NCBI GenBank assembly: GCA_017304945.1
Contig: JAFKLG010000058.1
Span: 1 to 64,000, forward strand
Source of the DNA: Rhodospirillales bacterium
Lineage (GTDB): Bacteria > Pseudomonadota > Alphaproteobacteria > Acetobacterales > Acetobacteraceae
DNA: 64,000 nt
Reading direction: 5' to 3'
How positions within the stretch are numbered: the stretch's first letter is position 1; the number at the start of each line of letters is the position of its first letter. This document shows positions 1 to 64,000 of the stretch, piece after piece. The translations under genes and the position numbers were made by a program. The notes below the pieces were generated by a model. The model saw only the letters and a list, made by a program, of their open reading frames with translations, made no database searches and was not told where the DNA came from.

Positions 1-714
1 GATCATTTGTTCCCGCGCCTCGCCGCCGCGGATCACCTCAAAATCATCGCGCTCGATTCCGCCGACGATGGCATCAGCTACGGCGGAGGCGGGCTCTCGA
101 GCAAACCCCAGTTCGGGACCGGCGCGGTTTGATTTCATCATCGGCGTGTCGGTCCCACCTGGATAGACAGTGAGCACATGCACGCCCTCGCCCTTGAGTT
201 CGCGGCGGAGCGCCTCGCCAAAGCGGGCTAGTCCGGCCTTGGTGGCGGCGTAGGTCGCATAAAAAGGGACACCCATCAGAGCGATGCCCGAAGCGACGTT
301 CACGACCATCGCCTCACCGCTCGCTCGCAATTCCGGTAGTGCGGCACGCGTCAGCAGGATCGGCGCGACGAGATCGACGTCGATCATCGCCTGCAGCTCC
401 TTTTCGGGCGTGGTTTCGAGCCGCCCGGCCCGGACCCCGCCCGCGTTGTTCACGAGGATGTCGAGTCCTCCGAGTGCGTTGAGAGCCTGCTCGAGGGTAT
501 CGGTGCGACCTTCCGAGGTAGCAACGTCCGCCCTTACGCTCCAGACCGACGACGACGCGGCGCCGCGAAGCTCCTCGGTTGCCTTTGCAAGCGCCTCTGA
601 TCGCCGGCCGGTGACGACAACTTTAGCGCCTTTAGCCACCATCGCCTGCGCGAGCGCCAAGCCGATGCCGCTCGACCCGCCGGTGATCAGAACGCGCTTG
701 CCGTCGATTTTCAC
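1..714 (-). CDS. SDR family oxidoreductase (C-terminus off the window)
   Basis: Short-chain dehydrogenase/reductase, probably NAD(P)-dependent, acting on an unknown carbonyl or alcohol. At least 238 codons are present; the 3' end lies beyond the left edge. The frame opens with KIDGKRVLITGGSSGIG, the Rossmann TGxxxGIG motif, then has NNAG and a YAATKAGL catalytic YxxxK. I chose the GTG at 714 because GGAGGA sits five bases upstream and the reading begins immediately before the nucleotide-binding strand. This GTG overlaps the TGA of the upstream GST gene (GTGA), so the two are probably translationally coupled. It is the last visible gene of a minus-strand operon of redox enzymes. The family is certain; the substrate is unknown. 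Confidence 0.88.
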   Translation of the reverse strand, partial: MKIDGKRVLITGGSSGIGLALAQAMVAKGAKVVVTGRRSEALAKATEELRGAASSSVWSVRADVATSEGRTDTLEQALNALGGLDILVNNAGGVRAGRLETTPEKELQAMIDVDLVAPILLTRAALPELRASGEAMVVNVASGIALMGVPFYATYAATKAGLARFGEALRRELKGEGVHVLTVYPGGTDTPMMKSNRAGPELGFAREPASAVADAIVGGIERDDFEVIRGGEAREQMI

Positions 715-1601
715 GATTGTCCTCCGTCGAGGTTGTCCTGCGTCCTGGTGTCGAAGTCGTTGGCGTCGTGGCGCTCGCGCAGCTGCTCTGACGGATCACC
801 GGTCACGCGGTTGACCATGCGTCCGCGCCTGACGGCCGGCCGCGCCAGCATGGCATCAGCCCAGCGCTGCACGTGCTTGTAGTCCTGGACCGACAGGAAT
901 TCGGCAGCGCCGTATGACCAGCCCTTGGCGAGGCCGCCGTACCAAGGGAAAACCGCGATGTCGGCGATAGTGTAGTCGCTACCACTGAGGTATTCGCTCT
1001 CGGCGAGACGCCGATCGAAGACGTCGAGCTGGCGTTTTACCTCCATCGCGAAACGATCGATCGCGTACTCAATCTTGGTCGGTGCGTAGGCGTAGAAATG
1101 GCCGAAGCCGCCACCGAGATAGGGCGCGCTGCCCATCTGCCAGAAAAGCCAGTTCAGCGCCTCGGTGCGGCCTGCAATGTCTTCCGGCAGGAGAGCACCG
1201 AATTTCTCAGCGAGGTAGAGCAATATCGAGCCAGACTCGAAAACCCGGATTGGGCTCGGGCCGCTCCGGTCGAGCAGCGCCGGAATCTTCGAGTTGGGGT
1301 TCACCGCCACGAAGCCGCTGCTGAATTGATCTCCGTCGCCGATTTTGATCAGCCAGGCGTCATATTCCGCGCCGGTATGGCCGAGCGCCAGCAATTCCTC
1401 CAACATGATCGTGACCTTCACCCCATTCGGCGTCCCGAGCGAATAAAGCTGGAGCGGGTGCCGGCCTACCGGCAGTTGCTTATCGTGCGTAGGGCCGGCG
1501 ATAGGTCGGTTGATGTTGGCGAATGTGCCGCCACTAGGCGCAGTCCAGGTCCACACCTTGGACGGTGTGTAGTCGGACGAATCTGCCATGCTCGTCTCCA
1601 T
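711..1601 (-). CDS. yghU: YghU-type glutathione S-transferase (disulfide-bond reductase)
   Basis: Nu-class glutathione transferase of 296 residues, about the length of E. coli YghU, to which it is close throughout. It has the long family-specific N-terminal extension (KVWTWTAPSGGTFANINRP), then the thioredoxin-like domain with YSLGTPNGVKVTIMLEEL and NPNSKIPAL, and the helical GST C-terminal domain. By family it binds two glutathiones and has glutathione-dependent disulfide-bond reductase and organic peroxide activity; it is cytosolic. Its stop overlaps the GTG of the downstream SDR, and another GST ends 15 bp upstream, so it belongs to a glutathione/redox operon. Confidence 0.93.
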   Translation of the reverse strand: METSMADSSDYTPSKVWTWTAPSGGTFANINRPIAGPTHDKQLPVGRHPLQLYSLGTPNGVKVTIMLEELLALGHTGAEYDAWLIKIGDGDQFSSGFVAVNPNSKIPALLDRSGPSPIRVFESGSILLYLAEKFGALLPEDIAGRTEALNWLFWQMGSAPYLGGGFGHFYAYAPTKIEYAIDRFAMEVKRQLDVFDRRLAESEYLSGSDYTIADIAVFPWYGGLAKGWSYGAAEFLSVQDYKHVQRWADAMLARPAVRRGRMVNRVTGDPSEQLRERHDANDFDTRTQDNLDGGQS

Positions 1602-1616
1602 ACCCGCGTGAGTTCG

Positions 1617-2321
1617 TCAGGCCGCCGGGGGGTAGTTCGAGGGGAAAAGCGCGCGCTTGGTTTCCTCGTCATTGACCTTTTTGAACGGGTGATCCTTGCC
1701 GATGTAGCGCGCGCGGGCGACGGCTGGCCGAGCATCGACTTGTTCGAAGAGGCGCTTGAGATTCGGATATGGGCCGAGCGGATCATCGGCGCCTTTGCGC
1801 ACACGCGACGCCCGGTCGAGCCAACCCCATGCGGAAATGTCCGCGATCGTATACGTCTCGCCGACCATGTAGGTCCGGCCCTCGAGATGGTCATTGAGGA
1901 CCTGATAGTGGCGCTCGGCCTCCCGACGATAGCGGTTCACCGCATAGTCGAGACCTTCCGGTGCGGCGAACTGGAAGTGAACGGCCTGGCCGGAGAATGG
2001 CCCGAGACCGGAAGCCAGGAACAACAGCCACGACAGCAGTTCTGGCCGATGCTCGGGGGAGCCGAGGAACTTGCCGGTCTTCTCGGCGAGATAGATCAGG
2101 ATGGCCGTGGAGTCGAAGACGCGGGTTTCCTTGCCGCCCGGTCCGTCCGTATCGACGATCGCCGGCACCTTGCCGTTCGGATTGATGGCGCGAAAGGCGG
2201 GAAGGTGCTGCTCTCCCTTGCTCGTGTCGATGGGGATCGCCTCGTAGGGCAAGGCTGCCTCTTCGAGAAACAGAGCAACCTTCGCCGGGTTAGGCGTGGG
2301 ATGGAAATAGAAGCGGATCAT
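1617..2321 (-). CDS. Glutathione S-transferase (YfcG/Ure2p-like)
   Basis: A 234-residue cytosolic GST. Residues 1-90 form the thioredoxin-like domain: MIRFYFHPTPNPAKVALFLEE, then NPNGKVPAI, which holds the glutathione-contacting cis-Pro, and DSTAILIYLAEKTG. The remainder is the all-helical domain with TIADISAWGW. The N-terminal active site has TPNPAKV where YfcG/Ure2p proteins usually have TPNGxKV, pointing to glutathione disulfide chemistry rather than classical transfer to electrophiles; that point is inference. It lies between yghU and a peroxiredoxin-like gene on the same strand. Two GSTs with two peroxiredoxin-like proteins suggest a glutathione-linked detoxification module. Confidence 0.9.
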   Translation of the reverse strand: MIRFYFHPTPNPAKVALFLEEAALPYEAIPIDTSKGEQHLPAFRAINPNGKVPAIVDTDGPGGKETRVFDSTAILIYLAEKTGKFLGSPEHRPELLSWLLFLASGLGPFSGQAVHFQFAAPEGLDYAVNRYRREAERHYQVLNDHLEGRTYMVGETYTIADISAWGWLDRASRVRKGADDPLGPYPNLKRLFEQVDARPAVARARYIGKDHPFKKVNDEETKRALFPSNYPPAA

Positions 2322-2373
2322 GCGCGTCTCCGTCGGGTCAGGCGAAAGGCCGGCGCGTCTCCGCCGGCATTGA

Positions 2374-3009
2374 TCAGACCGCTGCCGTCACACGCAGCTT
2401 GTCGAGCACCGGGAGAAGTTCGGACGGGTCTGGCCGCTGCGTGTAGTCCGGGTTCACCTCCGCATAGGCGATGACACCGCCGCTGCCGATCACAAATCGC
2501 GCCGGCATCGGCAGCACCCAGGCGGGATCGTCATTGAACGCGGGCAAATCGTTCTTGAAGCCCTTGTAGAGTTCAACGAGGTAGTCGGGCAGCGAGAAGC
2601 GCAATCCGAATGCGGCGGCGACGCGGCTCTTCTCGTCGCTCAGGATGGGGAAGGTCAGCTTGTTGTCGCGCTGAGACTTACGGCTGTTGGGCGCAGTCTG
2701 TGGGGAAATAGCGACGATGCTGGCGCCACGGGCCTCCACTTCAGGCACAGCCGCCTGCAGCGCCTGAAGCTCAAGATTGCAGTAGGGGCACCAGACGCCG
2801 CGATAGAATGAGACGACGAGCGGCCCCTTCGCCAAAAGCTCGCTCGACGAAACGACATCTCCATCGGAATCCTTCAGCCCGAACTCCGGAGCTTTGTCGC
2901 CAGCCTTCTTGGCATTGAGCGCTTGGCCGGATGCGATCAACTCGGCCGTGAACTGGGGAGATCGGATGATGTTGGATTGTCGAAACGGTGATTTTCCGCA
3001 ACGGCCCAC
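2374..3009 (-). CDS. Peroxiredoxin-like (AhpC/TSA) protein, 5'-truncated copy
   Basis: A thioredoxin-fold protein with RGVWCPYCNLELQAL, a CPYC active site at the peroxiredoxin position, followed by ISPQT and FPILSD. It is a close paralogue of the intact gene at 5831-6505, but similarity begins only at FTAELIASG. The roughly 35 residues upstream in the intact copy (a helical DAFKADFEAGKPPYNVP segment) are absent and replaced by unrelated sequence. The only in-frame start is a GTG at 3009 without a convincing ribosome-binding site. The catalytic core is complete, so it may still work if translated, but I read it as damaged at its 5' end by a deletion. Confidence 0.75.
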   Translation of the reverse strand: MGRCGKSPFRQSNIIRSPQFTAELIASGQALNAKKAGDKAPEFGLKDSDGDVVSSSELLAKGPLVVSFYRGVWCPYCNLELQALQAAVPEVEARGASIVAISPQTAPNSRKSQRDNKLTFPILSDEKSRVAAAFGLRFSLPDYLVELYKGFKNDLPAFNDDPAWVLPMPARFVIGSGGVIAYAEVNPDYTQRPDPSELLPVLDKLRVTAAV

Positions 3010-3210
3010 TCGGCGGTAATCGGTGTCTCGCTAGAGACCGCCCATCGTGCCGATATCGTCGATTTCCTCTGGGCCGATCAAGCACTCTTAGATCAACCAG
3101 CTGTGGTCCGCGACGAAACTTACTTGATGTTTCTCACTCCAAGCCGGCGGCAGATCTGCCTGCCACTACTACCGGCACTGCGACGGTTCATTGTACCCAG
3201 CCGCCTGTGA
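2992..3210 (+). pseudogene. Probable C-terminal remnant of a LysR-type regulator
   Basis: An open frame without a start runs from just after a TGA at 2989 to a TGA at 3208-3210. It reads AVIGVSLETAHRADIVDF, then RDETYLMFLTPSRR and LPLLPALRRFI. This resembles the last 60-70 residues of LysR effector domains (pattern GVxLE..., a strand ending in a proline, then a final helix). It faces the truncated peroxiredoxin-like gene head to head, mirroring the intact LysR/peroxiredoxin pair at 4810-6505. I infer that a deletion removed the shared promoter, the LysR N-terminus and the peroxiredoxin 5' end. The family call rests on pattern only. Confidence 0.4.
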
Positions 3211-3862
3211 AGGGGAAGATCTGCCCAACGATGAAGTCGCTTTCCCGGCCTGCCAGGGTGAGCAGGAAGCGTGCGGCCTCCTGAGCCGAGGCAAGGCGGC
3301 CGGCGGGCACGTTCTTCATACGCTCCTTGAATTCTTCCGTTTGCTGGTAGTGCGGGGGAAAATACGTTGGGTTCTCCACGAAGGTCTGGGCCGTGGCGTT
3401 GATCTGGACATTATGAAGCGCGGCCTCCACGGCGACGCTGCGGACATAGCCGTGCTGGGCGGCGCGGGCAGCCGAATAAACCGAACGACGCGGAACCCCA
3501 CGCAGGGCGGCGCCAGCGCCAACCACCACGATCTTGCCCTGGCGGCGCGCCATCATCTGCGGCAGGACAGCACGTGTGAGGCGGTGAAGCGGCCGCATCA
3601 AACGGTCGAGCATCAGGTCGAGCTCCGCATCATCGCTTTCATGAGCAAAGTTGCCTGAAACCCGAACGGCAAGGTTCGCAACGAGAACATCGACGCGCCC
3701 TGCCTCCTCGATCAACGCCGCCGCTGCATCAGGAACCGTGAGGTCGCGCGAATCCGCCAGCACTTCGGCGCCCTCTTCGGTGAATACGTCCACGATCTCC
3801 GGCCCAATCAGTTCGTTGCAATCTGTGACGACGACACGTCGCCCGGCAAGCCGCCCCGTCAT
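3188..3862 (-). CDS. Halohydrin-dehalogenase-like SDR protein
   Basis: A 224-residue SDR-fold protein that lacks the usual features of a dehydrogenase. The TGxxxGxG loop is replaced by TDCNELIG near residue 14, and the YxxxK motif is Y129-SAA-R133. Tyr plus Arg with a degenerate nucleotide loop is the signature of halohydrin dehalogenases (HheA/HheC), which use the nucleotide pocket for halide. The C-terminal stretch NPTYFPPHYQ through GQIFPFTGGW also follows HheC. However, the residue 13 before the Tyr, normally the catalytic Ser, is Ala116, so activity is uncertain. AAGGA precedes the ATG. It lies between the crotonase-family gene and the truncated peroxiredoxin gene. Confidence 0.75.
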   Translation of the reverse strand: MTGRLAGRRVVVTDCNELIGPEIVDVFTEEGAEVLADSRDLTVPDAAAALIEEAGRVDVLVANLAVRVSGNFAHESDDAELDLMLDRLMRPLHRLTRAVLPQMMARRQGKIVVVGAGAALRGVPRRSVYSAARAAQHGYVRSVAVEAALHNVQINATAQTFVENPTYFPPHYQQTEEFKERMKNVPAGRLASAQEAARFLLTLAGRESDFIVGQIFPFTGGWVQ

Positions 3863-3941
3863 GTGATGATCCTTCTCAAAAGCGCCGGTCAGACAGAATG
3901 CAGGTCACTGGCATCGGACAGCCGCGCGTCTGAATGCCGGC

Positions 3942-4712
3942 TCAACCTTGCGCCGCCATGTCCCGGGCGACCTGCGCCGCGCTGATGCCTTCCAGCGCGA
4001 GGCCGTAGCTCGCTCCCTCTGCAACCACCCGGCGCAGGCGTTGGGTCAGCGCCATGCGAGTGTAGCGGCTGGTGAGCGGCGGTAGCGTGGCGATGCCATC
4101 GGCGATCTCATGTGCACGGGCCAGCAGCCGGTCGGCTGGCACGATCTCATTCACCACGCCCCACTCCTTCGCGGTCGCAGCGTCCAGCACCTGGCGCGTC
4201 AGCAGGAAGTAGCGACCACGGATCGAGCCGATCACCTCGGGCCAGACGATGTGCATGCCATCGCCGGGCACGATACCAAACTCGAAATGCGGCTTGTCCT
4301 GGAATACGGTTTCGGGCGTGGCCAAGATGATATCGGTCAGCAGTGCGTATTCGCTGTGCAGAAGCACCGGGCCATTCAGTGCGGTGATCATCGGCACTTC
4401 GATATCGAGGATGTTGCTCAGGACCTTGACGCCCTCGCGCAGGATCTTGTCGTAGCCGAGCGGCGTGAAGAAGTCGAAGCCGTCCGGGCGGATCTCGTCC
4501 ATGAAGGCGTCGCCCGTGCCGGTCAGGATAACGACGCGATTGTCCCGATCCTCGCCGATCGCATGAAACAGATCGACGAATTGCTCATGCGTGTGGCCGT
4601 TAAAAATGAGCTTGCCCCCTTCGGTGTGGAGCGCAACTTCCAGCACGCCATTGGGTTTGCGGGTCAAGCGAGCGTTGGGGAATGCGTCGCGGTAGGTTTC
4701 GAAGCGGGCCAT
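3942..4712 (-). CDS. Crotonase-family hydrolase, 6-oxocamphor hydrolase-like
   Basis: A 256-residue enoyl-CoA hydratase/isomerase superfamily protein. It has His119, His142, Asp151 and Glu241, spaced exactly like His122, His145, Asp154 and Glu244 of Rhodococcus 6-oxocamphor hydrolase as I recall them, each shifted by three. The usual hydratase glutamate pair is not apparent. That enzyme cleaves a C-C bond in cyclic beta-diketones by a retro-Claisen reaction without CoA. The position of its Trp40 appears to be Phe37 here. I therefore favour a beta-diketone hydrolase over a CoA-dependent hydratase. The gene is first in the minus-strand redox run, 97 bp from the LysR gene. Confidence 0.8.
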   Translation of the reverse strand: MARFETYRDAFPNARLTRKPNGVLEVALHTEGGKLIFNGHTHEQFVDLFHAIGEDRDNRVVILTGTGDAFMDEIRPDGFDFFTPLGYDKILREGVKVLSNILDIEVPMITALNGPVLLHSEYALLTDIILATPETVFQDKPHFEFGIVPGDGMHIVWPEVIGSIRGRYFLLTRQVLDAATAKEWGVVNEIVPADRLLARAHEIADGIATLPPLTSRYTRMALTQRLRRVVAEGASYGLALEGISAAQVARDMAAQG

Positions 4713-4755
4713 TAGAAAAGTCCTTGCCGGAGCCAGCCTTCATCGGCCGGCGTGC

Positions 4756-4770
4756 TGGCGTGTTACGCCA
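4756..4770 (-). terminator. Small hairpin downstream of the LysR gene
   Basis: TGGCGT-GTT-ACGCCA is a perfect 6-bp stem with a 3-nt loop, lying 40 bp after the LysR stop and before the crotonase gene. There is no T-run, so this is only a possible terminator or mRNA-end structure. Confidence 0.3.
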
Positions 4771-4809
4771 CGGGGCCGGGCAGCGGACGGTACCTTGTGG
4801 CGATAAGGC

Positions 4810-5721
4810 CTATTCCGCCGGGGAATGTGCCGCGGCGCTCTCTGCCATAATCGTCTCGACGAAGCCGGCGAACTGGCGCGCCTTGGCGCTGATCAAGCGA
4901 CCTGTCGGGAACACCGCCCAGAGGTCAATCGTCGGAAGGGTCCAGTCGGTCAGCACCCGGCGGACGGCCCCGCTGGCGATTTCCCCGGCAAACATCCAGT
5001 CGGATGCGATCGTCAGCCCCATATCGGCCAGCACCGCCGCGCGCAGACCCTCGGCCGCGCTGAGCCGCACGCGCCCGTGCACGGCGACCGAGACCTCGGT
5101 TGCGTCGCGGGTGAACGACCAGACGCTGGCGAGCTGGCTGTAGACCAGTGTCTCATGGGCTGCGAGGTCCGCAGGCGTGCGCGGCTCCCCAGCCCGCGCC
5201 AGATAGGCCGGCGTGGCCAGGACGGAGCGTCCGCCGGTGGCCACCTTCCGTGCGACCGCCGCGGAATCGGGGAGGTTCCCCATGCGCAGGGAGATGTCTA
5301 TCCCCTCAGCGACCAGGTCGATGATGCGGTCGTCGAGGACGACATCGACCTCCAACTCGGGATGCAATGCGAGGAAGCGAGGCAGCTTCGGCACGATATG
5401 CAGCCGTGCGAAGGTGGTCGCGGCCGAGATGCGCAGGCAACCGGACAAGCCTGCCCCCGCGCCCCTGGCGGCAAGCTCCGCCTCGTCAGCCTCGCGGATC
5501 GCAGCCGACGCACGTTCGTAAAAGCGCTGTCCCGCTTCGGTGGGCGCCAGCTTGTGAGTGGAGCGGATCAGCAGACTGACCTGCAACCGGTTCTCCAATT
5601 GGGCGATCGTCTTGGAGACGGCGGGCTGACCCACATTCAACTGTCTCGCGGCGGCTGAGAACGAGCCCGTCTCCACTACGCGCACGAAGGTCACCATCGA
5701 CTGATAGCGGTCCACGATCAT
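4810..5721 (-). CDS. LysR-family transcriptional regulator
   Basis: A 303-residue LysR-type regulator. The winged helix-turn-helix is at residues 10-65 (FVRVVETGSFSAAARQLNVGQPAVSKTIAQLE), followed by a linker helix and a periplasmic-binding-like effector domain. It is transcribed divergently from the peroxiredoxin-like gene that starts at 5831, a classical LysR arrangement, so it most likely controls that gene and perhaps the minus-strand run below it. The co-inducer is unknown; the neighbourhood suggests an electrophile, peroxide or carbonyl compound. Confidence 0.93.
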   Translation of the reverse strand: MIVDRYQSMVTFVRVVETGSFSAAARQLNVGQPAVSKTIAQLENRLQVSLLIRSTHKLAPTEAGQRFYERASAAIREADEAELAARGAGAGLSGCLRISAATTFARLHIVPKLPRFLALHPELEVDVVLDDRIIDLVAEGIDISLRMGNLPDSAAVARKVATGGRSVLATPAYLARAGEPRTPADLAAHETLVYSQLASVWSFTRDATEVSVAVHGRVRLSAAEGLRAAVLADMGLTIASDWMFAGEIASGAVRRVLTDWTLPTIDLWAVFPTGRLISAKARQFAGFVETIMAESAAAHSPAE

Positions 5722-5830
5722 TCCCCTCTGGAATGACCGTTATGGCTTCTGCGCGCCTGCCCTGTCGAGCCAATGGGTCCCAATGTCCCGCCACGTCGCC
5801 GGACCCGCCCGGGACAGAAGGAGAAGGCCT

Positions 5831-6505
5831 ATGACCCTGCAAGCGAAGCTCGATGCCTTCAAGGCCGATTTCGAGGCCGGCAAACCGCCCTACAACGTCC
5901 CCCGGTCGGTGATCGACGCCATGCACCGCGCAACTGCCGAACTCGTGGCGAGCGGCGCCGCTTGCCGGGCGCTGAAGGCTGGCGACAAGGCGCCGGTGTT
6001 TACGCTGAATGACCCGGACGGGCGGCCGGTCTCCTCGGCCGAGCTGCTTGCGAAGGGTCCGCTGGTCGTCAGCTTCTACCGCGGCGTGTGGTGCCCGTAT
6101 TGCAACATGGAGCTGCAGGCCCTGCAGGCGGCGCTGCCCGCCTTCCAGAATCTGGGCGCAAACCTGATCGCGATCTCCCCGCAAACCGCCGCCAACAGTC
6201 GCAAATCGGTCCGTCAGAACCAGCTTGGCTTTCCGATCCTGTCCGACCCCCATGGCGAAGTGGCCGCCGCGTTCGGACTGCGGTTCGCGCTGCCGGATTA
6301 CCTGGTCGATCTCTACAAGCGCCTGAAGAACGATCTGCCCGCGTTCAATGGTGACCCGAGCTGGACCTTGCCGATGCCCGGCCGCTACGTCATCGCACAA
6401 GATGGCAGCATCCTCTACGCCGAGGTGAACCCGGACTACACCCGGCGTCCGGAACCGGAGGACATGCTGCCCGCGCTTCGTCACGCCGCCACGGTTTCAG
6501 CCTGA
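5831..6505 (+). CDS. Peroxiredoxin-like (AhpC/TSA) family protein
   Basis: A 224-residue thioredoxin-fold protein. I place the start at the ATG at 5831, which follows AGGAGAAGG; an earlier in-frame ATG lies between this gene and LysR and lacks similarity to the family. A helical N-terminal segment (residues 1-45) precedes the fold. The active site is C88-PY-C91 in SFYRGVWCPYCNMEL, a CxxC where peroxiredoxins normally have a single peroxidatic Cys. ISPQTAANSRKS and FPILSD follow. It probably reduces peroxides or disulfides. It diverges from LysR and is followed 24 bp later by an SDR gene. It is the intact paralogue of the gene at 2374. Confidence 0.9.
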   Translation: MTLQAKLDAFKADFEAGKPPYNVPRSVIDAMHRATAELVASGAACRALKAGDKAPVFTLNDPDGRPVSSAELLAKGPLVVSFYRGVWCPYCNMELQALQAALPAFQNLGANLIAISPQTAANSRKSVRQNQLGFPILSDPHGEVAAAFGLRFALPDYLVDLYKRLKNDLPAFNGDPSWTLPMPGRYVIAQDGSILYAEVNPDYTRRPEPEDMLPALRHAATVSA

Positions 6506-6529
6506 TCGCGGGGACTAAGAGCGCTCACC

Positions 6530-7246
6530 ATGACACGCAACTTCCTTGTCACCGGTGCAAGCAAAGGCATCGGGCTTGCCCTCTCGCAGCGCTTAGCGCG
6601 CGAGGGACATCACGTAGTCGGCCTGGCGCGTCATGCGATGCCCGGTTTTCCTGGCACGCTGGTCCCTGTCGATCTCGCGGACCCGAATGCGACCAGTGCA
6701 ACGCTGGACGACGTCACAAGCCGCTTCGCCCTTGACGGAGTGGTCAACAATGTGGGTTTGGTGCGCCCGCAGCGGCTGGGAGAGATCGCGCTTTCCGCAC
6801 TGGACGAGGTCCTGCGCGTCAACCTGCATCCGGCGCTCCTCGCAGTACAGGCGCTTTTACCTGGCATGACTGAGCGCGGCTGGGGGCGGATCGTCAACAT
6901 CTCCAGTCTGACGATCCTGGGCGCGCCGGAGCGGACGGCCTATGCCGCGGCGAAGGCGGCGCTGGTCAGCTTCAGCCGGAGTTGGGCTCTGGAACTCGCC
7001 GCGACGGGGATCACGGTCAATGCGGTCGCGCCGGGCCCGACCGAAACCGAGCTGTTTCGGGCCAATAACCAGCCGGGCAGCGAGGGCGAGCGGCGTTACC
7101 TCTCGGGCGTGCCGATGCGACGGTTCGGCCGGCCGGAGGAGATCGCAGCGGCGATCGCGTTCCTGCTGTCGGAGGATGCGGCATTCATCACCGGTCAGAC
7201 GATCCACGCCGATGGCGGCGCCTCCATCGGCAAGACGGCGTTCTAA
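6530..7246 (+). CDS. SDR family oxidoreductase (FabG-like)
   Basis: A 238-residue classical SDR with TGASKGIG at residues 7-14, the NNVG strand, catalytic Ser in NISSLTILG, and YAAAKAAL as YxxxK. The ending GQTIHADGG is typical of FabG-like reductases. All catalytic residues are present, unlike the SDR at 3188. It probably reduces a ketone or aldehyde with NAD(P)H. It follows the peroxiredoxin-like gene in the same direction and precedes another, broken SDR gene. Substrate unknown. Confidence 0.92.
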   Translation: MTRNFLVTGASKGIGLALSQRLAREGHHVVGLARHAMPGFPGTLVPVDLADPNATSATLDDVTSRFALDGVVNNVGLVRPQRLGEIALSALDEVLRVNLHPALLAVQALLPGMTERGWGRIVNISSLTILGAPERTAYAAAKAALVSFSRSWALELAATGITVNAVAPGPTETELFRANNQPGSEGERRYLSGVPMRRFGRPEEIAAAIAFLLSEDAAFITGQTIHADGGASIGKTAF

Positions 7247-7307
7247 ACGCGACGCAAATGGAAGGCGGAGTCGTCCTACATGTTGGCGAGCAGAACGGAG
7301 GGAAACG

Positions 7308-7685
7308 ATGAGTGATCCATTAACCGTATTGGTGATCGGCGCCTCGCGCGGGCTTGGGCTGGCGCTCGCGGAGGAATGGCTGAAACGCGGCGCAAAGGTG
7401 ATCGCGACGGTCCGGGGGACACCGGGCGAACTGACATCGCTTATGGAACGCTACCCCGAAAGGCTGGCGGTCGAAGGGGTCGATATCGCGCATGGGGATC
7501 AGGTCCGGGCACTGCGACAGCGGCTGGAAGCACGCTCGATCGACATCCTGTATATCAACGCTGGCATCGCACGTGCGATCGAGAGCACTCCTGCGGAGGC
7601 GGACGAGCAGGACTTCTTGGACATGATGCTGGTTAACGCGCTGTCGCCGGTTCGGGCCGCGTTCCGAAACCCACTATCCAGGTGA
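7308..7685 (+). pseudogene. Truncated SDR gene at a probable island edge
   Basis: The ATG at 7308 follows GGAGGGAAACG. The frame encodes an SDR N-terminus with VIGASRGLGLALAEEWLKRG and an INAGIA strand. It runs for about 118 family-like residues, then RNPLSR and a stop at 7685. The catalytic Tyr/Lys half, some 110 residues, is missing. The break falls where the sequence changes to AT-richer DNA shortly before the tRNA-Gly gene. I read it as a gene cut by an insertion or deletion at the end of an acquired segment. Confidence 0.8.
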
Positions 7686-7927
7686 CGCTAGGGAAGGGAT
7701 CTCCAACTCTTTACAGATTTACAAAACTCAACCGCCTATTCGGGCTCGCAAAAAAGCTTGTCGAGTAAATCCGACGACCCCCAAGGTTTGGAGAGAGAAC
7801 ACCGCTTAGAGAGAGAAGCAGCTGTTCGTTCCGAATGTGAATCCACAAGCCCTGCACGGAGAACCGCGGGGAAGCTGGCCTCTTTCCGGGCCGGGTACCG
7901 TCGAGAGAAAGTTTGAGAGAAAACGAC

Positions 7928-8002
7928 TGGAGCGGGCGAAGGGATTCGAACCCTCGACCCCAACCTTGGCAAGGTTGTGCTCTACCCCTGAGCTACGCCC
8001 GC
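7928..8002 (-). tRNA. tRNA-Gly (anticodon GCC)
   Basis: The minus strand from 8002 folds as a tRNA. The acceptor stem is GCGGGCG/CGCCCGC, the D arm contains GCTCAGGGGTAGAGC, the anticodon stem is CAACC/GGTTG around loop TTGCCAA, and the T arm is GGGTTCGAATCCC. The anticodon is GCC. The discriminator T and an encoded CCA occupy 7931-7928. The 3' end faces the low-GC region 1-7.7 kb, the usual polarity for integration of mobile elements at tRNA genes. Confidence 0.97.
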
Positions 8003-8190
8003 GCTCCGTCGAGGCGCGCCTTCTAAGCGGCTTCCGCGCCGATTGCAACACCCTCCCCACGAGAAAAGCCTCCACTCTGGACGCCGTCGGCCGGTCCCGG
8101 CATGGTCCCCCGGACGCGAGCGGCTTGCACCCCGCTTTTCACGCAACATCTCTAGCTCGAACACGACCGACGGTCAGGAATCGCAGGACC

Positions 8191-9153
8191 ATGGACCACA
8201 TCATCGGCCAGACCCCATCCGGCGTCCCCTCCGGCGACGCCCCCGCAGCCAGCGTCGCGCCCGCCGACATGATCGTCGACGGCGACCAGAAGACCTTCAT
8301 GAAGGACGTCATCGAGGCGTCCCGCCAGGTTCCGGTCCTGGTCGACTTCTGGGCCACCTGGTGCGGCCCCTGCAAGCAGCTCACGCCCACGCTCGAGAAG
8401 GTGGTTCGCGCCGCCGGCGGACGGGTGAAGCTGGTGAAGATCGACATCGACCAGAACCGCGCCCTGGTGCAGCAACTCACGCAGCTCGGCCTCCCGATGC
8501 AGTCGGTGCCCACCGTCGCCGCGTTCTGGCAGGGGCAGATCGCCGACCTGTTCCAGGGCGCGCTGCCGGAATCCGAGGTGAAGCGCTTCGTCGAGGCCCT
8601 GCTCAAGGGCACCGGTGGCTCCATGCCCGGCGCCGACCTGCTCGCCGAGGCCCGCGCCGCGCTCGAGGCCGGCAACGCGCAGGAGGCGGGTGAGCTGTTC
8701 AGCGCCCTGCTGCACGATGAACCCGAGAACGGGGATGCCTGGGGCGGCCTCATCCGCGCCCTGATGGCGCTCGGCCAGGAAGACCAGGCGATGCAGGCCC
8801 TGTCCCAGGTGCCCGAGAAGCTGCAGGACCACGCCGAGATCTCCGGCGCCCGCAGCGCGCTCATGCTGGCGCAGGAAGGTCGCAAGGCGAAGGATCAGCT
8901 CACCACGCTGCAGGCGCGGCTGGCGGCCGATCCTGCCGATCACCAGGCCCGCTACGACCTTGCCACCGCGCTGAACGCCATGGGCGAGCGGGAGCAGGCG
9001 GCCGAGGCGCTGCTCGAGATCGTCCGCCGCGCCCGCGGCTGGAACGAGGACGCCGCGCGCCTGCAGCTCCTGAAGTTCTTTGAGGCCTGGGGGTCGGACG
9101 ATCCCGCGACCGGGGCGGCGCGCCGCCGTCTGTCGGCCCTGCTGTTCAGCTAG
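8191..9153 (+). CDS. cnoX: Thioredoxin-TPR chaperedoxin (CnoX/YbbN-like)
   Basis: A 320-residue cytosolic protein. A thioredoxin domain (residues 30-135, with FWATWCGPCKQL) is followed by a helical TPR-like region to the C-terminus. This is the CnoX/YbbN architecture: a holdase that protects proteins from oxidative aggregation and cooperates with GroEL and DnaK. The redox CGPC is intact, as in many alphaproteobacteria, whereas E. coli has lost it. The ATG at 8191 has AGGA just upstream; upstream in-frame codons cross the tRNA region and are not coding. The next gene starts directly after its TAG, and four genes form an operon. Confidence 0.9.
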   Translation: MDHIIGQTPSGVPSGDAPAASVAPADMIVDGDQKTFMKDVIEASRQVPVLVDFWATWCGPCKQLTPTLEKVVRAAGGRVKLVKIDIDQNRALVQQLTQLGLPMQSVPTVAAFWQGQIADLFQGALPESEVKRFVEALLKGTGGSMPGADLLAEARAALEAGNAQEAGELFSALLHDEPENGDAWGGLIRALMALGQEDQAMQALSQVPEKLQDHAEISGARSALMLAQEGRKAKDQLTTLQARLAADPADHQARYDLATALNAMGEREQAAEALLEIVRRARGWNEDAARLQLLKFFEAWGSDDPATGAARRRLSALLFS

Positions 9154-9819
9154 ATGGCGGGATCCCATCCGACCGTAGAGACCCTGCCGGAGGCGTTCGC
9201 GGTCTTCCCGCTTGCCGGTGCGTTGCTGCTGCCGCGTGGGAAGCTGCCGCTCAACATCTTCGAGCCCCGCTACCTGGCGATGACCGAGGACAGCCTGGCC
9301 GCCGGCCGGATGTTCGCGATGATCCAGCCGGACCCCAAGGCGCCGGAAGGAGCGAACGGCCCCGGCCTGTATCAGGTCGGCTGCCTCGGCCGCCTCTCCT
9401 CGTTCAGCGAAACGGACGATGGGCGCTTCCTGATCACGCTCACCGGCCTGATTCGCTTCAACCTGGTCGAGGAGTTGGCGCCGCGGAACGGCTACCGGCG
9501 CGTGCGCGGCGACTTCGAGCCATTCTTCGGCGATCTCGATCCGACGCCGCAGCCCTCGGGTGTGGAACGGGAGGCGCTGCTCACCGCACTGCGCGGCTAC
9601 TTCGCGCGCCGCAATTTCGAGGCGAACTGGGACGCCATCCGACGCATGCCGGATGAGGCCCTGGTCGTGACACTCGCCATGGTCTGCCCGTTCGAGCCGG
9701 CGGAGAAGCAGGCGCTGCTGGAGGCGCGGTCGGAGGCCGATCGTGCCACCACCCTGCTCGCGCTGCTGCAAATGGGCGCCGTGGCGCCGGACACGCCGCC
9801 CGGTCGCGCGGCGAGCTGA
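9154..9819 (+). CDS. LON peptidase substrate-binding domain protein
   Basis: A 221-residue protein consisting of a Lon N-terminal (substrate-binding) domain only: FPLAGALLLPRGKLPLNIFEPRYLAM near residues 18-45, the VGCLGRL strand, then a helical bundle. It has no ATPase or protease domain. The family is widespread and its role is unknown, perhaps substrate capture. Its ATG abuts the stop of the CnoX-like gene, so translation is likely coupled; a protein-quality-control role would fit. Confidence 0.9.
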   Translation: MAGSHPTVETLPEAFAVFPLAGALLLPRGKLPLNIFEPRYLAMTEDSLAAGRMFAMIQPDPKAPEGANGPGLYQVGCLGRLSSFSETDDGRFLITLTGLIRFNLVEELAPRNGYRRVRGDFEPFFGDLDPTPQPSGVEREALLTALRGYFARRNFEANWDAIRRMPDEALVVTLAMVCPFEPAEKQALLEARSEADRATTLLALLQMGAVAPDTPPGRAAS

Positions 9820-9828
9820 GACCCGAAG

Positions 9829-10038
9829 ATGAGCGACACCACTGCCGAACCGCCCACCGAGGACGTACCCGTGGATCCGCGATTGCTGGAAATCCTGGTC
9901 TGCCCGGTGACCAAGGGACCGCTGGACTACGACCGCGCTGCGAACGAACTGATCAGCCGCCGCGCCGGCCTCGCCTACCCGGTGCGCGGGGGCATCCCGA
10001 TCATGCTGCCCGAGGAAGCCCGCAAGCTCGACGCATGA
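9829..10038 (+). CDS. Trm112 family protein
   Basis: A 69-residue Trm112/YcaR-like zinc-ribbon-type fold protein: [17 protein letters not shown], then [20 protein letters not shown]. In eukaryotes Trm112 activates methyltransferases; bacterial members are mostly uncharacterised. Only one Cys remains in the first half, so metal binding is doubtful. Its stop overlaps the ATG of the DUF971 gene (ATGA), indicating coupling. Confidence 0.9.
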
Positions 10039-10391
10039 CCCCCGACGTCACCGACCTGCGCTATGAGCGTGCGACTCGCACGCTCCACGTCGCTTTCGCC
10101 GACGGGCAGGCGTTTGCGCTTCCGGCCGAGTATCTCCGTGTGGAGAGCCCGAGCGCGGAGGTGCAGGGGCATGGACCGGGGCAGAGAAAGCTGGTGGCGG
10201 GCCGGTCGCATGTCGGGATCATCGCGATCGAGCCGGTCGGCAACTACGCCGTGCGCCTCACCTTCGACGACCTCCACGACAGCGGCATCTTCTCCTGGGA
10301 ATACCTCCTCGAGCTCGGTCGTGAGCACGACAGCCGCTGGAGCGCCTATCTGCACGCGCTAGCCGTCGCCGGGCTCAGCCGCGATCCCTGA
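10035..10391 (+). CDS. DUF971 (gamma-butyrobetaine hydroxylase N-terminal-like) protein
   Basis: A 118-residue protein. The fold seen at the N-terminus of gamma-butyrobetaine hydroxylases is present as a stand-alone domain: [19 protein letters not shown], then [24 protein letters not shown]. The family is often linked with iron-sulfur proteins, but the function is not established. It is the last gene of the cnoX-like operon and converges on the MFS gene. Confidence 0.9.
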
Positions 10392-10399
10392 TCCGGCGC

Positions 10400-10422
10400 C
10401 GTTCGCCGGGGCCGGCGGAACG
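10400..10422. terminator. Hairpin between convergent genes
   Basis: CGTTCGCCGG (10400-10409) pairs with CCGGCGGAACG (10412-10422), with one bulged base. It fills the 31-bp gap between the convergent DUF971 and MFS genes, so it may serve both as a terminator. No clear T-run on either side. Confidence 0.5.
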
Positions 10423-11988
10423 TCAGTGCGCCAGGGCGGCCGGCTCCGCCGGCGGCTCGTGCGCCGAGGCGGTGCGCAGCGGCAGGTCGCGCATTCCCAG
10501 CGCCACGACGACCGCAACCGCCATGGCGATCGCGCAGGCGAGGAAGGCCCAGTGGAACGCGTCGGCCAGGGCGACCTGCACCTGTGGCATCATCGCCGGC
10601 GTGATGCCGGCCAGTGCCCCGCCGTGTTGGCGCACTTCGCCCAGCTCGATATGCGCGGTGATCCCCAGCCGCGCGAGTTCGGAGGCGAACCCGGCGGCCA
10701 GGATCGCGCCCACCAGCGTGGAGCCGAACGCGCCGCCCATCGAGCGCAGGAACAGCAGGCAGCCGGTTGCGGCGCCGATATCACGACGCTCCGCCGCGTT
10801 CTGCACCGTCACGAGGCTGCTCGGCATCACCAGTCCCAGGGAGAAGCCCAGCACAGCCTGCGCGCCCAGCAGCAGCAGGCGCGGCGTCTGCGCGCCGGCG
10901 AATGCCAGCAGCACGAAGCCGACCATGCACCCGATCAGCCCCGCCACCATGATCGCCTTCATCCGGCCGCGACGGCGACCAAGCCAGCCGGCGCAGATCG
11001 CACCGACGCAGTTGAGGCCGAGGAAGGGTACGATCAGGGCGCCGGACATCGCCGCGTCGGCGCCGCGCACCAATTGGAAGAACAGGGGCAACAGGAAGCT
11101 GCCGCCGAACAGCGCCAGGGCGCCGCAGAACGCGATCGCGACGCCGCGCACGAAAACCGGATTGGAGAACAGCCGCGGCGGCAGCAGCGGGTCGGAGAAC
11201 CGGCGCTCTTGCCGCGCCAGCAGCGCGATCAGCACGAGCCCGGCCGCGGCGAGGCCGAGGATGAGGGGGGAGGTCCAGGGTGCCTCCACCCCGCCCCAGC
11301 TCAACACCAGCAGCCAGGCGCTGACCGCTGCGGTGAGCAGGCCCGCCCCGGCCCAGTCGATCCGCGCCTTGCCGGATCGGATCGGCAGCACCCGCAGCGC
11401 GCGGTCGCACAGGACCATCGCGATCACCGCGACCGGCAGGTTGATCCAGAAGATCCAGCGCCAGGAGAGCGCATCCGTCACCCAGCCACCGATCACCGGG
11501 CCGGCGACCGAGGCGATGCCCCAGGTCGAGGCCATGTAGCCCTGGTAGCGTCCCCGTTCCCGTGGGCTGACCACGTCGGCGATCGCCGCCTGCGCCATCG
11601 ACATCAGCCCCGCGCCGCCGATCCCCTGCAGCGCGCGGGCGATCACGAGCTGGCCGAGGCTGCCCGCCAGGGCGCAGAGCCCGGAGGTCACGGCGAAGAT
11701 CGCCAGCGCGATCAGCAGCAGCTTGCGACGGCCGTAGATGTCGGAGAGCTTGCCGTAGATCGGCGTCATCGCGGTGGAGGTCAGGAGGTAGGCCGAGACG
11801 ATCCAGGCGAGATGGCCGAATCCATTCAGGTCCGCGGCGATCGCCGGCACCGCGGGGATGACCACGGTCTGGTCGATCGCGGCCAGGAAGATGCAGAGCA
11901 GGATGCCACTGAGCACCTGCAGGATCTGCTGGTGCGTGAACCGCGGAGTCGCGTCAGGAACGGGCGGCGCGGGGTCCTGGTTCGGCAT
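10423..11988 (-). CDS. DHA2-family MFS multidrug efflux transporter
   Basis: A 521-residue EmrB/QacA-type drug:proton antiporter with about 14 hydrophobic segments. The first TM carries the DHA2 pattern [30 protein letters not shown] is motif A, and [14 protein letters not shown] and [10 protein letters not shown] follow (motif C region). The start is the ATG at 11988, preceded by GGAGGA five bases away. An upstream in-frame ATG would add a basic stretch covering a duplicated dyad and is unlikely. No membrane-fusion partner is adjacent. Confidence 0.92.
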
Positions 11989-12042
11989 GGGTATCCTCCG
12001 GCGTCGACGAGCGGCACGCGCTGACCTCGCGCCCCTTCGTCG

Positions 12043-12079
12043 TTTACTGCACCGCAGCATGTCTACTGCACCGCAGCAT
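12043..12079 (-). promoter_or_regulatory. Duplicated dyad operator upstream of the MFS gene
   Basis: Two near-identical 18-mers, TTTACTGCACCGCAGCAT at 12043 and TCTACTGCACCGCAGCAT at 12062, are offset by 19 bp. Each holds the dyad CTGC-ACC-GCAG. They sit 55-90 bp before the efflux start codon, where a repressor would act. No regulator gene is adjacent, so the binding protein is unknown. Confidence 0.55.
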
Positions 12080-12361
12080 CCCGTGCTACGCCACCGGTTC
12101 AACCCTGCTCAGCGTTTATCCAGAACCCAGATCGGCTGACACAATTTTGCTGCGTGAACATGCGAGTGGCCAGATTGTAGGCATTCCCCCGGCGCTTGAA
12201 GGAGTTTCCGGGAGGAGGAGGGGCCAGGCGGTCATGCCAACCAAGTTGCCGCAGGCGGTCCATGCGGTCGCGTCGCCGCTGGCCTGCCGGGCTGACGCAT
12301 AATCCGTACGTTCACGCCGGTCTGCGCGGACCTTCTGCGCGCGCCGCCCGGAGGGTCGCGG

Positions 12362-12853
12362 TTACTCCAGAACGCGCACCGTGCGCAAACCCAGCTGCAG
12401 CGCCGCGAGAAGATCGGGAAGGGCGAGGGCGATGCAGCCTTCCGTCGGCGCATAGTCGGGCCGCGCGACATGAAGGAAGATCGCCGACCCACGGCCGCGC
12501 TCGACCGGGGCGTCGTTCCACCCGAGCACGCCGATCACGTCATAGACGAAGTCGCTGCGCCACAGCTCCTCGCAGCGCGCCTCGTGCGGCAGGCGGACCT
12601 GCCGGTTGTAGTCCCGATGGGTCGGGTCGTCGCACCAGCCGTCATTCGGGGCGAGCGGCTCGAGCGGCAGGCCGCCGGCCGGCGGACGCACGCGGTCGGC
12701 GCGGTACAGCACGCGTCGCAGGGGCAGCAGGCCCAGCGGCGTCGCATGGTCGCCCTCGGTCTTCTGCGCCGTCACGCCGCGGGCGCCGAGCGCGGCACGG
12801 ACCACGCGGCCGGCCAGCACGAATCGGCCGTCGGGATGCACCACCGCTTCCAT
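12362..12853 (-). CDS. L,D-transpeptidase (YkuD) domain protein
   Basis: A 163-residue protein resembling stand-alone YkuD-like proteins of Gram-negative bacteria. TPLGLLPLRRVLYR is the substrate-strand region; the catalytic motif is FLHVARPDYAPTEGCIAL, matching HxxxxxxxxxxxGC with the nucleophilic Cys near residue 141. No signal peptide or TM is visible, so export, if any, is not explained by the sequence. It starts 4 bp after the ribA stop and is probably co-transcribed with it. Function in peptidoglycan cross-linking is inferred from the family. Confidence 0.85.
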   Translation of the reverse strand: MEAVVHPDGRFVLAGRVVRAALGARGVTAQKTEGDHATPLGLLPLRRVLYRADRVRPPAGGLPLEPLAPNDGWCDDPTHRDYNRQVRLPHEARCEELWRSDFVYDVIGVLGWNDAPVERGRGSAIFLHVARPDYAPTEGCIALALPDLLAALQLGLRTVRVLE

Positions 12854-12857
12854 CGGC

Positions 12858-14006
12858 TCAGTCCAGCAGGTGCCCGAACCGCGCGGCCTTGGTGGCCAGG
12901 TACTCGTCGTTGACCCCGTTCGGCGCGAAGGCGTGCGCCTCCCGCCCGACCACGGCGATCCCGCAGGCCTGCAGCGCGGTGAGTTTGTCCGGGTTGTTGG
13001 TCAGCAGCCGCACCCGGGTGAGCCCGAGCTGCTGGAGCATCGTCGCGGCAATCATGAAGTTCCGCTCGTCGGCGCCCCAGCCAAGCACCCGGTTCGCGTC
13101 CAGCGTGTCGAGGCCGCGATCCTGCAGCGCATAGGCGCGCAGCTTGTTGACCAGCCCGATCCCGCGGCCCTCCTGGGCGAGATAGAGCAGCACGCCCGCG
13201 CCTTCCTCGGCCATGCGGCGCAGGGCGCCACGCAACTGCTCCCCGCAATCGCACCGCATGCTGCCCAGCAGGTCGCCCGTGAAGCATTCGGAATGCAGGC
13301 GGACGAGCGGGGCGTCGGTGGTCTCCGGCTCGCCGATGACGATCGCGAGGTGCTCGATCCCGGAGCCTTCGGCGCGGAACGCCACGACCCGGCTCTCCGG
13401 CGCGTCCACCAGCGGCACGTTGGCGGCCGCGATTCGTCGCAGCGACACCACCTCGGCGGCCGGGTAGGCCAGCACGTCCTCCGCGGCGACCGAATCCAAG
13501 GCCCGATCGGTGAGCCGGGACAGGGCGTCCTTCCGCGCCGGCGCCGCCAGCACGGTCGGCAGCAGGCGCCCGATCTTCAACAACGCGATCGCCGCCGCGG
13601 CCAGCGCCGGAACCGGGGCCGGCTCCAGCTGCGGCCGACCCTTCAGGGGGGGCGCGGTCGGGTCGGCGAGGCTGCGCAGCGGGTCCGGAGAGAGCAATTC
13701 CGGCGGTAGATGTGCCGCGATCGCCGCCTCGCCCTGTTCCACCGGGCGGTGCAGCACGGCGGCGGCGCGGACCGGGGGGAGCAGCAGCGACGGGGGGGCC
13801 TCTGCCAGCAGGGCGAGTTCGGCGAGCCCGTCGGCCCCGGCCGTCTCGGCGGCGAGCAACACCAGGGGTGCCGCGCCCTCCAGCAGCACCGGCAGACCCC
13901 GGCGCAGTTCGGACGCCGCGCGATGGATCCGCCGCAGGCGGAGCGATTCCGGCGGCAATGGCGGGGTGGTGGGGGAGTCCGGCAACCGGGCCTGGGACGG
14001 GTTCAT
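12858..14006 (-). CDS. ribA: GTP cyclohydrolase II (RibA), with divergent N-terminal domain
   Basis: A 382-residue protein; the C-terminal 200 residues are GTP cyclohydrolase II, the first step of riboflavin synthesis. Zinc ligands are in ECFTGDLLGSMRCDCGEQL; the active-site stretch is YLAQEGRGIGLVNKL. Residues 1-170 are Ala/Pro/Leu-rich and occupy the place of the DHBP synthase (RibB) domain, but I cannot see the RibB acidic motif, so this half is probably a degenerate RibB-like domain. The reported function therefore rests on the C-terminus. It is transcribed divergently from the response regulator, with a 341-bp gap. Confidence 0.9.
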   Translation of the reverse strand: MNPSQARLPDSPTTPPLPPESLRLRRIHRAASELRRGLPVLLEGAAPLVLLAAETAGADGLAELALLAEAPPSLLLPPVRAAAVLHRPVEQGEAAIAAHLPPELLSPDPLRSLADPTAPPLKGRPQLEPAPVPALAAAAIALLKIGRLLPTVLAAPARKDALSRLTDRALDSVAAEDVLAYPAAEVVSLRRIAAANVPLVDAPESRVVAFRAEGSGIEHLAIVIGEPETTDAPLVRLHSECFTGDLLGSMRCDCGEQLRGALRRMAEEGAGVLLYLAQEGRGIGLVNKLRAYALQDRGLDTLDANRVLGWGADERNFMIAATMLQQLGLTRVRLLTNNPDKLTALQACGIAVVGREAHAFAPNGVNDEYLATKAARFGHLLD

Positions 14007-14347
14007 GCGATTACGTTCACGCGAGCTGCTGGTTTTGGAAACAATTTCGGCTCATTTTCGTCATGATTGACCCCGACGGTTCGGCTCGGCGGCAACGCCA
14101 CCACCGAACCGACGTGGCATGTTCGCGCCAAGACCATATATGGCGGGGGCAGGGCGTTGTCTTGGCCTGTTTCACGAGTTTGTGAGCGGGTGTGAGCCGC
14201 GCTGAAACGTGATGTGGCCGTGACGTGATCCGTGTCGTGAGCGTTTCCAGCGACGCGGGCCGCGCGGCTATGGTGAGGCTGGTGTGCCGGGCCAACCTGT
14301 GGGCGTGGGCTTCTGCCACGTCCGGCACTATTGAGGGGATGTAGGAC
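14007..14347. other. Divergent intergenic region between ribA and the response regulator
   Basis: No gene seen. The stretch is less GC-rich than its surroundings near ribA. It contains a nested hairpin: GGTTCGG (14078-14084) pairs with CCGAACC (14104-14110), with GGCG-GCAA-CGCC inside. The hairpin lies about 70-105 bases before the ribA start and could be a leader structure. It does not show conserved FMN riboswitch elements that I can recognise. Confidence 0.5.
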
Positions 14348-15088
14348 ATGTCGGCTGAACGACCGATTCTGATCGTGGATGACGACGGTGATCTGCGCAT
14401 GACCCTGGCCGAACAGCTTGCGGTGGACGGGGAGTTCACGGCGACCGAGGCTGCCTCGATCGAGGAAGCGGAACAGAAGTTGCTGGCGAAGGACGCGCGG
14501 TTCGACGCTGTGATCCTCGACGTCGGGCTGCCCGATGGGGACGGCCGCGACCTCTGCGTCCGCTTGCGCAAGCAGGGCCAGAAGATGCCGATCATCATGC
14601 TCACCGGATCGGATGCCGAGACGGACGTGGTGCGCGGCCTCGATTCGGGGGCCAACGACTACATCGCGAAGCCATTCCGGCTGAACGAGCTGCTCGCGCG
14701 GCTGCGGGCGCAGCTCCGGATCTTCGAAAATAGTGAAGACGCCGTCTTCACGATCGGACCCTATACGTTCCGCCCGGCGGCGAAACTGTTGCAGGATCCC
14801 GCGAAGAACCGGCGCATCCGGCTGACCGAGAAGGAAGCCGCGATCCTGAAGTTCCTGTATCGTGCGGGTACCCGCGCGGTGGCGCGCCAGGTGCTGCTCA
14901 ACGAGGTGTGGGGCTACAACGCCGCCGTCACCACCCACACGTTGGAGACGCACATCTATCGCCTGCGGCAGAAGATCGAGCCGGATCCGGCGAACGCCCG
15001 CCTGCTGGTGACCGAGGGGGGCGGCTACCGCCTGGACCCCGAGGGCATCCCGGCCGCGACCCCGGTGCCGACGCCGGTCCACGCCTGA
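14348..15088 (+). CDS. OmpR-family response regulator
   Basis: A 246-residue two-component regulator. The receiver domain is at residues 1-120, with DDD at the acidic pocket, phospho-acceptor Asp in ILDVGLPDGDG, and KPF. The winged-helix DNA-binding domain is at residues 130-230 (LTEKEAAILKFLYRAG, then TTHTLETHIYRLRQKIE). No kinase gene is adjacent, so it is an orphan regulator here. A short Pro-rich tail follows the wing. A strong hairpin follows about 80 bp downstream. Confidence 0.93.
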   Translation: MSAERPILIVDDDGDLRMTLAEQLAVDGEFTATEAASIEEAEQKLLAKDARFDAVILDVGLPDGDGRDLCVRLRKQGQKMPIIMLTGSDAETDVVRGLDSGANDYIAKPFRLNELLARLRAQLRIFENSEDAVFTIGPYTFRPAAKLLQDPAKNRRIRLTEKEAAILKFLYRAGTRAVARQVLLNEVWGYNAAVTTHTLETHIYRLRQKIEPDPANARLLVTEGGGYRLDPEGIPAATPVPTPVHA

Positions 15089-15168
15089 CCCAAGGCGCGG
15101 GATGAGCGGAAGGGACGACGTCAGCCGTTCCTCCCGACCGCGTCTCGTCCGTGTCACCTCATGAAGCA

Positions 15169-15189
15169 CCGGCCTTCGTCGAAGGCCGG
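15169..15189 (+). terminator. Terminator hairpin after the response regulator
   Basis: CCGGCCTTC-GTC-GAAGGCCGG, a perfect 9-bp stem with a 3-nt loop, followed by TTCTCG. It lies 80 bp beyond the response-regulator stop. Confidence 0.75.
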
Positions 15190-15236
15190 TTCTCGCCGTG
15201 GCGGACATCGGATTCCATCGCTTTACACGCACAGAA

Positions 15237-15269
15237 CCGCCCGCGCCGGGAACGCCCTGGCGCGGGCGG
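15237..15269 (-). terminator. Terminator hairpin after the symporter
   Basis: CCGCCCGCGCC (15237-15247) pairs with GGCGCGGGCGG (15259-15269), an 11-bp GC stem located 8 bp past the symporter stop. On the minus strand it is followed by TTCTGT. Confidence 0.75.
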
Positions 15270-15276
15270 CTTGCCG

Positions 15277-16815
15277 TCAGGCGTAGTCCTCGAACGCGCC
15301 CGCGCGTCGCGCGTCGGCGCGCAGGTTGAACAGCGGCGAGAGCACCACCGATACCGCCACGTTCACGATCACCGACAGGATCGCGATGTAGCAGGGGAAG
15401 GTCACCCCTCCGACATGCAGCGGCCAGATCGGGGTCCAGTTGTTGAGCACAACCATCCAGGTGCCCAGCACGAAGCCCACCACCCAGCCGATCAGCAGCG
15501 CCCAGCCGTTCAGGAACCGCGCATAGAGCGTCAGCAGCACCGAGGGCGCGGTCTGGATGATCCAGACGCCGCCCAGGAGCTGCAGATACAGCGCGAACTG
15601 CAGCGGCAGGGCGAAGATGAATACCAGCGCACCCGCCTTCACCACCAACGACACGATCTTCGCCACCTGGCTCTCCTGCGCGTCGCTGCAGGCGGGATTG
15701 AGGAAGGCGCGATAGATGTTGCGGGTGAAGGTGTTGGCGGTGGCGATCGACATGATCGCCGCCGGCACCAGCGCGCCGATGGCGATCGCCGCGAAGGCGA
15801 TGCCCACGAACCAGGACGGGAACAACGCCAGGAACAGCGCCGGCACCGAGAAGTTGGCGCCATAGCGCTTGAACCCGTCGGCGAAGGCGGGCATGGCGCC
15901 GACGCCGATCGCGATCGCCATGAACCCGACCAGCGCCAGGAAGCCCAGCATCACCGAATAGGCCGGCAGCATCACCGCGTTCCGGCGGATCACCCCGGCG
16001 CTCGAGGAGCTGAGGATGCCGGTGATCGAATGCGGATACAGGAACAGCGCGAGCGCCGATCCCAGGGCGAGCGAGCCGTAGGCGCTGAACGCGCCGTACG
16101 AGTCGGCCGGCGGCGTGGCGAGCAGCAGCTTGGCCGGGGGGATTGCCGCGAACATCTTGTCGTAGCCGCCGATATGGATCGGAACGGCGATGATGGCGGC
16201 CAGCACCGTCGCGTAGATCAGCACGTCCTTCACCACCGCGATCATCGCCGGCGCGCGCAGGCCGGAGGTGTAGGTGAACGCGGCCAGGATGATGAAGGCG
16301 ATGATCAGCGGCAGGTCGCCCAGCCACCCGCTGGTTTCGATCCCCATCGCGCCGATCACCACCTGCATGCCCACGAGCTGCAGGGCGATGTAGGGCATGG
16401 TCGCCAGGATGCCCGTGAACGAGACCGCCAGCCCGAGCCAGCGGTTGCCGAAGCGGCCGGTGACGAAATCGGCGGAGGTGACGTATCCGTGGCGATGCGC
16501 GATTGCCCACAGTCGCGGGAAGGCGACGTAGAGGAGGGGATAGATCAGGATCGTGTAGGGGACCGCGAAGAAGCCCAGCGCGCCGGCGCCGAACAACACC
16601 GCCGGGACCGCGACGAAGGTGTAGGCGGTATAGAGGTCGCCGCCGACCAGGAACCAGGTGACCATGGTGCCGAACCGGCGTCCGCCCAGGCCCCATTCGT
16701 GCAGTTGGTCCAGATCGCCCTTGCGCCAATGCGCGGCAATGAAGCCGATCCAGGTGACCAGGACGAACAGCGCGACGAAGACGATCGCCGCCGTCCAGTT
16801 GATCCCGCCGCTCAT
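15277..16815 (-). CDS. Sodium:solute symporter (SSS family, monocarboxylate type)
   Basis: A 512-residue inner-membrane transporter with about 13 hydrophobic segments. Typical SSS stretches are WGLGGRRFGTMVTWFLVGGD after TM1 and FPRLWAIAHRHGYVTSADF; the sequence resembles MctP-type monocarboxylate (lactate, pyruvate, acetate) permeases. The exact substrate cannot be read from the sequence. It is preceded by a DUF3311 gene ending 4 bp upstream, the usual partner of such symporters, and a strong terminator follows its stop. Confidence 0.92.
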   Translation of the reverse strand: MSGGINWTAAIVFVALFVLVTWIGFIAAHWRKGDLDQLHEWGLGGRRFGTMVTWFLVGGDLYTAYTFVAVPAVLFGAGALGFFAVPYTILIYPLLYVAFPRLWAIAHRHGYVTSADFVTGRFGNRWLGLAVSFTGILATMPYIALQLVGMQVVIGAMGIETSGWLGDLPLIIAFIILAAFTYTSGLRAPAMIAVVKDVLIYATVLAAIIAVPIHIGGYDKMFAAIPPAKLLLATPPADSYGAFSAYGSLALGSALALFLYPHSITGILSSSSAGVIRRNAVMLPAYSVMLGFLALVGFMAIAIGVGAMPAFADGFKRYGANFSVPALFLALFPSWFVGIAFAAIAIGALVPAAIMSIATANTFTRNIYRAFLNPACSDAQESQVAKIVSLVVKAGALVFIFALPLQFALYLQLLGGVWIIQTAPSVLLTLYARFLNGWALLIGWVVGFVLGTWMVVLNNWTPIWPLHVGGVTFPCYIAILSVIVNVAVSVVLSPLFNLRADARRAGAFEDYA

Positions 16816-16819
16816 CGCC

Positions 16820-17041
16820 TCAGCGCTCCATCGCGTGGACGATGCCGATGATGACCGCGCTGAGCAGCACCCACATCAACTGGTACCAGTAGAAGAACGG
16901 GAATCCGGCCAGGGTGGGCTCGATCCGGTTGTAGGACGACACCCACAGCATCGCGACGACCGGGATCAGCAGCAGGCAGCGCGCCCACGGCACGGCGCGA
17001 GGCACAGCGTGCACCGGCTTGGGTTCCTGCGGGTTCGGCAT
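16820..17041 (-). CDS. DUF3311 small membrane protein
   Basis: A 73-residue protein with two hydrophobic segments (residues 17-35 and 48-68) and the family pattern FPFFYWYQLMWVLLSAVIIG. DUF3311 proteins are encoded directly before SSS symporters, as here, and are thought to be accessory subunits, though the role is unproven. GGAGGAG lies immediately before the ATG. Confidence 0.92.
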   Translation of the reverse strand: MPNPQEPKPVHAVPRAVPWARCLLLIPVVAMLWVSSYNRIEPTLAGFPFFYWYQLMWVLLSAVIIGIVHAMER

Positions 17042-17213
17042 GACTCCTCCTCCGGCGGCGCGCCACCGGGGTCGGCGCCGCCGCCGTCATCTCATTTCGG
17101 ACGGCGTATTCCTGTTTCGGACGCCGAACTGTCGCGCTGCCTGCGCGCGGTCGTCGGCCGATACGGGAAATTCCGTATGCCAGCCTGCCAGAACACGAGC
17201 AAGCCGGGACAGG

Positions 17214-18563
17214 TCAGTGCAGCAGGCCAGCGCCCATCGCGTAGCCGCGCCGGCGCGCGGGTGGCACCGGGTTGCGGCCGGCGACCCGCTCCATCAGCAG
17301 CCGCGCATCGGTGGTGAGGTCCGCCTTCAGGGCGGCATCGAGGAAGAGCTGCTCGAGTACGTCCTGCTGCGCGTGGCTGCCGCCCAGCCGGTACATCTCA
17401 CCCAGCACCGGGCGCATCAGCCGGACCGCCTCGGCATGGCGGCCACGGAAGTGGGCAAGCACCGCCTCGGTGACTGGCAGCGCGAGCTGCGCGGTGAGCT
17501 GGCCCACCAGCGACTCCTCGCCGGCGGCGAAGTCCCGCATTGCCGCCAGCATCCGCTCCGCCGCGGCATCCCGGCCGGTGGCGGCCAATGCCATCATCCA
17601 GTGCGGCAGGGTGAAGCCCGAGAGGCAATCGCCGATCCGGGTCTCGGCCAGGTTTGCGAGCTCCTCCCACCGCCCGCCGACATCCACGCCCTGGCGGGCG
17701 AGGCGGAACAGCATGGAGGCGGCGTTCTGCACGTCGATATAGAGGTCGGGAGAGGCCTGGGTCAGCGGCGAGGACAGGTCGCGGAACCCGCCATCGTACA
17801 GGGCCAGCACGCGGGCATCGTCGCCCCGCTCGAAGTGGTACATGGCCGCGTGCCAGGCGAGGTGGTGGCGCAGGTTGTTGCCGTGCGCCCAGTTCCCCTC
17901 CAGTCCCTCCACCCAGGCGATGCCCTCGCTGCGCCGCCCCTGCATTTCCATGACATGCGCGACGGCGTGCGCGGCCCAGAGGTCATTGGGATCGAAGCGG
18001 ATCGCCTCCCGGCCGGCATACTCCGCCTGGGTATAATGGCCGCATTCCTCCAACGCGAAGGCGCGGCATCCGAGCAGGGCACCCCAGCCGGGCAGGGAGT
18101 CGGACCAGTGGGATTCGGCGCGCAGGACCGAGGTCAGCATGACCTCCGGCCGGCCCAGCCAGAAGTTCACGAAATGCGCCAGGCGGAAGGCGAGCAGGTC
18201 GTGCGGATGCTCGTCCAGGATCTGCTGCCAGATCGCCGTGGCGCGATCGGGATTGCCGCCGACCCAGGCTTCCAGCGCCGCCGCATGATCCTGTTCGCGC
18301 GGCTCCGCTGCCAGGGTGAGACGGAGCGCAGTATCGCAGGCCTCCCGCGCGATCGGCAGGGCGGCGGCCTTGAAGCTGAGCATCGCGAAGGCACCGCGCA
18401 GGCAGTGGGCCAGCGGGCAGTCGGGATCGGCGGCGAACAGCGCCTCCATCCGCTGCGGAATGTCGGTGCGGTAGCCGACATACCCGTCGATGACATGGTC
18501 GAACGCCCGCACCGCGTCTTCCGAGGCGGCGGTCATCTCGAGGCCCCTGACGTCCTGGTACAT
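17214..18563 (-). CDS. Tetratricopeptide repeat protein, TTC38-like
   Basis: A 449-residue cytosolic helical protein made of TPR-like pairs from about residue 40 to 400. It resembles the TTC38 family found in bacteria and animals: FAMLSFKAAALPIAREACD, HPHDLLAFRLAHFVNFWLG, DPNDLWAAHAVAHVMEMQG. The HAVAHVMEM stretch is characteristic. The biochemical role is unknown; TPRs normally mediate protein contacts. GGGAGGGG lies nine bases before the ATG. It appears monocistronic. Confidence 0.87.
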   Translation of the reverse strand: MYQDVRGLEMTAASEDAVRAFDHVIDGYVGYRTDIPQRMEALFAADPDCPLAHCLRGAFAMLSFKAAALPIAREACDTALRLTLAAEPREQDHAAALEAWVGGNPDRATAIWQQILDEHPHDLLAFRLAHFVNFWLGRPEVMLTSVLRAESHWSDSLPGWGALLGCRAFALEECGHYTQAEYAGREAIRFDPNDLWAAHAVAHVMEMQGRRSEGIAWVEGLEGNWAHGNNLRHHLAWHAAMYHFERGDDARVLALYDGGFRDLSSPLTQASPDLYIDVQNAASMLFRLARQGVDVGGRWEELANLAETRIGDCLSGFTLPHWMMALAATGRDAAAERMLAAMRDFAAGEESLVGQLTAQLALPVTEAVLAHFRGRHAEAVRLMRPVLGEMYRLGGSHAQQDVLEQLFLDAALKADLTTDARLLMERVAGRNPVPPARRRGYAMGAGLLH

Positions 18564-18688
18564 CGCGCGTCCCCTCCCGGCCCCGACAGCTTAGACCTGG
18601 TTTGGTCGGGTGCGCACGCGCCTCGGGGGCGAACTCAGCCGGGCGCCCCCGGATGGGGCGGCGCGGCTGGGAGCGTCAGGGAAGGGCC

Positions 18689-19177
18689 TCAGGCGGCGGG
18701 GGCGAGGGTCACCGTGGCGATGCCCTGCTGGATCATGCCGAGCTGCCGGGCCGCCGCGAGGGAGAGATCGACGATGCGGCGGGAGGAATAGAGCCGGTCG
18801 GTGATCACCACCACGACGGAGCGGCCGGTCGCGGCCATCGTCACCCGCACACGCGTGCCGAATGGCAGCCAGGGATGTGCGGCGGTGAGCTGCGCCTGGT
18901 CGAAACGCGTGCCCGCGGCGGTGCGCCGCCCCTGATGCTGCGGCCCGTAATAGGAGGCGGTACCGGACTCGCCGAGGAACCCGGTCTGGTCCGCCGCCGC
19001 CACCTTCTGACCCTCGGCTCGGGCGGCGGCGGTCGCGGGGACCGGCTCCTGCGCGGCGACGGTGTGGACGGTGCGCGGAGAGGCGTGATGGAGCGGCCGC
19101 TTGGCGTGTGCAGCCGTCATGGAGGCGAGCAGGCAGGCGGCCGTGAGGCACCAGCGCGGATAATGGAGTGCAATCAT
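18689..19177 (-). CDS. rlpA: RlpA-family septal ring lytic transglycosylase
   Basis: A 162-residue secreted protein. The start at 19177, preceded by GGGGGA, places a clean signal peptide at the N-terminus (WCLTAACLLASMTAAHA cleavage region); a longer in-frame start would bury it. After a short linker, residues 70-160 form the double-psi beta-barrel: GTASYYGPQHQGRRTAAGTRF, then LPFGTRVRVT and VVVITDR. RlpA cleaves denuded glycan strands at the septum. There is no lipobox Cys and no SPOR domain, so it is a minimal, soluble periplasmic form. Confidence 0.9.
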   Translation of the reverse strand: MIALHYPRWCLTAACLLASMTAAHAKRPLHHASPRTVHTVAAQEPVPATAAARAEGQKVAAADQTGFLGESGTASYYGPQHQGRRTAAGTRFDQAQLTAAHPWLPFGTRVRVTMAATGRSVVVVITDRLYSSRRIVDLSLAAARQLGMIQQGIATVTLAPAA

Positions 19178-19633
19178 GACATCCCCCGGGTTGCTGCGAA
19201 TACAGTCGTCGCGGTCTCGGGTATGGGGGGACGCCAGCCGATGCAATAAATCTCCCGCAATGCCGTCGAAATGACTGGCATTGTGTTTCGGGTGTCCACC
19301 AAGCCGGTGAACTTGCGGCATTTTTCAACGCCGCTGGCTTTTGTTGCCCAGCCCATGACGGGTATGATGCTCATATTGCATTGAGATGGCAACCCTTTAC
19401 CGCATCGCAGCAGAGCGTGGCCCTCGCGCCGCGCCGGCAGCCCGCCGTCATCCGCGGTGCTGCCGGCCCGTCATGGCCGGGGCAGGGAGGTCCTCCGCAT
19501 CATCCGCCGCGCCCTGAAATCGGGGGGGGGGAGCCGCCGTTGCGGGGCACGCCACCGGCCACCCGGGATCATGTCGTGCTGGCGGCGTTCCAGGAGTGGA
19601 CAACCGCGCGCACCCGCCCGAGTCTGCGCCACC
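19178..19633. other. Intergenic region without a recognised gene
   Basis: A 456-bp gap between the divergent rlpA and TauE/SafE genes. The rlpA-proximal part is AT-richer (stretches such as TTTTTCAACG) and is a good place for promoters. I see a run of G near 19517-19526 but no convincing coding frame, tRNA or repeat. Confidence 0.5.
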
Positions 19634-20362
19634 ATGCTCCCCACCCTGCTGACCGCGGTTTTCGGCGTCCTCGCCGCTGCTCTTCTGCGCGGCTTCACCG
19701 GCTTCGGCTTCGGCCTCGCCGCCGTGCCGCTGCTCAGCCTGGCACTCCCCCCGGCGACGGTCGTGCCCCTGGTCGTGGTGCTGCAGACCTTGGTGGGCGC
19801 GGCCGGATTGCGCGGCGCCTGGCGGTTGTGCGACTGGCAGGCGATCCGCGGGCTCTTCCCCGGCTTGGTCCTGGGCGTGCCGATCGGCATCGCCATCCTG
19901 ACGGAAGCGGCGCCCAACCAGGTGCGCCTGGTGATCGGCCTGATGATCGCCGCCTCGGTGCTGGTGCTCTGGCGCGGCCTGCGGCTGCCGCCGAACCCGT
20001 CCATGGCGGTCACGCTGACGGTCGGGCTGCTGTCCGGCGTGATGAGCGGCCTGTCCTCGATGGGGGGACCGCCGATCGTGGTCTATCTGCTCGCCCTGGC
20101 GCACGGACCCGCCCAGGTGCGGGCGACCTCGATCGTCTATTTCATGCTCGCCGCGCTGGTTTCACTCGTTCCGATGGCCTGGCGCGGGCTGATCCACCGC
20201 GACACGCTGCTCTGGATGCTCGCCTGCCTGCCCGTGCTGTTCGGCGGATCCTGGGCCGGAAGCTGGGCATTCCGGCGTGCCCGCCCGCACCACCATCGCG
20301 CCACCGCGCTCGGCGTGCTCTCGGTGCTGGCGACGGTGCTGATCGTCCGCGCGCTGCTCTGA
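19634..20362 (+). CDS. TauE/SafE family membrane transporter
   Basis: A 242-residue inner-membrane protein with about eight hydrophobic segments. The family signature GFTGFGFGLAAVPLL appears in TM1 and the repeat GLSSMGGPPIVVYLL follows the midpoint. Members export sulfite, sulfoacetate or related organosulfonates, or act as general anion permeases. The ATG at 19634 begins directly at TM1; no strong ribosome-binding site precedes it. Neighbours give no substrate clue. Confidence 0.88.
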   Translation: MLPTLLTAVFGVLAAALLRGFTGFGFGLAAVPLLSLALPPATVVPLVVVLQTLVGAAGLRGAWRLCDWQAIRGLFPGLVLGVPIGIAILTEAAPNQVRLVIGLMIAASVLVLWRGLRLPPNPSMAVTLTVGLLSGVMSGLSSMGGPPIVVYLLALAHGPAQVRATSIVYFMLAALVSLVPMAWRGLIHRDTLLWMLACLPVLFGGSWAGSWAFRRARPHHHRATALGVLSVLATVLIVRALL

Positions 20363-20397
20363 TCCCGGATCAGTCCCGGCGTGGCGCCGGCGCGCGG

Positions 20398-21594
20398 TCA
20401 GATGCGCCGGACGACGTAGCTTTTTTCCAGCGCCTCGACGATCGCGGCGGCATGCGTGGGGTCGCGCGCCTCTACCATCACCTCGAGCTCCGCCGCCTGC
20501 ACCGAGGAGGCGGCGAACAGGCGTTGGTGCGACACCTCGATGATGTTGCCGCCCGAGTCGCCGATCTTGCCCGCGATATCGGCCAGCACGCCCGGCCGAT
20601 CGGGGATCTGCAGATGCAGGCGCAGCAGCCGCCCGTCGCGCAGCAGGTCGCGCAGCAGCACGTTGGACAGGATGCGCGCGTCGATGTTGCCGCCGGTCAC
20701 CGCAACGCCGACCCGTTTGCCACGGAACCGTTCGGGGTAGGTGAGCAGGGCGGCGACACCGGCCGCCCCGGCGCCCTCGGCCACCGTCTTGGCGCCTTCG
20801 GCCAGCAGGCCGATCGCCTCCTCCACCGCGCGTTCGGGCACCACCAGCACGTCGGTGATGCGCCGGCGCACCAGCTCGAACGGCATCTCGCCGATATCGC
20901 GCACCGCGATGCCCTCGGCGATCGTGGCGCCCCCCACCGAGACGGTGCGGCCGGCAAGGCGTTGCGCCATCGGGGCATAGGCTTCCACCTCGACCCCGTA
21001 CACCTGGATGCCCGGCTTCAGCGCCATGGCGGCGACCAGGCAGCCGGCGAGCAGCCCGCCCCCGCCGACCGGGATGACGAGGGTGTCGAGGTCGGGCGCG
21101 TCGGCCAGCATCTCGAGCGCGAGCGTACCCTGGCCGGCGATGACGGCCGCGTCGTCATAGGGATGCACGAAGACGAGCTGGTTCTTCTCCGCCATGTCGT
21201 GGGCGAAGCTCGCGGCCTCGGCCAGCGTCTCCCCGTGCAGCACGACCTGGGCGCCCCAGGAGGCGGTGCGCGTCACCTTGGTGGCCGGGGTGAACCGGGG
21301 CATGACGATGGTGGCGGAAACACCCAGCAGATGGGCGTGGCGGGCGACCGCCTGGGCGTGATTGCCGGCCGACATGGCAATGACGCCACGCGCCCGCTCA
21401 TCGGCGCTCAGCAGCGCCAGCCGGTTGGCGGCGCCGCGTTCCTTGAAGGCGCCGGTGACCTGCAGGTTGTCGAGCTTCAGCGTGACGTCGCTGCCGGTCG
21501 CGCGGGAGATCGCCTGGCAGGGCAGGGTCGGCGTCCGCAGCACGCGGCCGTCGATCCGCGCCGACGCCGCCTGCACGTCGGCCAGGGTGACCAT
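20398..21594 (-). CDS. ilvA: Threonine ammonia-lyase with C-terminal ACT domain
   Basis: A 398-residue PLP enzyme converting threonine to 2-oxobutanoate for isoleucine synthesis. The PLP lysine lies in TGAFKERGA (about residue 52); SAGNHAQ and GGGGLLAG bind the substrate and phosphate. The C-terminal 75 residues are a single ACT domain (LQIPDRPGVLADIAGKIG), giving allosteric control. This is the short, 400-residue type rather than the 510-residue E. coli IlvA, so a catabolic or bifunctional role is possible. It starts 11 bp after the greA stop, downstream in the same operon. Confidence 0.93.
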   Translation of the reverse strand: MVTLADVQAASARIDGRVLRTPTLPCQAISRATGSDVTLKLDNLQVTGAFKERGAANRLALLSADERARGVIAMSAGNHAQAVARHAHLLGVSATIVMPRFTPATKVTRTASWGAQVVLHGETLAEAASFAHDMAEKNQLVFVHPYDDAAVIAGQGTLALEMLADAPDLDTLVIPVGGGGLLAGCLVAAMALKPGIQVYGVEVEAYAPMAQRLAGRTVSVGGATIAEGIAVRDIGEMPFELVRRRITDVLVVPERAVEEAIGLLAEGAKTVAEGAGAAGVAALLTYPERFRGKRVGVAVTGGNIDARILSNVLLRDLLRDGRLLRLHLQIPDRPGVLADIAGKIGDSGGNIIEVSHQRLFAASSVQAAELEVMVEARDPTHAAAIVEALEKSYVVRRI

Positions 21595-21605
21595 GTCGGC
21601 CGGCC

Positions 21606-22079
21606 TCAGGCGAACTTGATGCCGAGGATCTCGTAGGAGCGATCGCCGCCGGGGGCCGGCACGGAGACCGTGTCGCCCACCTTCTTGCCGATCAGCGCCT
21701 TGGCGAGCGGGGAGGAAATCGAGAGCCGCCCCGCCTTGATGTCGGCCTCGTGCACGCCGACGATCTGGTAGGCGGACTCTTTCTCGCTCTCCTCGTCCAC
21801 CAACCGGACATGGGCGCCGAACTTGACGTGGTCGCCCGAGAGCGAGGACGGATCGATCACCTCCGCGCCGGAGACGATCTCCTCGAGTTCGGCGATGCGG
21901 CCCTCGATGAAGGACTGGCGTTCGCGGGCGGCATGATATTCGGCGTTTTCCGACAAGTCGCCGTGGCTCCGCGCCTCCGCGATCGCGCGGATGATGGCCG
22001 GACGTTCCTCCGACTTGAGCTGACGAAGCTCGTCTTCCAACCGCTGCAGACCGGCTGCGGTCATCGGAAACTTCTGCAC
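21606..22079 (-). CDS. greA: Transcription elongation factor GreA
   Basis: A 157-residue GreA. The N-terminal coiled coil (residues 1-75) contains [19 protein letters not shown], whose acidic tip residues stimulate transcript cleavage in backtracked RNA polymerase. The C-terminal FKBP-like domain ends in [11 protein letters not shown] keep the GTG at 22079 because AAGGA lies upstream and the resulting [10 protein letters not shown] matches the family N-terminus; an ATG five codons in would shorten it. It lies between carB and ilvA on the same strand. Confidence 0.97.
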
Positions 22080-22133
22080 GGCGATGTCCTTACAAAGGCA
22101 CAGATGCGCGTTGATCGAGGTTGTCGCCGAGGG

Positions 22134-22172
22134 CCGAGGCTACGGCCGGTGGCCGAGTAGTCACAGCCTCGG
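22134..22172 (-). terminator. Hairpin between carB and greA
   Basis: CCGAGGCT (22134-22141) pairs with AGCCTCGG (22165-22172), extended by GAG/CTC outside a short bulge. It lies directly after the carB stop. No T-run follows, so it may act as a partial terminator or mRNA-stabilising structure. Confidence 0.4.
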
Positions 22173-22174
22173 GC

Positions 22175-25417
<3,243 letters not shown>

Positions 25418-25422
25418 GCGGC

Positions 25423-25731
25423 TCAGGGCTCCGGAGTGTTGGCGAGCAGGGCGCGCGCGGCGGCGACGCCCTTGGGCGTGAGTTCGAGGTGCCAGTGGCA
25501 CTGCAGCGCGCCTTCGGGCAGGCGCACCGGCTCGTGCACCAGTGCCTCGCGCAGCAGGGTGGCGACGGCGTCGCGGAACCCGGCCTCGGTCAGTTGGCCC
25601 CCGGTCAGGGCGGCAACCCGATCGAAGCCGGCCTCGATCGTGGGTTCGCTGATGACGTGGCGGAACGCCGTCGTCAGCAGCAGGCCGGCGGCGTCCATCT
25701 CATACCTGCGCGCTGAGTCATCGACACGCAT
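25423..25731 (-). CDS. Unknown small protein encoded between carA and carB
   Basis: A 102-residue soluble protein that I do not recognise: [20 protein letters not shown], then [19 protein letters not shown] and [20 protein letters not shown]. The pattern (helices, then a short beta strand and LTPKG) is reminiscent of a winged-helix or small regulatory domain, which is only an impression. I prefer the ATG at 25731 because GAGGTG sits six bases before it; the in-frame ATG at 25797 would lie inside a 13-bp hairpin. It is tightly flanked by carA (90 bp) and carB (5 bp), implying a role tied to carbamoyl phosphate synthesis or its control. Confidence 0.65.
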
Positions 25732-25794
25732 GAAGAGCACCTCGGCGCGCGGTATGGTCTTGATCCGGGCGCGGCCGCCCCACCAACCCCGCGC

Positions 25795-25826
25795 CATAGC
25801 GATGAGCGAAGGGGCTCATCGCTATG
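25795..25826 (-). promoter_or_regulatory. 13-bp perfect hairpin over the carA stop codon
   Basis: CATAGCGATGAGC (25795-25807) and GCTCATCGCTATG (25814-25826) form a perfect 13-bp stem with a 6-nt loop. It includes the carA TAG and ends at the possible ATG at 25797. There is no T-run. It could be an attenuator, an RNA processing site, or a block on the upstream start. Confidence 0.6.
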
Positions 25827-27183
25827 AAGTGCGGCTCTCGATCAGGCGCACGAAGCGGTGGAACAAATGGTGGCTATCGGACGGGCCGGGGCTCGCCTCC
25901 GGGTGGTACTGCACGCTGAAGGCGGGCTTGTCGATGCAGGCGAGACCTTCGTTCGAGCCGTCGAACAGCGAGACATGGGTGACGCGCGCGTTGGCCGGCA
26001 GCGTCTTGTCGTCCACCGCGAAGCCGTGGTTCTGGCTGGTGATCTCGACCTTGCCCGTCGCCAGGTCCTTCACCGGCTGGTTCGCGCCGCGATGGCCGCG
26101 GTCCAGCTTGTAGGTGCGGGCGCCGAGCGCGAGACCGAGGAGCTGGTGGCCGAGGCAGATGCCGAACAGCGGGATGCCGGCATCCAGCACGCCGCGGATC
26201 GCCGGGACCGCATAGGCGCCGGTCGCCGCCGGGTCGCCCGGCCCGTTGGAAAGGAACACGCCGTCCGGCGCGTGGCCGAGGATTTCCTCCGCCGTGGCGG
26301 TGGCGGGCACGACGGTGACGCGGCAGCCGGCGGCGGCGAGGCAGCGCAGGATGTTGCGCTTGGCGCCGTAATCCACCGCGACGACATGGTGCCGCGGCGA
26401 GTCCTGCCGGCCGGTGCCGGTCGGCCAGGCCCAGACCGTCTCGTCCCAGTGATAGGTCTGCCGGCAGGAGACCTCCTTCGCGAGATCCATCCCCTCGAGC
26501 CCCGGCCAGGCGACGGCCTGGGCCTGCAGCGCCGGGATGTCGAAGCGGCCGTTGGCGGGGAAAGCGAGTACGCCGCTGGGCGCGCCGCCGTCGCGGATGC
26601 GCACGGTGAGCGCGCGCGTGTCGACGCCGGAAATCCCGGTGATGGACCGGGCTTTCAGCCAGGCATCGAGGCCTTGCGCGGCCCGCCAGTTGGACGGATC
26701 GGTGACGTCCTGCTTCACCACGAGGCCACGGGCGGCGACGGTTCCCGCCTCGATATCCTCCGGATTGGCGCCGACATTGCCGATATGCGGGAAGGTGAAG
26801 GTGATGATCTGCCCGGCATAGGACGGATCGGTCAGGGTCTCCTGATACCCCGTCATGCCGGTGTTGAAGCAGACTTCGCCGACCGGGGTGTCCGCACCGG
26901 TATGGGCGCCGAAGCCGCGGCCCCAGAACACCGCCCCATCCGCCAGCACCAGCGCGGCAGTGGCGCCGCCAGGCACGTCGGAGGGTTCGGCCGGTTCCGG
27001 CGCGAGACCGCTCTGCAGGTCGGCGAGGGCGAGTCCGGTCGCGGCGATCACCGCGGCCCAATGGCGCGAGGGGATCGAGCCGGACTGGCGCCACTTGCGC
27101 ACGGCCTCGGTGCTGACCCCAGTGAGCCGCGCGGCGGCATCCGCCCCGCCCAGCCGGTCGATGATGTCGTCCACGTTCGGCAT
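25822..27183 (-). CDS. carA: Carbamoyl-phosphate synthase small subunit with N-terminal HTH domain
   Basis: A 453-residue protein, some 65-75 longer than ordinary CarA. Residues 75-450 are the glutamine amidotransferase subunit: [13 protein letters not shown], the nucleophile in [15 protein letters not shown] and the catalytic HPE in [10 protein letters not shown]. Residues 5-50 are a Cro/YdaS-like helix-turn-helix: [36 protein letters not shown]. No good start codon with a ribosome-binding site exists at the CarA domain (only a GTG near residue 69 without one), so the fusion seems real. Two dyads just upstream suggest autoregulation by the fused domain. It feeds ammonia to CarB. Confidence 0.92.
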
Positions 27184-27190
27184 GGCGCCC

Positions 27191-27219
27191 TATGTATGGG
27201 AAGTTTTCTCCCAATACAA
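27191..27219 (-). promoter_or_regulatory. Candidate carA promoter with a dyad filling its spacer
   Basis: On the minus strand TTGTAT (27219-27214) and TACATA (27196-27191) are separated by exactly 17 bp. That spacer is the dyad TGGGA-GAAAACT-TCCCA (27213-27197). Both hexamers are weak matches to sigma-70 consensus. Transcription would start near 27184, at or next to the carA ATG, so the message could be leaderless. A repressor on the dyad would cover the polymerase site. Confidence 0.5.
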
Positions 27220-27234
27220 CGGACACAGAGGTGC

Positions 27235-27254
27235 GTCGGAATTTTCTTCCCGAC
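27235..27254 (-). promoter_or_regulatory. Second dyad upstream of carA
   Basis: GTCGG (27235-27239) and CCGAC (27250-27254) flank a core containing GGAA-TTTTC-TTCC. The core resembles the dyad at 27197 (GGGAAGTTTTCTCCC), and the two centres are about 40 bp apart, near four helical turns, as expected for cooperative binding. Confidence 0.45.
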
Positions 27255-27493
27255 CTCGTGTCTCGGACGAGGTCTCCCCTCTGCCGTGCACCAGCCCGCC
27301 CTCCGTTAACCGCCGATCAACCCAAGGCGACGATCCTGCACTCTCCCGAGCGGGCTGTGCGTGGATCCGGCGGGGCCGGTCGCGCTCCGCATCGGCGCTC
27401 GATGCGACCCGCGTCGGGCTCGACCGGGCGGCGAGCGGGGTAACCAACAGGCCGCTGCATGGATACCGTCGGCACGGGCGAGGGACGCCACCC

Positions 27494-29563
27494 ATGAAGA
27501 TTGCGCTGCTCAGGCCCATGCGCGACCAGGGCATCGGCGTTCGGATCGCGGCCCTCGTCATCCTGCCGCTGCTCGGGTTGATCGCCATCTCGGCCGCATT
27601 GCTCGTCGAGAAGCACACGGTCGCCGCCGAGTTCGCCAAGCTCCTGGCGCTCGGCCACCTCACCACCGATTCCAGCAATCTCGTGCACGAGCTCCAGAAG
27701 GAGCGCGGCATGACCAACAGCTTCATCGGCAGCAAGGGCGCGTTGTTCGGCGCCGAACTCCAGGGTCAGCGCCAGCTGGTGGATGCCAGGCTGGCGGACT
27801 ACCGCGCCCGCCTGCGGACGTTCGATCCCCAGGGGTACGGCGACCGGTTCGCCGGCACGCTGCGCCGCGCCGCCGAGATGCTGGATCGGCTGGAGGCGAT
27901 CCGCGAACGCGCGAGCGCGCTGGCCATGCCCGGCCCCGACGTCTTCGCCTACTACACGGCGACCATCCGCCACCTGCTGGACGCGGTGGGCGAGGCGGCG
28001 GTCGTCGCCACCGACCCGCGCGTCGTGAAGGGCATCTTCTCCTCCTTCAGCATCATGGCCGCCAAGGAGCGTGCGGGGCAGGAGCGCGCGATCGGCGCCC
28101 TCGGCTTCGGCCTCGGCAAGTTCGATCGGGACCTGCTTGGCCAATTCATCTCCCGCGGCGCCGAACAGGAAACGTTCTTCAACCTGTTCAAGGAGTATGC
28201 GACCGAGGCGCAGGTCGCCTTCCTGCACCTGACCGTCACCCCAGCCGCCGACGCCGAGGTCGCGCGCATGCGGGCTGCTGCCATCCAGGGCGGGGCGGAA
28301 GGCACGCTTCAGGGCATCACCGCGCCGGGCTGGTTCAAAGCCGCCACCACGCGCATCGACATGTTGAAGGTGGTCGAGGATCGACTCTCCGCCGACCTGG
28401 AGACGCTGAACGAGCGACTTCATCGTCACGCGGTGCTGCAGTTCGACCTGGTCCTGGCCATGCTGGGGATATTCGGCCTCGCCACGGCCGTCGGGACCCT
28501 GCTCATCATCCGTGGGATCACGCGCCCGGTCCTCGCACTCACCCGCGTCATGGGGGAGATGGCGTCCGGCAATCTCGAGGTCGCAGCCCCTGGCGCCGAT
28601 CGCGGCGACGAGTTCGGCCACATGGCGCAGGCCGTCCAGGTGTTCCAAGTGAACGGGCGCGAGCAGCGGCGCCTGGAAGCCGCACAGGCGGCAAAGGCGG
28701 AAGCGGAGGCGGTCCACGCCGCGCGGCTCGAGGCGCTGACCCGCGGCTTCGAAACGAAGGTCGGCGGCCTCGTCGCGGCACTCGCCGCCGCTTCGGCGGA
28801 GATGCACACGACGGCGGAGGGGATGTCGGCCACGGCAGAACGCACCAGTCGGCAGTCGATGGCAGTCGCGGCCGGGGCCGAACAGGCCAGTGTCAACGTG
28901 CAGACGGTCGCCACCGCGGCCGAGGAGCTCTCCGCCTCGATCGCCGAGATCAGTCGGGGCGTGGCGCGGTCCGCGATGATGGCGGGGCAGGCGGTCCAGG
29001 AAGCCCAGCGTACCGATGCGACGGTGCAGGCGCTGGCCGATCGTGCGCGCAAGATCGGCGACGTGGTGCAACTCATCGGGGAGATTGCCGGGCAAACCAA
29101 CCTGCTGGCGCTGAACGCCACGATCGAGGCCGCGCGCGCCGGCGAGCACGGGAAGGGCTTCGCGGTCGTCGCCAGCGAGGTCAAGAGCCTCGCAACCCAG
29201 ACAGCGAAGGCGACCGAGGGAATTTGCTCCCAGATCGCGGAGATTCGGACGGTCACCGCCGAGGCCGTCGCCGCGATCAGGGGGATCGGGACGATCATCG
29301 ACGAGCTCAGCAACATCTCCGCGACGATTGCCGCGGCGATCGAGCAGCAGGGTGCTGCCAGCCAGGAGATCGCGCGCAACATTCAGCAGGCTGCCGCAGG
29401 AACTCAGAACGTCACTGCGAATGTCGCCGGGGTCCAGCACGCGACGACGGACACGGAAGCGGCGGCAAGCCAGGTGCGCGCGGCAGCCGGAGAGGTCTCC
29501 GGGCAGTCGCAGACACTCGCGGACGAGGTGAACACGTTCCTGTCCAGCGTGAAAACTGCCTGA
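27494..29563 (+). CDS. Methyl-accepting chemotaxis protein with NIT sensor domain
   Basis: A 689-residue inner-membrane chemoreceptor. TM1 is at residues 17-40; the periplasmic part has the nitrate/nitrite-sensing (NIT) pattern [22 protein letters not shown]2 lies near residues 315-340, followed by HAMP ([21 protein letters not shown]) and the MCP signalling hairpin with the conserved tip [22 protein letters not shown]. It controls the CheA/CheW kinase by ligand binding; NIT domains bind nitrate or nitrite in some proteins, but the ligand here is unproven. No other chemotaxis gene is in the window. Its stop lies 1 bp from the convergent UdgX gene. Confidence 0.93.
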
Positions 29564-29564
29564 A

Positions 29565-30875
29565 CTAGGCCGGCTCCATCAACGCCCGCACCCGCCGCAG
29601 GTCCTCCACGAACGCCCGATACTCCCGCGCCTTGCCGGCCGGGTCCGGGATCCGCAGCAGATATGACGGGTGCACCGTGATGAAGGCGGTCTGCCCGTCC
29701 TCCAGCGCGAATGGCCGGCCGCGCTCGCGTGTCACCGTGACGGGGCGGCCCAGCACCGCGCGCGCGCCGCTCGCGCCCATCAGCACCAGCAGCCGGGGCG
29801 CGAGCTGTACCCGCTCCACGTCCAGCCAGAACCGGCAAACCTGGATCTCCGTCGCATCGGGCGACTGGTGGATCCGCCGCTTGCCCCGCGGCGTGAACTT
29901 GAAGTGCTTCACGGCATTGGTGATGTAGATCGTGCGCCGGTCGATCCCGGCCTCCTCCATCGCGCGGTCGAGCAACTGGCCGGCCGGGCCCACGAAGGGC
30001 CGCCCGATCACGTCCTCCTGATCCCCCGGCTGCTCGCCAATGAAGACCACCTGGGCGCCGGCTGGCCCCTCCCCGAACACGGTCTGGCTCGCCGGTTGCC
30101 ACAAATCGCAGCGTCGGCACTGTCCCGCTTCGACCGCGGCGCGATGCACTGCCGGGTCCGGGGCCAGGTCCAGCACGACGGGCCCCAGCGGCGGGAGGTC
30201 CGGCGGACGCGGCGCCTCGTCGAGCGCCTCGGCCTCCGGCACCGAACTTCCCGGAACCGCCTCTTGCAGCAGCGCGGCATGATGCGCGTCCCACCACGTC
30301 GCGAGGGTGGCATCGTCGACGATGCCACGCGCGCCGGGGCCGAAGCGCAGGGCGGCATGGCCGCCGCCATCCCAATGCGCGCTGCCCTCCGGCGTCAGGA
30401 TGGACCAGCGCTTGTCGGGGAAGCGCCGCGCGAGCAACTGCGCATTCGCCTCCAGGACGTGGTGTTGCGGCGCATACCAGCCGAGGAAGCGCGGGCCGTC
30501 CGCATCCTCCACCGGCATGAAGCGCATATGCGTGCGCATCCGGTGCGCCTCCGCCCGCACCGCGAAGGCGAGCGCCTGGGCCTCGGCCAGCGCCGGGTCG
30601 TCCTGTGGCGCGGCCGGGAGCGCCCCGTGATGGGCGCGCCAGACCAGGCGATAGAGCCGGTCGAACCGGTCGCGGGCATGCGCCTGGAACGCCAGCGCCG
30701 CGATCTCCACCAGGTTACGCGGCACGTTGAATGTGCCCTGCGCCTCGGGCAGCGGCGCGGGGACGCGACCGATCCGCCAAGTGATCTTCTCGGGGGCGAC
30801 CCCCGTGAGCACGAGGGCGCGGGTGGCCCGGCGCCAGCCCTCCCAATCGGTCTCCCGCGTCAGCACCACCTGCAT
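29565..30875 (-). CDS. UdgX-family uracil-DNA glycosylase fused to DUF4130
   Basis: A 436-residue two-domain protein. Residues 1-225 are DUF4130 (MQVVLTRETDWEGWRRATRAL through FLGWYAPQHHVLEANA). The C-terminal half is a family-4-like uracil-DNA glycosylase with GEQPGDQEDVIGRPFVGPAG and the KRRIHQSP loop that is the hallmark of UdgX. In UdgX the loop His forms a covalent bond with abasic DNA after uracil excision. Four Cys (QCRRCDLW and others) fit an Fe-S cluster. I chose the ATG at 30875, after GGAGGT, over a GTG nine codons upstream. DUF4130 is often paired with a radical SAM gene; none is adjacent. Confidence 0.92.
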   Translation of the reverse strand: MQVVLTRETDWEGWRRATRALVLTGVAPEKITWRIGRVPAPLPEAQGTFNVPRNLVEIAALAFQAHARDRFDRLYRLVWRAHHGALPAAPQDDPALAEAQALAFAVRAEAHRMRTHMRFMPVEDADGPRFLGWYAPQHHVLEANAQLLARRFPDKRWSILTPEGSAHWDGGGHAALRFGPGARGIVDDATLATWWDAHHAALLQEAVPGSSVPEAEALDEAPRPPDLPPLGPVVLDLAPDPAVHRAAVEAGQCRRCDLWQPASQTVFGEGPAGAQVVFIGEQPGDQEDVIGRPFVGPAGQLLDRAMEEAGIDRRTIYITNAVKHFKFTPRGKRRIHQSPDATEIQVCRFWLDVERVQLAPRLLVLMGASGARAVLGRPVTVTRERGRPFALEDGQTAFITVHPSYLLRIPDPAGKAREYRAFVEDLRRVRALMEPA

Positions 30876-31007
30876 GCGGCCAGCACCTCCCCGGTCCTTC
30901 ACGGCGACGGAGCAAAGCCCAGACCGTCGCGCATTCCAACCCGAACGGGTTTACCGTCCGCCGGTTCGGGGTTCATCCTGTCCGCCCGAGCCGCAGTGGA
31001 GATGACG

Positions 31008-32624
31008 ATGTACCTGCCGACGCGCACCTGGCGCACGCCGATCATGGGCCCGTCGGGCGCGGTCGGCACCAATCATCCGCTGGCGACCCAGGCAGGGCTC
31101 GACGTGCTGCGCGCCGGCGGCAACGCCATTGATGCCGCCATCGCCATCTCCCTCACGCTCGGCGTCGTGGAGCCGGCCATGTCGGGCCTCGGCGGGGACG
31201 GGTTCTTCCAGGTGCATGAGGCGAAGACGGGCCGCACGCGCTGCTGGAACGCGACCGGCGCCGCGCCCTTCGCCGCGACGCCCGATCGCTTCCGCGCGCG
31301 TGGGATCGCGGTCCGCGGCGGGCTCAGCGTCTCCACGCCGGGTCTGCTCGCCGGCCTCGGGGCCATGCATGCCGCGCACGGAACCCGCAAATGGGAGACG
31401 CTCTGCGCCGCGGCGCTCGGGCACGCGCGGGACGGGTTCGCGGTGACCGACAACTACCGGCACTTCGCCCGCGACGTGCGGACGCATCTCGCCGCCGACC
31501 GGCGCAGCGCCTCGGTGTTCCTGGGCGGGCTGGCCGAGGGCGTGCCGGAATTCGCTGCCGTGGTGCGCCAGCCCGACCTCGCGCGCACGCTGGAGGAGAT
31601 CGCCGCCGATGGCGCCGAGACCTTCTATCGCGGCCGGCTCGCGCGCCGGCTGGCGGCCGGCTTGCGGGAGGCAGGGGCGCTGGTGGACGAACGCGACCTC
31701 GGCGAATGCCAGGCCGAGGCACAGGATCCGATCGGCATCACCTATCGCGGCTTCCGGGTGACGCAGACGCCGCCGAACTCGACCGGCTTCACGCTGCTGC
31801 AGATGCTGAAGATCGCGGAGCGGTTCGACCTCGCGGCGCTCGATCCGGCGCTGCGCATCCATGTGCTGGTGGAGGCGAAGAAGCGCGCCTTCCTCGACCG
31901 GGAGCGCTATGGAACGGATCCCCGCTTCGGCACCGTGCCGCTGGACCGGCTCCTGTCGGATGCGTCGGCCGATACCGCCGCGGCCTCCATCGACCTCGAT
32001 CGCGCCGCCGACCTGCCGCTCGCGGAGCCGGAGAAGGGCGGCGACACCACCTATTTCTGTGTGATCGATGCGGCCGGGAACGCGGTGTCGGGTATCCAGA
32101 GCATCAACTCCGCCTTCGGTTCTGGCGTCACGGCCGGGGACACCGGCGTGCTGCTGAACAACCGCATGGCGTATTGGCACCTGGCGGAGGGCCACCCGAA
32201 CCGGCTGGTGCCGGGCAAGCGGGTGCGGCACACGATGAACGCGGCGATGGTGTTCAAGGACGAGGCGCTCTGGGCGGTGGAGGGCACGCCGGGCGCGGAC
32301 AACCAGGTGCAGGTCAACCTGCAGGTGCTGACCGCGCTGATGGATCTGGGGGCCAACCCGCAGCAGGCGGTTGAGGCGCCGCGCTGGACGTCGAGCCAGG
32401 GCGGGCAGGGGGCCAACTGGCCGCACGAGGGTGATGGGCGGCTGGTGATCGAGACGGGGTATGGGGCGGAGGTGCTGGCGGCGCTGGAAGCGCGCGGCCA
32501 CATGCTCACGCGGGTCGGGCCGCTCGAGGCGCCGTGCAGCGTTCAGGCGATCCGCGTGATGCCGAACGGAATGCGGGTGGTCGGGTCGGATCCACGTCGC
32601 GACGGGTGGGGAGGGGCGTTCTGA
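31008..32624 (+). CDS. Gamma-glutamyltransferase family protein
   Basis: A 538-residue Ntn-hydrolase. It begins with ATQAGLDVLRAGGNAIDAAIA and GLGGDGFF. The autocleavage and nucleophile Thr is in GGDTTYFCVIDAAGNAV; the C-terminal half carries GTPGADNQVQVNLQ. The family cleaves or transfers gamma-glutamyl groups from glutathione or related compounds. No signal peptide is visible, so it seems cytosolic, unlike E. coli Ggt. ATGs at 31002 and 31008 are both in frame; GTGGAG ends six bases before the second, which I prefer. A hairpin 73 bp downstream could end the transcript. Confidence 0.9.
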   Translation: MYLPTRTWRTPIMGPSGAVGTNHPLATQAGLDVLRAGGNAIDAAIAISLTLGVVEPAMSGLGGDGFFQVHEAKTGRTRCWNATGAAPFAATPDRFRARGIAVRGGLSVSTPGLLAGLGAMHAAHGTRKWETLCAAALGHARDGFAVTDNYRHFARDVRTHLAADRRSASVFLGGLAEGVPEFAAVVRQPDLARTLEEIAADGAETFYRGRLARRLAAGLREAGALVDERDLGECQAEAQDPIGITYRGFRVTQTPPNSTGFTLLQMLKIAERFDLAALDPALRIHVLVEAKKRAFLDRERYGTDPRFGTVPLDRLLSDASADTAAASIDLDRAADLPLAEPEKGGDTTYFCVIDAAGNAVSGIQSINSAFGSGVTAGDTGVLLNNRMAYWHLAEGHPNRLVPGKRVRHTMNAAMVFKDEALWAVEGTPGADNQVQVNLQVLTALMDLGANPQQAVEAPRWTSSQGGQGANWPHEGDGRLVIETGYGAEVLAALEARGHMLTRVGPLEAPCSVQAIRVMPNGMRVVGSDPRRDGWGGAF

Positions 32625-32696
32625 GCGCGCCGCCACGACCAGGCGTTGGGCGACGGCGGCTGCTCAGGCGTCGGCGACGCGCATCAGCCGACGAAA

Positions 32697-32718
32697 GACG
32701 GCCCCCGTGGGGGCCGTC
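32697..32718 (-). terminator. Terminator hairpin between GGT and DUF1127 genes
   Basis: GACGGCCCC (32697-32705) pairs with GGGGCCGTC (32710-32718) around CGTG. Reading the minus strand, TTTCG follows the stem, so it best serves the DUF1127 gene, and may also stop the convergent GGT transcript. Confidence 0.75.
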
Positions 32719-32737
32719 CGTGGTCAGGTGGTGCGGG

Positions 32738-33043
32738 TCAGGCCGTGCGAACGTCCAGGCCGCGACGGTAGTTGGCCGAGAAGACGCGGGGCAGATCGCC
32801 GCGGTTCAGGCCAATGTCCATCAGTTCGCGGTCGGTCATCGCGGACAGTTCGGCCAGTGCCGCCTGGCGCTCGCGCCAGCCGCGGAACGTGGCGAGCAGG
32901 TTGGCCATCCAGTCGCCGAGCCCGCCGTGCCGCGCCGGAGCAGCGGGGGCGGCGCGCAGGGTCGGCTCTTCCCAGCTGGCATCGACGTAGCTCAGCTTGG
33001 GAAGTTCGAAGCCGAGCTGGCTCTTGGTGATCGGGGCGCTCAT
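32738..33043 (-). CDS. DUF1127 (YjiS-like) small protein
   Basis: A 101-residue protein. The YjiS-like domain is at residues 55-95: RGWRERQAALAELSAMTDREL, then DIGLNRGDLPRV. DUF1127 proteins are small Arg-rich proteins of proteobacteria; some bind RNA and affect phosphate and carbon metabolism. I chose the ATG at 33043. The N-terminal 50 residues are low-complexity and not part of the domain. A terminator follows. Confidence 0.88.
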   Translation of the reverse strand: MSAPITKSQLGFELPKLSYVDASWEEPTLRAAPAAPARHGGLGDWMANLLATFRGWRERQAALAELSAMTDRELMDIGLNRGDLPRVFSANYRRGLDVRTA

Positions 33044-33245
33044 GGGTCTCAATCCAGGTTCATTATCTTCGGGTCTCGCGCAGCGTCCTCGCGGCGGTGC
33101 GTTCCCGAGCTCTGATGCGCTGCAACATAGGGATCGTTACCTTTTCGCATAAGCGTCGGTTTTCCCACGCAGACATGCGTCGGGCGCATACAGTGATCGG
33201 AAGGTATGCAAATATGAAAGAAGTGCTAAGAATGAGGCTCATAGC

Positions 33246-35099
33246 ATGAGCAGCACGGTCGGCACGGCCCGGCCGGCGGACGGAGCGCCTGCCGCTGCAA
33301 CGCCGGCAGCCCAGGTGGCCGCGCCGCAAACGGCCGCGTCCCGGCTCGCCGCCGTGCGGGCGCAGCTTGCCGCGCAGCACCTGGACGGGTTCATCGTGCC
33401 GCGGGCGGACGAGCATCTGGGCGAATACGTGCCGCCCTCGGCCGAACGCCTGGCCTGGCTCACCGGCTTCACCGGCAGCGCCGGGCTCGCCGCCGTCCTT
33501 CCCGATCGTGCCGCCGTGTTCACCGACGGGCGCTACGTCCTGCAGCTCGCCGCGCAGACCGACCCCGCGCTGTGGGAGCGCGCCCACATCACCGAGACGC
33601 CGCCCCCCACCTGGCTCGCCCGTCACGCGGCCCCCGGGGCGCGGATCGGCTACGATCCGCTGCTGCTCAGCGAAGAGGCACTCGGCCGCTACATAGAGGC
33701 CGGGCTCGAGATGGTGCCGACCGAAGCCAACCCGCTCGACGCCGCCTGGACCGATCGGCCGGCGCCGCCGACCGCGCCCGCCACGACGCAGCCGCTCGAG
33801 CATGCGGGCCGCAGCGCGGCCGAGAAGCGCGCCGAGATCGCCGCGCTGCTGCGCGAGGCCAAGCAGGATGCGGCGGTGCTGAGCGACCCGGCCTCGATCG
33901 CCTGGCTGCTCAACATCCGCGGCGCCGACGTTCCGTTCACCCCGTTCGCCCTCGGCTTCGCCCTCGTGCATGCCGACGGGGCGACCGACCTGTTCATGGA
34001 CCCGGTGAAGCTGCCGGCGGAGACGCGGGCCTGGATCGGCAACGGCGTCGGCATCGAGCCCCGGGCGGCGCTCGCGCCAGCGCTCGCCAAGCTCGGCGGC
34101 CAGCGCGTGCGGGTCGATCCGGCCGGCTCCCCGGTCTGGTTCGCCCAGCAGCTTCGCGCCGCCGGGGCGACGGTCGTCGCCGGTCCCGATCCGTGCCTGC
34201 TGCCGAAGGCCTGCAAGAACCCGGTCGAGCAGCAGGGCGCGCGCGCCGCCCATGCCCGCGACGCGACGGCGCTGTGCCGGTTCCTGCGCTGGCTGGAGGA
34301 GGTCGGTCCGACCGGGCAGGAGAGCGAACTCTCGGCGGCCGACAAGCTGCTGACGCTGCGGGCGGCGCTGCCGCTGTTCCGCGGCGAGAGCTTCCCGGCG
34401 ATTTCCGGCGCCGGCGAGCACGGCGCCATCATCCACTACCGCGTGGATGCGGCGAGCAACCGCGCGATCAAGCCGGACGAGGTCTACCTGATCGACTCCG
34501 GCGCCCAGTTCGCCGACGGCACCACCGACGTCACCCGCACGGTCTGGACCGGCCCCGGCGCCCCGCCCCCGGCCTTGCGGGAGCGGGTCACCCGCGTGCT
34601 CCAGGGCCATATCGCAATCGCCACGCTGGTGTTCCCGCAAGGCGTTGCCGGCGCGCATCTGGACGCGTTCGCCCGCCGCGCCTTGTGGCAGATCGGGCTC
34701 GACTACGACCATGGCACCGGCCACGGCGTGGGCAGCTATCTGTCGGTGCATGAGGGGCCGGTCAGCCTGTCCCGCCTCGCGCGGCCGGTGCCGATCGCCG
34801 CGGGCATGATCCTGTCCAACGAGCCGGGCTACTACCTGCCCGACGCCTACGGCATCCGGCTGGAGAACCTGCTGCTGGTCCAACCCGCCACGCTCCCCGA
34901 CGCCAGCAAGCCATTCCTGCGCTTCGAGACGTTGACGCTCGCCCCCTTTGATCGTCGGCTGATCGACGTCGCCCTGCTCGCGCCCGCCGAACGGGCCTGG
35001 CTCGACGCGTATCACGCGCGCGTGCTGGCCGAGGTCGGCCCGAACCTGGATGGCGCCACGGCGGCCTGGCTGCGTTCCGCCTGCGCGCCTCTGGCCTGA
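33246..35099 (+). CDS. pepP: Xaa-Pro aminopeptidase (M24B)
   Basis: A 617-residue cytosolic metallopeptidase that removes N-terminal residues before proline. After a low-complexity, Ala-rich start (residues 1-30), two creatinase-like N-terminal domains precede the pita-bread domain. The two-metal ligands are visible: Asp in LIDSGAQFADG, Asp in TTDVTRTV, His in GTGHGVGSYL, Glu in SNEPGYYL and Glu in RLENLLLV. This is the three-domain, about 600-residue type. GAGG lies upstream of the ATG. The next gene begins 4 bp after its stop. Confidence 0.94.
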   Translation: MSSTVGTARPADGAPAAATPAAQVAAPQTAASRLAAVRAQLAAQHLDGFIVPRADEHLGEYVPPSAERLAWLTGFTGSAGLAAVLPDRAAVFTDGRYVLQLAAQTDPALWERAHITETPPPTWLARHAAPGARIGYDPLLLSEEALGRYIEAGLEMVPTEANPLDAAWTDRPAPPTAPATTQPLEHAGRSAAEKRAEIAALLREAKQDAAVLSDPASIAWLLNIRGADVPFTPFALGFALVHADGATDLFMDPVKLPAETRAWIGNGVGIEPRAALAPALAKLGGQRVRVDPAGSPVWFAQQLRAAGATVVAGPDPCLLPKACKNPVEQQGARAAHARDATALCRFLRWLEEVGPTGQESELSAADKLLTLRAALPLFRGESFPAISGAGEHGAIIHYRVDAASNRAIKPDEVYLIDSGAQFADGTTDVTRTVWTGPGAPPPALRERVTRVLQGHIAIATLVFPQGVAGAHLDAFARRALWQIGLDYDHGTGHGVGSYLSVHEGPVSLSRLARPVPIAAGMILSNEPGYYLPDAYGIRLENLLLVQPATLPDASKPFLRFETLTLAPFDRRLIDVALLAPAERAWLDAYHARVLAEVGPNLDGATAAWLRSACAPLA

Positions 35100-35103
35100 G
35101 CGG

Positions 35104-36090
35104 ATGGTCGGGTCGCTCGAACGCACACGGCGCGTGCCGGACGGAGCCGGGCCGGTGGCATCCGTATTGCGCATGGCGTGGGATTCGCCCTGGACCCTGC
35201 TGGCCCTCGGCAACCTGTTCTGGGCCGGGAACATCGTGCTGGGCCGCGCGGTGGCCGGGAAGGTGCCCCCGATCACGCTCGCCTATTGGCGCTGGACCGG
35301 GGCCTTCGTGGTGGCGTTCGCGATCGCGTGGCCGCATCTGCGTCGGGAATGGCCGATCCTGCTGCGGCACTGGAAGCTGATGGTGCTGCTGGCGGCGACC
35401 GGCATCGCCTCCTTCAACACCATGTCCTATATCGGCTTGGGCGGCACCACGGCGCTCAACGTGCTGCTGCTGCAATCCGCCCTGCCGCTGATCATCATCG
35501 TCTGGGCCTTCCTGCTGTTCGGCGAGCGGCCCTCGATCCGCCAGGCCGCAGGGGTCGCAGTCTCCCTGCTGGGCGTCGCCGCGATCGCCGGCCACGGTTC
35601 GATCGACGCGCTGCTCGCGCTGCAGCTCAATCGCGGCGACGTATGGATCCTGGTCGCGATGGCGATCTATGGCGTGTACACCGTGATGCTGCGCCGCCGG
35701 CCGGCGGTCCATCCGCTGAGCTTCCTGCTGGCGGCGATGGGTCTCGGCTCCTGCATGATGCTGCCCTTCATGCTGTGGGAGGTGGCGCAGGGCGCGCGGA
35801 TCACCGGCGGCGTCGCGTCCTGGCTGGCGATCGCCTACACGGCCGTCTTCCCCTCCTTCATCGCCTACCTGTTCTTCAACCGGGGCGTGGAGCTGGCGGG
35901 GGCCGCGCTGGCCGGCCAGTCCATGCACCTGATGCCGCTGTTCGGCAGCATCCTGGCCGTGCTGTTCCTGGGGGAGGCGTTTCATGCCTATCACGGGGTG
36001 GGCATCGCGCTGATCGGCGCCGGGATCCTGCTCGCGTCCTGGCGTGCCGGCGCGAAGCCGGCCGCGGCGCTCGCACCCAAGCGAACTTGA
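35104..36090 (+). CDS. DMT-superfamily (EamA) transporter
   Basis: An inner-membrane protein of about 328 residues with ten hydrophobic segments in two EamA repeats. NLFWAGNIVLGRAVAGKVPP opens the first repeat and IAYTAVFPSFIAYLFFNRGVE marks the second. The substrate is unknown; such proteins export amino acids or metabolites. Two starts are possible: the ATG at 35104, used here, and one at 35173 just before the first membrane segment (MAWDSPWTLLAL), which would remove a hydrophilic 23-residue leader. Confidence 0.9.
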   Translation: MVGSLERTRRVPDGAGPVASVLRMAWDSPWTLLALGNLFWAGNIVLGRAVAGKVPPITLAYWRWTGAFVVAFAIAWPHLRREWPILLRHWKLMVLLAATGIASFNTMSYIGLGGTTALNVLLLQSALPLIIIVWAFLLFGERPSIRQAAGVAVSLLGVAAIAGHGSIDALLALQLNRGDVWILVAMAIYGVYTVMLRRRPAVHPLSFLLAAMGLGSCMMLPFMLWEVAQGARITGGVASWLAIAYTAVFPSFIAYLFFNRGVELAGAALAGQSMHLMPLFGSILAVLFLGEAFHAYHGVGIALIGAGILLASWRAGAKPAAALAPKRT

Positions 36091-36157
36091 TCGGCCCCGG
36101 GTGACGCATCGGTCGGCCGAGTGTTAAGCGCGCGGCGGACAGACGGTCGGGAAACCC

Positions 36158-37663
36158 ATGCATCGGCTCGCACTGCTTACGTTCCTCGCGCTTCCGCTGA
36201 TCGCGGCGGCGCCGGATCCCGGCCCGGCGGCGCGGGCCTCGGCTGACGCGCCGAACCAGGGCGCGTCGAGCGCCGGCGTGCCGGTGGCGGCAGCGCCTGC
36301 GTCGTCCCCCGCCGCGCCATCCCCGGCCGCGCCGTCTCCGGCCGCGCCATCCCCGGCCGCGTCATCTCCGGCGGTCGCGTCGTCCCCGGCCGGGTCGCCC
36401 TCGGCACCCGCCACTTCCGGGGGTGACACGCCGGCCGCTGTGCCTGCCGCGCCGCCTGCGGGGGCACCGGTCGCTCCTCCTGGAAGCGGTTCGGCTCAGC
36501 CGCCCGCGGCATCGACCACGCCTTCCGGGGCACCGCCGGCTGCGTCTTCCGCGGCACCGTCGAGCGCGCCGTCCGCAGCGCCGTCCACGGCATCGCCTGC
36601 CGCCCCTCCTGGGGCATCGCCCGCGCCCGCGGCACCCGCCGCAGCCCCGGCTGCCACACCTCCTGCGACACCGCCGGCGGCGCCGTCCACTGGATCGCCG
36701 GGGGCGAGCCCCGCCTCACCACCCGCGTCCCCGCCGACGCCACCTGCCGCTGCACCGGCTGCGCCACCCCACGCGACACCGCCGGCTGCACCGCCGAAGC
36801 CGGCGCGTGTGGTGCAACAGGTGCCGCCCGAAACGGCAGAGGCGATCCTCGGCCGTCGTGTCGTCGATCCGGACGGGAAGGATGTCGGGCGGCTGGTCGA
36901 TGTGCTGGTCAATGCCGAGGGCGAGCCGCAGGCGGCGGTGATCGATTTCGGCGGCTTCCTCGGGGTCGGCAACCGGCGCATCGCGGTTCGCTGGGATACG
37001 CTGACCTTCCGCCCGACCGACGCCAAGCGGCCGATCACGCTCGACATGAGCAGCGACGAGATCAAGTCCGCGCCGTCCTATTCCGACCCGCGCAAGCCGG
37101 CGGCCGTCATCGCCCCGGAAACGCCCATGCAGAAGCCGCCGCCTGCCGACAGCGCGAAGGAACCCGAGAAGGAGCCGAACGCACCTGCCGCTCCGGCGAC
37201 CCCGCCGGCCCCGGCGGCTACACCCGCTCCTGCGCCTGCCACGCCTCCGGCGGCGGCTCCCGCTCCCGCGCCTGCCACGCCTCCGGCGACGGGCGCGCCC
37301 ACCCCCGATGCTGCCACTCCGGCGGCGCCGGTGGGGCCCGGTGCGGCCTCGCCCCCCACGACCCCGGCCACGCCAGCACCAGCCGCGCCTGCCTCACCCT
37401 CCGCGGCCCCGGCCTCACCGTCTGCCGCCCCGGCCGCGCCGGTCCCGGCACCGGGCTCCGCGACACCAGCCGCGCCGGTCCCGGCACCGACCCCCGCCAC
37501 ACCGGCCGCGCCGACCCCCGCCACACCAGCCGCGCCGGCGACGCATGATCGCTCCGCGGCCCCCAGCCTCACGCCGCCGTCCGCCGGGGCCGACCAGCCC
37601 GCCGCCCCCGACACAAGCCGCGCCCATCCGTCTTCGCCGGATCCGCAAGCCCCGTCGCGTTGA
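36158..37663 (+). CDS. Secreted Pro/Ala-rich PRC-barrel protein
   Basis: A 501-residue protein. A signal peptide (MHRLALLTFLALPLIAAA) is followed by about 190 residues of Ala/Pro/Ser low complexity including a SPAAP pentapeptide repeated in tandem (36308-36370). A PRC-barrel domain sits at about residues 218-300 (AILGRRVVDPDGKDVGRLVD, then GNRRIAVRWDTLTF), followed by another Pro/Ala tail. PRC barrels bind partner proteins. The layout suggests a single globular module held on long extended linkers in the periplasm. The function is unknown. It precedes an MFS gene by 5 bp. Confidence 0.82.
   Translation: MHRLALLTFLALPLIAAAPDPGPAARASADAPNQGASSAGVPVAAAPASSPAAPSPAAPSPAAPSPAASSPAVASSPAGSPSAPATSGGDTPAAVPAAPPAGAPVAPPGSGSAQPPAASTTPSGAPPAASSAAPSSAPSAAPSTASPAAPPGASPAPAAPAAAPAATPPATPPAAPSTGSPGASPASPPASPPTPPAAAPAAPPHATPPAAPPKPARVVQQVPPETAEAILGRRVVDPDGKDVGRLVDVLVNAEGEPQAAVIDFGGFLGVGNRRIAVRWDTLTFRPTDAKRPITLDMSSDEIKSAPSYSDPRKPAAVIAPETPMQKPPPADSAKEPEKEPNAPAAPATPPAPAATPAPAPATPPAAAPAPAPATPPATGAPTPDAATPAAPVGPGAASPPTTPATPAPAAPASPSAAPASPSAAPAAPVPAPGSATPAAPVPAPTPATPAAPTPATPAAPATHDRSAAPSLTPPSAGADQPAAPDTSRAHPSSPDPQAPSR
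36308..36370 (+). repeat. Tandem 15-bp coding repeat (SPAAP)
   Basis: Four consecutive near-identical 15-bp units, each encoding SPAAP or a close variant, inside the N-terminal linker of the PRC-barrel gene. Silent differences alternate (TCC/TCT), so the array is not perfectly new. Length variation by slippage is likely. Confidence 0.7.
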
Positions 37664-37668
37664 CCCCC

Positions 37669-38871
37669 ATGCCGAGTGAAGGAAAGGCTCAGGGGCGCCG
37701 GCATCGCGCCCTCGATCTGGTCAATTTCTTCGTTGCCGACGCCCAAACCGGGTTCGGTCCGTTCGTCGCCGTCTACCTGACGAGCCACAAATGGACCCAG
37801 GTCGAGATCGGCTTCGCCCTGACCCTCGGAACCATGACGTCGGTGGTCAGCCAGCTCCCCGCCGGCGCGCTGGTCGATGCCGTGCACAACAAGCGGCTGG
37901 CCGCGTCCGGGGCGGTGTTCGGCATCATGGTCGCCGCCCTGCTGCTCGCGCTGTGGCCGGTGCCGCTCCCGGTGCTGGTCGCCCAGGTGCTGCATGCCTT
38001 CGCGAGCTGCATCCTGACCCCGGCGATCGCCGCGATCAGCCTGCATCTCGCCGGTCATACGGGTCTCGGCGAACGCCTCGGGCGCAACGCCCGCTATGCC
38101 TCGATCGGCAACGGACTCGCTGCCGCCGTGATGGGCGCCGTCGGCGGCTATTTCTCGAGCCAGATCGTGTTCGTGCTCACGGCCGTGCTGTGCGTGCCGG
38201 CCCTGGCATCGCTGTGGGCGATCGGGCGCGGCCCGCACGCCCGCGCACAGACGGGCGGCAGGCTGCTCGACCTCGCCGGCTTACGGCGGCTGTTCGGCGA
38301 CCGCCGGCTGCTGGTGTTCGCGGTCTGCGTGGCGCTGTTCCACCTGTCGAACGCGGCGATGCTGCCGCTGGCCGGCGCGGCGGTCACCATGAGCAGCGGC
38401 CACTTCGCCAACGTGATCATCGCCGCCTGCATCGTGGTGCCGCAGGTGATCGTGGCACTGCTGTCACCCTGGGTCGGCCGCACCGCCGAACGGATCGGCC
38501 GCCGCCGCCTGCTCCTGCTCGGGTGGGCGGCGCTGCCGCTGCGCGGGCTGCTGCTGGCGGTGCTGCCGGGGGGCTGGCCGCTGGTGATCGGCCAGGCGGT
38601 CAGCGGGCTCAGCGCGGCGGTGTTCGGGGTGATGCTCCCGCTGCTCGCGGCCGATCTCACCCGCGGCACCGCCCATTTCAACCTGTGCATGGGGGTTCTG
38701 GGCCTGGCGATGTACCTGGGCGCGGCGATCAGCACGACGATGGCGGGCGGCATCTCCGACTGGGTGGGGATGCCGGCCGCCTTCACCGCGCTGGCGTTCA
38801 GCGGCCTGCTGGGCACCATTCTCGTCTGGCTCGCCATGCCGGAGACGCGTCCCGCGCCCGAACCGGACTGA
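37669..38871 (+). CDS. Major facilitator superfamily transporter
   Basis: A 400-residue inner-membrane protein with 12 hydrophobic segments: LVNFFVADAQTGFGPFVAVY opens it, GALVDAVHNKR is a motif-A-like loop, and GRTAERIGRRRLLLL is its second-half repeat. The substrate is unknown. An MFS with this opening (DLVNFFVADAQTGFGPF) resembles a distinctive alphaproteobacterial subgroup, which I cannot name. I use the ATG at 37669; an earlier TTG overlaps the PRC gene stop. Confidence 0.9.
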   Translation: MPSEGKAQGRRHRALDLVNFFVADAQTGFGPFVAVYLTSHKWTQVEIGFALTLGTMTSVVSQLPAGALVDAVHNKRLAASGAVFGIMVAALLLALWPVPLPVLVAQVLHAFASCILTPAIAAISLHLAGHTGLGERLGRNARYASIGNGLAAAVMGAVGGYFSSQIVFVLTAVLCVPALASLWAIGRGPHARAQTGGRLLDLAGLRRLFGDRRLLVFAVCVALFHLSNAAMLPLAGAAVTMSSGHFANVIIAACIVVPQVIVALLSPWVGRTAERIGRRRLLLLGWAALPLRGLLLAVLPGGWPLVIGQAVSGLSAAVFGVMLPLLAADLTRGTAHFNLCMGVLGLAMYLGAAISTTMAGGISDWVGMPAAFTALAFSGLLGTILVWLAMPETRPAPEPD

Positions 38872-38884
38872 TCGCGCCGCCGGG

Positions 38885-39850
38885 TCAGGCCAGTTCCGGG
38901 ATGATCCAGAGCGGCCGCTCGCCGCGCACCACCCGCTGGCAGTTGTCGAACGCGTTGCGGAACCGGGTGTACTGGTTGTCCCAGGTGGGGCCCGCGAAAT
39001 GCGCGGTCAGCGTCACGTTCGGCAGGCCGAACAGCGGGTTGTCGGAGGGCGGCGGCTCCTGGTCGAACACGTCGAGGCCGGCGCCCGCGATGGTGCCGGC
39101 GGACAGCGCCTCGATCAGCGCCGGCTCGTCCACCACCGGACCGCGGCAGGTGTTGATCAGATAGGCGCTGGGCTTCATCTGCCGAAGCTGGGCCGCTCCG
39201 ATCAGGTGGCGGGTCTCGCGCGTCAGCGGGACGTGCAGGGAGACGATGTCGGACGTCCGCAGCACCTCGTCGAGCAGCGAGAAGCGAACCCCGAGTGCGT
39301 CGGCCTGGTCCTCCGTCAAGCGGCGGATGTCGTAGTACTGCACGTCCATCCCGAAGGCGCGGGCGAGGCGGGCCACCTTGGTGCCGATCGTGCCCAGCCC
39401 GACGATGCCCAGCGTACGGCCGCGGAGTTCATAGAGCCGGACGTCCTCGACGGCGTTGCCGCGCCAGCGGCCGGCCGAGACGTTGGCATGCTGCCAGACC
39501 AGCCGCTTCGCCACCGCCAGCATCAGCATGATCGCGTGTTCGGCGACCGCGGTGGCGTTGGCGCCGCCATTGTTGCAGATCGGCACGTGGGCGCGCCGCG
39601 CCGCCTCGACGTCGCAGCGGTCATAGCCGGCGGAGAGGAGCTGCACGAGCTTGAGCTTCGGGGCCGCCGCGTAGAAGGCGTCGTTCATCGAGGGATCGCC
39701 GAAGCCGACGATGCAGTCCGCCTCGGCGAGCGCCGCCTTGAACTCCGGGGAGCCCGCGCGTGCCACGACCATGTCGAGGCTGGGCGGGACCAGCTCCCGC
39801 GCGATGTCGACTTCGTTGAGCGGATTGTCCGCGAGGATGATCTTCGCCAT
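38885..39850 (-). CDS. D-2-hydroxyacid dehydrogenase family protein
   Basis: A 321-residue NAD(P)-dependent dehydrogenase. The Rossmann motif is GIVGLGTIGTKVARLARAFG at about residue 150. Catalytic Arg is in NTCRGPVVDE, Glu in DVFDQEPP and His in TAHFAGPT. It interconverts 2-hydroxy and 2-oxo acids; the exact substrate (phosphoglycerate, glyoxylate, others) cannot be read. It converges on the MFS gene, 13 bp apart. ACT or other regulatory domains are absent. Confidence 0.92.
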   Translation of the reverse strand: MAKIILADNPLNEVDIARELVPPSLDMVVARAGSPEFKAALAEADCIVGFGDPSMNDAFYAAAPKLKLVQLLSAGYDRCDVEAARRAHVPICNNGGANATAVAEHAIMLMLAVAKRLVWQHANVSAGRWRGNAVEDVRLYELRGRTLGIVGLGTIGTKVARLARAFGMDVQYYDIRRLTEDQADALGVRFSLLDEVLRTSDIVSLHVPLTRETRHLIGAAQLRQMKPSAYLINTCRGPVVDEPALIEALSAGTIAGAGLDVFDQEPPPSDNPLFGLPNVTLTAHFAGPTWDNQYTRFRNAFDNCQRVVRGERPLWIIPELA

Positions 39851-39947
39851 CGAGTCCCCCCTTGGGTGCCTTCGATCGACAATAGACCCGAGGGATGGCC
39901 TGCCAAGAGCGCCGGGCGGCCGGCGCTACGACGGAGCAGGCGGCGGT

Positions 39948-40814
39948 ATGCCTACCGACCTTCATCCCTCGTTCACCGGCGCCGGCAATGATCCCGGGAT
40001 GACCGATCCGCTCGCCGCCGCCGTCACCCGGCATCTGCAGCGCATTCTCGCCGCCCCGTCCTCGCATGAGGCGCTGTCGCGCGACCTGTTGCGTCTCGCC
40101 GCCAACTACCGGCTCGAACTGCTCCGCCCTCGGCTTCGCGCCGCGTTGGGGGACCGGGTGCAGGGCGGGCTGTTCGCCGGTCTCCGCCTGCCGACGCGTG
40201 CGGCGGAGGGCTGCACGCTGCCCAAGCTGCTGGGCTGCTACGAAGCCGGCCTGCAGCCGCACCTCTCGGCGCTGATCGCCAATCCACCCGAGGTCGTGCT
40301 CAACATCGGCTGCGCGGAGGGGTGGTATGCGGTCGGTCTGGCGCGGCTGCTGCCGCATGCCGAGGTGCATGCCTTCGACGTGGATCCGGCCGCGCGGACG
40401 CTCTGTGCCGAAACGGCGGACCTGAACGGAGTCACCTTGCGGATCGGCGGCCGCTTCGATCCGAGCGGCTTCGCCGCTTTCGCGGGCCGCCGTGTGCTGG
40501 TGCTGTGCGACGTGGAAGGGGCGGAACGGGACCTGCTCGATCCGGCCACGACGCACGCCCTGCGGGGCTTCGACTTGGTGGTGGAGGCGCACGACGCCGT
40601 CGCGGTTGCTCCCGCGGCCGCCCCGCCGCGCCTCTCCGACACGATCGCCGCGCGGTTTGCGGCCAGCCATGCGGTGACCCGGGTGGACCTGCTCACCCGA
40701 ACCCTGGCCCTGCCGCCCTGCTGCGCGGAATGGCCGGAGATCGACCAGCTTCTGGCCGTGTGGGAGATGCGGGCCGCGCCGACGCCCTGGCTCGTCATGC
40801 GTCCGCGGCGGTGA
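39948..40814 (+). CDS. SAM-dependent methyltransferase-like protein
   Basis: A 288-residue protein with a class I methyltransferase fold. Motif I is VVLNIGCAEGWYAVGLARLL (about residues 106-125), the acidic strand end is VHAFDVDPAA, and VLVLCDVEGAERDLL is motif IV-like. About 100 helical residues precede it. The D-V-E-G-A-E pattern resembles FkbM-type methyltransferases. The substrate is unknown. I use the ATG at 39948; a second in-frame ATG at 39999 would remove 17 residues. It converges on the response regulator gene. Confidence 0.82.
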   Translation: MPTDLHPSFTGAGNDPGMTDPLAAAVTRHLQRILAAPSSHEALSRDLLRLAANYRLELLRPRLRAALGDRVQGGLFAGLRLPTRAAEGCTLPKLLGCYEAGLQPHLSALIANPPEVVLNIGCAEGWYAVGLARLLPHAEVHAFDVDPAARTLCAETADLNGVTLRIGGRFDPSGFAAFAGRRVLVLCDVEGAERDLLDPATTHALRGFDLVVEAHDAVAVAPAAAPPRLSDTIAARFAASHAVTRVDLLTRTLALPPCCAEWPEIDQLLAVWEMRAAPTPWLVMRPRR

Positions 40815-40820
40815 CGTCTG

Positions 40821-41237
40821 TCAGTGCCGGACGAGCCGCTCGAGGCAGTCGGCCAGCGCCTCGGCGGCGAACGGCTTGCCGAGGATGCAGGCGCTGTCGC
40901 CGGCGCGCTGACGCACCCGCTCCTGCGAGAATGCGGTGATGAACACGATCGGCGGCGGCGCGGGTTCCGTCGCCAGCCGGTCATAGAGATCGATCCCGCT
41001 CAAGCCCGGCATCTGCACGTCGCAGATGATGCAGGTGGGCTGCAGGCCGGAGCGCGCGGCGAGGAACGCGTCCGCCGAATCGAAAGTCGCCACCGCGTAG
41101 CCCAGGGATCGCACGAGGCTGCCGGTGGCGAGGCGGACCGAATGGTCATCATCGATGATGCAGACGAGAGGGGACGACACGAGAACCTGCGGAGATTTGG
41201 GGGCCAGGTCCGCATATGCGCCCGCGCGGGCCCGCAT
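40821..41237 (-). CDS. Single-domain response regulator (CheY-like)
   Basis: A 138-residue receiver domain with no output domain. Acidic pocket IIDDDHSVR, phospho-acceptor Asp in CIICDVQMPGLSG, TAFS with the conserved Thr, and the KPF lysine are all present. It lies 79 bp downstream of the FixJ-like regulator and probably serves as a phosphate sink or relay for the same kinase. The N-terminus is uncertain: a GTG at 41180 with AGG nearby would remove 19 residues that precede the domain. Confidence 0.87.
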   Translation of the reverse strand: MRARAGAYADLAPKSPQVLVSSPLVCIIDDDHSVRLATGSLVRSLGYAVATFDSADAFLAARSGLQPTCIICDVQMPGLSGIDLYDRLATEPAPPPIVFITAFSQERVRQRAGDSACILGKPFAAEALADCLERLVRH

Positions 41238-41316
41238 TGAATCATACGGAGGTTTAGGGGGAGGTCGCGGCCGGGGGTTCAGGGCGAGGTCGGGGCGCCG
41301 TTCGGCCGGGATTTCA

Positions 41317-41961
41317 TCACTGCGGCCGCTGCGGGCGCACGCCGAGCGCGTCGGCCATGCGCACCAGTTCCGCCAGCGACTGGGCGGCCATTTTCCGCAT
41401 CACCTTGCCGCGGTGGATCTTCACCGTGATCTCGCTCAGCCCCAGCTCGTGGGCGATCTGCTTGTTCATCAGCCCGGCGGTCGCGAGCGCCATCACCTCC
41501 CGCTCCCGCTCGCTCAGGGAGCGGAACCGCTCCTGCTGGTCCCGCCGCGCGGTGTCGCCGTCCCGCAGCCGGCGGTCGCGCTCGATCGCCACCGCCACCG
41601 CGTCCAGCAGGTCCTGGTCGCGGAACGGCTTGGCCAGGAAGTCGACCGCGCCGGCCTTCATCGCACGCACCGTCATCGGGATGTCGCCGTGGCCGGTGAT
41701 GAAGACGATCGGCACCTGCAGTCCCATCCCGGCAAGCTGCGCCTGGACGTCGAGCCCGCTCGCCATCGGCAGGCGGATGTCGAGGATGAGGCAGTTCACC
41801 TTCGGCGCGACATCCGCCGCGATGAAGGCTTGCGGCGAGGCGAAGGCCTCCACCTCGAATCCCACCGAACGCAACAGGCTGCGCAGGGCGGCGCGGATCG
41901 GTTCCTCGTCGTCGATGACGACGATCAGCGGCGCCGCGTCGGGGGAGGCCTGCGGCGGCAT
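41317..41961 (-). CDS. FixJ-family response regulator
   Basis: A 214-residue regulator. Receiver domain at residues 1-125 (VIDDEEPIRAALRSLL, acceptor Asp in LILDIRLPMASG, KPF) and a LuxR-type helix-turn-helix at 145-205 (LSEREREVMALATAGLMNKQ, IAHELGLSEITVKIHRGKVM). It overlaps the kinase gene (TGATG), so kinase and regulator are translationally coupled and clearly a pair. A GTG one codon earlier is possible. Targets unknown; the divergent AraC-type gene and repeat-protein gene are close candidates. Confidence 0.94.
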   Translation of the reverse strand: MPPQASPDAAPLIVVIDDEEPIRAALRSLLRSVGFEVEAFASPQAFIAADVAPKVNCLILDIRLPMASGLDVQAQLAGMGLQVPIVFITGHGDIPMTVRAMKAGAVDFLAKPFRDQDLLDAVAVAIERDRRLRDGDTARRDQQERFRSLSEREREVMALATAGLMNKQIAHELGLSEITVKIHRGKVMRKMAAQSLAELVRMADALGVRPQRPQ

Positions 41962-43574
41962 CACGCCGTTCCGTGGCGGGCCGCGGCGGACCCGGCGACG
42001 TCGTCGGGACGGGCGGCAATCGCGGCGGCATGGGTGGGGAGGGTGAAGGCGAACGTCGCCCCGGGCATACCGGCGTTGCGTTCGGCGCGGATTCGCCCGC
42101 CATGCGACTCCACGATGGAACGGCAGATCGACAATCCCATTCCCATCCCATGCTCCCGCGTCGTGAAGAACGCGGTGAACAGCCGCGTCATATCCGCCTC
42201 CGGCAGGCCGCGCCCACAGTCGACCACGGCGATTTCCACCGCCTCCGCCAGGTGGCGGGAACGGATCTCGAGCACGCGGGCGGGCGCCGCGTCCATCGCC
42301 TGCATCCCGTTCATCATCAGGTTGATCACCACCTGCTGCAACTGGATGCGGTCGCCGGCCACCTCCAGTTTGCCGGCGGCCAGCGCGAGCCGCAGCTCCA
42401 CCGCATGGTCGGTCAGTTCGCGCCGCAGCAGGGCGACCGCTTCCTGCACCACCTCGTTGATATCGATCGGCATCCGGCTGGGCTCCACGTCGCGCGACAT
42501 GGCGCGCAACCGACGCACCACCTCTCCGGCGCGGCGACCCTGCAGGACGATCGCGTTCAGCGCGTCCGAGACCTCCCCGAGTTCCGGGGGTGTGCGGCGG
42601 AGCCAGCGCAGCGCCGCCTCCGCCTGGGTGACCACCGCCGCCAGCGGCTGGTTCACCTCGTGCGCGATGGAGGCGGTCAGCTCCCCCATCGTCGCCACCC
42701 GCGTCACATGCGCCAGTTCCGCCCGCGTCTGCTCCAGGGCCTGTTCGGTCTTGCTGCGTTCGGTCACGTCGAGGACGCTGACGAAGACATGCTCCTCCTG
42801 CCGCATATGCGGCGGGAAGGTCGCGGCGATCAGCACCGATCGTCGTTCGCCGTTGAAGCTGCGGATCGCGTTCGCGCCTTCGAACCCGTCCCGCCCCGCC
42901 ATGAACGCGGCGAGCAGCCGCGCCTGGAGGCCGAAGCTCTCGGGCAGGAACAGGTCCGGCAGAGATTCGATCACCTGCCGTTTGTCGGTGGCCTGCAGCA
43001 TGCGGACGGCGGCCGCATTGACGTCGACGGTGCGGGCCCTTCGCATGCAGCGGGCCACCAGCTCGGGGTGTGCGAGCAGATGCGCTTCGAGGTCGTCGCC
43101 GACCTGCTGTTCGACCTCACGCAGCAGGGCGGCGACGCCGGTGTAGTCCTCCTCCCAGATGCCGACGGCGGTGCTTTCGAAGATGCGGCGATACCGGTGT
43201 TCGCTGGCCCGCAGCACCGCCATCGCGGCCTGCATCCGCAGCGCGAGCACCGTGGTGATGACGATCGCCGCGAGGCTCACCATGCAGCGGAGCACGGCGG
43301 CGCCGAGCATGTCGGTGCCGTGCACGATCACGTAGCTCAGCACCGTCAGCAAGGCGCAGCCCGCGGCGACGAAGGCCAGGGCCGATCCGGCGAAGAGCGG
43401 CGCGGCGAGCAGGATGACGATGCCGTACAGCACCGAGATCGCGATCTCGATGGGCGCGTAGGTGTCGAACAGGAAGATCGCTGCCGCGAGCACGACGGCG
43501 GACAGGGCGAACAGGGGCCGAACGGGGCCGCGGGAGGGCGCGTTCGGGGCGTCAAGGAAAGGGCGATGCGACAT
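41961..43574 (-). CDS. Membrane-bound sensor histidine kinase (FixL/TodS-like)
   Basis: A 537-residue kinase. Residues 20-120 hold four hydrophobic segments (FALSAVVLAAAIFLFD onward) with no large periplasmic loop, so the signal is probably membrane or cytosolic. A divergent PAS-like region spans 125-275 (HRYRRIFESTAVGIWEEDY). The dimerisation box is ASIAHEVNQPLAAVV with the phospho-accepting His, followed by N (NLMMNGMQAM), G1 (VDCGRGLPE) and G2 (GMGMGLSICRSIVESHGG) ATP boxes. It partners the FixJ-type regulator that overlaps its stop. Confidence 0.93.
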   Translation of the reverse strand: MSHRPFLDAPNAPSRGPVRPLFALSAVVLAAAIFLFDTYAPIEIAISVLYGIVILLAAPLFAGSALAFVAAGCALLTVLSYVIVHGTDMLGAAVLRCMVSLAAIVITTVLALRMQAAMAVLRASEHRYRRIFESTAVGIWEEDYTGVAALLREVEQQVGDDLEAHLLAHPELVARCMRRARTVDVNAAAVRMLQATDKRQVIESLPDLFLPESFGLQARLLAAFMAGRDGFEGANAIRSFNGERRSVLIAATFPPHMRQEEHVFVSVLDVTERSKTEQALEQTRAELAHVTRVATMGELTASIAHEVNQPLAAVVTQAEAALRWLRRTPPELGEVSDALNAIVLQGRRAGEVVRRLRAMSRDVEPSRMPIDINEVVQEAVALLRRELTDHAVELRLALAAGKLEVAGDRIQLQQVVINLMMNGMQAMDAAPARVLEIRSRHLAEAVEIAVVDCGRGLPEADMTRLFTAFFTTREHGMGMGLSICRSIVESHGGRIRAERNAGMPGATFAFTLPTHAAAIAARPDDVAGSAAARHGTA

Positions 43575-43757
43575 GGTGGGAGGATTTCAGCATTGTCCTC
43601 GCCCCGCCTCTATACCTTCGTATGGTGCGCGCACCCTGATGGAGGATCCAAAGCAATCTCCGTAGAATTTCGCCGCAAGCGAGGCGCCGGCACTCTCTCG
43701 GCACACCAGACGGACTGAGTTTCCCCGTCCGGCCGTGACGATCTGAAACGAGGGTGA

Positions 43758-44321
43758 ATGACAATGGCGTCTCATGCTCAGCTCATGCCGCAGACCCCGG
43801 GTGTCCTTGGCGGCGTTTCCTTCACGGATCTCTCCACGCTTCTGGTGCAGGCCCAGCGCAGCCTGCATGCCGATCCGGACGCGGCCGAGGCCATGCTGGG
43901 CCGTGCGGCGGCGATGCTGCTGGGTGCGGCACCCGAGAGGCGGCCGGCCAGCCCGACCGGGGCGCTGGCCGACTGGCAGGTGAAGCGGGTGAAGGCGCAT
44001 GTCGAGGCAAGGCTCGACAGCTCCATCCGGCTCGCGGATCTCGCGGCGCTGGTGCGCCTGACCCCGAGCCATTTCGGCCGCGCGTTCAAGGCGAGCGTCG
44101 GGGTGACCCCGCACGCCTACATCCTGGAACGGCGGATCGAGCGTGCCCGCATGCTGATGCTGACCACGACGACGCCGCTCGCGCAGATCGCCCAGGACTG
44201 CGGGATGGCCGACCAGTCTCATCTGACCCGCGTGTTTCGGCGCTTCGTCGGCAGCAGCCCGTATGCCTGGCGCCGGCGGCAGCAGGCGGAGGGTTCCTCC
44301 GCGGTGATCACCCGCCACTAG
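43758..44321 (+). CDS. AraC-family transcriptional regulator
   Basis: A 187-residue regulator. The C-terminal AraC DNA-binding domain covers residues 75-180 with two helix-turn-helix motifs (DLAALVRLTPSHFGRAFKAS, then IAQDCGMADQSHLTRVFRRF). The N-terminal 70 residues are too short for a sugar-binding cupin, so it is a small AraC-type protein. It is divergent from the kinase operon and precedes the repeat-protein gene by about 90 bp. Confidence 0.92.
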   Translation: MTMASHAQLMPQTPGVLGGVSFTDLSTLLVQAQRSLHADPDAAEAMLGRAAAMLLGAAPERRPASPTGALADWQVKRVKAHVEARLDSSIRLADLAALVRLTPSHFGRAFKASVGVTPHAYILERRIERARMLMLTTTTPLAQIAQDCGMADQSHLTRVFRRFVGSSPYAWRRRQQAEGSSAVITRH

Positions 44322-44412
44322 CCGACCTCAACTCACGTCCGCCGTCTCGTCGTCCGTCCAACCCACCATCGGGCTGCGGCCGGGTCCGCACGTCCCTTTC
44401 AGGAGAATGATC

Positions 44413-44994
44413 ATGTTGCGTTTCACGATGCTTGCCACCGCCGCCCTGCTGACCTTCGGCACCCCCGCCTTCGCCGCGAGCCCTGATCAGGGGCCGAACC
44501 AGGGGGCGGCCACCTCGATCGCAAAGCAGCGCACTGGGGATGGCGACACGGGCTATGGCGACCGTGCGCCGGAACTGTTCGGCAGTGCGATGGCGACGAA
44601 GCAGCGCACGGGGGATGGTGACACGGGCTATGGTGACCGTGCGCCGGAACTGTTCGGCAGTGCGATGGTGACGAAGCAGCGCACCGGGGACGGCGACACC
44701 GGTTACGGCGACCGTGCGCCGGAGCTGTTCGGCAGTGCGATGGTGACGAAGCAGCGCACCGGGGATGGCGACACCGGGTATGGCGATCGTGCGCCGGAGC
44801 TGTTCGGCAGTGCGATGGTGACGAAGCAGCGCACCGGGGATGGTGACACCGGCTATGGCGACCGTGCGCCGGAGCTGTTCGGCAGTGCGACCATCACCAA
44901 GCAGCGCACGGGCGATGGCGACACCGGCTTCGGCGACCGTGCGCCGGAACTGTGGGGCAGTGCGGGGACGCGCGGCGCGACAACCACGCGCTGA
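44413..44994 (+). CDS. Secreted protein of six tandem 25-residue repeats
   Basis: A 193-residue protein. The signal peptide is MLRFTMLATAALLTFGTPAF with likely cleavage after AFA-A. From residue 38 six units of 25 residues follow, KQRTGDGDTGYGDRAPELFG plus SAMVT, nearly identical except the last (FGD, ELWG). Each holds D-G-D-T-G-Y-G-D-R-A-P-E, a 12-residue loop with Asp at 1 and 3 and Glu at 12, as in EF-hands but without Gly at 6. The start at 44413 is six bases after AGGAGA. I do not recognise the family. It follows the AraC-type gene and may be under its control. Confidence 0.85.
   Translation: MLRFTMLATAALLTFGTPAFAASPDQGPNQGAATSIAKQRTGDGDTGYGDRAPELFGSAMATKQRTGDGDTGYGDRAPELFGSAMVTKQRTGDGDTGYGDRAPELFGSAMVTKQRTGDGDTGYGDRAPELFGSAMVTKQRTGDGDTGYGDRAPELFGSATITKQRTGDGDTGFGDRAPELWGSAGTRGATTTR
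44524..44991 (+). repeat. Six-copy 75-bp coding repeat
   Basis: Six consecutive in-frame units of 75 bp starting AAGCAGCGCAC, at 44524, 44599, 44674, 44749, 44824 and 44899. The nucleotide copies differ mainly at silent third positions, so the array was made recently or is kept uniform by recombination. The last unit is the most divergent and ends in the stop. Confidence 0.93.
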
Positions 44995-45189
44995 GTCCGC
45001 TCTTCTCCGCGGCGCTCGACACGCCTGAGGCCTTGAAGCACCCGCCGCGCTGGCATTCGCCAGTTCGGCGGGTTTCGCCGTGCTCGCGCAACGAAGCCGG
45101 AATGAGCGGCGCGGCTCGCCTGAGCCGCTTCGCCTTGATACGGTCCTCCCCGGACAGCCCCGTCAGTCGGGCATGCCGGGAGGAAATCA

Positions 45190-46416
45190 ATGAAGCTCAA
45201 CCGCAGGCACCTGCTTGCCTCGGCGGCGGCGACCGCCGCCATCACACCGATTCGCCGCGCACGGGCGCAGCGCCCGGTGGTTCGGATCGGAATCATGAAC
45301 GACCAGTCGGGGCCGTACCGCGATCTCACCGGGCCCACCTCGGTCGCCTGCACGCGCCAGGCGGTGCAGGAATGGGGCGACCACGGATTCGATATCGAGG
45401 TCACCGTCGCGGATCATCAGAACAAGCCGGACCTGGCCGCCTCGATCGCGCGGAAATGGTACGACCAGGACGGTATCGACGTGATCCAGGATGGCGGCGC
45501 GTCGTCCTGCGCGCTGGTGATCACCAGTATCGCGCGAGAGAAGAACAAGATCTATCTCAGCACCAGCACCGCCACTTCCGACCTGACGGGCAAGGCGTGC
45601 ACGCCCAACATGATCCATTGGGTGACCGACACCTACATGGCGTCGAAATCGACCTCGGCGGCGCTGACCAAGACCGGCGGCGACAGCTGGTTCTTCATCA
45701 CCGCGAACTACGCCTTCGGCCAGGCATTGCAGCGGGACGCGACGAAATTCGTGACCGATGCCGGCGGCAAGGTGCTGGGCGCCAACGTCTACCCGTTCCC
45801 GGAGACGACGGATTTCTCCGCCGCGCTGGTGCAGGCGCAGGCTTCCGGCGCCAAGGTGGTCGGGCTGGCGAATTCCGGCCTCGATACGGTGAACTGCATC
45901 AAGCAGGCGTCGGAGTTCGGGCTCGTGAAGGGCGGGCAGAAGCTCGCCGGGCTGATCATGTACAGTACCGACGTGCATTCGGTCGGGCTCGAGACCGCGC
46001 AGGGGCTGCTGCTGAGCGAGACGTATTACTGGGACCTGAACGACCGCACCCGCGCGTTCATGAACCGGATCAAGCCGAAGGTGACGCTGTGGCCGAACAG
46101 CATCCAGGCGGGCCAGTATTCCTCGGCGCTGCACTACTTCAAGGCGGTTGCCGAGATGGGCCCCGCGGCGTCGAAGGCCGACGGGGCCGCGACGATCGCG
46201 CGCATGAAGGCGATGCCGACCGACGACGACTGCTTCGGGGCGGGCGGCAAGATCCGGGAGGACGGGCGCAAGATTCACCCCTGCTACCTGTTCGAGGTGA
46301 AGAAGCCCGCTGAGAGCGCCCAGGAATGGGACCTGATGAAATCGGTGGCGGTGACGCCGGCCGAGGAGGCGTTCCGTCCGCTATCGGACCATGCCTGTCC
46401 GATGCTGAAGGCCTGA
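45190..46416 (+). CDS. ABC transporter substrate-binding protein (branched-chain amino acid type)
   Basis: A 408-residue periplasmic binding protein of the LivJ/amide-urea type. The N-terminus MKLNRRHLLASAAATAA looks like a twin-arginine or Sec signal with cleavage near ARA-QRPVV. The mature part has RIGIMNDQSGPYRDLTGP and YSTDVHSVGLETAQGLLLSE. It captures a small polar ligand for an ABC importer. No permease or ATPase genes are next to it, so it is an orphan here. Confidence 0.9.
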   Translation: MKLNRRHLLASAAATAAITPIRRARAQRPVVRIGIMNDQSGPYRDLTGPTSVACTRQAVQEWGDHGFDIEVTVADHQNKPDLAASIARKWYDQDGIDVIQDGGASSCALVITSIAREKNKIYLSTSTATSDLTGKACTPNMIHWVTDTYMASKSTSAALTKTGGDSWFFITANYAFGQALQRDATKFVTDAGGKVLGANVYPFPETTDFSAALVQAQASGAKVVGLANSGLDTVNCIKQASEFGLVKGGQKLAGLIMYSTDVHSVGLETAQGLLLSETYYWDLNDRTRAFMNRIKPKVTLWPNSIQAGQYSSALHYFKAVAEMGPAASKADGAATIARMKAMPTDDDCFGAGGKIREDGRKIHPCYLFEVKKPAESAQEWDLMKSVAVTPAEEAFRPLSDHACPMLKA

Positions 46417-46602
46417 CCGGTCCGGCGCGCGCCGCGGCGGCGTGCGGGGGGACTTGTATCGGCGGCGACGCGTGTCGTCGCGGCGGTCCCCCGGGGCTGC
46501 CGCCGCGGCCCGCCCGCCGACGCGCACGTCCCTGCGCGCCGCCGCGCGCCACGTTCCGCATGCCGGCGATCCGGGGTAAGGTCGCAGACCACAGGAGCCC
46601 GC

Positions 46603-48036
46603 ATGCACGTTCCCACCTCCGCCGCCTTCAAGCAGAACGCCCACGCAGCGATCGACGATCCCGGGCTGCAGAAGGCCCTTGCCCGCAGCGGCCCCAGCTT
46701 CATCGCCCGCCGCGCCGCCGCCGCCGCCGCGCTGCCGGAGTTCGAGGAGCTCCGCAACACCGCGCGCGACATCAAGAACCACACGCTGGCGAATCTGGAC
46801 TTCTATCTCGAGACCTATGCCGCCAACGTCGAGAAGGCCGGCGGATCGGTGCACTGGTGCGCCGATGCCCAGGCTGCGCGCGAGACGGTGCTGAAGATCT
46901 GCCAGGCGGCGGGCGCACGCACCGTCACCAAGGGCAAGTCGATGATCAGCGAGGAGATCGCGGTCAACGACCACCTGGAGAAGCACGGGATCACCCCGGT
47001 CGAGACGGATCTCGGCGAATACATCATCCAGCTTCGGCACGAACTGCCCAGCCACATCATCGCCCCGGCCTTCCACCTGAATCTCGAGGACTGGGAGGAG
47101 GCGTTCCGCAAGTCGCACACCGACCTGCCGGCGGACCGCGTCTTCACCGAACGGCGCGACATCCTCACCGAAGCGCGGACCAAGTTGCGCGCCCGCTTCC
47201 TGGCCGCGGATGTCGGCATCACCGGCGCCAACTTCCTGATCGCGGAAACCGGCACCAGCGTGATCGTCACCAACGAGGGCAATGGCGACCTGACCCAGAC
47301 GCTGCCGCGCGTGCACATCGTGCTCGCCAGCATCGAGAAGGTGGTGCCGACGCTGGAGGACTGCACCTCGCTGCTGCGCGTGCTGGCGCGGTCGGCGACC
47401 GGGCAGGACATGTCGGTCTACACGACGTTCTCCACCGGCCCCCGGCGCAGCGAGGACCTGGACGGGCCGGCGGAATACCACGTGGTGCTGGTCGACAACG
47501 GGCGCTCCGCCATGATCGGCACCGAGTTCCAGGACATGCTGCGCTGCATCCGCTGCGCCGCCTGCATGAACCACTGCCCGGTCTACGGCGCGGTGGGCGG
47601 ACATGCCTATGGCTGGGTGTATCCGGGCCCGATGGGATCCGTGCTCACTCCGGCCCTGATCGGGGTCGACAAGGCCGGCCTGCTGCCCAACGCCTCCACC
47701 TTCTGCGGCAAGTGCGAGAGCGTCTGCCCGGTGAAGATCCCATTGCCGGGGTTGATGCGGCACTGGCGGGAGCGGGAGTTCGAGCGGCACCTGACGCCGG
47801 CGACGCAACGGCGGAACCTCGGACTCTGGGCGTGGTTCGCGCGCCGGCCGTCCCTCTACCGGGTGGCGACGCGGGCCGCCGCGGCCGTGCTGGGCGCCGC
47901 GGGGCGGAAGCGCGGGCGGTTCGGGCGCATGCCGTTTGCCGGCGGCTGGACGCAAGGCCGCGACCTGCCCGCACCCGAGGGCGACACGTTCTTCGCCCGC
48001 TATGCGCGGGCGCAGCGGGACGGGACGCTCCGATGA
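46603..48036 (+). CDS. lutB: LutB/LldF iron-sulfur protein (L-lactate utilisation)
   Basis: A 477-residue iron-sulfur protein of the LutABC L-lactate oxidation complex. The first 300 residues are the LUD domain (GITGANFLIAETGTSVIVTN). Two ferredoxin-like clusters follow: CIRCAACMNHCPVYG and CGKCESVCPVK. The C-terminus is a basic tail. LutA, which normally lies directly upstream, is absent; an ABC binding protein is there instead. The stop overlaps the start of lutC. Function with lactate is inferred from the family. Confidence 0.93.
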   Translation: MHVPTSAAFKQNAHAAIDDPGLQKALARSGPSFIARRAAAAAALPEFEELRNTARDIKNHTLANLDFYLETYAANVEKAGGSVHWCADAQAARETVLKICQAAGARTVTKGKSMISEEIAVNDHLEKHGITPVETDLGEYIIQLRHELPSHIIAPAFHLNLEDWEEAFRKSHTDLPADRVFTERRDILTEARTKLRARFLAADVGITGANFLIAETGTSVIVTNEGNGDLTQTLPRVHIVLASIEKVVPTLEDCTSLLRVLARSATGQDMSVYTTFSTGPRRSEDLDGPAEYHVVLVDNGRSAMIGTEFQDMLRCIRCAACMNHCPVYGAVGGHAYGWVYPGPMGSVLTPALIGVDKAGLLPNASTFCGKCESVCPVKIPLPGLMRHWREREFERHLTPATQRRNLGLWAWFARRPSLYRVATRAAAAVLGAAGRKRGRFGRMPFAGGWTQGRDLPAPEGDTFFARYARAQRDGTLR

Positions 48037-48703
48037 GCCGCGAGGTCATCCTGACCGCCATCCGCCGCGGCTTGCGGCGGGGAGAGTTGCCCGCCGACCA
48101 GGCGGCGATGCTGCGCGGGCGGCTCGCCCAGCACCCGCGCCAGCTCATCCCCGCCCGCTCCGCCTGCCGCACCCGCAGCAGGTCGACCTGTTCGTGCGCA
48201 ACGTGGAGAAGGAGTTCGGGACGGTGACGCGGGTCGCCGCCGCCGCCGAGGTGCCGGGCGCGGTCGCCGACTACCTCGCCGCGCAGAACCTGCCGTCGGA
48301 GCTGGTGATGGCGCCCCACCCGGAGCTGCAGGCGATCCCGTGGCAGGAGCGGCCGATGCTGTCGATCCGGCAGGGTCGCGCGGAAGCCACCGATGCGGTC
48401 GCCGTGCAGCACGCCTTCGCCGGCATCGCCGAGACGGGGACGCTGATGTTCCCCTCCGCCCCGGAACGCCCGACCACGCTGAACGTGCTGGCCGACACGG
48501 CGATCGCGGTGCTGCGTGCCTCCCGCCTGGTGGGGGCCTATGAGGATGCCTGGGACCTGCTGCGCACGGAGCTGGGCGGCATGCCGCGCAACGTCATGCT
48601 GGTGACCGGCCCGTCGCGGTCGGCGGATATCGAGCAGACGCTGGAGCTGGGGGCGCACGGCCCACGACGGCTGCACGTCGTGCTGATCGACGACGCGGCA
48701 TAG
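48033..48703 (+). pseudogene. lutC: lutC, frameshifted
   Basis: LUD-domain protein LutC, the third subunit of the lactate oxidation complex. Frame 1 starts at the ATG 48033, overlapping the lutB stop, and reads MSREVILTAIRRGLRRGELP and RQLIPARS. After about 48162 the homology continues in another frame (LPHPQQVDLFVRNVEKEFG to LIDDAA, stop at 48703). One base seems to be missing near 48162-48164, where GC precedes CTGCCGCAC. Either the gene is inactive or the sequence has a single-base error; the second half keeps normal codon use, favouring error or a recent mutation. Confidence 0.85.
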
Positions 48704-48751
48704 GTCCGCCACCCCCTCTCCCCTCGCGGGAGAGGGCTGGGGTGAGGGGGT

Positions 48752-48825
48752 GGTCGGGGCGCTCGCACGCGGGTGCCGGACTCCGCGGGGGCGGTCGGGG
48801 CGCTCGCACGCGGGTGCCGGACTCC
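48752..48825. repeat. 33-bp direct repeat in an intergenic REP-like block
   Basis: Two identical 33-bp copies (48752-48784 and 48793-48825) begin GGTCGGGGCGCTCGCACGCG. They lie between two inverted-repeat modules of the CCCTCTCCC...GGGAGAGGG type (48717-48737 and 48835-48868). The block looks like a REP-type intergenic element between lutC and the HAD gene. Confidence 0.75.
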
Positions 48826-48885
48826 CCTGCACCTCTCCCCCTGACCCCTCCCGCAAGGGGAGGGGGATTCTGGCCACCCCGCCTC

Positions 48886-49536
48886 CTACCGACCCAGCGC
48901 CGCCAGCGCGTCCGCCAGCCCGTCCAGCCGCTCGACCCGCAGATGCGCGGCCTCGATCTCCGGTTTCTGCGCGTGCATCCAGCCCCAGGGGCCGCGGCGC
49001 ACGAACACGGCCGTCATTCCCGCGGCGCGCGCCGGCAGCACGTCGTTGTCGAGCCGGTCGCCGACATAGGCGATCTCCGCCGCCGGCACGCCCGCCAATT
49101 CCACGACATTCGCGAAAAAGCGCGGGTCGGGCTTCGACACGCCCCAGCCGCCCGAGGTCGCCACCGCATCCACCGGCAGGTCGAGCGCGGCGAGCGCCGC
49201 CTCCGCCGCAACCGGCTGGTTGCCGGCGATCAGCACCTTGAGCCCCCGCTCCCGCAGCGCGGTCAGGCAGGGCCGCGCATCCGGATACAGGTCGCCCTCC
49301 TCGAACGCATAGCGCCACCCGGCTTCGGCCCGCAGCCGCAGCGCCGTCGGCAGGTCCAGGTCGGGGCGGAAGATCTCGAACACGCGGCGATGCGACTCGC
49401 CGCGGTCCATCGTCACCCCCAGCGCGGTGAACAGCGTCAGCGCGGGAACGCCCAGGAACGCGGCCCATTCCAGCCAGTGCCGCGTCTCGTCGATCAGCGT
49501 CTCGCCGACATCGAAGCAGACCGCGCGGACCGGCAT
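48886..49536 (-). CDS. HAD-superfamily hydrolase
   Basis: A 216-residue phosphatase-like enzyme. Motif I is CFDVGETLIDETRHW, with the nucleophile Asp and then Gly-Glu-Thr; motif II is the serine/threonine position in LIAGNQP; Lys is in SKPDPRF; motif IV is YVGDRLDNDV. The nucleophile is Asp, but the second Asp of the usual DxD is Gly-Glu, so it may not be a simple phosphatase. It starts 1 bp after the formaldehyde dehydrogenase stop and is probably in the same operon. Confidence 0.88.
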   Translation of the reverse strand: MPVRAVCFDVGETLIDETRHWLEWAAFLGVPALTLFTALGVTMDRGESHRRVFEIFRPDLDLPTALRLRAEAGWRYAFEEGDLYPDARPCLTALRERGLKVLIAGNQPVAAEAALAALDLPVDAVATSGGWGVSKPDPRFFANVVELAGVPAAEIAYVGDRLDNDVLPARAAGMTAVFVRRGPWGWMHAQKPEIEAAHLRVERLDGLADALAALGR

Positions 49537-49537
49537 C

Positions 49538-50647
49538 TCAGAAGGTGACGACGCTGCGGATCGATTCGCCGCGGCGCATCAGGTCGAAGCCCTCGTTGAT
49601 CTGCTCGAACGGCAGCACGTGCGTGATCAGGTCGTCGATGTTGATCCGGCCGTCCATGTACCAGTCGACGATCCGGGGCACGTCGGTCCGGCCGCGGGCG
49701 CCGCCGAACGCGGTTCCCATCCACACCCGCCCGGTCACCAGTTGGAACGGCCGCGTCGCGATCTCCTGCCCGGCGCCGGCCACGCCGATGATGATCGACT
49801 TGCCCCAGCCGCGATGGGCGCATTCCAGCGCCTGGCGCATCACCTTGACGTTGCCGATGCACTCGAAGCTGTAGTCGGCGCCACCCTTGGTCAGGTCCAC
49901 CAGATAGGGGACGAGGTCGCCCTGCACCTCGGCCGGGTTGACGAAATGCGTCATGCCGAATTTCTCGGCCATCTCCTTGCGCCGCGGATTCAGGTCGACC
50001 CCGACGATCTGCTCCGCGCCGACCATGCGCAGGCCCTGGATCACGTTGAGCCCGATGCCGCCCAGCCCGAACACGACGGCGCGGCAGCCGGCCTCGGCCT
50101 TGGCCGTGTTGATCACCGCGCCCACCCCGGTGGTGACGCCGCAGCCGATGTAGCAGACCTTCTCGAACGGGGCGTCCGGGCGGATCTTCGCCAAGGCGAT
50201 CTCGGGCAGGACCGTGTAGTTCGCGAAGGTGGAGGTGCCCATGTAGTGGTAGACCGTTTCCGACCCGGAGCGGAAACGGCTGGTGCCGTCGGGCATCACG
50301 CCTTTCCCCTGGGTCGCGCGGATCGCCACGCACAAATTCGTCTTGCGGGACAGGCAGTATTCGCACTGCCGGCATTCCGGCGTGTAGAGCGGGATGACGT
50401 GATCGCCCTTCCGCAGGCTCGTCACGTTCTTGCCCACGTCCACCACGACGCCCGCGCCCTCATGACCGAGGATCGCCGGAAAGATCCCTTCCGGATCGGC
50501 GCCGGACAGGGTGAACTCGTCCGTATGGCAGATGCCGGTCGCCTTGATCTCGACCAGCACCTCTCCCTCGCGCGGGCCCTCGAGCTCGACCGTCTCGAGG
50601 CTGAGGGGCTTCCCGGCCTCACGAGCCACTGCGGCACGCACCTGCAT
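49538..50647 (-). CDS. frmA: S-(hydroxymethyl)glutathione dehydrogenase (class III ADH)
   Basis: A 369-residue zinc alcohol dehydrogenase. Catalytic zinc ligands are in ATGICHTDEFTLSG and GHEGAGVV, plus the Cys in YIGCGVTTG; the four structural-zinc Cys lie in PECRQCEYCLSRKTNLC. The NAD motif is VFGLGGIGLNVIQG. It oxidises S-hydroxymethylglutathione formed from formaldehyde and glutathione, and also reduces S-nitrosoglutathione. GGAGAG precedes the ATG. The usual partner S-formylglutathione hydrolase gene is not adjacent. Confidence 0.96.
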   Translation of the reverse strand: MQVRAAVAREAGKPLSLETVELEGPREGEVLVEIKATGICHTDEFTLSGADPEGIFPAILGHEGAGVVVDVGKNVTSLRKGDHVIPLYTPECRQCEYCLSRKTNLCVAIRATQGKGVMPDGTSRFRSGSETVYHYMGTSTFANYTVLPEIALAKIRPDAPFEKVCYIGCGVTTGVGAVINTAKAEAGCRAVVFGLGGIGLNVIQGLRMVGAEQIVGVDLNPRRKEMAEKFGMTHFVNPAEVQGDLVPYLVDLTKGGADYSFECIGNVKVMRQALECAHRGWGKSIIIGVAGAGQEIATRPFQLVTGRVWMGTAFGGARGRTDVPRIVDWYMDGRINIDDLITHVLPFEQINEGFDLMRRGESIRSVVTF

Positions 50648-50685
50648 TCTTACTCTCCAGCGTCAAACCGGCTGGATGGTGCGTG

Positions 50686-51510
50686 CTACGGCCGCGCCGG
50701 GCAAGAGCGTTCGGGCGTCGCGGCCGGCCAGAACGGGTTCCGCTCCAGGCTGGGCAGGGCGACCGGCCGCATCCGCTGACCGCGGGCCCGGTAGAGCCGG
50801 CGGGCGTCCTGCATCAGCTCCGCCTCGTCCGCATGGCGCAGGTCGATCGCGACCAGCAGCGGGGCGGAGAGGACCCGCGGCGGCAGCGTGACGGGTTCGG
50901 CGTCCAGGTCGATGACCCGGCGCGACGCGACGGCCTGGCGGTAGGGGGCGATGCTCTGCAGCGCGGCGCGGCTCGCCGCATGGTCGATCTTGTGCCCGAG
51001 GCTGAGTGCCGCGCGGTGCAGCAGCGCCATCGGGGCCAGCCGGATCACGTTTTGGGGCGGTTCGGGGGCGAAGCAGGCATTGCGCATCGCGCCCGCGGTC
51101 TCGGACAGCACGTGGCAGAACGTCGCGCTGCTCGACAGGCTGACCACGGCGTCCGGCAGGGCATCGAGCCCGGCCATCCGCAGCAGGAGAAACGCGATCA
51201 TCCGGCGCATCAGGTGCTGGCCGCGCGTTTCCGCCACCACGTACGCCGTCTCGAGGACGAGCAGGCTTTCCGCCGCGGTGACGTGGTCGAGTCCGCCCAG
51301 CACGCCGAGATTGCGGCCGGTCGCGAGATCGGAGGCGATCACCAGGTGGTCGTAGTCGCGAAGATCCAGCCGGAACGACGGCATGGTCTCGCCGGGCGGC
51401 AAACCGTCCAGCAGATCCTCGAGGATGGCGTCCCGGTCGAGTTCACCGAGCGCGTTCGAGTCTCTGATGTAGAGCAACCGAAACCCGTGTTCCGTCAGTA
51501 CGTGCTCCAT
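50686..51510 (-). CDS. Protein of unknown function, acyltransferase-like
   Basis: A 274-residue soluble protein not assigned to a family. Residues 10-130 alternate strands and helices like a GNAT acetyltransferase (LLYIRDSNALGELDRDAI, LVIASDLATGRNLGVLGGL, ETRGQHLMRRMIAFLLLRMAG), with RGQHLMRRM resembling the acetyl-CoA-binding RGxGxxxxM loop. The last 100 residues include ALLHRAALSLGHKIDHAASR. I take the ATG at 51510; longer in-frame starts would run into a low-complexity Arg-rich leader. Role unknown. Confidence 0.6.
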   Translation of the reverse strand: MEHVLTEHGFRLLYIRDSNALGELDRDAILEDLLDGLPPGETMPSFRLDLRDYDHLVIASDLATGRNLGVLGGLDHVTAAESLLVLETAYVVAETRGQHLMRRMIAFLLLRMAGLDALPDAVVSLSSSATFCHVLSETAGAMRNACFAPEPPQNVIRLAPMALLHRAALSLGHKIDHAASRAALQSIAPYRQAVASRRVIDLDAEPVTLPPRVLSAPLLVAIDLRHADEAELMQDARRLYRARGQRMRPVALPSLERNPFWPAATPERSCPARP

Positions 51511-51687
51511 GACGCCGGCCCCCGCAGCGTTGCGCTTGGTCCACAAGCTATCGATGGGCCCCGGAAGTGCTGTGAACCACGTCACAGGGCAAGCGGAATG
51601 TGACGTCTTTGAGCAGTTGTGTACTGAGTGGGACCGAAATGAGACGAGCGCCTGCCCACCTCGCCTCGCTTGCCGGGAGGTGCGGCA

Positions 51688-51862
51688 TGTTTGATCGCGT
51701 GATTCACGGCTCCGGCGAGCACGCCTCCGCCGATCACGTTCTGCATGTTTGATCGCGTGATTCACGGCTTCGGCGGAGCACGCCTTCGCCGATCACGCTC
51801 TGCGTGTTTGATCGCGTGATTCACGGCTCCGGCGGGCACGCCTCCGCCGATCACGCGTTGGG
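51688..51862. repeat. Three tandem 58-59 bp hairpin repeats
   Basis: Copies start at 51688, 51746 and 51805 with TGTTTGATCGCGTGATTCAC, and each ends near GCCGATCACG. Within a copy CGTGAT pairs with ATCACG, and an inner GGC/GCC segment extends the stem. Each unit can therefore fold alone. Each copy also begins with ATG or GTG followed by TTTGATCGCGTG. The spacing is constant (58 and 59) and there are no unique spacers. Confidence 0.85.
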
Positions 51863-51879
51863 TGTGCAGCCAAACGACG

Positions 51880-51910
51880 AACGGCCCGCTCGCGCCTGCG
51901 AACGGGCCGT
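51880..51910 (-). terminator. Hairpin downstream of the cold-shock gene
   Basis: GACGAACGGCCCGCTCGCG followed by CTGCGAACGGGCCGTCTGC forms a stem around GACGG.CCCG / CGGGCCGTC. It lies about 20 bp after the cold-shock gene stop on the minus strand, so it is a reasonable terminator for that gene. Confidence 0.6.
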
Positions 51911-51933
51911 CTGCTTCACACGAGGCAGGCCGG

Positions 51934-52578
51934 TCAGCCGAGCCGGATGGCGGCTGCTTCCGGACCCTTGGCGCCTTGCACGACGTCCATCACCACGGAC
52001 TGACCTTCGGCGAGCTGGGTGATCCCGGCGCGCTGCAGGGCAGAGGCGTGGACGAACACGTCCTTGCCGCCTTCCACCGGGGCGACGAAGCCGAAGCCCT
52101 TGGTGGCGTTGTACCACTTGACGGTGCCCTGGGTCTCGACCGAGGGGCCGGTCGGTGCGCCACGGCGCGGACCCGCGCCCATGCCGCCACCCATGCCGCC
52201 CGGACGCGGACCGCGAGCCTGCGGCGTGGCGGTGCTCTCGTCGACCGAGATCACCTCCGACACCTGGCGGCCCTTCTGGCCCTGGCCGATGCGCACGCGC
52301 AGCGTGGCGCCGGGGCTGACCGCACTGTGGCCTGCGTTGTTCAGGGTGTTGGCGTGCAGGAAGGCGTCACCCGACCCGTCCGACAGCGCCACGAACCCGA
52401 ACCCCTTCTCGGGGTTGAACCACTTGACGGTCGCGTCATGCTCGGGGCCGAACCCGGCGGACGACGGCCACGACGGTGACATGCTGCGCGGCATATCGCC
52501 TGGCGGCGCACGATCGTAGGCAAAGTCGTCATCGAAGCCACGGCGCCGAGGGGGGCGGCCACGGCCACGGTTGGTCAT
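51934..52578 (-). CDS. Cold-shock protein with two CSD domains
   Basis: A 214-residue nucleic-acid-binding protein with two cold-shock domains. The first (residues 48-115) has [16 protein letters not shown] and DAFLHAN; the second (150-212) has [18 protein letters not shown] and DVFVHAS, i.e. RNP1 and RNP2 in both. A Gly/Pro/Arg-rich linker joins them, and an Arg-rich leader ([14 protein letters not shown]) precedes them. Two-CSD proteins are common in alphaproteobacteria and act as RNA chaperones. The ATG at 52578 begins the Arg-rich leader. Confidence 0.93.
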
Positions 52579-52882
52579 GCTCAAGAGAAAGTCGTCCTCA
52601 TCTAGTCGTTGCGAGCCGGCCTTTGCCAGGATGACATGCGCCACATGACATGCGCCAGAGTGTCTTCGTCACCGCCGGGAAACGTGGCCCGATGCTCACC
52701 GAGTGAATGACCACCCGTCGAAAATCCGATCCCGCCTCTACGCGGCAATAACACGATATAGGCAAACCGCCTCTGCTCGCCAGAGCAAATCCGCAGTTCC
52801 CGCATGGCATGCCAGCAAAATCACCATGATTCCGCGTCCGATCCGACGTCCGGATGCCCAAGGAGGATGCGCACGGGCCTGC
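52579..52882. other. Intergenic region, likely 5' leader of the cold-shock gene
   Basis: A 304-bp gap between rmuC and the cold-shock gene. It contains a 13-bp direct repeat, ATGACATGCGCCA, at 52631 and 52645. Its AT-richer part near 52745-52770 suits a promoter. A long structured 5' leader would be typical for cold-shock mRNAs, but I cannot show it. Confidence 0.45.
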
Positions 52883-54205
52883 TCACGCCTCCAGGTCGGC
52901 CGGATCCGGCGCGCGTTCCGCCTCGGAATCGAGCGCCAGCAGCGCCTCGGCCTGCTCGTCCTCGATCGCCTCCACGCCGCGCAGCTTGCGGTCCACCGCG
53001 CGGGTGCGCACCCGCGCCCGCTCGATCGTCGTGCTGAACGTGCTCGCCTGCCGGGCAAGCTGCGACAGCACCTTGTCCATCTTCAGCATCTCGCCCTTGG
53101 TGGCGCCCAGCAGCGCACGCACCTGGTCCGCCTTCTGCTCCAGCGCCAGGGTGACGAAGCCGAGGTGGATCGTTCGCAGCAGGGCCGGGAAGAGGGTTGG
53201 GCCCATCACCAGCACCCGGCATTCGCGGCCGATCTCGTCGATCAGGCCGGGGATCCGCGCGACCTCCGCATACAGCGCATCGGTCGGCAGATAGAGCACC
53301 GCGAACTCCACGGTCACCGGCGGGCAGATGTATTTGGCGGCGATCTTGCGCGCCTCGTCCCGCACCCGCCGCTCCAGCATCCGCGTGGCGGCGCGTTCGC
53401 CCTCCACGTCCCCGGCCTCCGAGGCGGCCAGCAAGCGCTCGAAATCCTCCACCGGGAACTTGGCGTCGATCGGCAGTACCGGGCGGACCTCCCCGCGCAT
53501 CGGCATGACGACCGCGAATTCCACCACCTCGTCGCTGTCGGCCCGCACCTTGTGGTTGGCGTGATACGCGCCCGGCGGCAGCACGTCGTCCAGCATCGCC
53601 CGCACCTGGGTCTCGCCCCAGCCGCCGCGCGTCTTGACGTTGCTGAACAGGCGCTTGATGTCGCCGATCTGCGCGGTCACCGCCTGCACGTCGCCCATCG
53701 CCTTCTGCACCGCGGTGAACTGGTCCACCACGCGGGCGAAGCTCTCGGTCATCTGCTTCTCGACCGCGGCGTGAAGCTGCTCGTTCACCGTCGCCTGGAT
53801 GGCGGCGAGCTTCGTCTCGTTGCCCTCCCGCATCTCACGCAGCTTCGCTTCCAGCATGGCGCGCGTGGTCTCGAACTGCGCCGCGATCCGCGCATCGGCT
53901 GCCTGCTGGGCCTCGTTCAGCGCCAGCCGCAGCTCGCCCTGGCCACGCGACAGCACGGTGCGGAGCTGCTCGATCGCGGTGTCGAGGGCACCACGCAGCG
54001 CGCCGAGACGCTCCGCCTGGTCGGCGCCCGCGCCGCGGAGCGCCGCGCGGGTCGTCTCCCCCTCCGCGCGCTGGCCGGCCAGCGCCTGTTCGGCCGCGAG
54101 GCGTAGATGCTCGAGCAGGCGCGCCTGGCGCAGCACCACCAGCATCGCGATCAGGGCAGCCAGGGCCGCGACGCAGGCGGCCGCCAGGGACAGCAGTGTC
54201 AGCAT
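52883..54205 (-). CDS. rmuC: DNA recombination protein RmuC
   Basis: A 440-residue RmuC. An N-terminal membrane segment (MLTLLSLAAACVAALAALIA) is followed by a coiled coil (residues 25-150) and the RmuC domain with GGWGETQVRAMLDDVLPPG, LPIDAKFPVEDFERLL and GPTLFPALLRTIHLGF. The domain resembles restriction-like nucleases; RmuC limits DNA inversions and repair at repeats. I take the ATG at 54205, which begins directly at the membrane segment; a longer start at 54244 is possible. Monocistronic. Confidence 0.94.
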   Translation of the reverse strand: MLTLLSLAAACVAALAALIAMLVVLRQARLLEHLRLAAEQALAGQRAEGETTRAALRGAGADQAERLGALRGALDTAIEQLRTVLSRGQGELRLALNEAQQAADARIAAQFETTRAMLEAKLREMREGNETKLAAIQATVNEQLHAAVEKQMTESFARVVDQFTAVQKAMGDVQAVTAQIGDIKRLFSNVKTRGGWGETQVRAMLDDVLPPGAYHANHKVRADSDEVVEFAVVMPMRGEVRPVLPIDAKFPVEDFERLLAASEAGDVEGERAATRMLERRVRDEARKIAAKYICPPVTVEFAVLYLPTDALYAEVARIPGLIDEIGRECRVLVMGPTLFPALLRTIHLGFVTLALEQKADQVRALLGATKGEMLKMDKVLSQLARQASTFSTTIERARVRTRAVDRKLRGVEAIEDEQAEALLALDSEAERAPDPADLEA

Positions 54206-54274
54206 GGGACAGGATCCGAGTCGCGGGCGGCCAGTATGCGCCAACCGGCGCCGCCTGCAGCGGCGCCGCGCCGG

Positions 54275-56455
54275 TCAGGCCACCTTGTCCGTCGCGGGGG
54301 GATGCGCCTCGTTGCCGGCGAGCGCGGGCAGCAACGGCAGCAGCAGGTTCAGGTCGCGTTCGGCCAGGCAGACCAGATAGTGGTCGGTGAACGGCGTGTC
54401 CTGCGGCGCCTCCGGCATCGGCAGCCCGTCCTCGCCCAGCGGCAGCGCGGTCAGGCCGAGGTCGTGATAGACCTTGAGCAGATCGGGGCCGGCCCGCCAC
54501 ACCGCCGCGCTCAGCCCCTCCTGCTGGGCGAGGTCGCGCAGCCGCCAGATCGCCGAGACACGGTCGGAATCGGAGCCGATCGGGTCACCCAGGCCCAGCA
54601 GCACGCGGCCCAGGCGGCGGAAGGCGATGCCGGCGCGTTCGGCCTCGCCGAACACGATGCCGTCGGCAGATGCGGGCGGACGCCCGCCCAGCGCGGTCAA
54701 CCGGGCGCGGCCGGTGCCGTCCCAGGGCTGGAAGCGCACCCGGCCGGGCCGCAGCAGCCGCCAGATCGCCACCAGCGCGAGCAGCACGGTGACCGCGACC
54801 GCGAGGCGCAGCGAGTTCGGCACGTCCGGCGAGAGCACGATCGCCCACCAGGCGTTGTTGCTCATGAAGTGCGTATGCGGGCGGGTCAGGGCGAGCGCGG
54901 AAAGGCAAATCACCAGCACGATCAGCGACAGGGCGCTGGTCGGCTCGAGCGGACCGCTGATCAGCTTGGCGTGGCGGTAGAAGCAGGCGCGGAACGGCGC
55001 CAGCAGCAGCGTGGTCAGCACCAGCACGCCGGCCACCCAGAGCCGGTCGTCCTGGGTCGCGGCGAAGGCGGCGCCGGCCACCAGCAGCAGGATGGTCAGG
55101 CCCCAGGCCAGATTGACGCGCTGCGACAGCGCCACCGCCATCATCACCAGGCCGGCGCCGATCAGCGACGGCACGAACTGCCCGGCCTGGCTCGCGAGAT
55201 CGGCATAGTCCGGGTCGAGCCAGGAGAAGTCGCCCTGCGGGGCCAGCACGCCCAGGCACAGCATCAGCACGCCGCACAGCGCGACCGAGCCGGTGGCGGA
55301 GGCGACCGCGAAATCGGGCTCGCTCCAGCGCCCGAGCGTCTGCAGGCGCGCGAAGCGGCCGCCGCGGAAGAGCGCGCCGCCGCGCAACAGGATCTCGTTG
55401 CCGGCGAACATGCCGCCCGCCAGGAACAGCGGGATCACGTAGTAGTACAGCCGGAACACCACGATGGCGCCGACGATGTGCGGCGCGTCGAGATAAGGCT
55501 CGAGCCCCAGCAGCATCGCGGTGTCGAACACGCCGATGCCGCCCGGCAGGTTCGCGGCCAACCCGGCCGTGTAGGAGGCGACGTAGACGCCGAGGAAGAT
55601 CAGCCAGGTCAGGCCGGGCGCCTCCGGCAGCAGCGCGTAGAAGATCGTCGCGGTGATGGCGACGTCGACGGTCGCCAGGAGCACCTGGATCACCGCCATG
55701 CGCCAGCCCGGCAGCTCGATCTCGTGGCCGAAAATGCGGAACGTGCCGAGGATGCGCGACAGGGTCACGTAGCCCAGCACGATCAGCCAGAGCAGCGCGC
55801 CGATGCCCCACAGGCCCCAGAGCGGCAGATAATGGCCGAAGAACGGGACCGCGCGCGGCTCGACGAACAGGATGGCGCCGCCCAGCACCATGCCGCCCAG
55901 GCCGAAGGTGAGGCTGCAGAATGCGACGGTCTTGCCGATCTGCAGCGGCGTCAGCCCCCAATGCGCGTAGAGCCGGTAGCGTACGGCGGCGCCGGAGACC
56001 GCGGCGAAGCCCAGATTGTGCGACAGCGAGTAGGCGCAGAACGAGGCGAAGGCGACGCGGCCGTAGGAGACCTTGTGGCCGGCATAGATCGTGCCGAGCC
56101 GGTCGTAGAAGGTCAGCACGAAGTAGGAGAGGATGGTCCAGACGAAGGAGAAGGCGAGCGCCTGGGCCGGGATCCCGTGCAGCGCGTCGCCGATGTCCTT
56201 GAGCTTGAGATGGCGGAACTCGCGCTGCACCACGTAGATCGCGCCGACCAGCAGCACGAGGCCGAGAAGCGCCGGCGCATGCCGCAGGAGGGAACGCCAG
56301 CCCTTGCGGCCGCCGCCCTCCGGCGGTCCGGCCTCGGCCGAGGACGCGTCGCCATGCGGCGCCTGGCTCGCCGGCGGGGCAGCGGACGGGCCCGCGTCAG
56401 CTCGGGGCGTGGCGGCAGGTCCGGGATCGGTCCGGCGTGGTTCAGGCCGCTGCAT
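54275..56455 (-). CDS. MprF-like lysyl-phosphatidylglycerol flippase/synthase, short C-terminus
   Basis: A 726-residue inner-membrane protein. A Pro/Ala-rich leader (50 residues) precedes the MprF-type flippase block ([21 protein letters not shown], then [20 protein letters not shown]), with about 14 TMs in all. The cytoplasmic end starts like the MprF synthase domain ([19 protein letters not shown]) but stops after about 110 residues; the full domain is about 300. It overlaps the lysyl-tRNA synthetase gene by 14 bp. Full MprF uses Lys-tRNA to make lysyl-PG; with this end it may lack catalytic residues. Confidence 0.85.
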
Positions 56456-58034
56456 TCGCCTGCCGGTCCAGCGCCGAACGGATCAGCGCGATCGTCTCCG
56501 GGATGCCGTACAGGGCGACGAAGCCGCCGAAGCGCGGCCCCTCCTGCTGACCCAGCAGCACCTGGTAGAGGCAGGAGAACCAGGCGCGAAGGTCGGGCAG
56601 CGGGTGGCGCTTGCCGACCTCGTAGACCAGGTTCTGGATGGTCTCCGCGTCGCTGCCTGGCTCCAGCCCCGCCAAAGCGCCGGCCAGGTCCTCGAGCGCC
56701 GCGCGTTCGGTCGCGTCGGGATCACGGAAGCGCTTCGCGGGCCGAACGAAGTCCTGATAGTAGACGATGGCGTGGTCGACCAGCCGCGCCAGGAACGGTT
56801 CGCTTTCCGCGCTGGCGGTCGGGATGTAGCGGCGGATGAAGCCCCACAGGATGTCGGGCGTGTCGGCGTTCACCACGCTCGCGAGGTTGAGCAGCATGCC
56901 GAAGCTGAGCGGGCTGCCGGCATGGTTGGGCAGATGTCCGCCATGGATGTGCCAGGCCGGATTGGCCTGCTGCTCCGGTGCGGCCTGGCTGCGGGCGCGG
57001 TCCACGTTGGCGATGTACTCGTCCACCGCGCGGGGGATCACGTCGAAATACAGCCGCTTCGCCCGCTGCGGCTGGTTGTACATGAACTGCGCCAGGGACT
57101 CCGGCGGCGCATAGCGCAGCCACTCGTCCACCGAGAGCCCGTTGCCCTTGGACTTGCTGATCTTCTGCGCATGCTCGTCGAGGAAGAGCTCGTAGGTGAA
57201 CCCTTCCGGCGGGGGCGCGCCCAGGATGCGGCAGATCCGCCCGGAGAGCCGCACGCTGTCGATCAGGTCCTTGCCCGACATCTCGTAGTCGACGCCGAGG
57301 GCGTACCAGCGCATTGCCCAGTCGGCCTTCCACTGGAGCTTGCAGGCGCCGCCCTTGACCGAGGTCTCGAACCGCTCGCCGGTGTCGGGATCGCGCCAGA
57401 TCACGGTGCCGGCGGCCGGGTCGCGACCTTCCATCGGCACCTGCATGACGATGCCGGTCTTCGGATGGATGGGCAGGATGGGCGAGTAGGTGGCGCGCCG
57501 GTCGGGGCCGAGGGTGGGCAGGATGACCGCCATCACCTCGTCGTAGCATTCGAGGATGCGGACCAGCGCCGCGTCGAACCGGCCGGCGGCGTAGTAGTCG
57601 GTGGAGGAGGCGAACTCGTACTCGAACCCGAACCCGTCGAGGAAGGCGCGCAGCCGGGCGTTGTTGTGCGCGCCGAAGCTGTCATGGGTGCCGAACGGAT
57701 CGGGGATCCGGGTGAGCGGCTTGCCCAGGTGCTGGGCGAGCAGGTCCTTGTTCGGCACGTTGTCGGGCACCTTGCGCAGCCCGTCCATGTCGTCGCTGAA
57801 GGCGATCAGGCGGGAGGGCAGGCCGGTGAGGGCGGTGAAGGCGTTGCGCACCCAGGTGGTGCGCGCGACTTCGCCGAAGGTGCCGATATGCGGCAGGCCG
57901 GAGGGTCCGTAGCCGGTCTCGAACAGCGCCGTTCCTTTCCCGGACTCCGCGAGGCGACGGGCGACTTTCGCCGCTTCCTCGAACGGCCAGGCCTTCGGGA
58001 GTGCGTGGGCGGTGTTGCGGACTGTTTCGGACAT
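56442..58034 (-). CDS. lysS: Class I lysyl-tRNA synthetase
   Basis: A 530-residue class I LysRS (archaeal/alphaproteobacterial type), unrelated in fold to the class II enzyme of E. coli. The HIGH-like motif is [14 protein letters not shown] and the second motif is [14 protein letters not shown] helical anticodon-binding domain follows. It charges tRNA-Lys. The ATG at 58034 gives [13 protein letters not shown]; a longer in-frame start at 58070 is less likely. Its 3' end overlaps the MprF-like gene. Confidence 0.96.
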
Positions 58035-58201
58035 CCCGCGGAAGCTATGGAGCGGGGCAGCCCAGGTCAATCACGCTTCCGTCCATCTCGGCGGACGGGC
58101 AGCAGCTGCGCCGCCGACGCGGGACCAGAGCCGCGGCGGCGGTCCGGTCTGTCCGCTCAGGGTGGGGTGGGAAGCGCTTCGGCCGCTCGCGCATAGCTGG
58201 T

Positions 58202-58930
58202 TCAGGCGTTGGTGATGCCGCCGTCGACGGTGATCGTCTGGCCGGTCAGGTAGCTCGCATCCGGCGAGCACAGGAAGCGGATCACCGAGGCGATCTCCTC
58301 CGGCCGGCCGTAGCGGCGCAGCGGGATCTCCTGCTTGTAGGCCTCCCCGCGGGCGGCGATGGTCGGTTCGGCCATGCGGGTCTCGATCAGCCCGGGGGCG
58401 ACGGCGTTGACCAGGACGTCGGGCGCAAGTCGGCGTGACAGCGAGCGGGTCAGCCCGACGATCCCGGCCTTGGCCGCGGCATAGGGCGGATAGCCGATGC
58501 TGCCCCGGCGATAGGCGACGGAGCTGGTCAGCACGATGCGGGCGGGCCCGTCCGGGTCGGCGCAGGGCGCGAAGGCGACCGCCATGTCATACGCGTTGGT
58601 GAGGTTGGCCGCGATCGCCCGGTCCCACACCGCGTGTTCGTCCGCGGTGAACGGGTCCGGCTCGAACAGGCCGGCGAGGTGGACCAGTGCGTAGACCGGC
58701 TTCGCCGCCTGCATGATGGCGGCGCAGGCGGCGGGGGTGGTGATATCGGAGCCGTGGATCGTCACCCGCGCGCCGCCCAGCCTGTCCCGCGCGGCAAGCA
58801 GGCGTGGCATGTCGGGATCGACCAGCACCACCTCGGCGCCGTGGTCGAGGAAGCTGCGCGCGGTGGCGACGCCGATGCCGCCGGCCCCGCCGGTGATGAC
58901 GATGCGGCGGCCCGCGAACGGCGCCTGCAT
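58202..58930 (-). CDS. SDR family oxidoreductase
   Basis: A 242-residue classical SDR: TGGAGGIGVATARSFLDHGA near residue 13, the LAG strand, TSSVAYRRG with catalytic Ser, YAAAKAGI as YxxxK, and GQTITVDGG at the end. The closeness to the dioxygenase gene (1 bp) suggests a shared operon and perhaps use of the dioxygenase product. Substrate unknown. Confidence 0.9.
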   Translation of the reverse strand: MQAPFAGRRIVITGGAGGIGVATARSFLDHGAEVVLVDPDMPRLLAARDRLGGARVTIHGSDITTPAACAAIMQAAKPVYALVHLAGLFEPDPFTADEHAVWDRAIAANLTNAYDMAVAFAPCADPDGPARIVLTSSVAYRRGSIGYPPYAAAKAGIVGLTRSLSRRLAPDVLVNAVAPGLIETRMAEPTIAARGEAYKQEIPLRRYGRPEEIASVIRFLCSPDASYLTGQTITVDGGITNA

Positions 58931-58931
58931 G

Positions 58932-59813
58932 TCAGGCGGCGAGTTTCGCGTAGTCGAGCGTCGCCATCACCTGCACGCGGCGCATGTATCGTGGCTCGTC
59001 GGGCAGGTAGTCGGCGACCGCGTTGTGGACCGTGCCGATATTGTCCCAGATCAGCACGTCGCCCTCCTGCCAGTGATGCGCGTACAGGAAGTCGGCGCGT
59101 TCCTGGTGGCGGAACAGGTAGTCCAGGATCAGGTCGCTCTCGTGCCGGTCCATGCCGTCGATCCACATCGTGTAGCCGGGATTGGCATAGAGGATCTTGC
59201 GGCCGGTGATCGGGTGGGTGCGCACGATCGGCTGCGACACCGGCGGCTTGCGGCGCTTCTGCTCCTCGGTGAGCGGCTTGCGGCCGGAGCCGGGGCGCAG
59301 CCGCATGACCTCCCAGAACTTCTCGAAGTCGTGGGTGGCGGTGCGGCCCTCGAGCCGGTCCTTCAGGCTGTCGGGCAGCGCGTCGTAGGCGGCGTGCATG
59401 TTGCGGAACTGCGTCTCGCCTACCGACTGGCCGTGTCGGATCGGCACGCGTTGTGCGTGCAGGATGTTGGCGAGCGCGATGTCCTTCGAATAGGACATGT
59501 CGGTGTGCCAGCCCTGCCCGGCATCGTTGAGGCCGAGGGGCTTGCCGGCCGCATCCTGCATGTTCGACAGGATCATGACCTCGGGGAAGCCGGGTTCATG
59601 GAACAGGTTTGCGACGTTGATCTCCAGATCCCCGAAGCGGCGCCCGAACGCGGCGAAATGCGGCACGTCGATGGTCTGCTTGGGGAAGCAGAGCACGCCG
59701 AACTGGCCGAGTGCCCGCAGGAGGGTGCGGAAGTCGGGGTCGGAGAGCGGGGTGGCGAGATCGAGGCCCTCGATGCGGGCACCGAGGGTCTGACCGCTGG
59801 GGACGATCTGCAT
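58932..59813 (-). CDS. TauD/TfdA-family Fe(II)/2-oxoglutarate dioxygenase
   Basis: A 293-residue 2-oxoglutarate dioxygenase. The iron triad is His and Asp in GWHTDMSY (about residue 102) and the distal His in NIGTVHNAVAD; the 2-oxoglutarate-binding Arg lies in RYMRRVQVM. It hydroxylates an unknown small molecule, classically taurine or a chlorophenoxy acid. The ATG at 59813 begins MQIVPSGQTLGARIEG, the usual family N-terminus. It is upstream of the SDR in one operon. Confidence 0.92.
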   Translation of the reverse strand: MQIVPSGQTLGARIEGLDLATPLSDPDFRTLLRALGQFGVLCFPKQTIDVPHFAAFGRRFGDLEINVANLFHEPGFPEVMILSNMQDAAGKPLGLNDAGQGWHTDMSYSKDIALANILHAQRVPIRHGQSVGETQFRNMHAAYDALPDSLKDRLEGRTATHDFEKFWEVMRLRPGSGRKPLTEEQKRRKPPVSQPIVRTHPITGRKILYANPGYTMWIDGMDRHESDLILDYLFRHQERADFLYAHHWQEGDVLIWDNIGTVHNAVADYLPDEPRYMRRVQVMATLDYAKLAA

Positions 59814-60203
59814 GGAGGTTTCCCGGTTGGTGATTCTACCTGCCGGTAAGACTAGCAGGGTCGCCGCAATCGCACCATGGCTGCGCGTCGGGGCGCCGCG
59901 GGGCGCCGCGGGGCGCCGCGGGCGCCGGGGGCGGTCGGAGCGCGAGCGTGGGTTGGGTGCGCTTCGCTTGTGCGATGGACGTCGTGGATGGCCGGGGCTG
60001 CGACGGCCACGGCACGGAGGCTGCAGCGGCCGTGTCACTGGGCCTTCGACAGCAGCACGGCGGGCCTGGACTGCGCGGTCACTCCACGAGACGCGGCGGT
60101 GTTCGTGAACGCGCTGCGCCAGCCCGGGAAAGGCCGGCGGCCGTGATGGCCTGGCGGGCCGAACGCCGCCGTGATCGTCTGGTGTGGGCCGGAGGCCCAA
60201 GCC
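59814..60203. other. Intergenic region with a 10-bp tandem repeat
   Basis: A 390-bp gap. The part next to the dioxygenase gene is AT-richer and probably holds its promoter (near 59820-59860). GGGCGCCGCG is repeated three times at 59891-59920, a GC-only stretch. Short open frames here have no homology that I can see. Confidence 0.5.
59891..59920. repeat. GGGCGCCGCG tandem repeat (three copies)
   Basis: Three perfect adjoining copies of a 10-bp unit, followed by a partial one. Each contains the palindrome GGCGCC. It is an ordinary low-complexity GC repeat unless variation in copy number affects the adjacent genes. Confidence 0.8.
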
Positions 60204-61109
60204 TCAGACGGTCTTCAGGAACTCCGCCAGCTTGACCGCGGCGCTGGCCTTGTCGGTCTTGTCCAGCGCCGCCAACTCGGCCGCCAGACGATCCATCGCC
60301 TGCTCGTAGATCTGCCGCTCCGAGAAGCTCTGGTCCGGCTGGCCGGCGTTGCGGTGCAGGTCGCGGACCACCTCGGCGATCGCCAGCGGGTCGCCCGAGT
60401 TGATCTTCGCCTCGTATTCCTGGGCGCGGCGCGACCACATGGTGCGCTTGATCCGGGCGCGGCCCTTCAGCACCGCCAACGCGTCGTCGAACAGCTTGCG
60501 GGTCGCGAGCTTGCGCAGCCCGGCGCTGCGCGCCTTGGCCACCGGCACCCGCAAGGTCATGCGGTTCTCTTCGAAGGTGATGTGGATCAGTTCCAGCTTG
60601 TGGCCGGCGATCTCCTCGGTGGCGATCCGCTCCACCTTGCCCACCCCATGGGTCGGGTAGACGACGTGATCGCCCTCCTGGAACACCTCCGCCTTCGCGG
60701 CCGCGCGGGAGATCTGGATCGGGCCGGACGGGCGCGCGGGGCTGTCGTCCTCCTCCTCATCCTCCTCGATCTCCGCTTCGGCGGCCACCGGGGCACGGTC
60801 GTCCTCGACATCCTCCACCGCACCGGATTTGCGGGCGGGCGCGGCGGTCTTGCTGGCCACTGCGGCGACCGGAGCGGGACGGGCGGGCGCCTTCTTCATC
60901 GCGGCTGGGGGCGTCCTTGCCGCCTCCTTGCCTGAAGCGGCCTCACCGGCCGGCACGCCCGTCTTCGGGGCAGCGGCCTTGCCGGCCTGGACGCCCGTCT
61001 TCTGGACAGCGGCCTTCTGCGTACCGGTTTCCGGGCTGTTCTCCGGCGCCACATCCTGCTGCACCGACGCGTCACGTCGAGATACCGCCGTTCCGGTCGC
61101 TGCCTTCAT
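60204..61109 (-). CDS. CarD-family transcriptional regulator
   Basis: A 301-residue CarD-type protein. Residues 145-301 are the CarD domain: FQEGDHVVYPTHGVGKVERI (RNAP-interacting), then KINSGDPLAIAEVVRDLHRN. The first 140 residues are low-complexity Ala/Pro/Lys with an acidic block EAEIEEDEEEDD. CarD proteins bind RNA polymerase beta and stabilise open promoter complexes, especially at rRNA promoters. The start at 61109 follows GAGGTG; an earlier one at 61145 is possible. Confidence 0.93.
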   Translation of the reverse strand: MKAATGTAVSRRDASVQQDVAPENSPETGTQKAAVQKTGVQAGKAAAPKTGVPAGEAASGKEAARTPPAAMKKAPARPAPVAAVASKTAAPARKSGAVEDVEDDRAPVAAEAEIEEDEEEDDSPARPSGPIQISRAAAKAEVFQEGDHVVYPTHGVGKVERIATEEIAGHKLELIHITFEENRMTLRVPVAKARSAGLRKLATRKLFDDALAVLKGRARIKRTMWSRRAQEYEAKINSGDPLAIAEVVRDLHRNAGQPDQSFSERQIYEQAMDRLAAELAALDKTDKASAAVKLAEFLKTV

Positions 61110-61296
61110 GCTTGACACCTCATATCCCTGCCATACGGTGACCAATGGGCTGGCCCCTGACCACGGTCAGCGGCAAAGCAGCCCGGACGCCTGATGAGTT
61201 CCGACGGTGGTGACGCGCCAGGGCGGCACTCGACCGTGTCCAGCCCCCAATATAGCATCACACCGGTGTTACGTCAGGGGGTTACCCCAACTATCT

Positions 61297-61629
61297 TCAG
61301 GCCTTGCCCGGTTCGGGAGAGAACAGCTTGGCCTTGCCCGGCTTGTCCTTCCACTCGTCCGCGTCGGCCGGCGCCTCGCCCTTGCGGGTGATGTTCGGCC
61401 ACAGCGCCGCATAGGTGCGGTTCTGTTCGGCCCAGTCGGAGGCCTTGTCGTCGCTGTCCGGCACGATCGCCTCGGCCGGGCATTCCGGCTCACAGACGCC
61501 GCAATCGATGCATTCGTCGGGATGGATCACCAGCATGTTCTCGCCGACATAGAAGCAGTCGACGGGACACACCTCGACGCAATCCATGTACTTGCAGCGG
61601 ATGCAGTTCTCGGTGACCACATAGGTCAT
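61297..61629 (-). CDS. fdxA: 7Fe-8S ferredoxin FdxA
   Basis: A 110-residue ferredoxin of the alphaproteobacterial FdxA type. The cluster-binding motifs are [18 protein letters not shown] and [16 protein letters not shown]. Their spacing, with the extra Asp/Cys arrangement, gives one 3Fe-4S and one 4Fe-4S cluster. The C-terminal extension (about 45 residues) is typical. It is a cytosolic electron carrier. Confidence 0.97.
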
Positions 61630-61713
61630 TGGGCAACCCCCGGATGCAGAGCGTGCGTGCGACCCCGGGGCCGGAGACCGGGAGCCGGATCAGACGCGGC
61701 GATATGCCGAGGT

Positions 61714-62019
61714 TTACCCCTCGGCGCAAGATGCGACAGGCGCATCCCCGAGGTCTTCATAGAGCAGGCGTGCTTCCGGCGCCGGTCCGCGCCGCGCGGC
61801 GAGCGCCAGCACGCGCACCACGCGCACCCCGCCATGCAGCGGCAGCGTCAGCACGTCGCCGGTCCGCAGCCGCGCATGCGCCTTCTCGGTCGGCTGCCGG
61901 TTGATGCGCACGGAGCCGCGCGCCACCAGCGCCGCGCAGTCGCTGCGGGCCCGCATGAAGCGCGCGCACCACAGCCATTTGTCGAGCCGCTGCCAGTCGC
62001 GGTCCTCCGTGTCGCCGAT
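61714..62019 (-). CDS. S4-domain RNA-binding protein (HslR-like), apparent ATC start
   Basis: A 101-residue protein with an S4 RNA-binding domain: RLDKWLWCARFMRARSDCAA, then VARGSVRINRQ. It resembles HslR, which recycles stalled 50S subunits. No ATG, GTG or TTG precedes the domain in a plausible place. GGGAGG (62030-62025), overlapping the helicase stop, sits five bases before an in-frame ATC at 62019, giving the expected family N-terminus. An ATG at 62094 would put the start 65 bp inside the helicase gene. I prefer ATC, which is rare. Confidence 0.8.
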   Translation of the reverse strand: MGDTEDRDWQRLDKWLWCARFMRARSDCAALVARGSVRINRQPTEKAHARLRTGDVLTLPLHGGVRVVRVLALAARRGPAPEARLLYEDLGDAPVASCAEG

Positions 62020-62029
62020 CGCCGCCTCC

Positions 62030-64000
62030 CTAGCGCTTGAGCGCCGCCAGCGCGGCGAAGGGGCCTTGCGGGACCGGGGCGGATGCCTGTTCACCGGCCG
62101 GGGGCACGCGTTTGCGGCGCAGCGGCAGCAGCATCGCCGGGGCGGGCGGCCCGAACATGTCGGGGCCGAGACCCACGCCCGGCACGATACGGAAGCCGAT
62201 CCGGCGCAGGATCACCGGCAGCAGGTCGGCTTTCACCGAGAAGCGGGACGCGAGGCTGGGGGCCAGGATCAGCGGCCCCTTGCGGGTCGCGTGCCCGAGT
62301 TCCCCCGCGACCCGTTCGGCGACGTCGAGCCGCAGCAGCACCGGGCCGGCCTCGATCCAGCCCATCGCGGCGGCGAAGCCGGCCGGCCAGTCGGACGGGG
62401 CGGGCAGGGACACGAGGCCCGGCTGCGGCAGGACGGGGACCGGCACGCCGGCCTGCAGCGCCCACAGGCGGGCCCGCATCGCGGCGGCGCGGGGCTTGAG
62501 CAGCGCCGGCAGGAACAGGGCGAAGCGGCCCGACCGCACGCCCATGCCGCGCAGGGCGGTGCGCAAGGCGGGCGCCAGCGTCTCCTCGTCGACGCCCGGC
62601 ACCAGGCCGAGCGCTTCGGTGAGGCGGTGGAGCGGGCCGCGCAGGGCGCTGACGGTGGATGCCGCGTCGGCCGCCGCGAACAGCGGCGCGAGGTCGTCGC
62701 GGATCCGCTCGTCCACGAACGCCTGCAGGCGCGTGCGCAGCCGCTCCCGCTGCGCGCCGTCGAGGAACTCGCTGTCCAGCACCTGCACCCGCGGCCGCAG
62801 GGCGCTGCCGCCGCGCACCAGCCTGGCGACCGGCGCGCCCTCCCAGGTCAGGCGCTGCGCCTCCGTCCAGGTGAGCGCGGTGTCCGGCGCGGCCTCCAGT
62901 TCGGCGACCCGGCGCGGCATCTCCTCCCGCAGGGCGCGGCGGGCGGCCCGCTGCACCAGCTTCTTCTCCTCCCCCTCGGCGAGCGGGTCGGGTACGAAGA
63001 CGAAGCCTTCCACATGGCCGACCGGGTGACCCTCGACCACCACCTCGCCGCGGCGGGTCACCGCGGAAAGCAGGTCCTGGCCCTCCCCGGCCTCGAGCCG
63101 GCGCATCAGATGGGCGGCGCGGCGGTCGACGAAGCGGCTGGTGAGCCGCTCGTGCAGGACGTCGGAGAGCTTGTCCTCCACCTCCCGCGCGCGGCCCTGC
63201 CAGTGCGGCGAGTCGGGCACCCAGTCGGTGCGCGCGGCGATGTAGGACCAGATCCGCACACCGGCGAGGCGGGCCATCAGCGTGTCGATATCGCCATCCA
63301 CCCGCGACAGCGCCTCGATCTGCCCGGCCAGCCAGTCGGTCGGCAGCGCGCCGTCCTTCACCACGTGGTTGAACACCCGGGCACAGAGCCGGGTGTGGGT
63401 GTCGTCGGCCAGCTTGCGGAAGTCGGGGATCTGGCAGGCGTCCCACAGCAGCCGCAGCCGCCCGCGGCCCTGCGCGAGCTGCCGGATCTCGGGCTCGCGG
63501 GCGAGGGCGGTCAGGGTCTCGAGGTCGGACGCATCGTTGCCCCGCACCAGCCCGGCGACGTGCGGCGGGGCGTTGAGGCTGTCGAGCAGCCCGTCGATGC
63601 TGGAGAAGTCGAGGTCCCCGTTGCGCCAGCAGAGCTGGTCGAGCGATTCGAAGCTGTGCGCCTCCACGGCCGCCACCACCTCGTCCGGGATGGGCGGGCA
63701 TTGGGTGGTGGTCCCGAACGTGCCGTCGCGCATGCCGCGGCCGGCGCGACCGGCGATCTGGCCGATCTCGGCCGGGGTCAGCCGGCGCGGCCGATGGCCG
63801 TCGAACTTGCCGAGACCGGCGAAGGCCACATGGTCCACGTTCATGTTGAGACCCATGCCGATCGCATCGGTCGCGACCAGGAAGTCGACCTCCTTCTCCT
63901 GATACAGCGCCACCTGGGCGTTGCGGGTGCGTGGGCTGAGCCGGCCCATCACCACGGCGCAGCCGCCCCGGCGGCGGCGGATCAGTTCCGCCAGCGCATA
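62030..64000 (-). CDS. Suv3-like DEAD/DExH helicase (5' end beyond the window)
   Basis: The last 657 codons of a helicase resembling mitochondrial/alphaproteobacterial Suv3. The visible part holds helicase domain 2: VDFLVATDAIGMGLNMNVDH, then QIAGRAGRG (motif VI). A helical C-terminal region and Suv3-type tail follow. It probably unwinds RNA or RNA:DNA with a ribonuclease partner. The N-terminal ATP-binding motifs lie beyond the right edge. Its TAG overlaps the ribosome-binding site of the S4 gene. Confidence 0.9.
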   Translation of the reverse strand, partial: YALAELIRRRRGGCAVVMGRLSPRTRNAQVALYQEKEVDFLVATDAIGMGLNMNVDHVAFAGLGKFDGHRPRRLTPAEIGQIAGRAGRGMRDGTFGTTTQCPPIPDEVVAAVEAHSFESLDQLCWRNGDLDFSSIDGLLDSLNAPPHVAGLVRGNDASDLETLTALAREPEIRQLAQGRGRLRLLWDACQIPDFRKLADDTHTRLCARVFNHVVKDGALPTDWLAGQIEALSRVDGDIDTLMARLAGVRIWSYIAARTDWVPDSPHWQGRAREVEDKLSDVLHERLTSRFVDRRAAHLMRRLEAGEGQDLLSAVTRRGEVVVEGHPVGHVEGFVFVPDPLAEGEEKKLVQRAARRALREEMPRRVAELEAAPDTALTWTEAQRLTWEGAPVARLVRGGSALRPRVQVLDSEFLDGAQRERLRTRLQAFVDERIRDDLAPLFAAADAASTVSALRGPLHRLTEALGLVPGVDEETLAPALRTALRGMGVRSGRFALFLPALLKPRAAAMRARLWALQAGVPVPVLPQPGLVSLPAPSDWPAGFAAAMGWIEAGPVLLRLDVAERVAGELGHATRKGPLILAPSLASRFSVKADLLPVILRRIGFRIVPGVGLGPDMFGPPAPAMLLPLRRKRVPPAGEQASAPVPQGPFAALAALKR

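Follow-up and report, generated by a model that had tools for sequence, protein, structure and literature searches.

The small subunit of carbamoyl-phosphate synthase, CarA, very probably acts as an autogenous repressor in the Acetobacteraceae bacterium studied here, through a fused Cro-like HTH domain and two operators at its own promoter. The gene lies in a stretch of DNA of 64,000 nucleotides (the window), which was analyzed together with the corresponding loci of related and more distant genomes. These comparisons establish the presence of the HTH and of both dyads, the geometry of the promoter, the conservation of these elements, the absence of the dyads where CarA has no HTH, and their specificity for a single locus.

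CarA carries a Cro-like HTH domain

CarA reaches 447.6 bits against the CarA equivalog model TIGR01368 for a cut-off of 307, which identifies it as a glutamine-dependent CarA, and it also matches the CPSase small-chain and GATase domains of Pfam (PF00988 and PF00117). Roughly its first 54 residues form a Cro-like HTH. The NCBIfam model NF046037 (carph-isopro) is matched over its full length (1-54) with 69.5 bits, the curated cut-off being 38; CarA is thus a member, well above the cut-off, of a family that comprises CarA of the Acetobacteraceae and LeuA of the Neisseriaceae and relatives. Against the Pfam model P22_Cro, the HTH domain alone gives 26.8 bits, under the gathering cut-off of 30.2, and is therefore not assigned to that Pfam family.

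When a profile built from 35 family members was searched against solved structures, three phage Cro proteins came first (Xph1, Xfaso 1 and N15 Cro), at weak E-values of 0.002-0.004, and P22 Cro ranked lower. In the AlphaFold2 model of the domain, blocks spanning residues 1-50 have a pLDDT of 83-95, and the top Foldseek matches of this model are the Cro proteins of N15 (also as a complex with operator DNA), of Xfaso 1 and of P22, with E-values of 0.02-0.1 and TM scores of 0.53-0.65, values that are weak but consistent for so small a fold. Cro structures (5w8y, 3bd1, 2hin/6on0 and 1rzs) head both searches. The HTH of CarA thus appears, from this weak but consistent resemblance, to have the fold of phage Cro, the nearest solved structures being Cro proteins. 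The sequence EA[VI]RKW, in the recognition-helix region, is almost invariant among relatives.

A search of 98 genomes showed CarA fused to the HTH in all members of the same family in which an intact gene was found, and named records (Rhodopila, Acidiphilium, Acetobacter, Gluconacetobacter, Komagataeibacter and Commensalibacter) place the fusion family in the Acetobacteraceae. In the other alphaproteobacterial families sampled, CarA bears no HTH and the match starts only at CarA proper. The fusion is therefore family-wide in the Acetobacteraceae. A third type of carph-isopro fusion, at 70 bits, was seen in an alphaproteobacterium outside this family (L083, G084:C1:1546-1704, with two more copies close to the ends of the contig), where the domain is embedded in a protein of 598 aa that seems to have a membrane segment.

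Downstream, carB is presumably in one transcription unit with carA. Between them lies an ORF of 124 aa (25423-25797, minus strand), without any NCBIfam match or credible Pfam match; its homologues are found downstream of carA in 23 of the Acetobacteraceae loci that were compared, and carB is within reach in 63 loci.

Two dyads at the carA promoter

Read on the minus strand, the region runs from a distal dyad, GTCGGGAAGAAAATTCCGAC (27254-27235), through TTGTAT (27219-27214), a proximal dyad, TGGGAGAAAACTTCCCA (27213-27197), TACATA (27196-27191) and GGGCGCC to the ATG (27183-27181) (Table 1). An earlier note, made from the window alone, had described the proximal dyad as TGGGA-N7-TCCCA exactly filling the spacer between the two hexamers, and its coordinates proved exact to the base, TGGGAGAAAACTTCCCA being the whole 17-bp spacer. 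The related dyad that it had seen about 40 bp further up was found at 39 bp, centre to centre. The dyad itself is thus real, but its register is better written YGGGAR-N5-YTCCCR (GGGAA-N5-TTCCC) than TGGGA-N7-TCCCA.

Table 1. Features of the carA locus in the window (predicted where so marked).
Feature	Position	Strand	Remarks
carA (453 aa), small subunit of carbamoyl-phosphate synthase, HTH at the N terminus	25822..27183	-	TIGR01368; ATG at 27183
Cro-like HTH of CarA (carph-isopro, NF046037)	27013..27174	-	residues 4-57
carB, large subunit	22175..25418	-	from reading frame and sequence
Proximal operator (predicted), TGGGAGAAAACTTCCCA	27197..27213	.	9/10 to GGGAA-N5-TTCCC; same place in relatives
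Distal operator (predicted), GTCGGGAAGAAAATTCCGAC	27235..27254	.	9/10 to consensus
-35 hexamer TTGTAT	27214..27219	-	TTG kept in relatives
-10 hexamer TACATA	27191..27196	-	TA kept in relatives
Discriminator GGGCGCC	27184..27190	-	7 nt between -10 and ATG; no Shine-Dalgarno

The motif TGGGA-N7-TCCCA occurs once in the 64-kb window, for 0.04 copies expected. The consensus GGGAA-N5-TTCCC, which was learned from relatives, has two matches there with at most one mismatch (1.58 expected by chance window-wide), and both are the carA dyads, which are thus imperfect copies of it. In 200 Markov simulations, the 200 bp preceding carA never contained two dyads of that quality. The hexamers are weak, as the earlier note had acknowledged, with 3/6 positions each, and a plain sigma-70 scan found no promoter at this place, so that the promoter is weak when judged by the sequence of the window alone. 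The positions of the hexamers are nevertheless conserved in relatives.

Promoter geometry and a probable leaderless start

Two classes of carA genes were distinguished among the relatives. In class I (67 genes), to which the carA of the window belongs, the proximal dyad lies inside the promoter spacer: TTG is found at the -35 in 65/67, TA at the -10 in 55/67, the operator-filled spacer is exactly 17 bp, and the -10 is separated from the start codon by 6 or 7 nt in 63/67. Class II consists of 27 leadered genes, mainly from Acetobacter, Gluconacetobacter and Komagataeibacter, in which the operator centre is about 50-80 bp from the start codon. In most of the latter, the right half of the operator, TTCCCA, stands 17 bp before a TA-type hexamer, so that the dyad overlaps the -35. 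A Shine-Dalgarno sequence is present in 20/27 class II genes versus 2/67 of class I (Fisher p about 1e-12, uncorrected for relatedness).

Promoters mapped in Gluconobacter oxydans, another member of the Acetobacteraceae, follow the consensus ttGnnn / Tatnnn; leaderless transcripts make up about 5% of its mRNAs, and nearly all of these have ATG (PMC5756330). The conserved TTG, TA and 17-bp spacer, together with this consensus, support the placement of the carA promoter at TTGTAT/TACATA. The 7 nt between the -10 and the ATG would then put the transcription start at 27184-27183. Taking as leaderless a transcript that starts at most 3 nt from the start codon (the definition of PMC5756330), the class I mRNA is probably leaderless, starting at or beside the ATG, given the 6-7 nt that separate the -10 from the ATG and the rarity of Shine-Dalgarno sequences in this class compared with class II. 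In class II, the promoter is shifted relative to the gene and a leader and a ribosome site are present, but the operator still covers the promoter, which fits repression and supports the leaderless reading of class I.

The dyads are conserved at carA and nearly confined to it

The earlier note had made its proposal depend on conservation of the dyads in relatives having the HTH-CarA fusion, and such conservation was found. Among 98 distinct sequences upstream of carA, 84 have two dyads that each reach 8/10 or more, versus 0/17 families without the HTH. The consensus was derived from the very set used for this scoring, whose 98 members share ancestry. In the families lacking the HTH, no match in front of carA exceeds 6-7/10, which is the chance level. 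The centre-to-centre gap is 38-40 bp in 77/98 relatives. Both dyads recur in an alignment anchored on the ATG. In the information profile, the -35 TTG and both arms of the operator stand out strongly against flanks that are close to 0 bits. Compared with its nearest relative, the window has 13/17 and 14/17 identical bases in the operators, 7/15 in the stretch between them, and 31/81 in the region upstream. Outgroup and genome-wide controls offset the circularity of the shared set only in part; they are, with the LeuA results described below, independent checks on the conservation of the dyads.

Among other loci of the family, a reduced genome of 2.7 Mb (L048, G045:C1) has retained the HTH as well as two dyads, but these are placed at about -121 and -162 and the leader is long. 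A gene for a methyl-accepting chemotaxis protein (27494-29560, plus strand) is divergent from carA in the window. It is not beside carA in the loci of the relatives; the dyads therefore travel with carA, and their attribution to the divergent gene was rejected.

At the genome scale, TGGGAA-N5-TTCCCA has 20 sites in 16 Acetobacteraceae genomes (75 Mb), all 20 upstream of carA, and the reversed control has none in the same genomes. In 16 genomes of HTH-less families, a single site was found, away from carA. A looser pattern of paired dyads occurs at 46 places in 52 genomes, of which 36 are at carA; a degenerate pattern gave no excess over its reversed control in the genome of the window (12 versus 17). 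No GGGAA dyads were found upstream of the other carph-isopro-like HTH proteins of the phylum, which are mostly standalone.

We also compared the HTH residues with the operator half-sites. The raw association between S/T plus AG in the HTH and CGGAA half-sites is 16/16 versus 6/73, but once the tree is taken into account no more than 1-2 independent contrasts are supported, and a residue-to-half-site covariation is not claimed. It is suggestive in that it points in the right direction.

A parallel with LeuA

A phylum-wide search for the carph-isopro domain revealed a second enzyme fusion, with 2-isopropylmalate synthase (LeuA). HTH-LeuA is present throughout one family (f86), whose sequences look like those of Neisseriaceae, and in some related families (L111-L157, L278-L285). 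A different dyad, TTRGACA-NNN-TGTCYAA, recurs upstream of HTH-leuA, over the promoter and near the start codon, and half-sites of the TTRGACA type amount to 2.4 per 180 nt in 52 HTH-leuA genes versus 0.045 in simulations. In the Neisseriaceae-like leuA, the promoter spacer preceding TATAAT contains one copy of the dyad; in related families, the copy overlaps with the -35. Half-sites are missing from all 12 leuA genes that lack the domain, among them one from a genus with fused members. A search for the perfect palindrome of the leuA operator gave few matches, some of them away from leuA, and does not support specificity for a single target. In one genome (L155, G395), LeuA is without HTH and no dyads lie upstream, although other members of the genus have HTH-LeuA; this would be a natural loss or replacement of the LeuA HTH.

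HTH-LeuA is thus likely to be a second self-repressing enzyme. One could further propose, with somewhat better than even confidence, that carph-isopro is a portable module of self-repression, acquired separately by enzymes that stand at the branch or entry points of pathways (CarA and LeuA), each with its own conserved dyads over its own promoter, and for which the concentration or the ligand state of the enzyme would be the signal.

CarA as a probable autogenous repressor

We infer that the CarA HTH is the protein that binds the dyads and that this binding represses. CarA is an enzyme with its own DNA-binding domain, as expected of an autogenous repressor or trigger enzyme, and a conserved predicted operator, linked to the presence of the domain, lies over its own promoter. 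The carph-isopro HTH would dimerize and bind both palindromes (consensus YGGGAA-N5-TTCCCR): a proximal operator between the -35 and the -10 of carA and a distal operator upstream of it. Operator-bound CarA would exclude RNA polymerase and thus lower the transcription of carA and of the genes behind it, probably including carB. With a leaderless transcript, operator plus promoter would be the main control point. The signal could be the amount or the oligomeric or ligand state of CarA(B), for instance CarA not engaged with CarB, and one may speculate that a single CarAB oligomer holds both operators.

Alternatively, the dyads could be operators of a separate trans-acting regulator (ArgR-, PyrR- or XRE-like), the CarA HTH doing something else or nothing. 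There is a precedent in Escherichia coli, where carAB is under several separate factors, ArgR, PurR, RutR and IHF as well as the trigger enzymes PepA and PyrH, and CarA is not among the named regulators (PMC6245113). However, confinement of the operator to carA in 16 genomes would be unusual for a regulator of arginine or pyrimidine synthesis, and the operator is present or absent together with the HTH. The LeuA fusion displays the same linkage between domain and operator, with a different operator, and we regard a separate regulator as unlikely. Another possibility is that CarA binds the dyads but activates its promoter. MerR proteins bind in the promoter spacer, where the proximal dyad is located, and the weak hexamers would suit such activation; MerR-type activation, however, relieves a spacer of 19-20 bp, whereas that of carA has the optimal 17 bp. 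Moreover, the class II promoter has moved by roughly the length of one operator, and the operator still covers the -35; Cro-like proteins in such positions act as repressors. Activation thus seems quite improbable.

The palindromic nature of the dyads, as well as a weak terminator-like hairpin at 27222-27237, could also suggest an RNA element (hairpin, attenuator or leader element) rather than DNA operators. Both dyads would nevertheless be untranscribed if the conserved promoter is right, and their arms are conserved in sequence and not merely complementary. A riboswitch or leader RNA was rejected, no match to an Rfam family having been obtained. We give this last reading very little credence, and retain autogenous repression by CarA as the best explanation.

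Comparison with known systems and significance

Few self-repressing enzymes are known, PutA being the textbook case. This trifunctional protein of proline catabolism has an N-terminal DNA-binding domain and autogenously represses its own operon (PMC5293562). CarA, too, joins a metabolic activity to a DNA-binding domain at its N terminus and is predicted here to repress its own operon; on the other hand, the domain of PutA is a ribbon-helix-helix and its enzyme catabolic, whereas CarA is Cro-like, biosynthetic and apparently directed at one target locus. With E. coli carAB, the common point is the control of carAB transcription by enzymes (PepA and PyrH; PMC6245113), but these are unrelated enzymes acting in trans, whereas here CarA itself would act, with a dedicated domain and two short operators. 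A parallel can also be drawn with the phage Cro proteins (N15, P22 and Xfaso 1), which share the fold according to profile and model and have small palindromic operators over a promoter; the CarA HTH differs in being enzyme-fused and chromosomal, with one target locus and its own operator sequence. NF046037, for its part, is a sequence-family model, to which the carA case adds a predicted operator and target. The open-access full-text literature, with subscription journals mostly outside it, contained nothing on the function, operator or target of carph-isopro or on the HTH-CarA and HTH-LeuA fusions.

If true, autogenous repression by CarA would add, for an entire bacterial family, a biosynthetic self-repressing enzyme that feeds the synthesis of both arginine and pyrimidines, as well as a conserved example in which an operator controls a promoter that is probably leaderless. 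A function is thereby suggested for carph-isopro, a named but unexplained domain family, and the LeuA parallel in the Neisseriaceae and relatives would make enzyme self-repression by this domain a general principle. The predicted operator is precise enough for quick testing. For the Acetobacteraceae, the finding predicts how carA would be regulated in industrial acetic acid bacteria.
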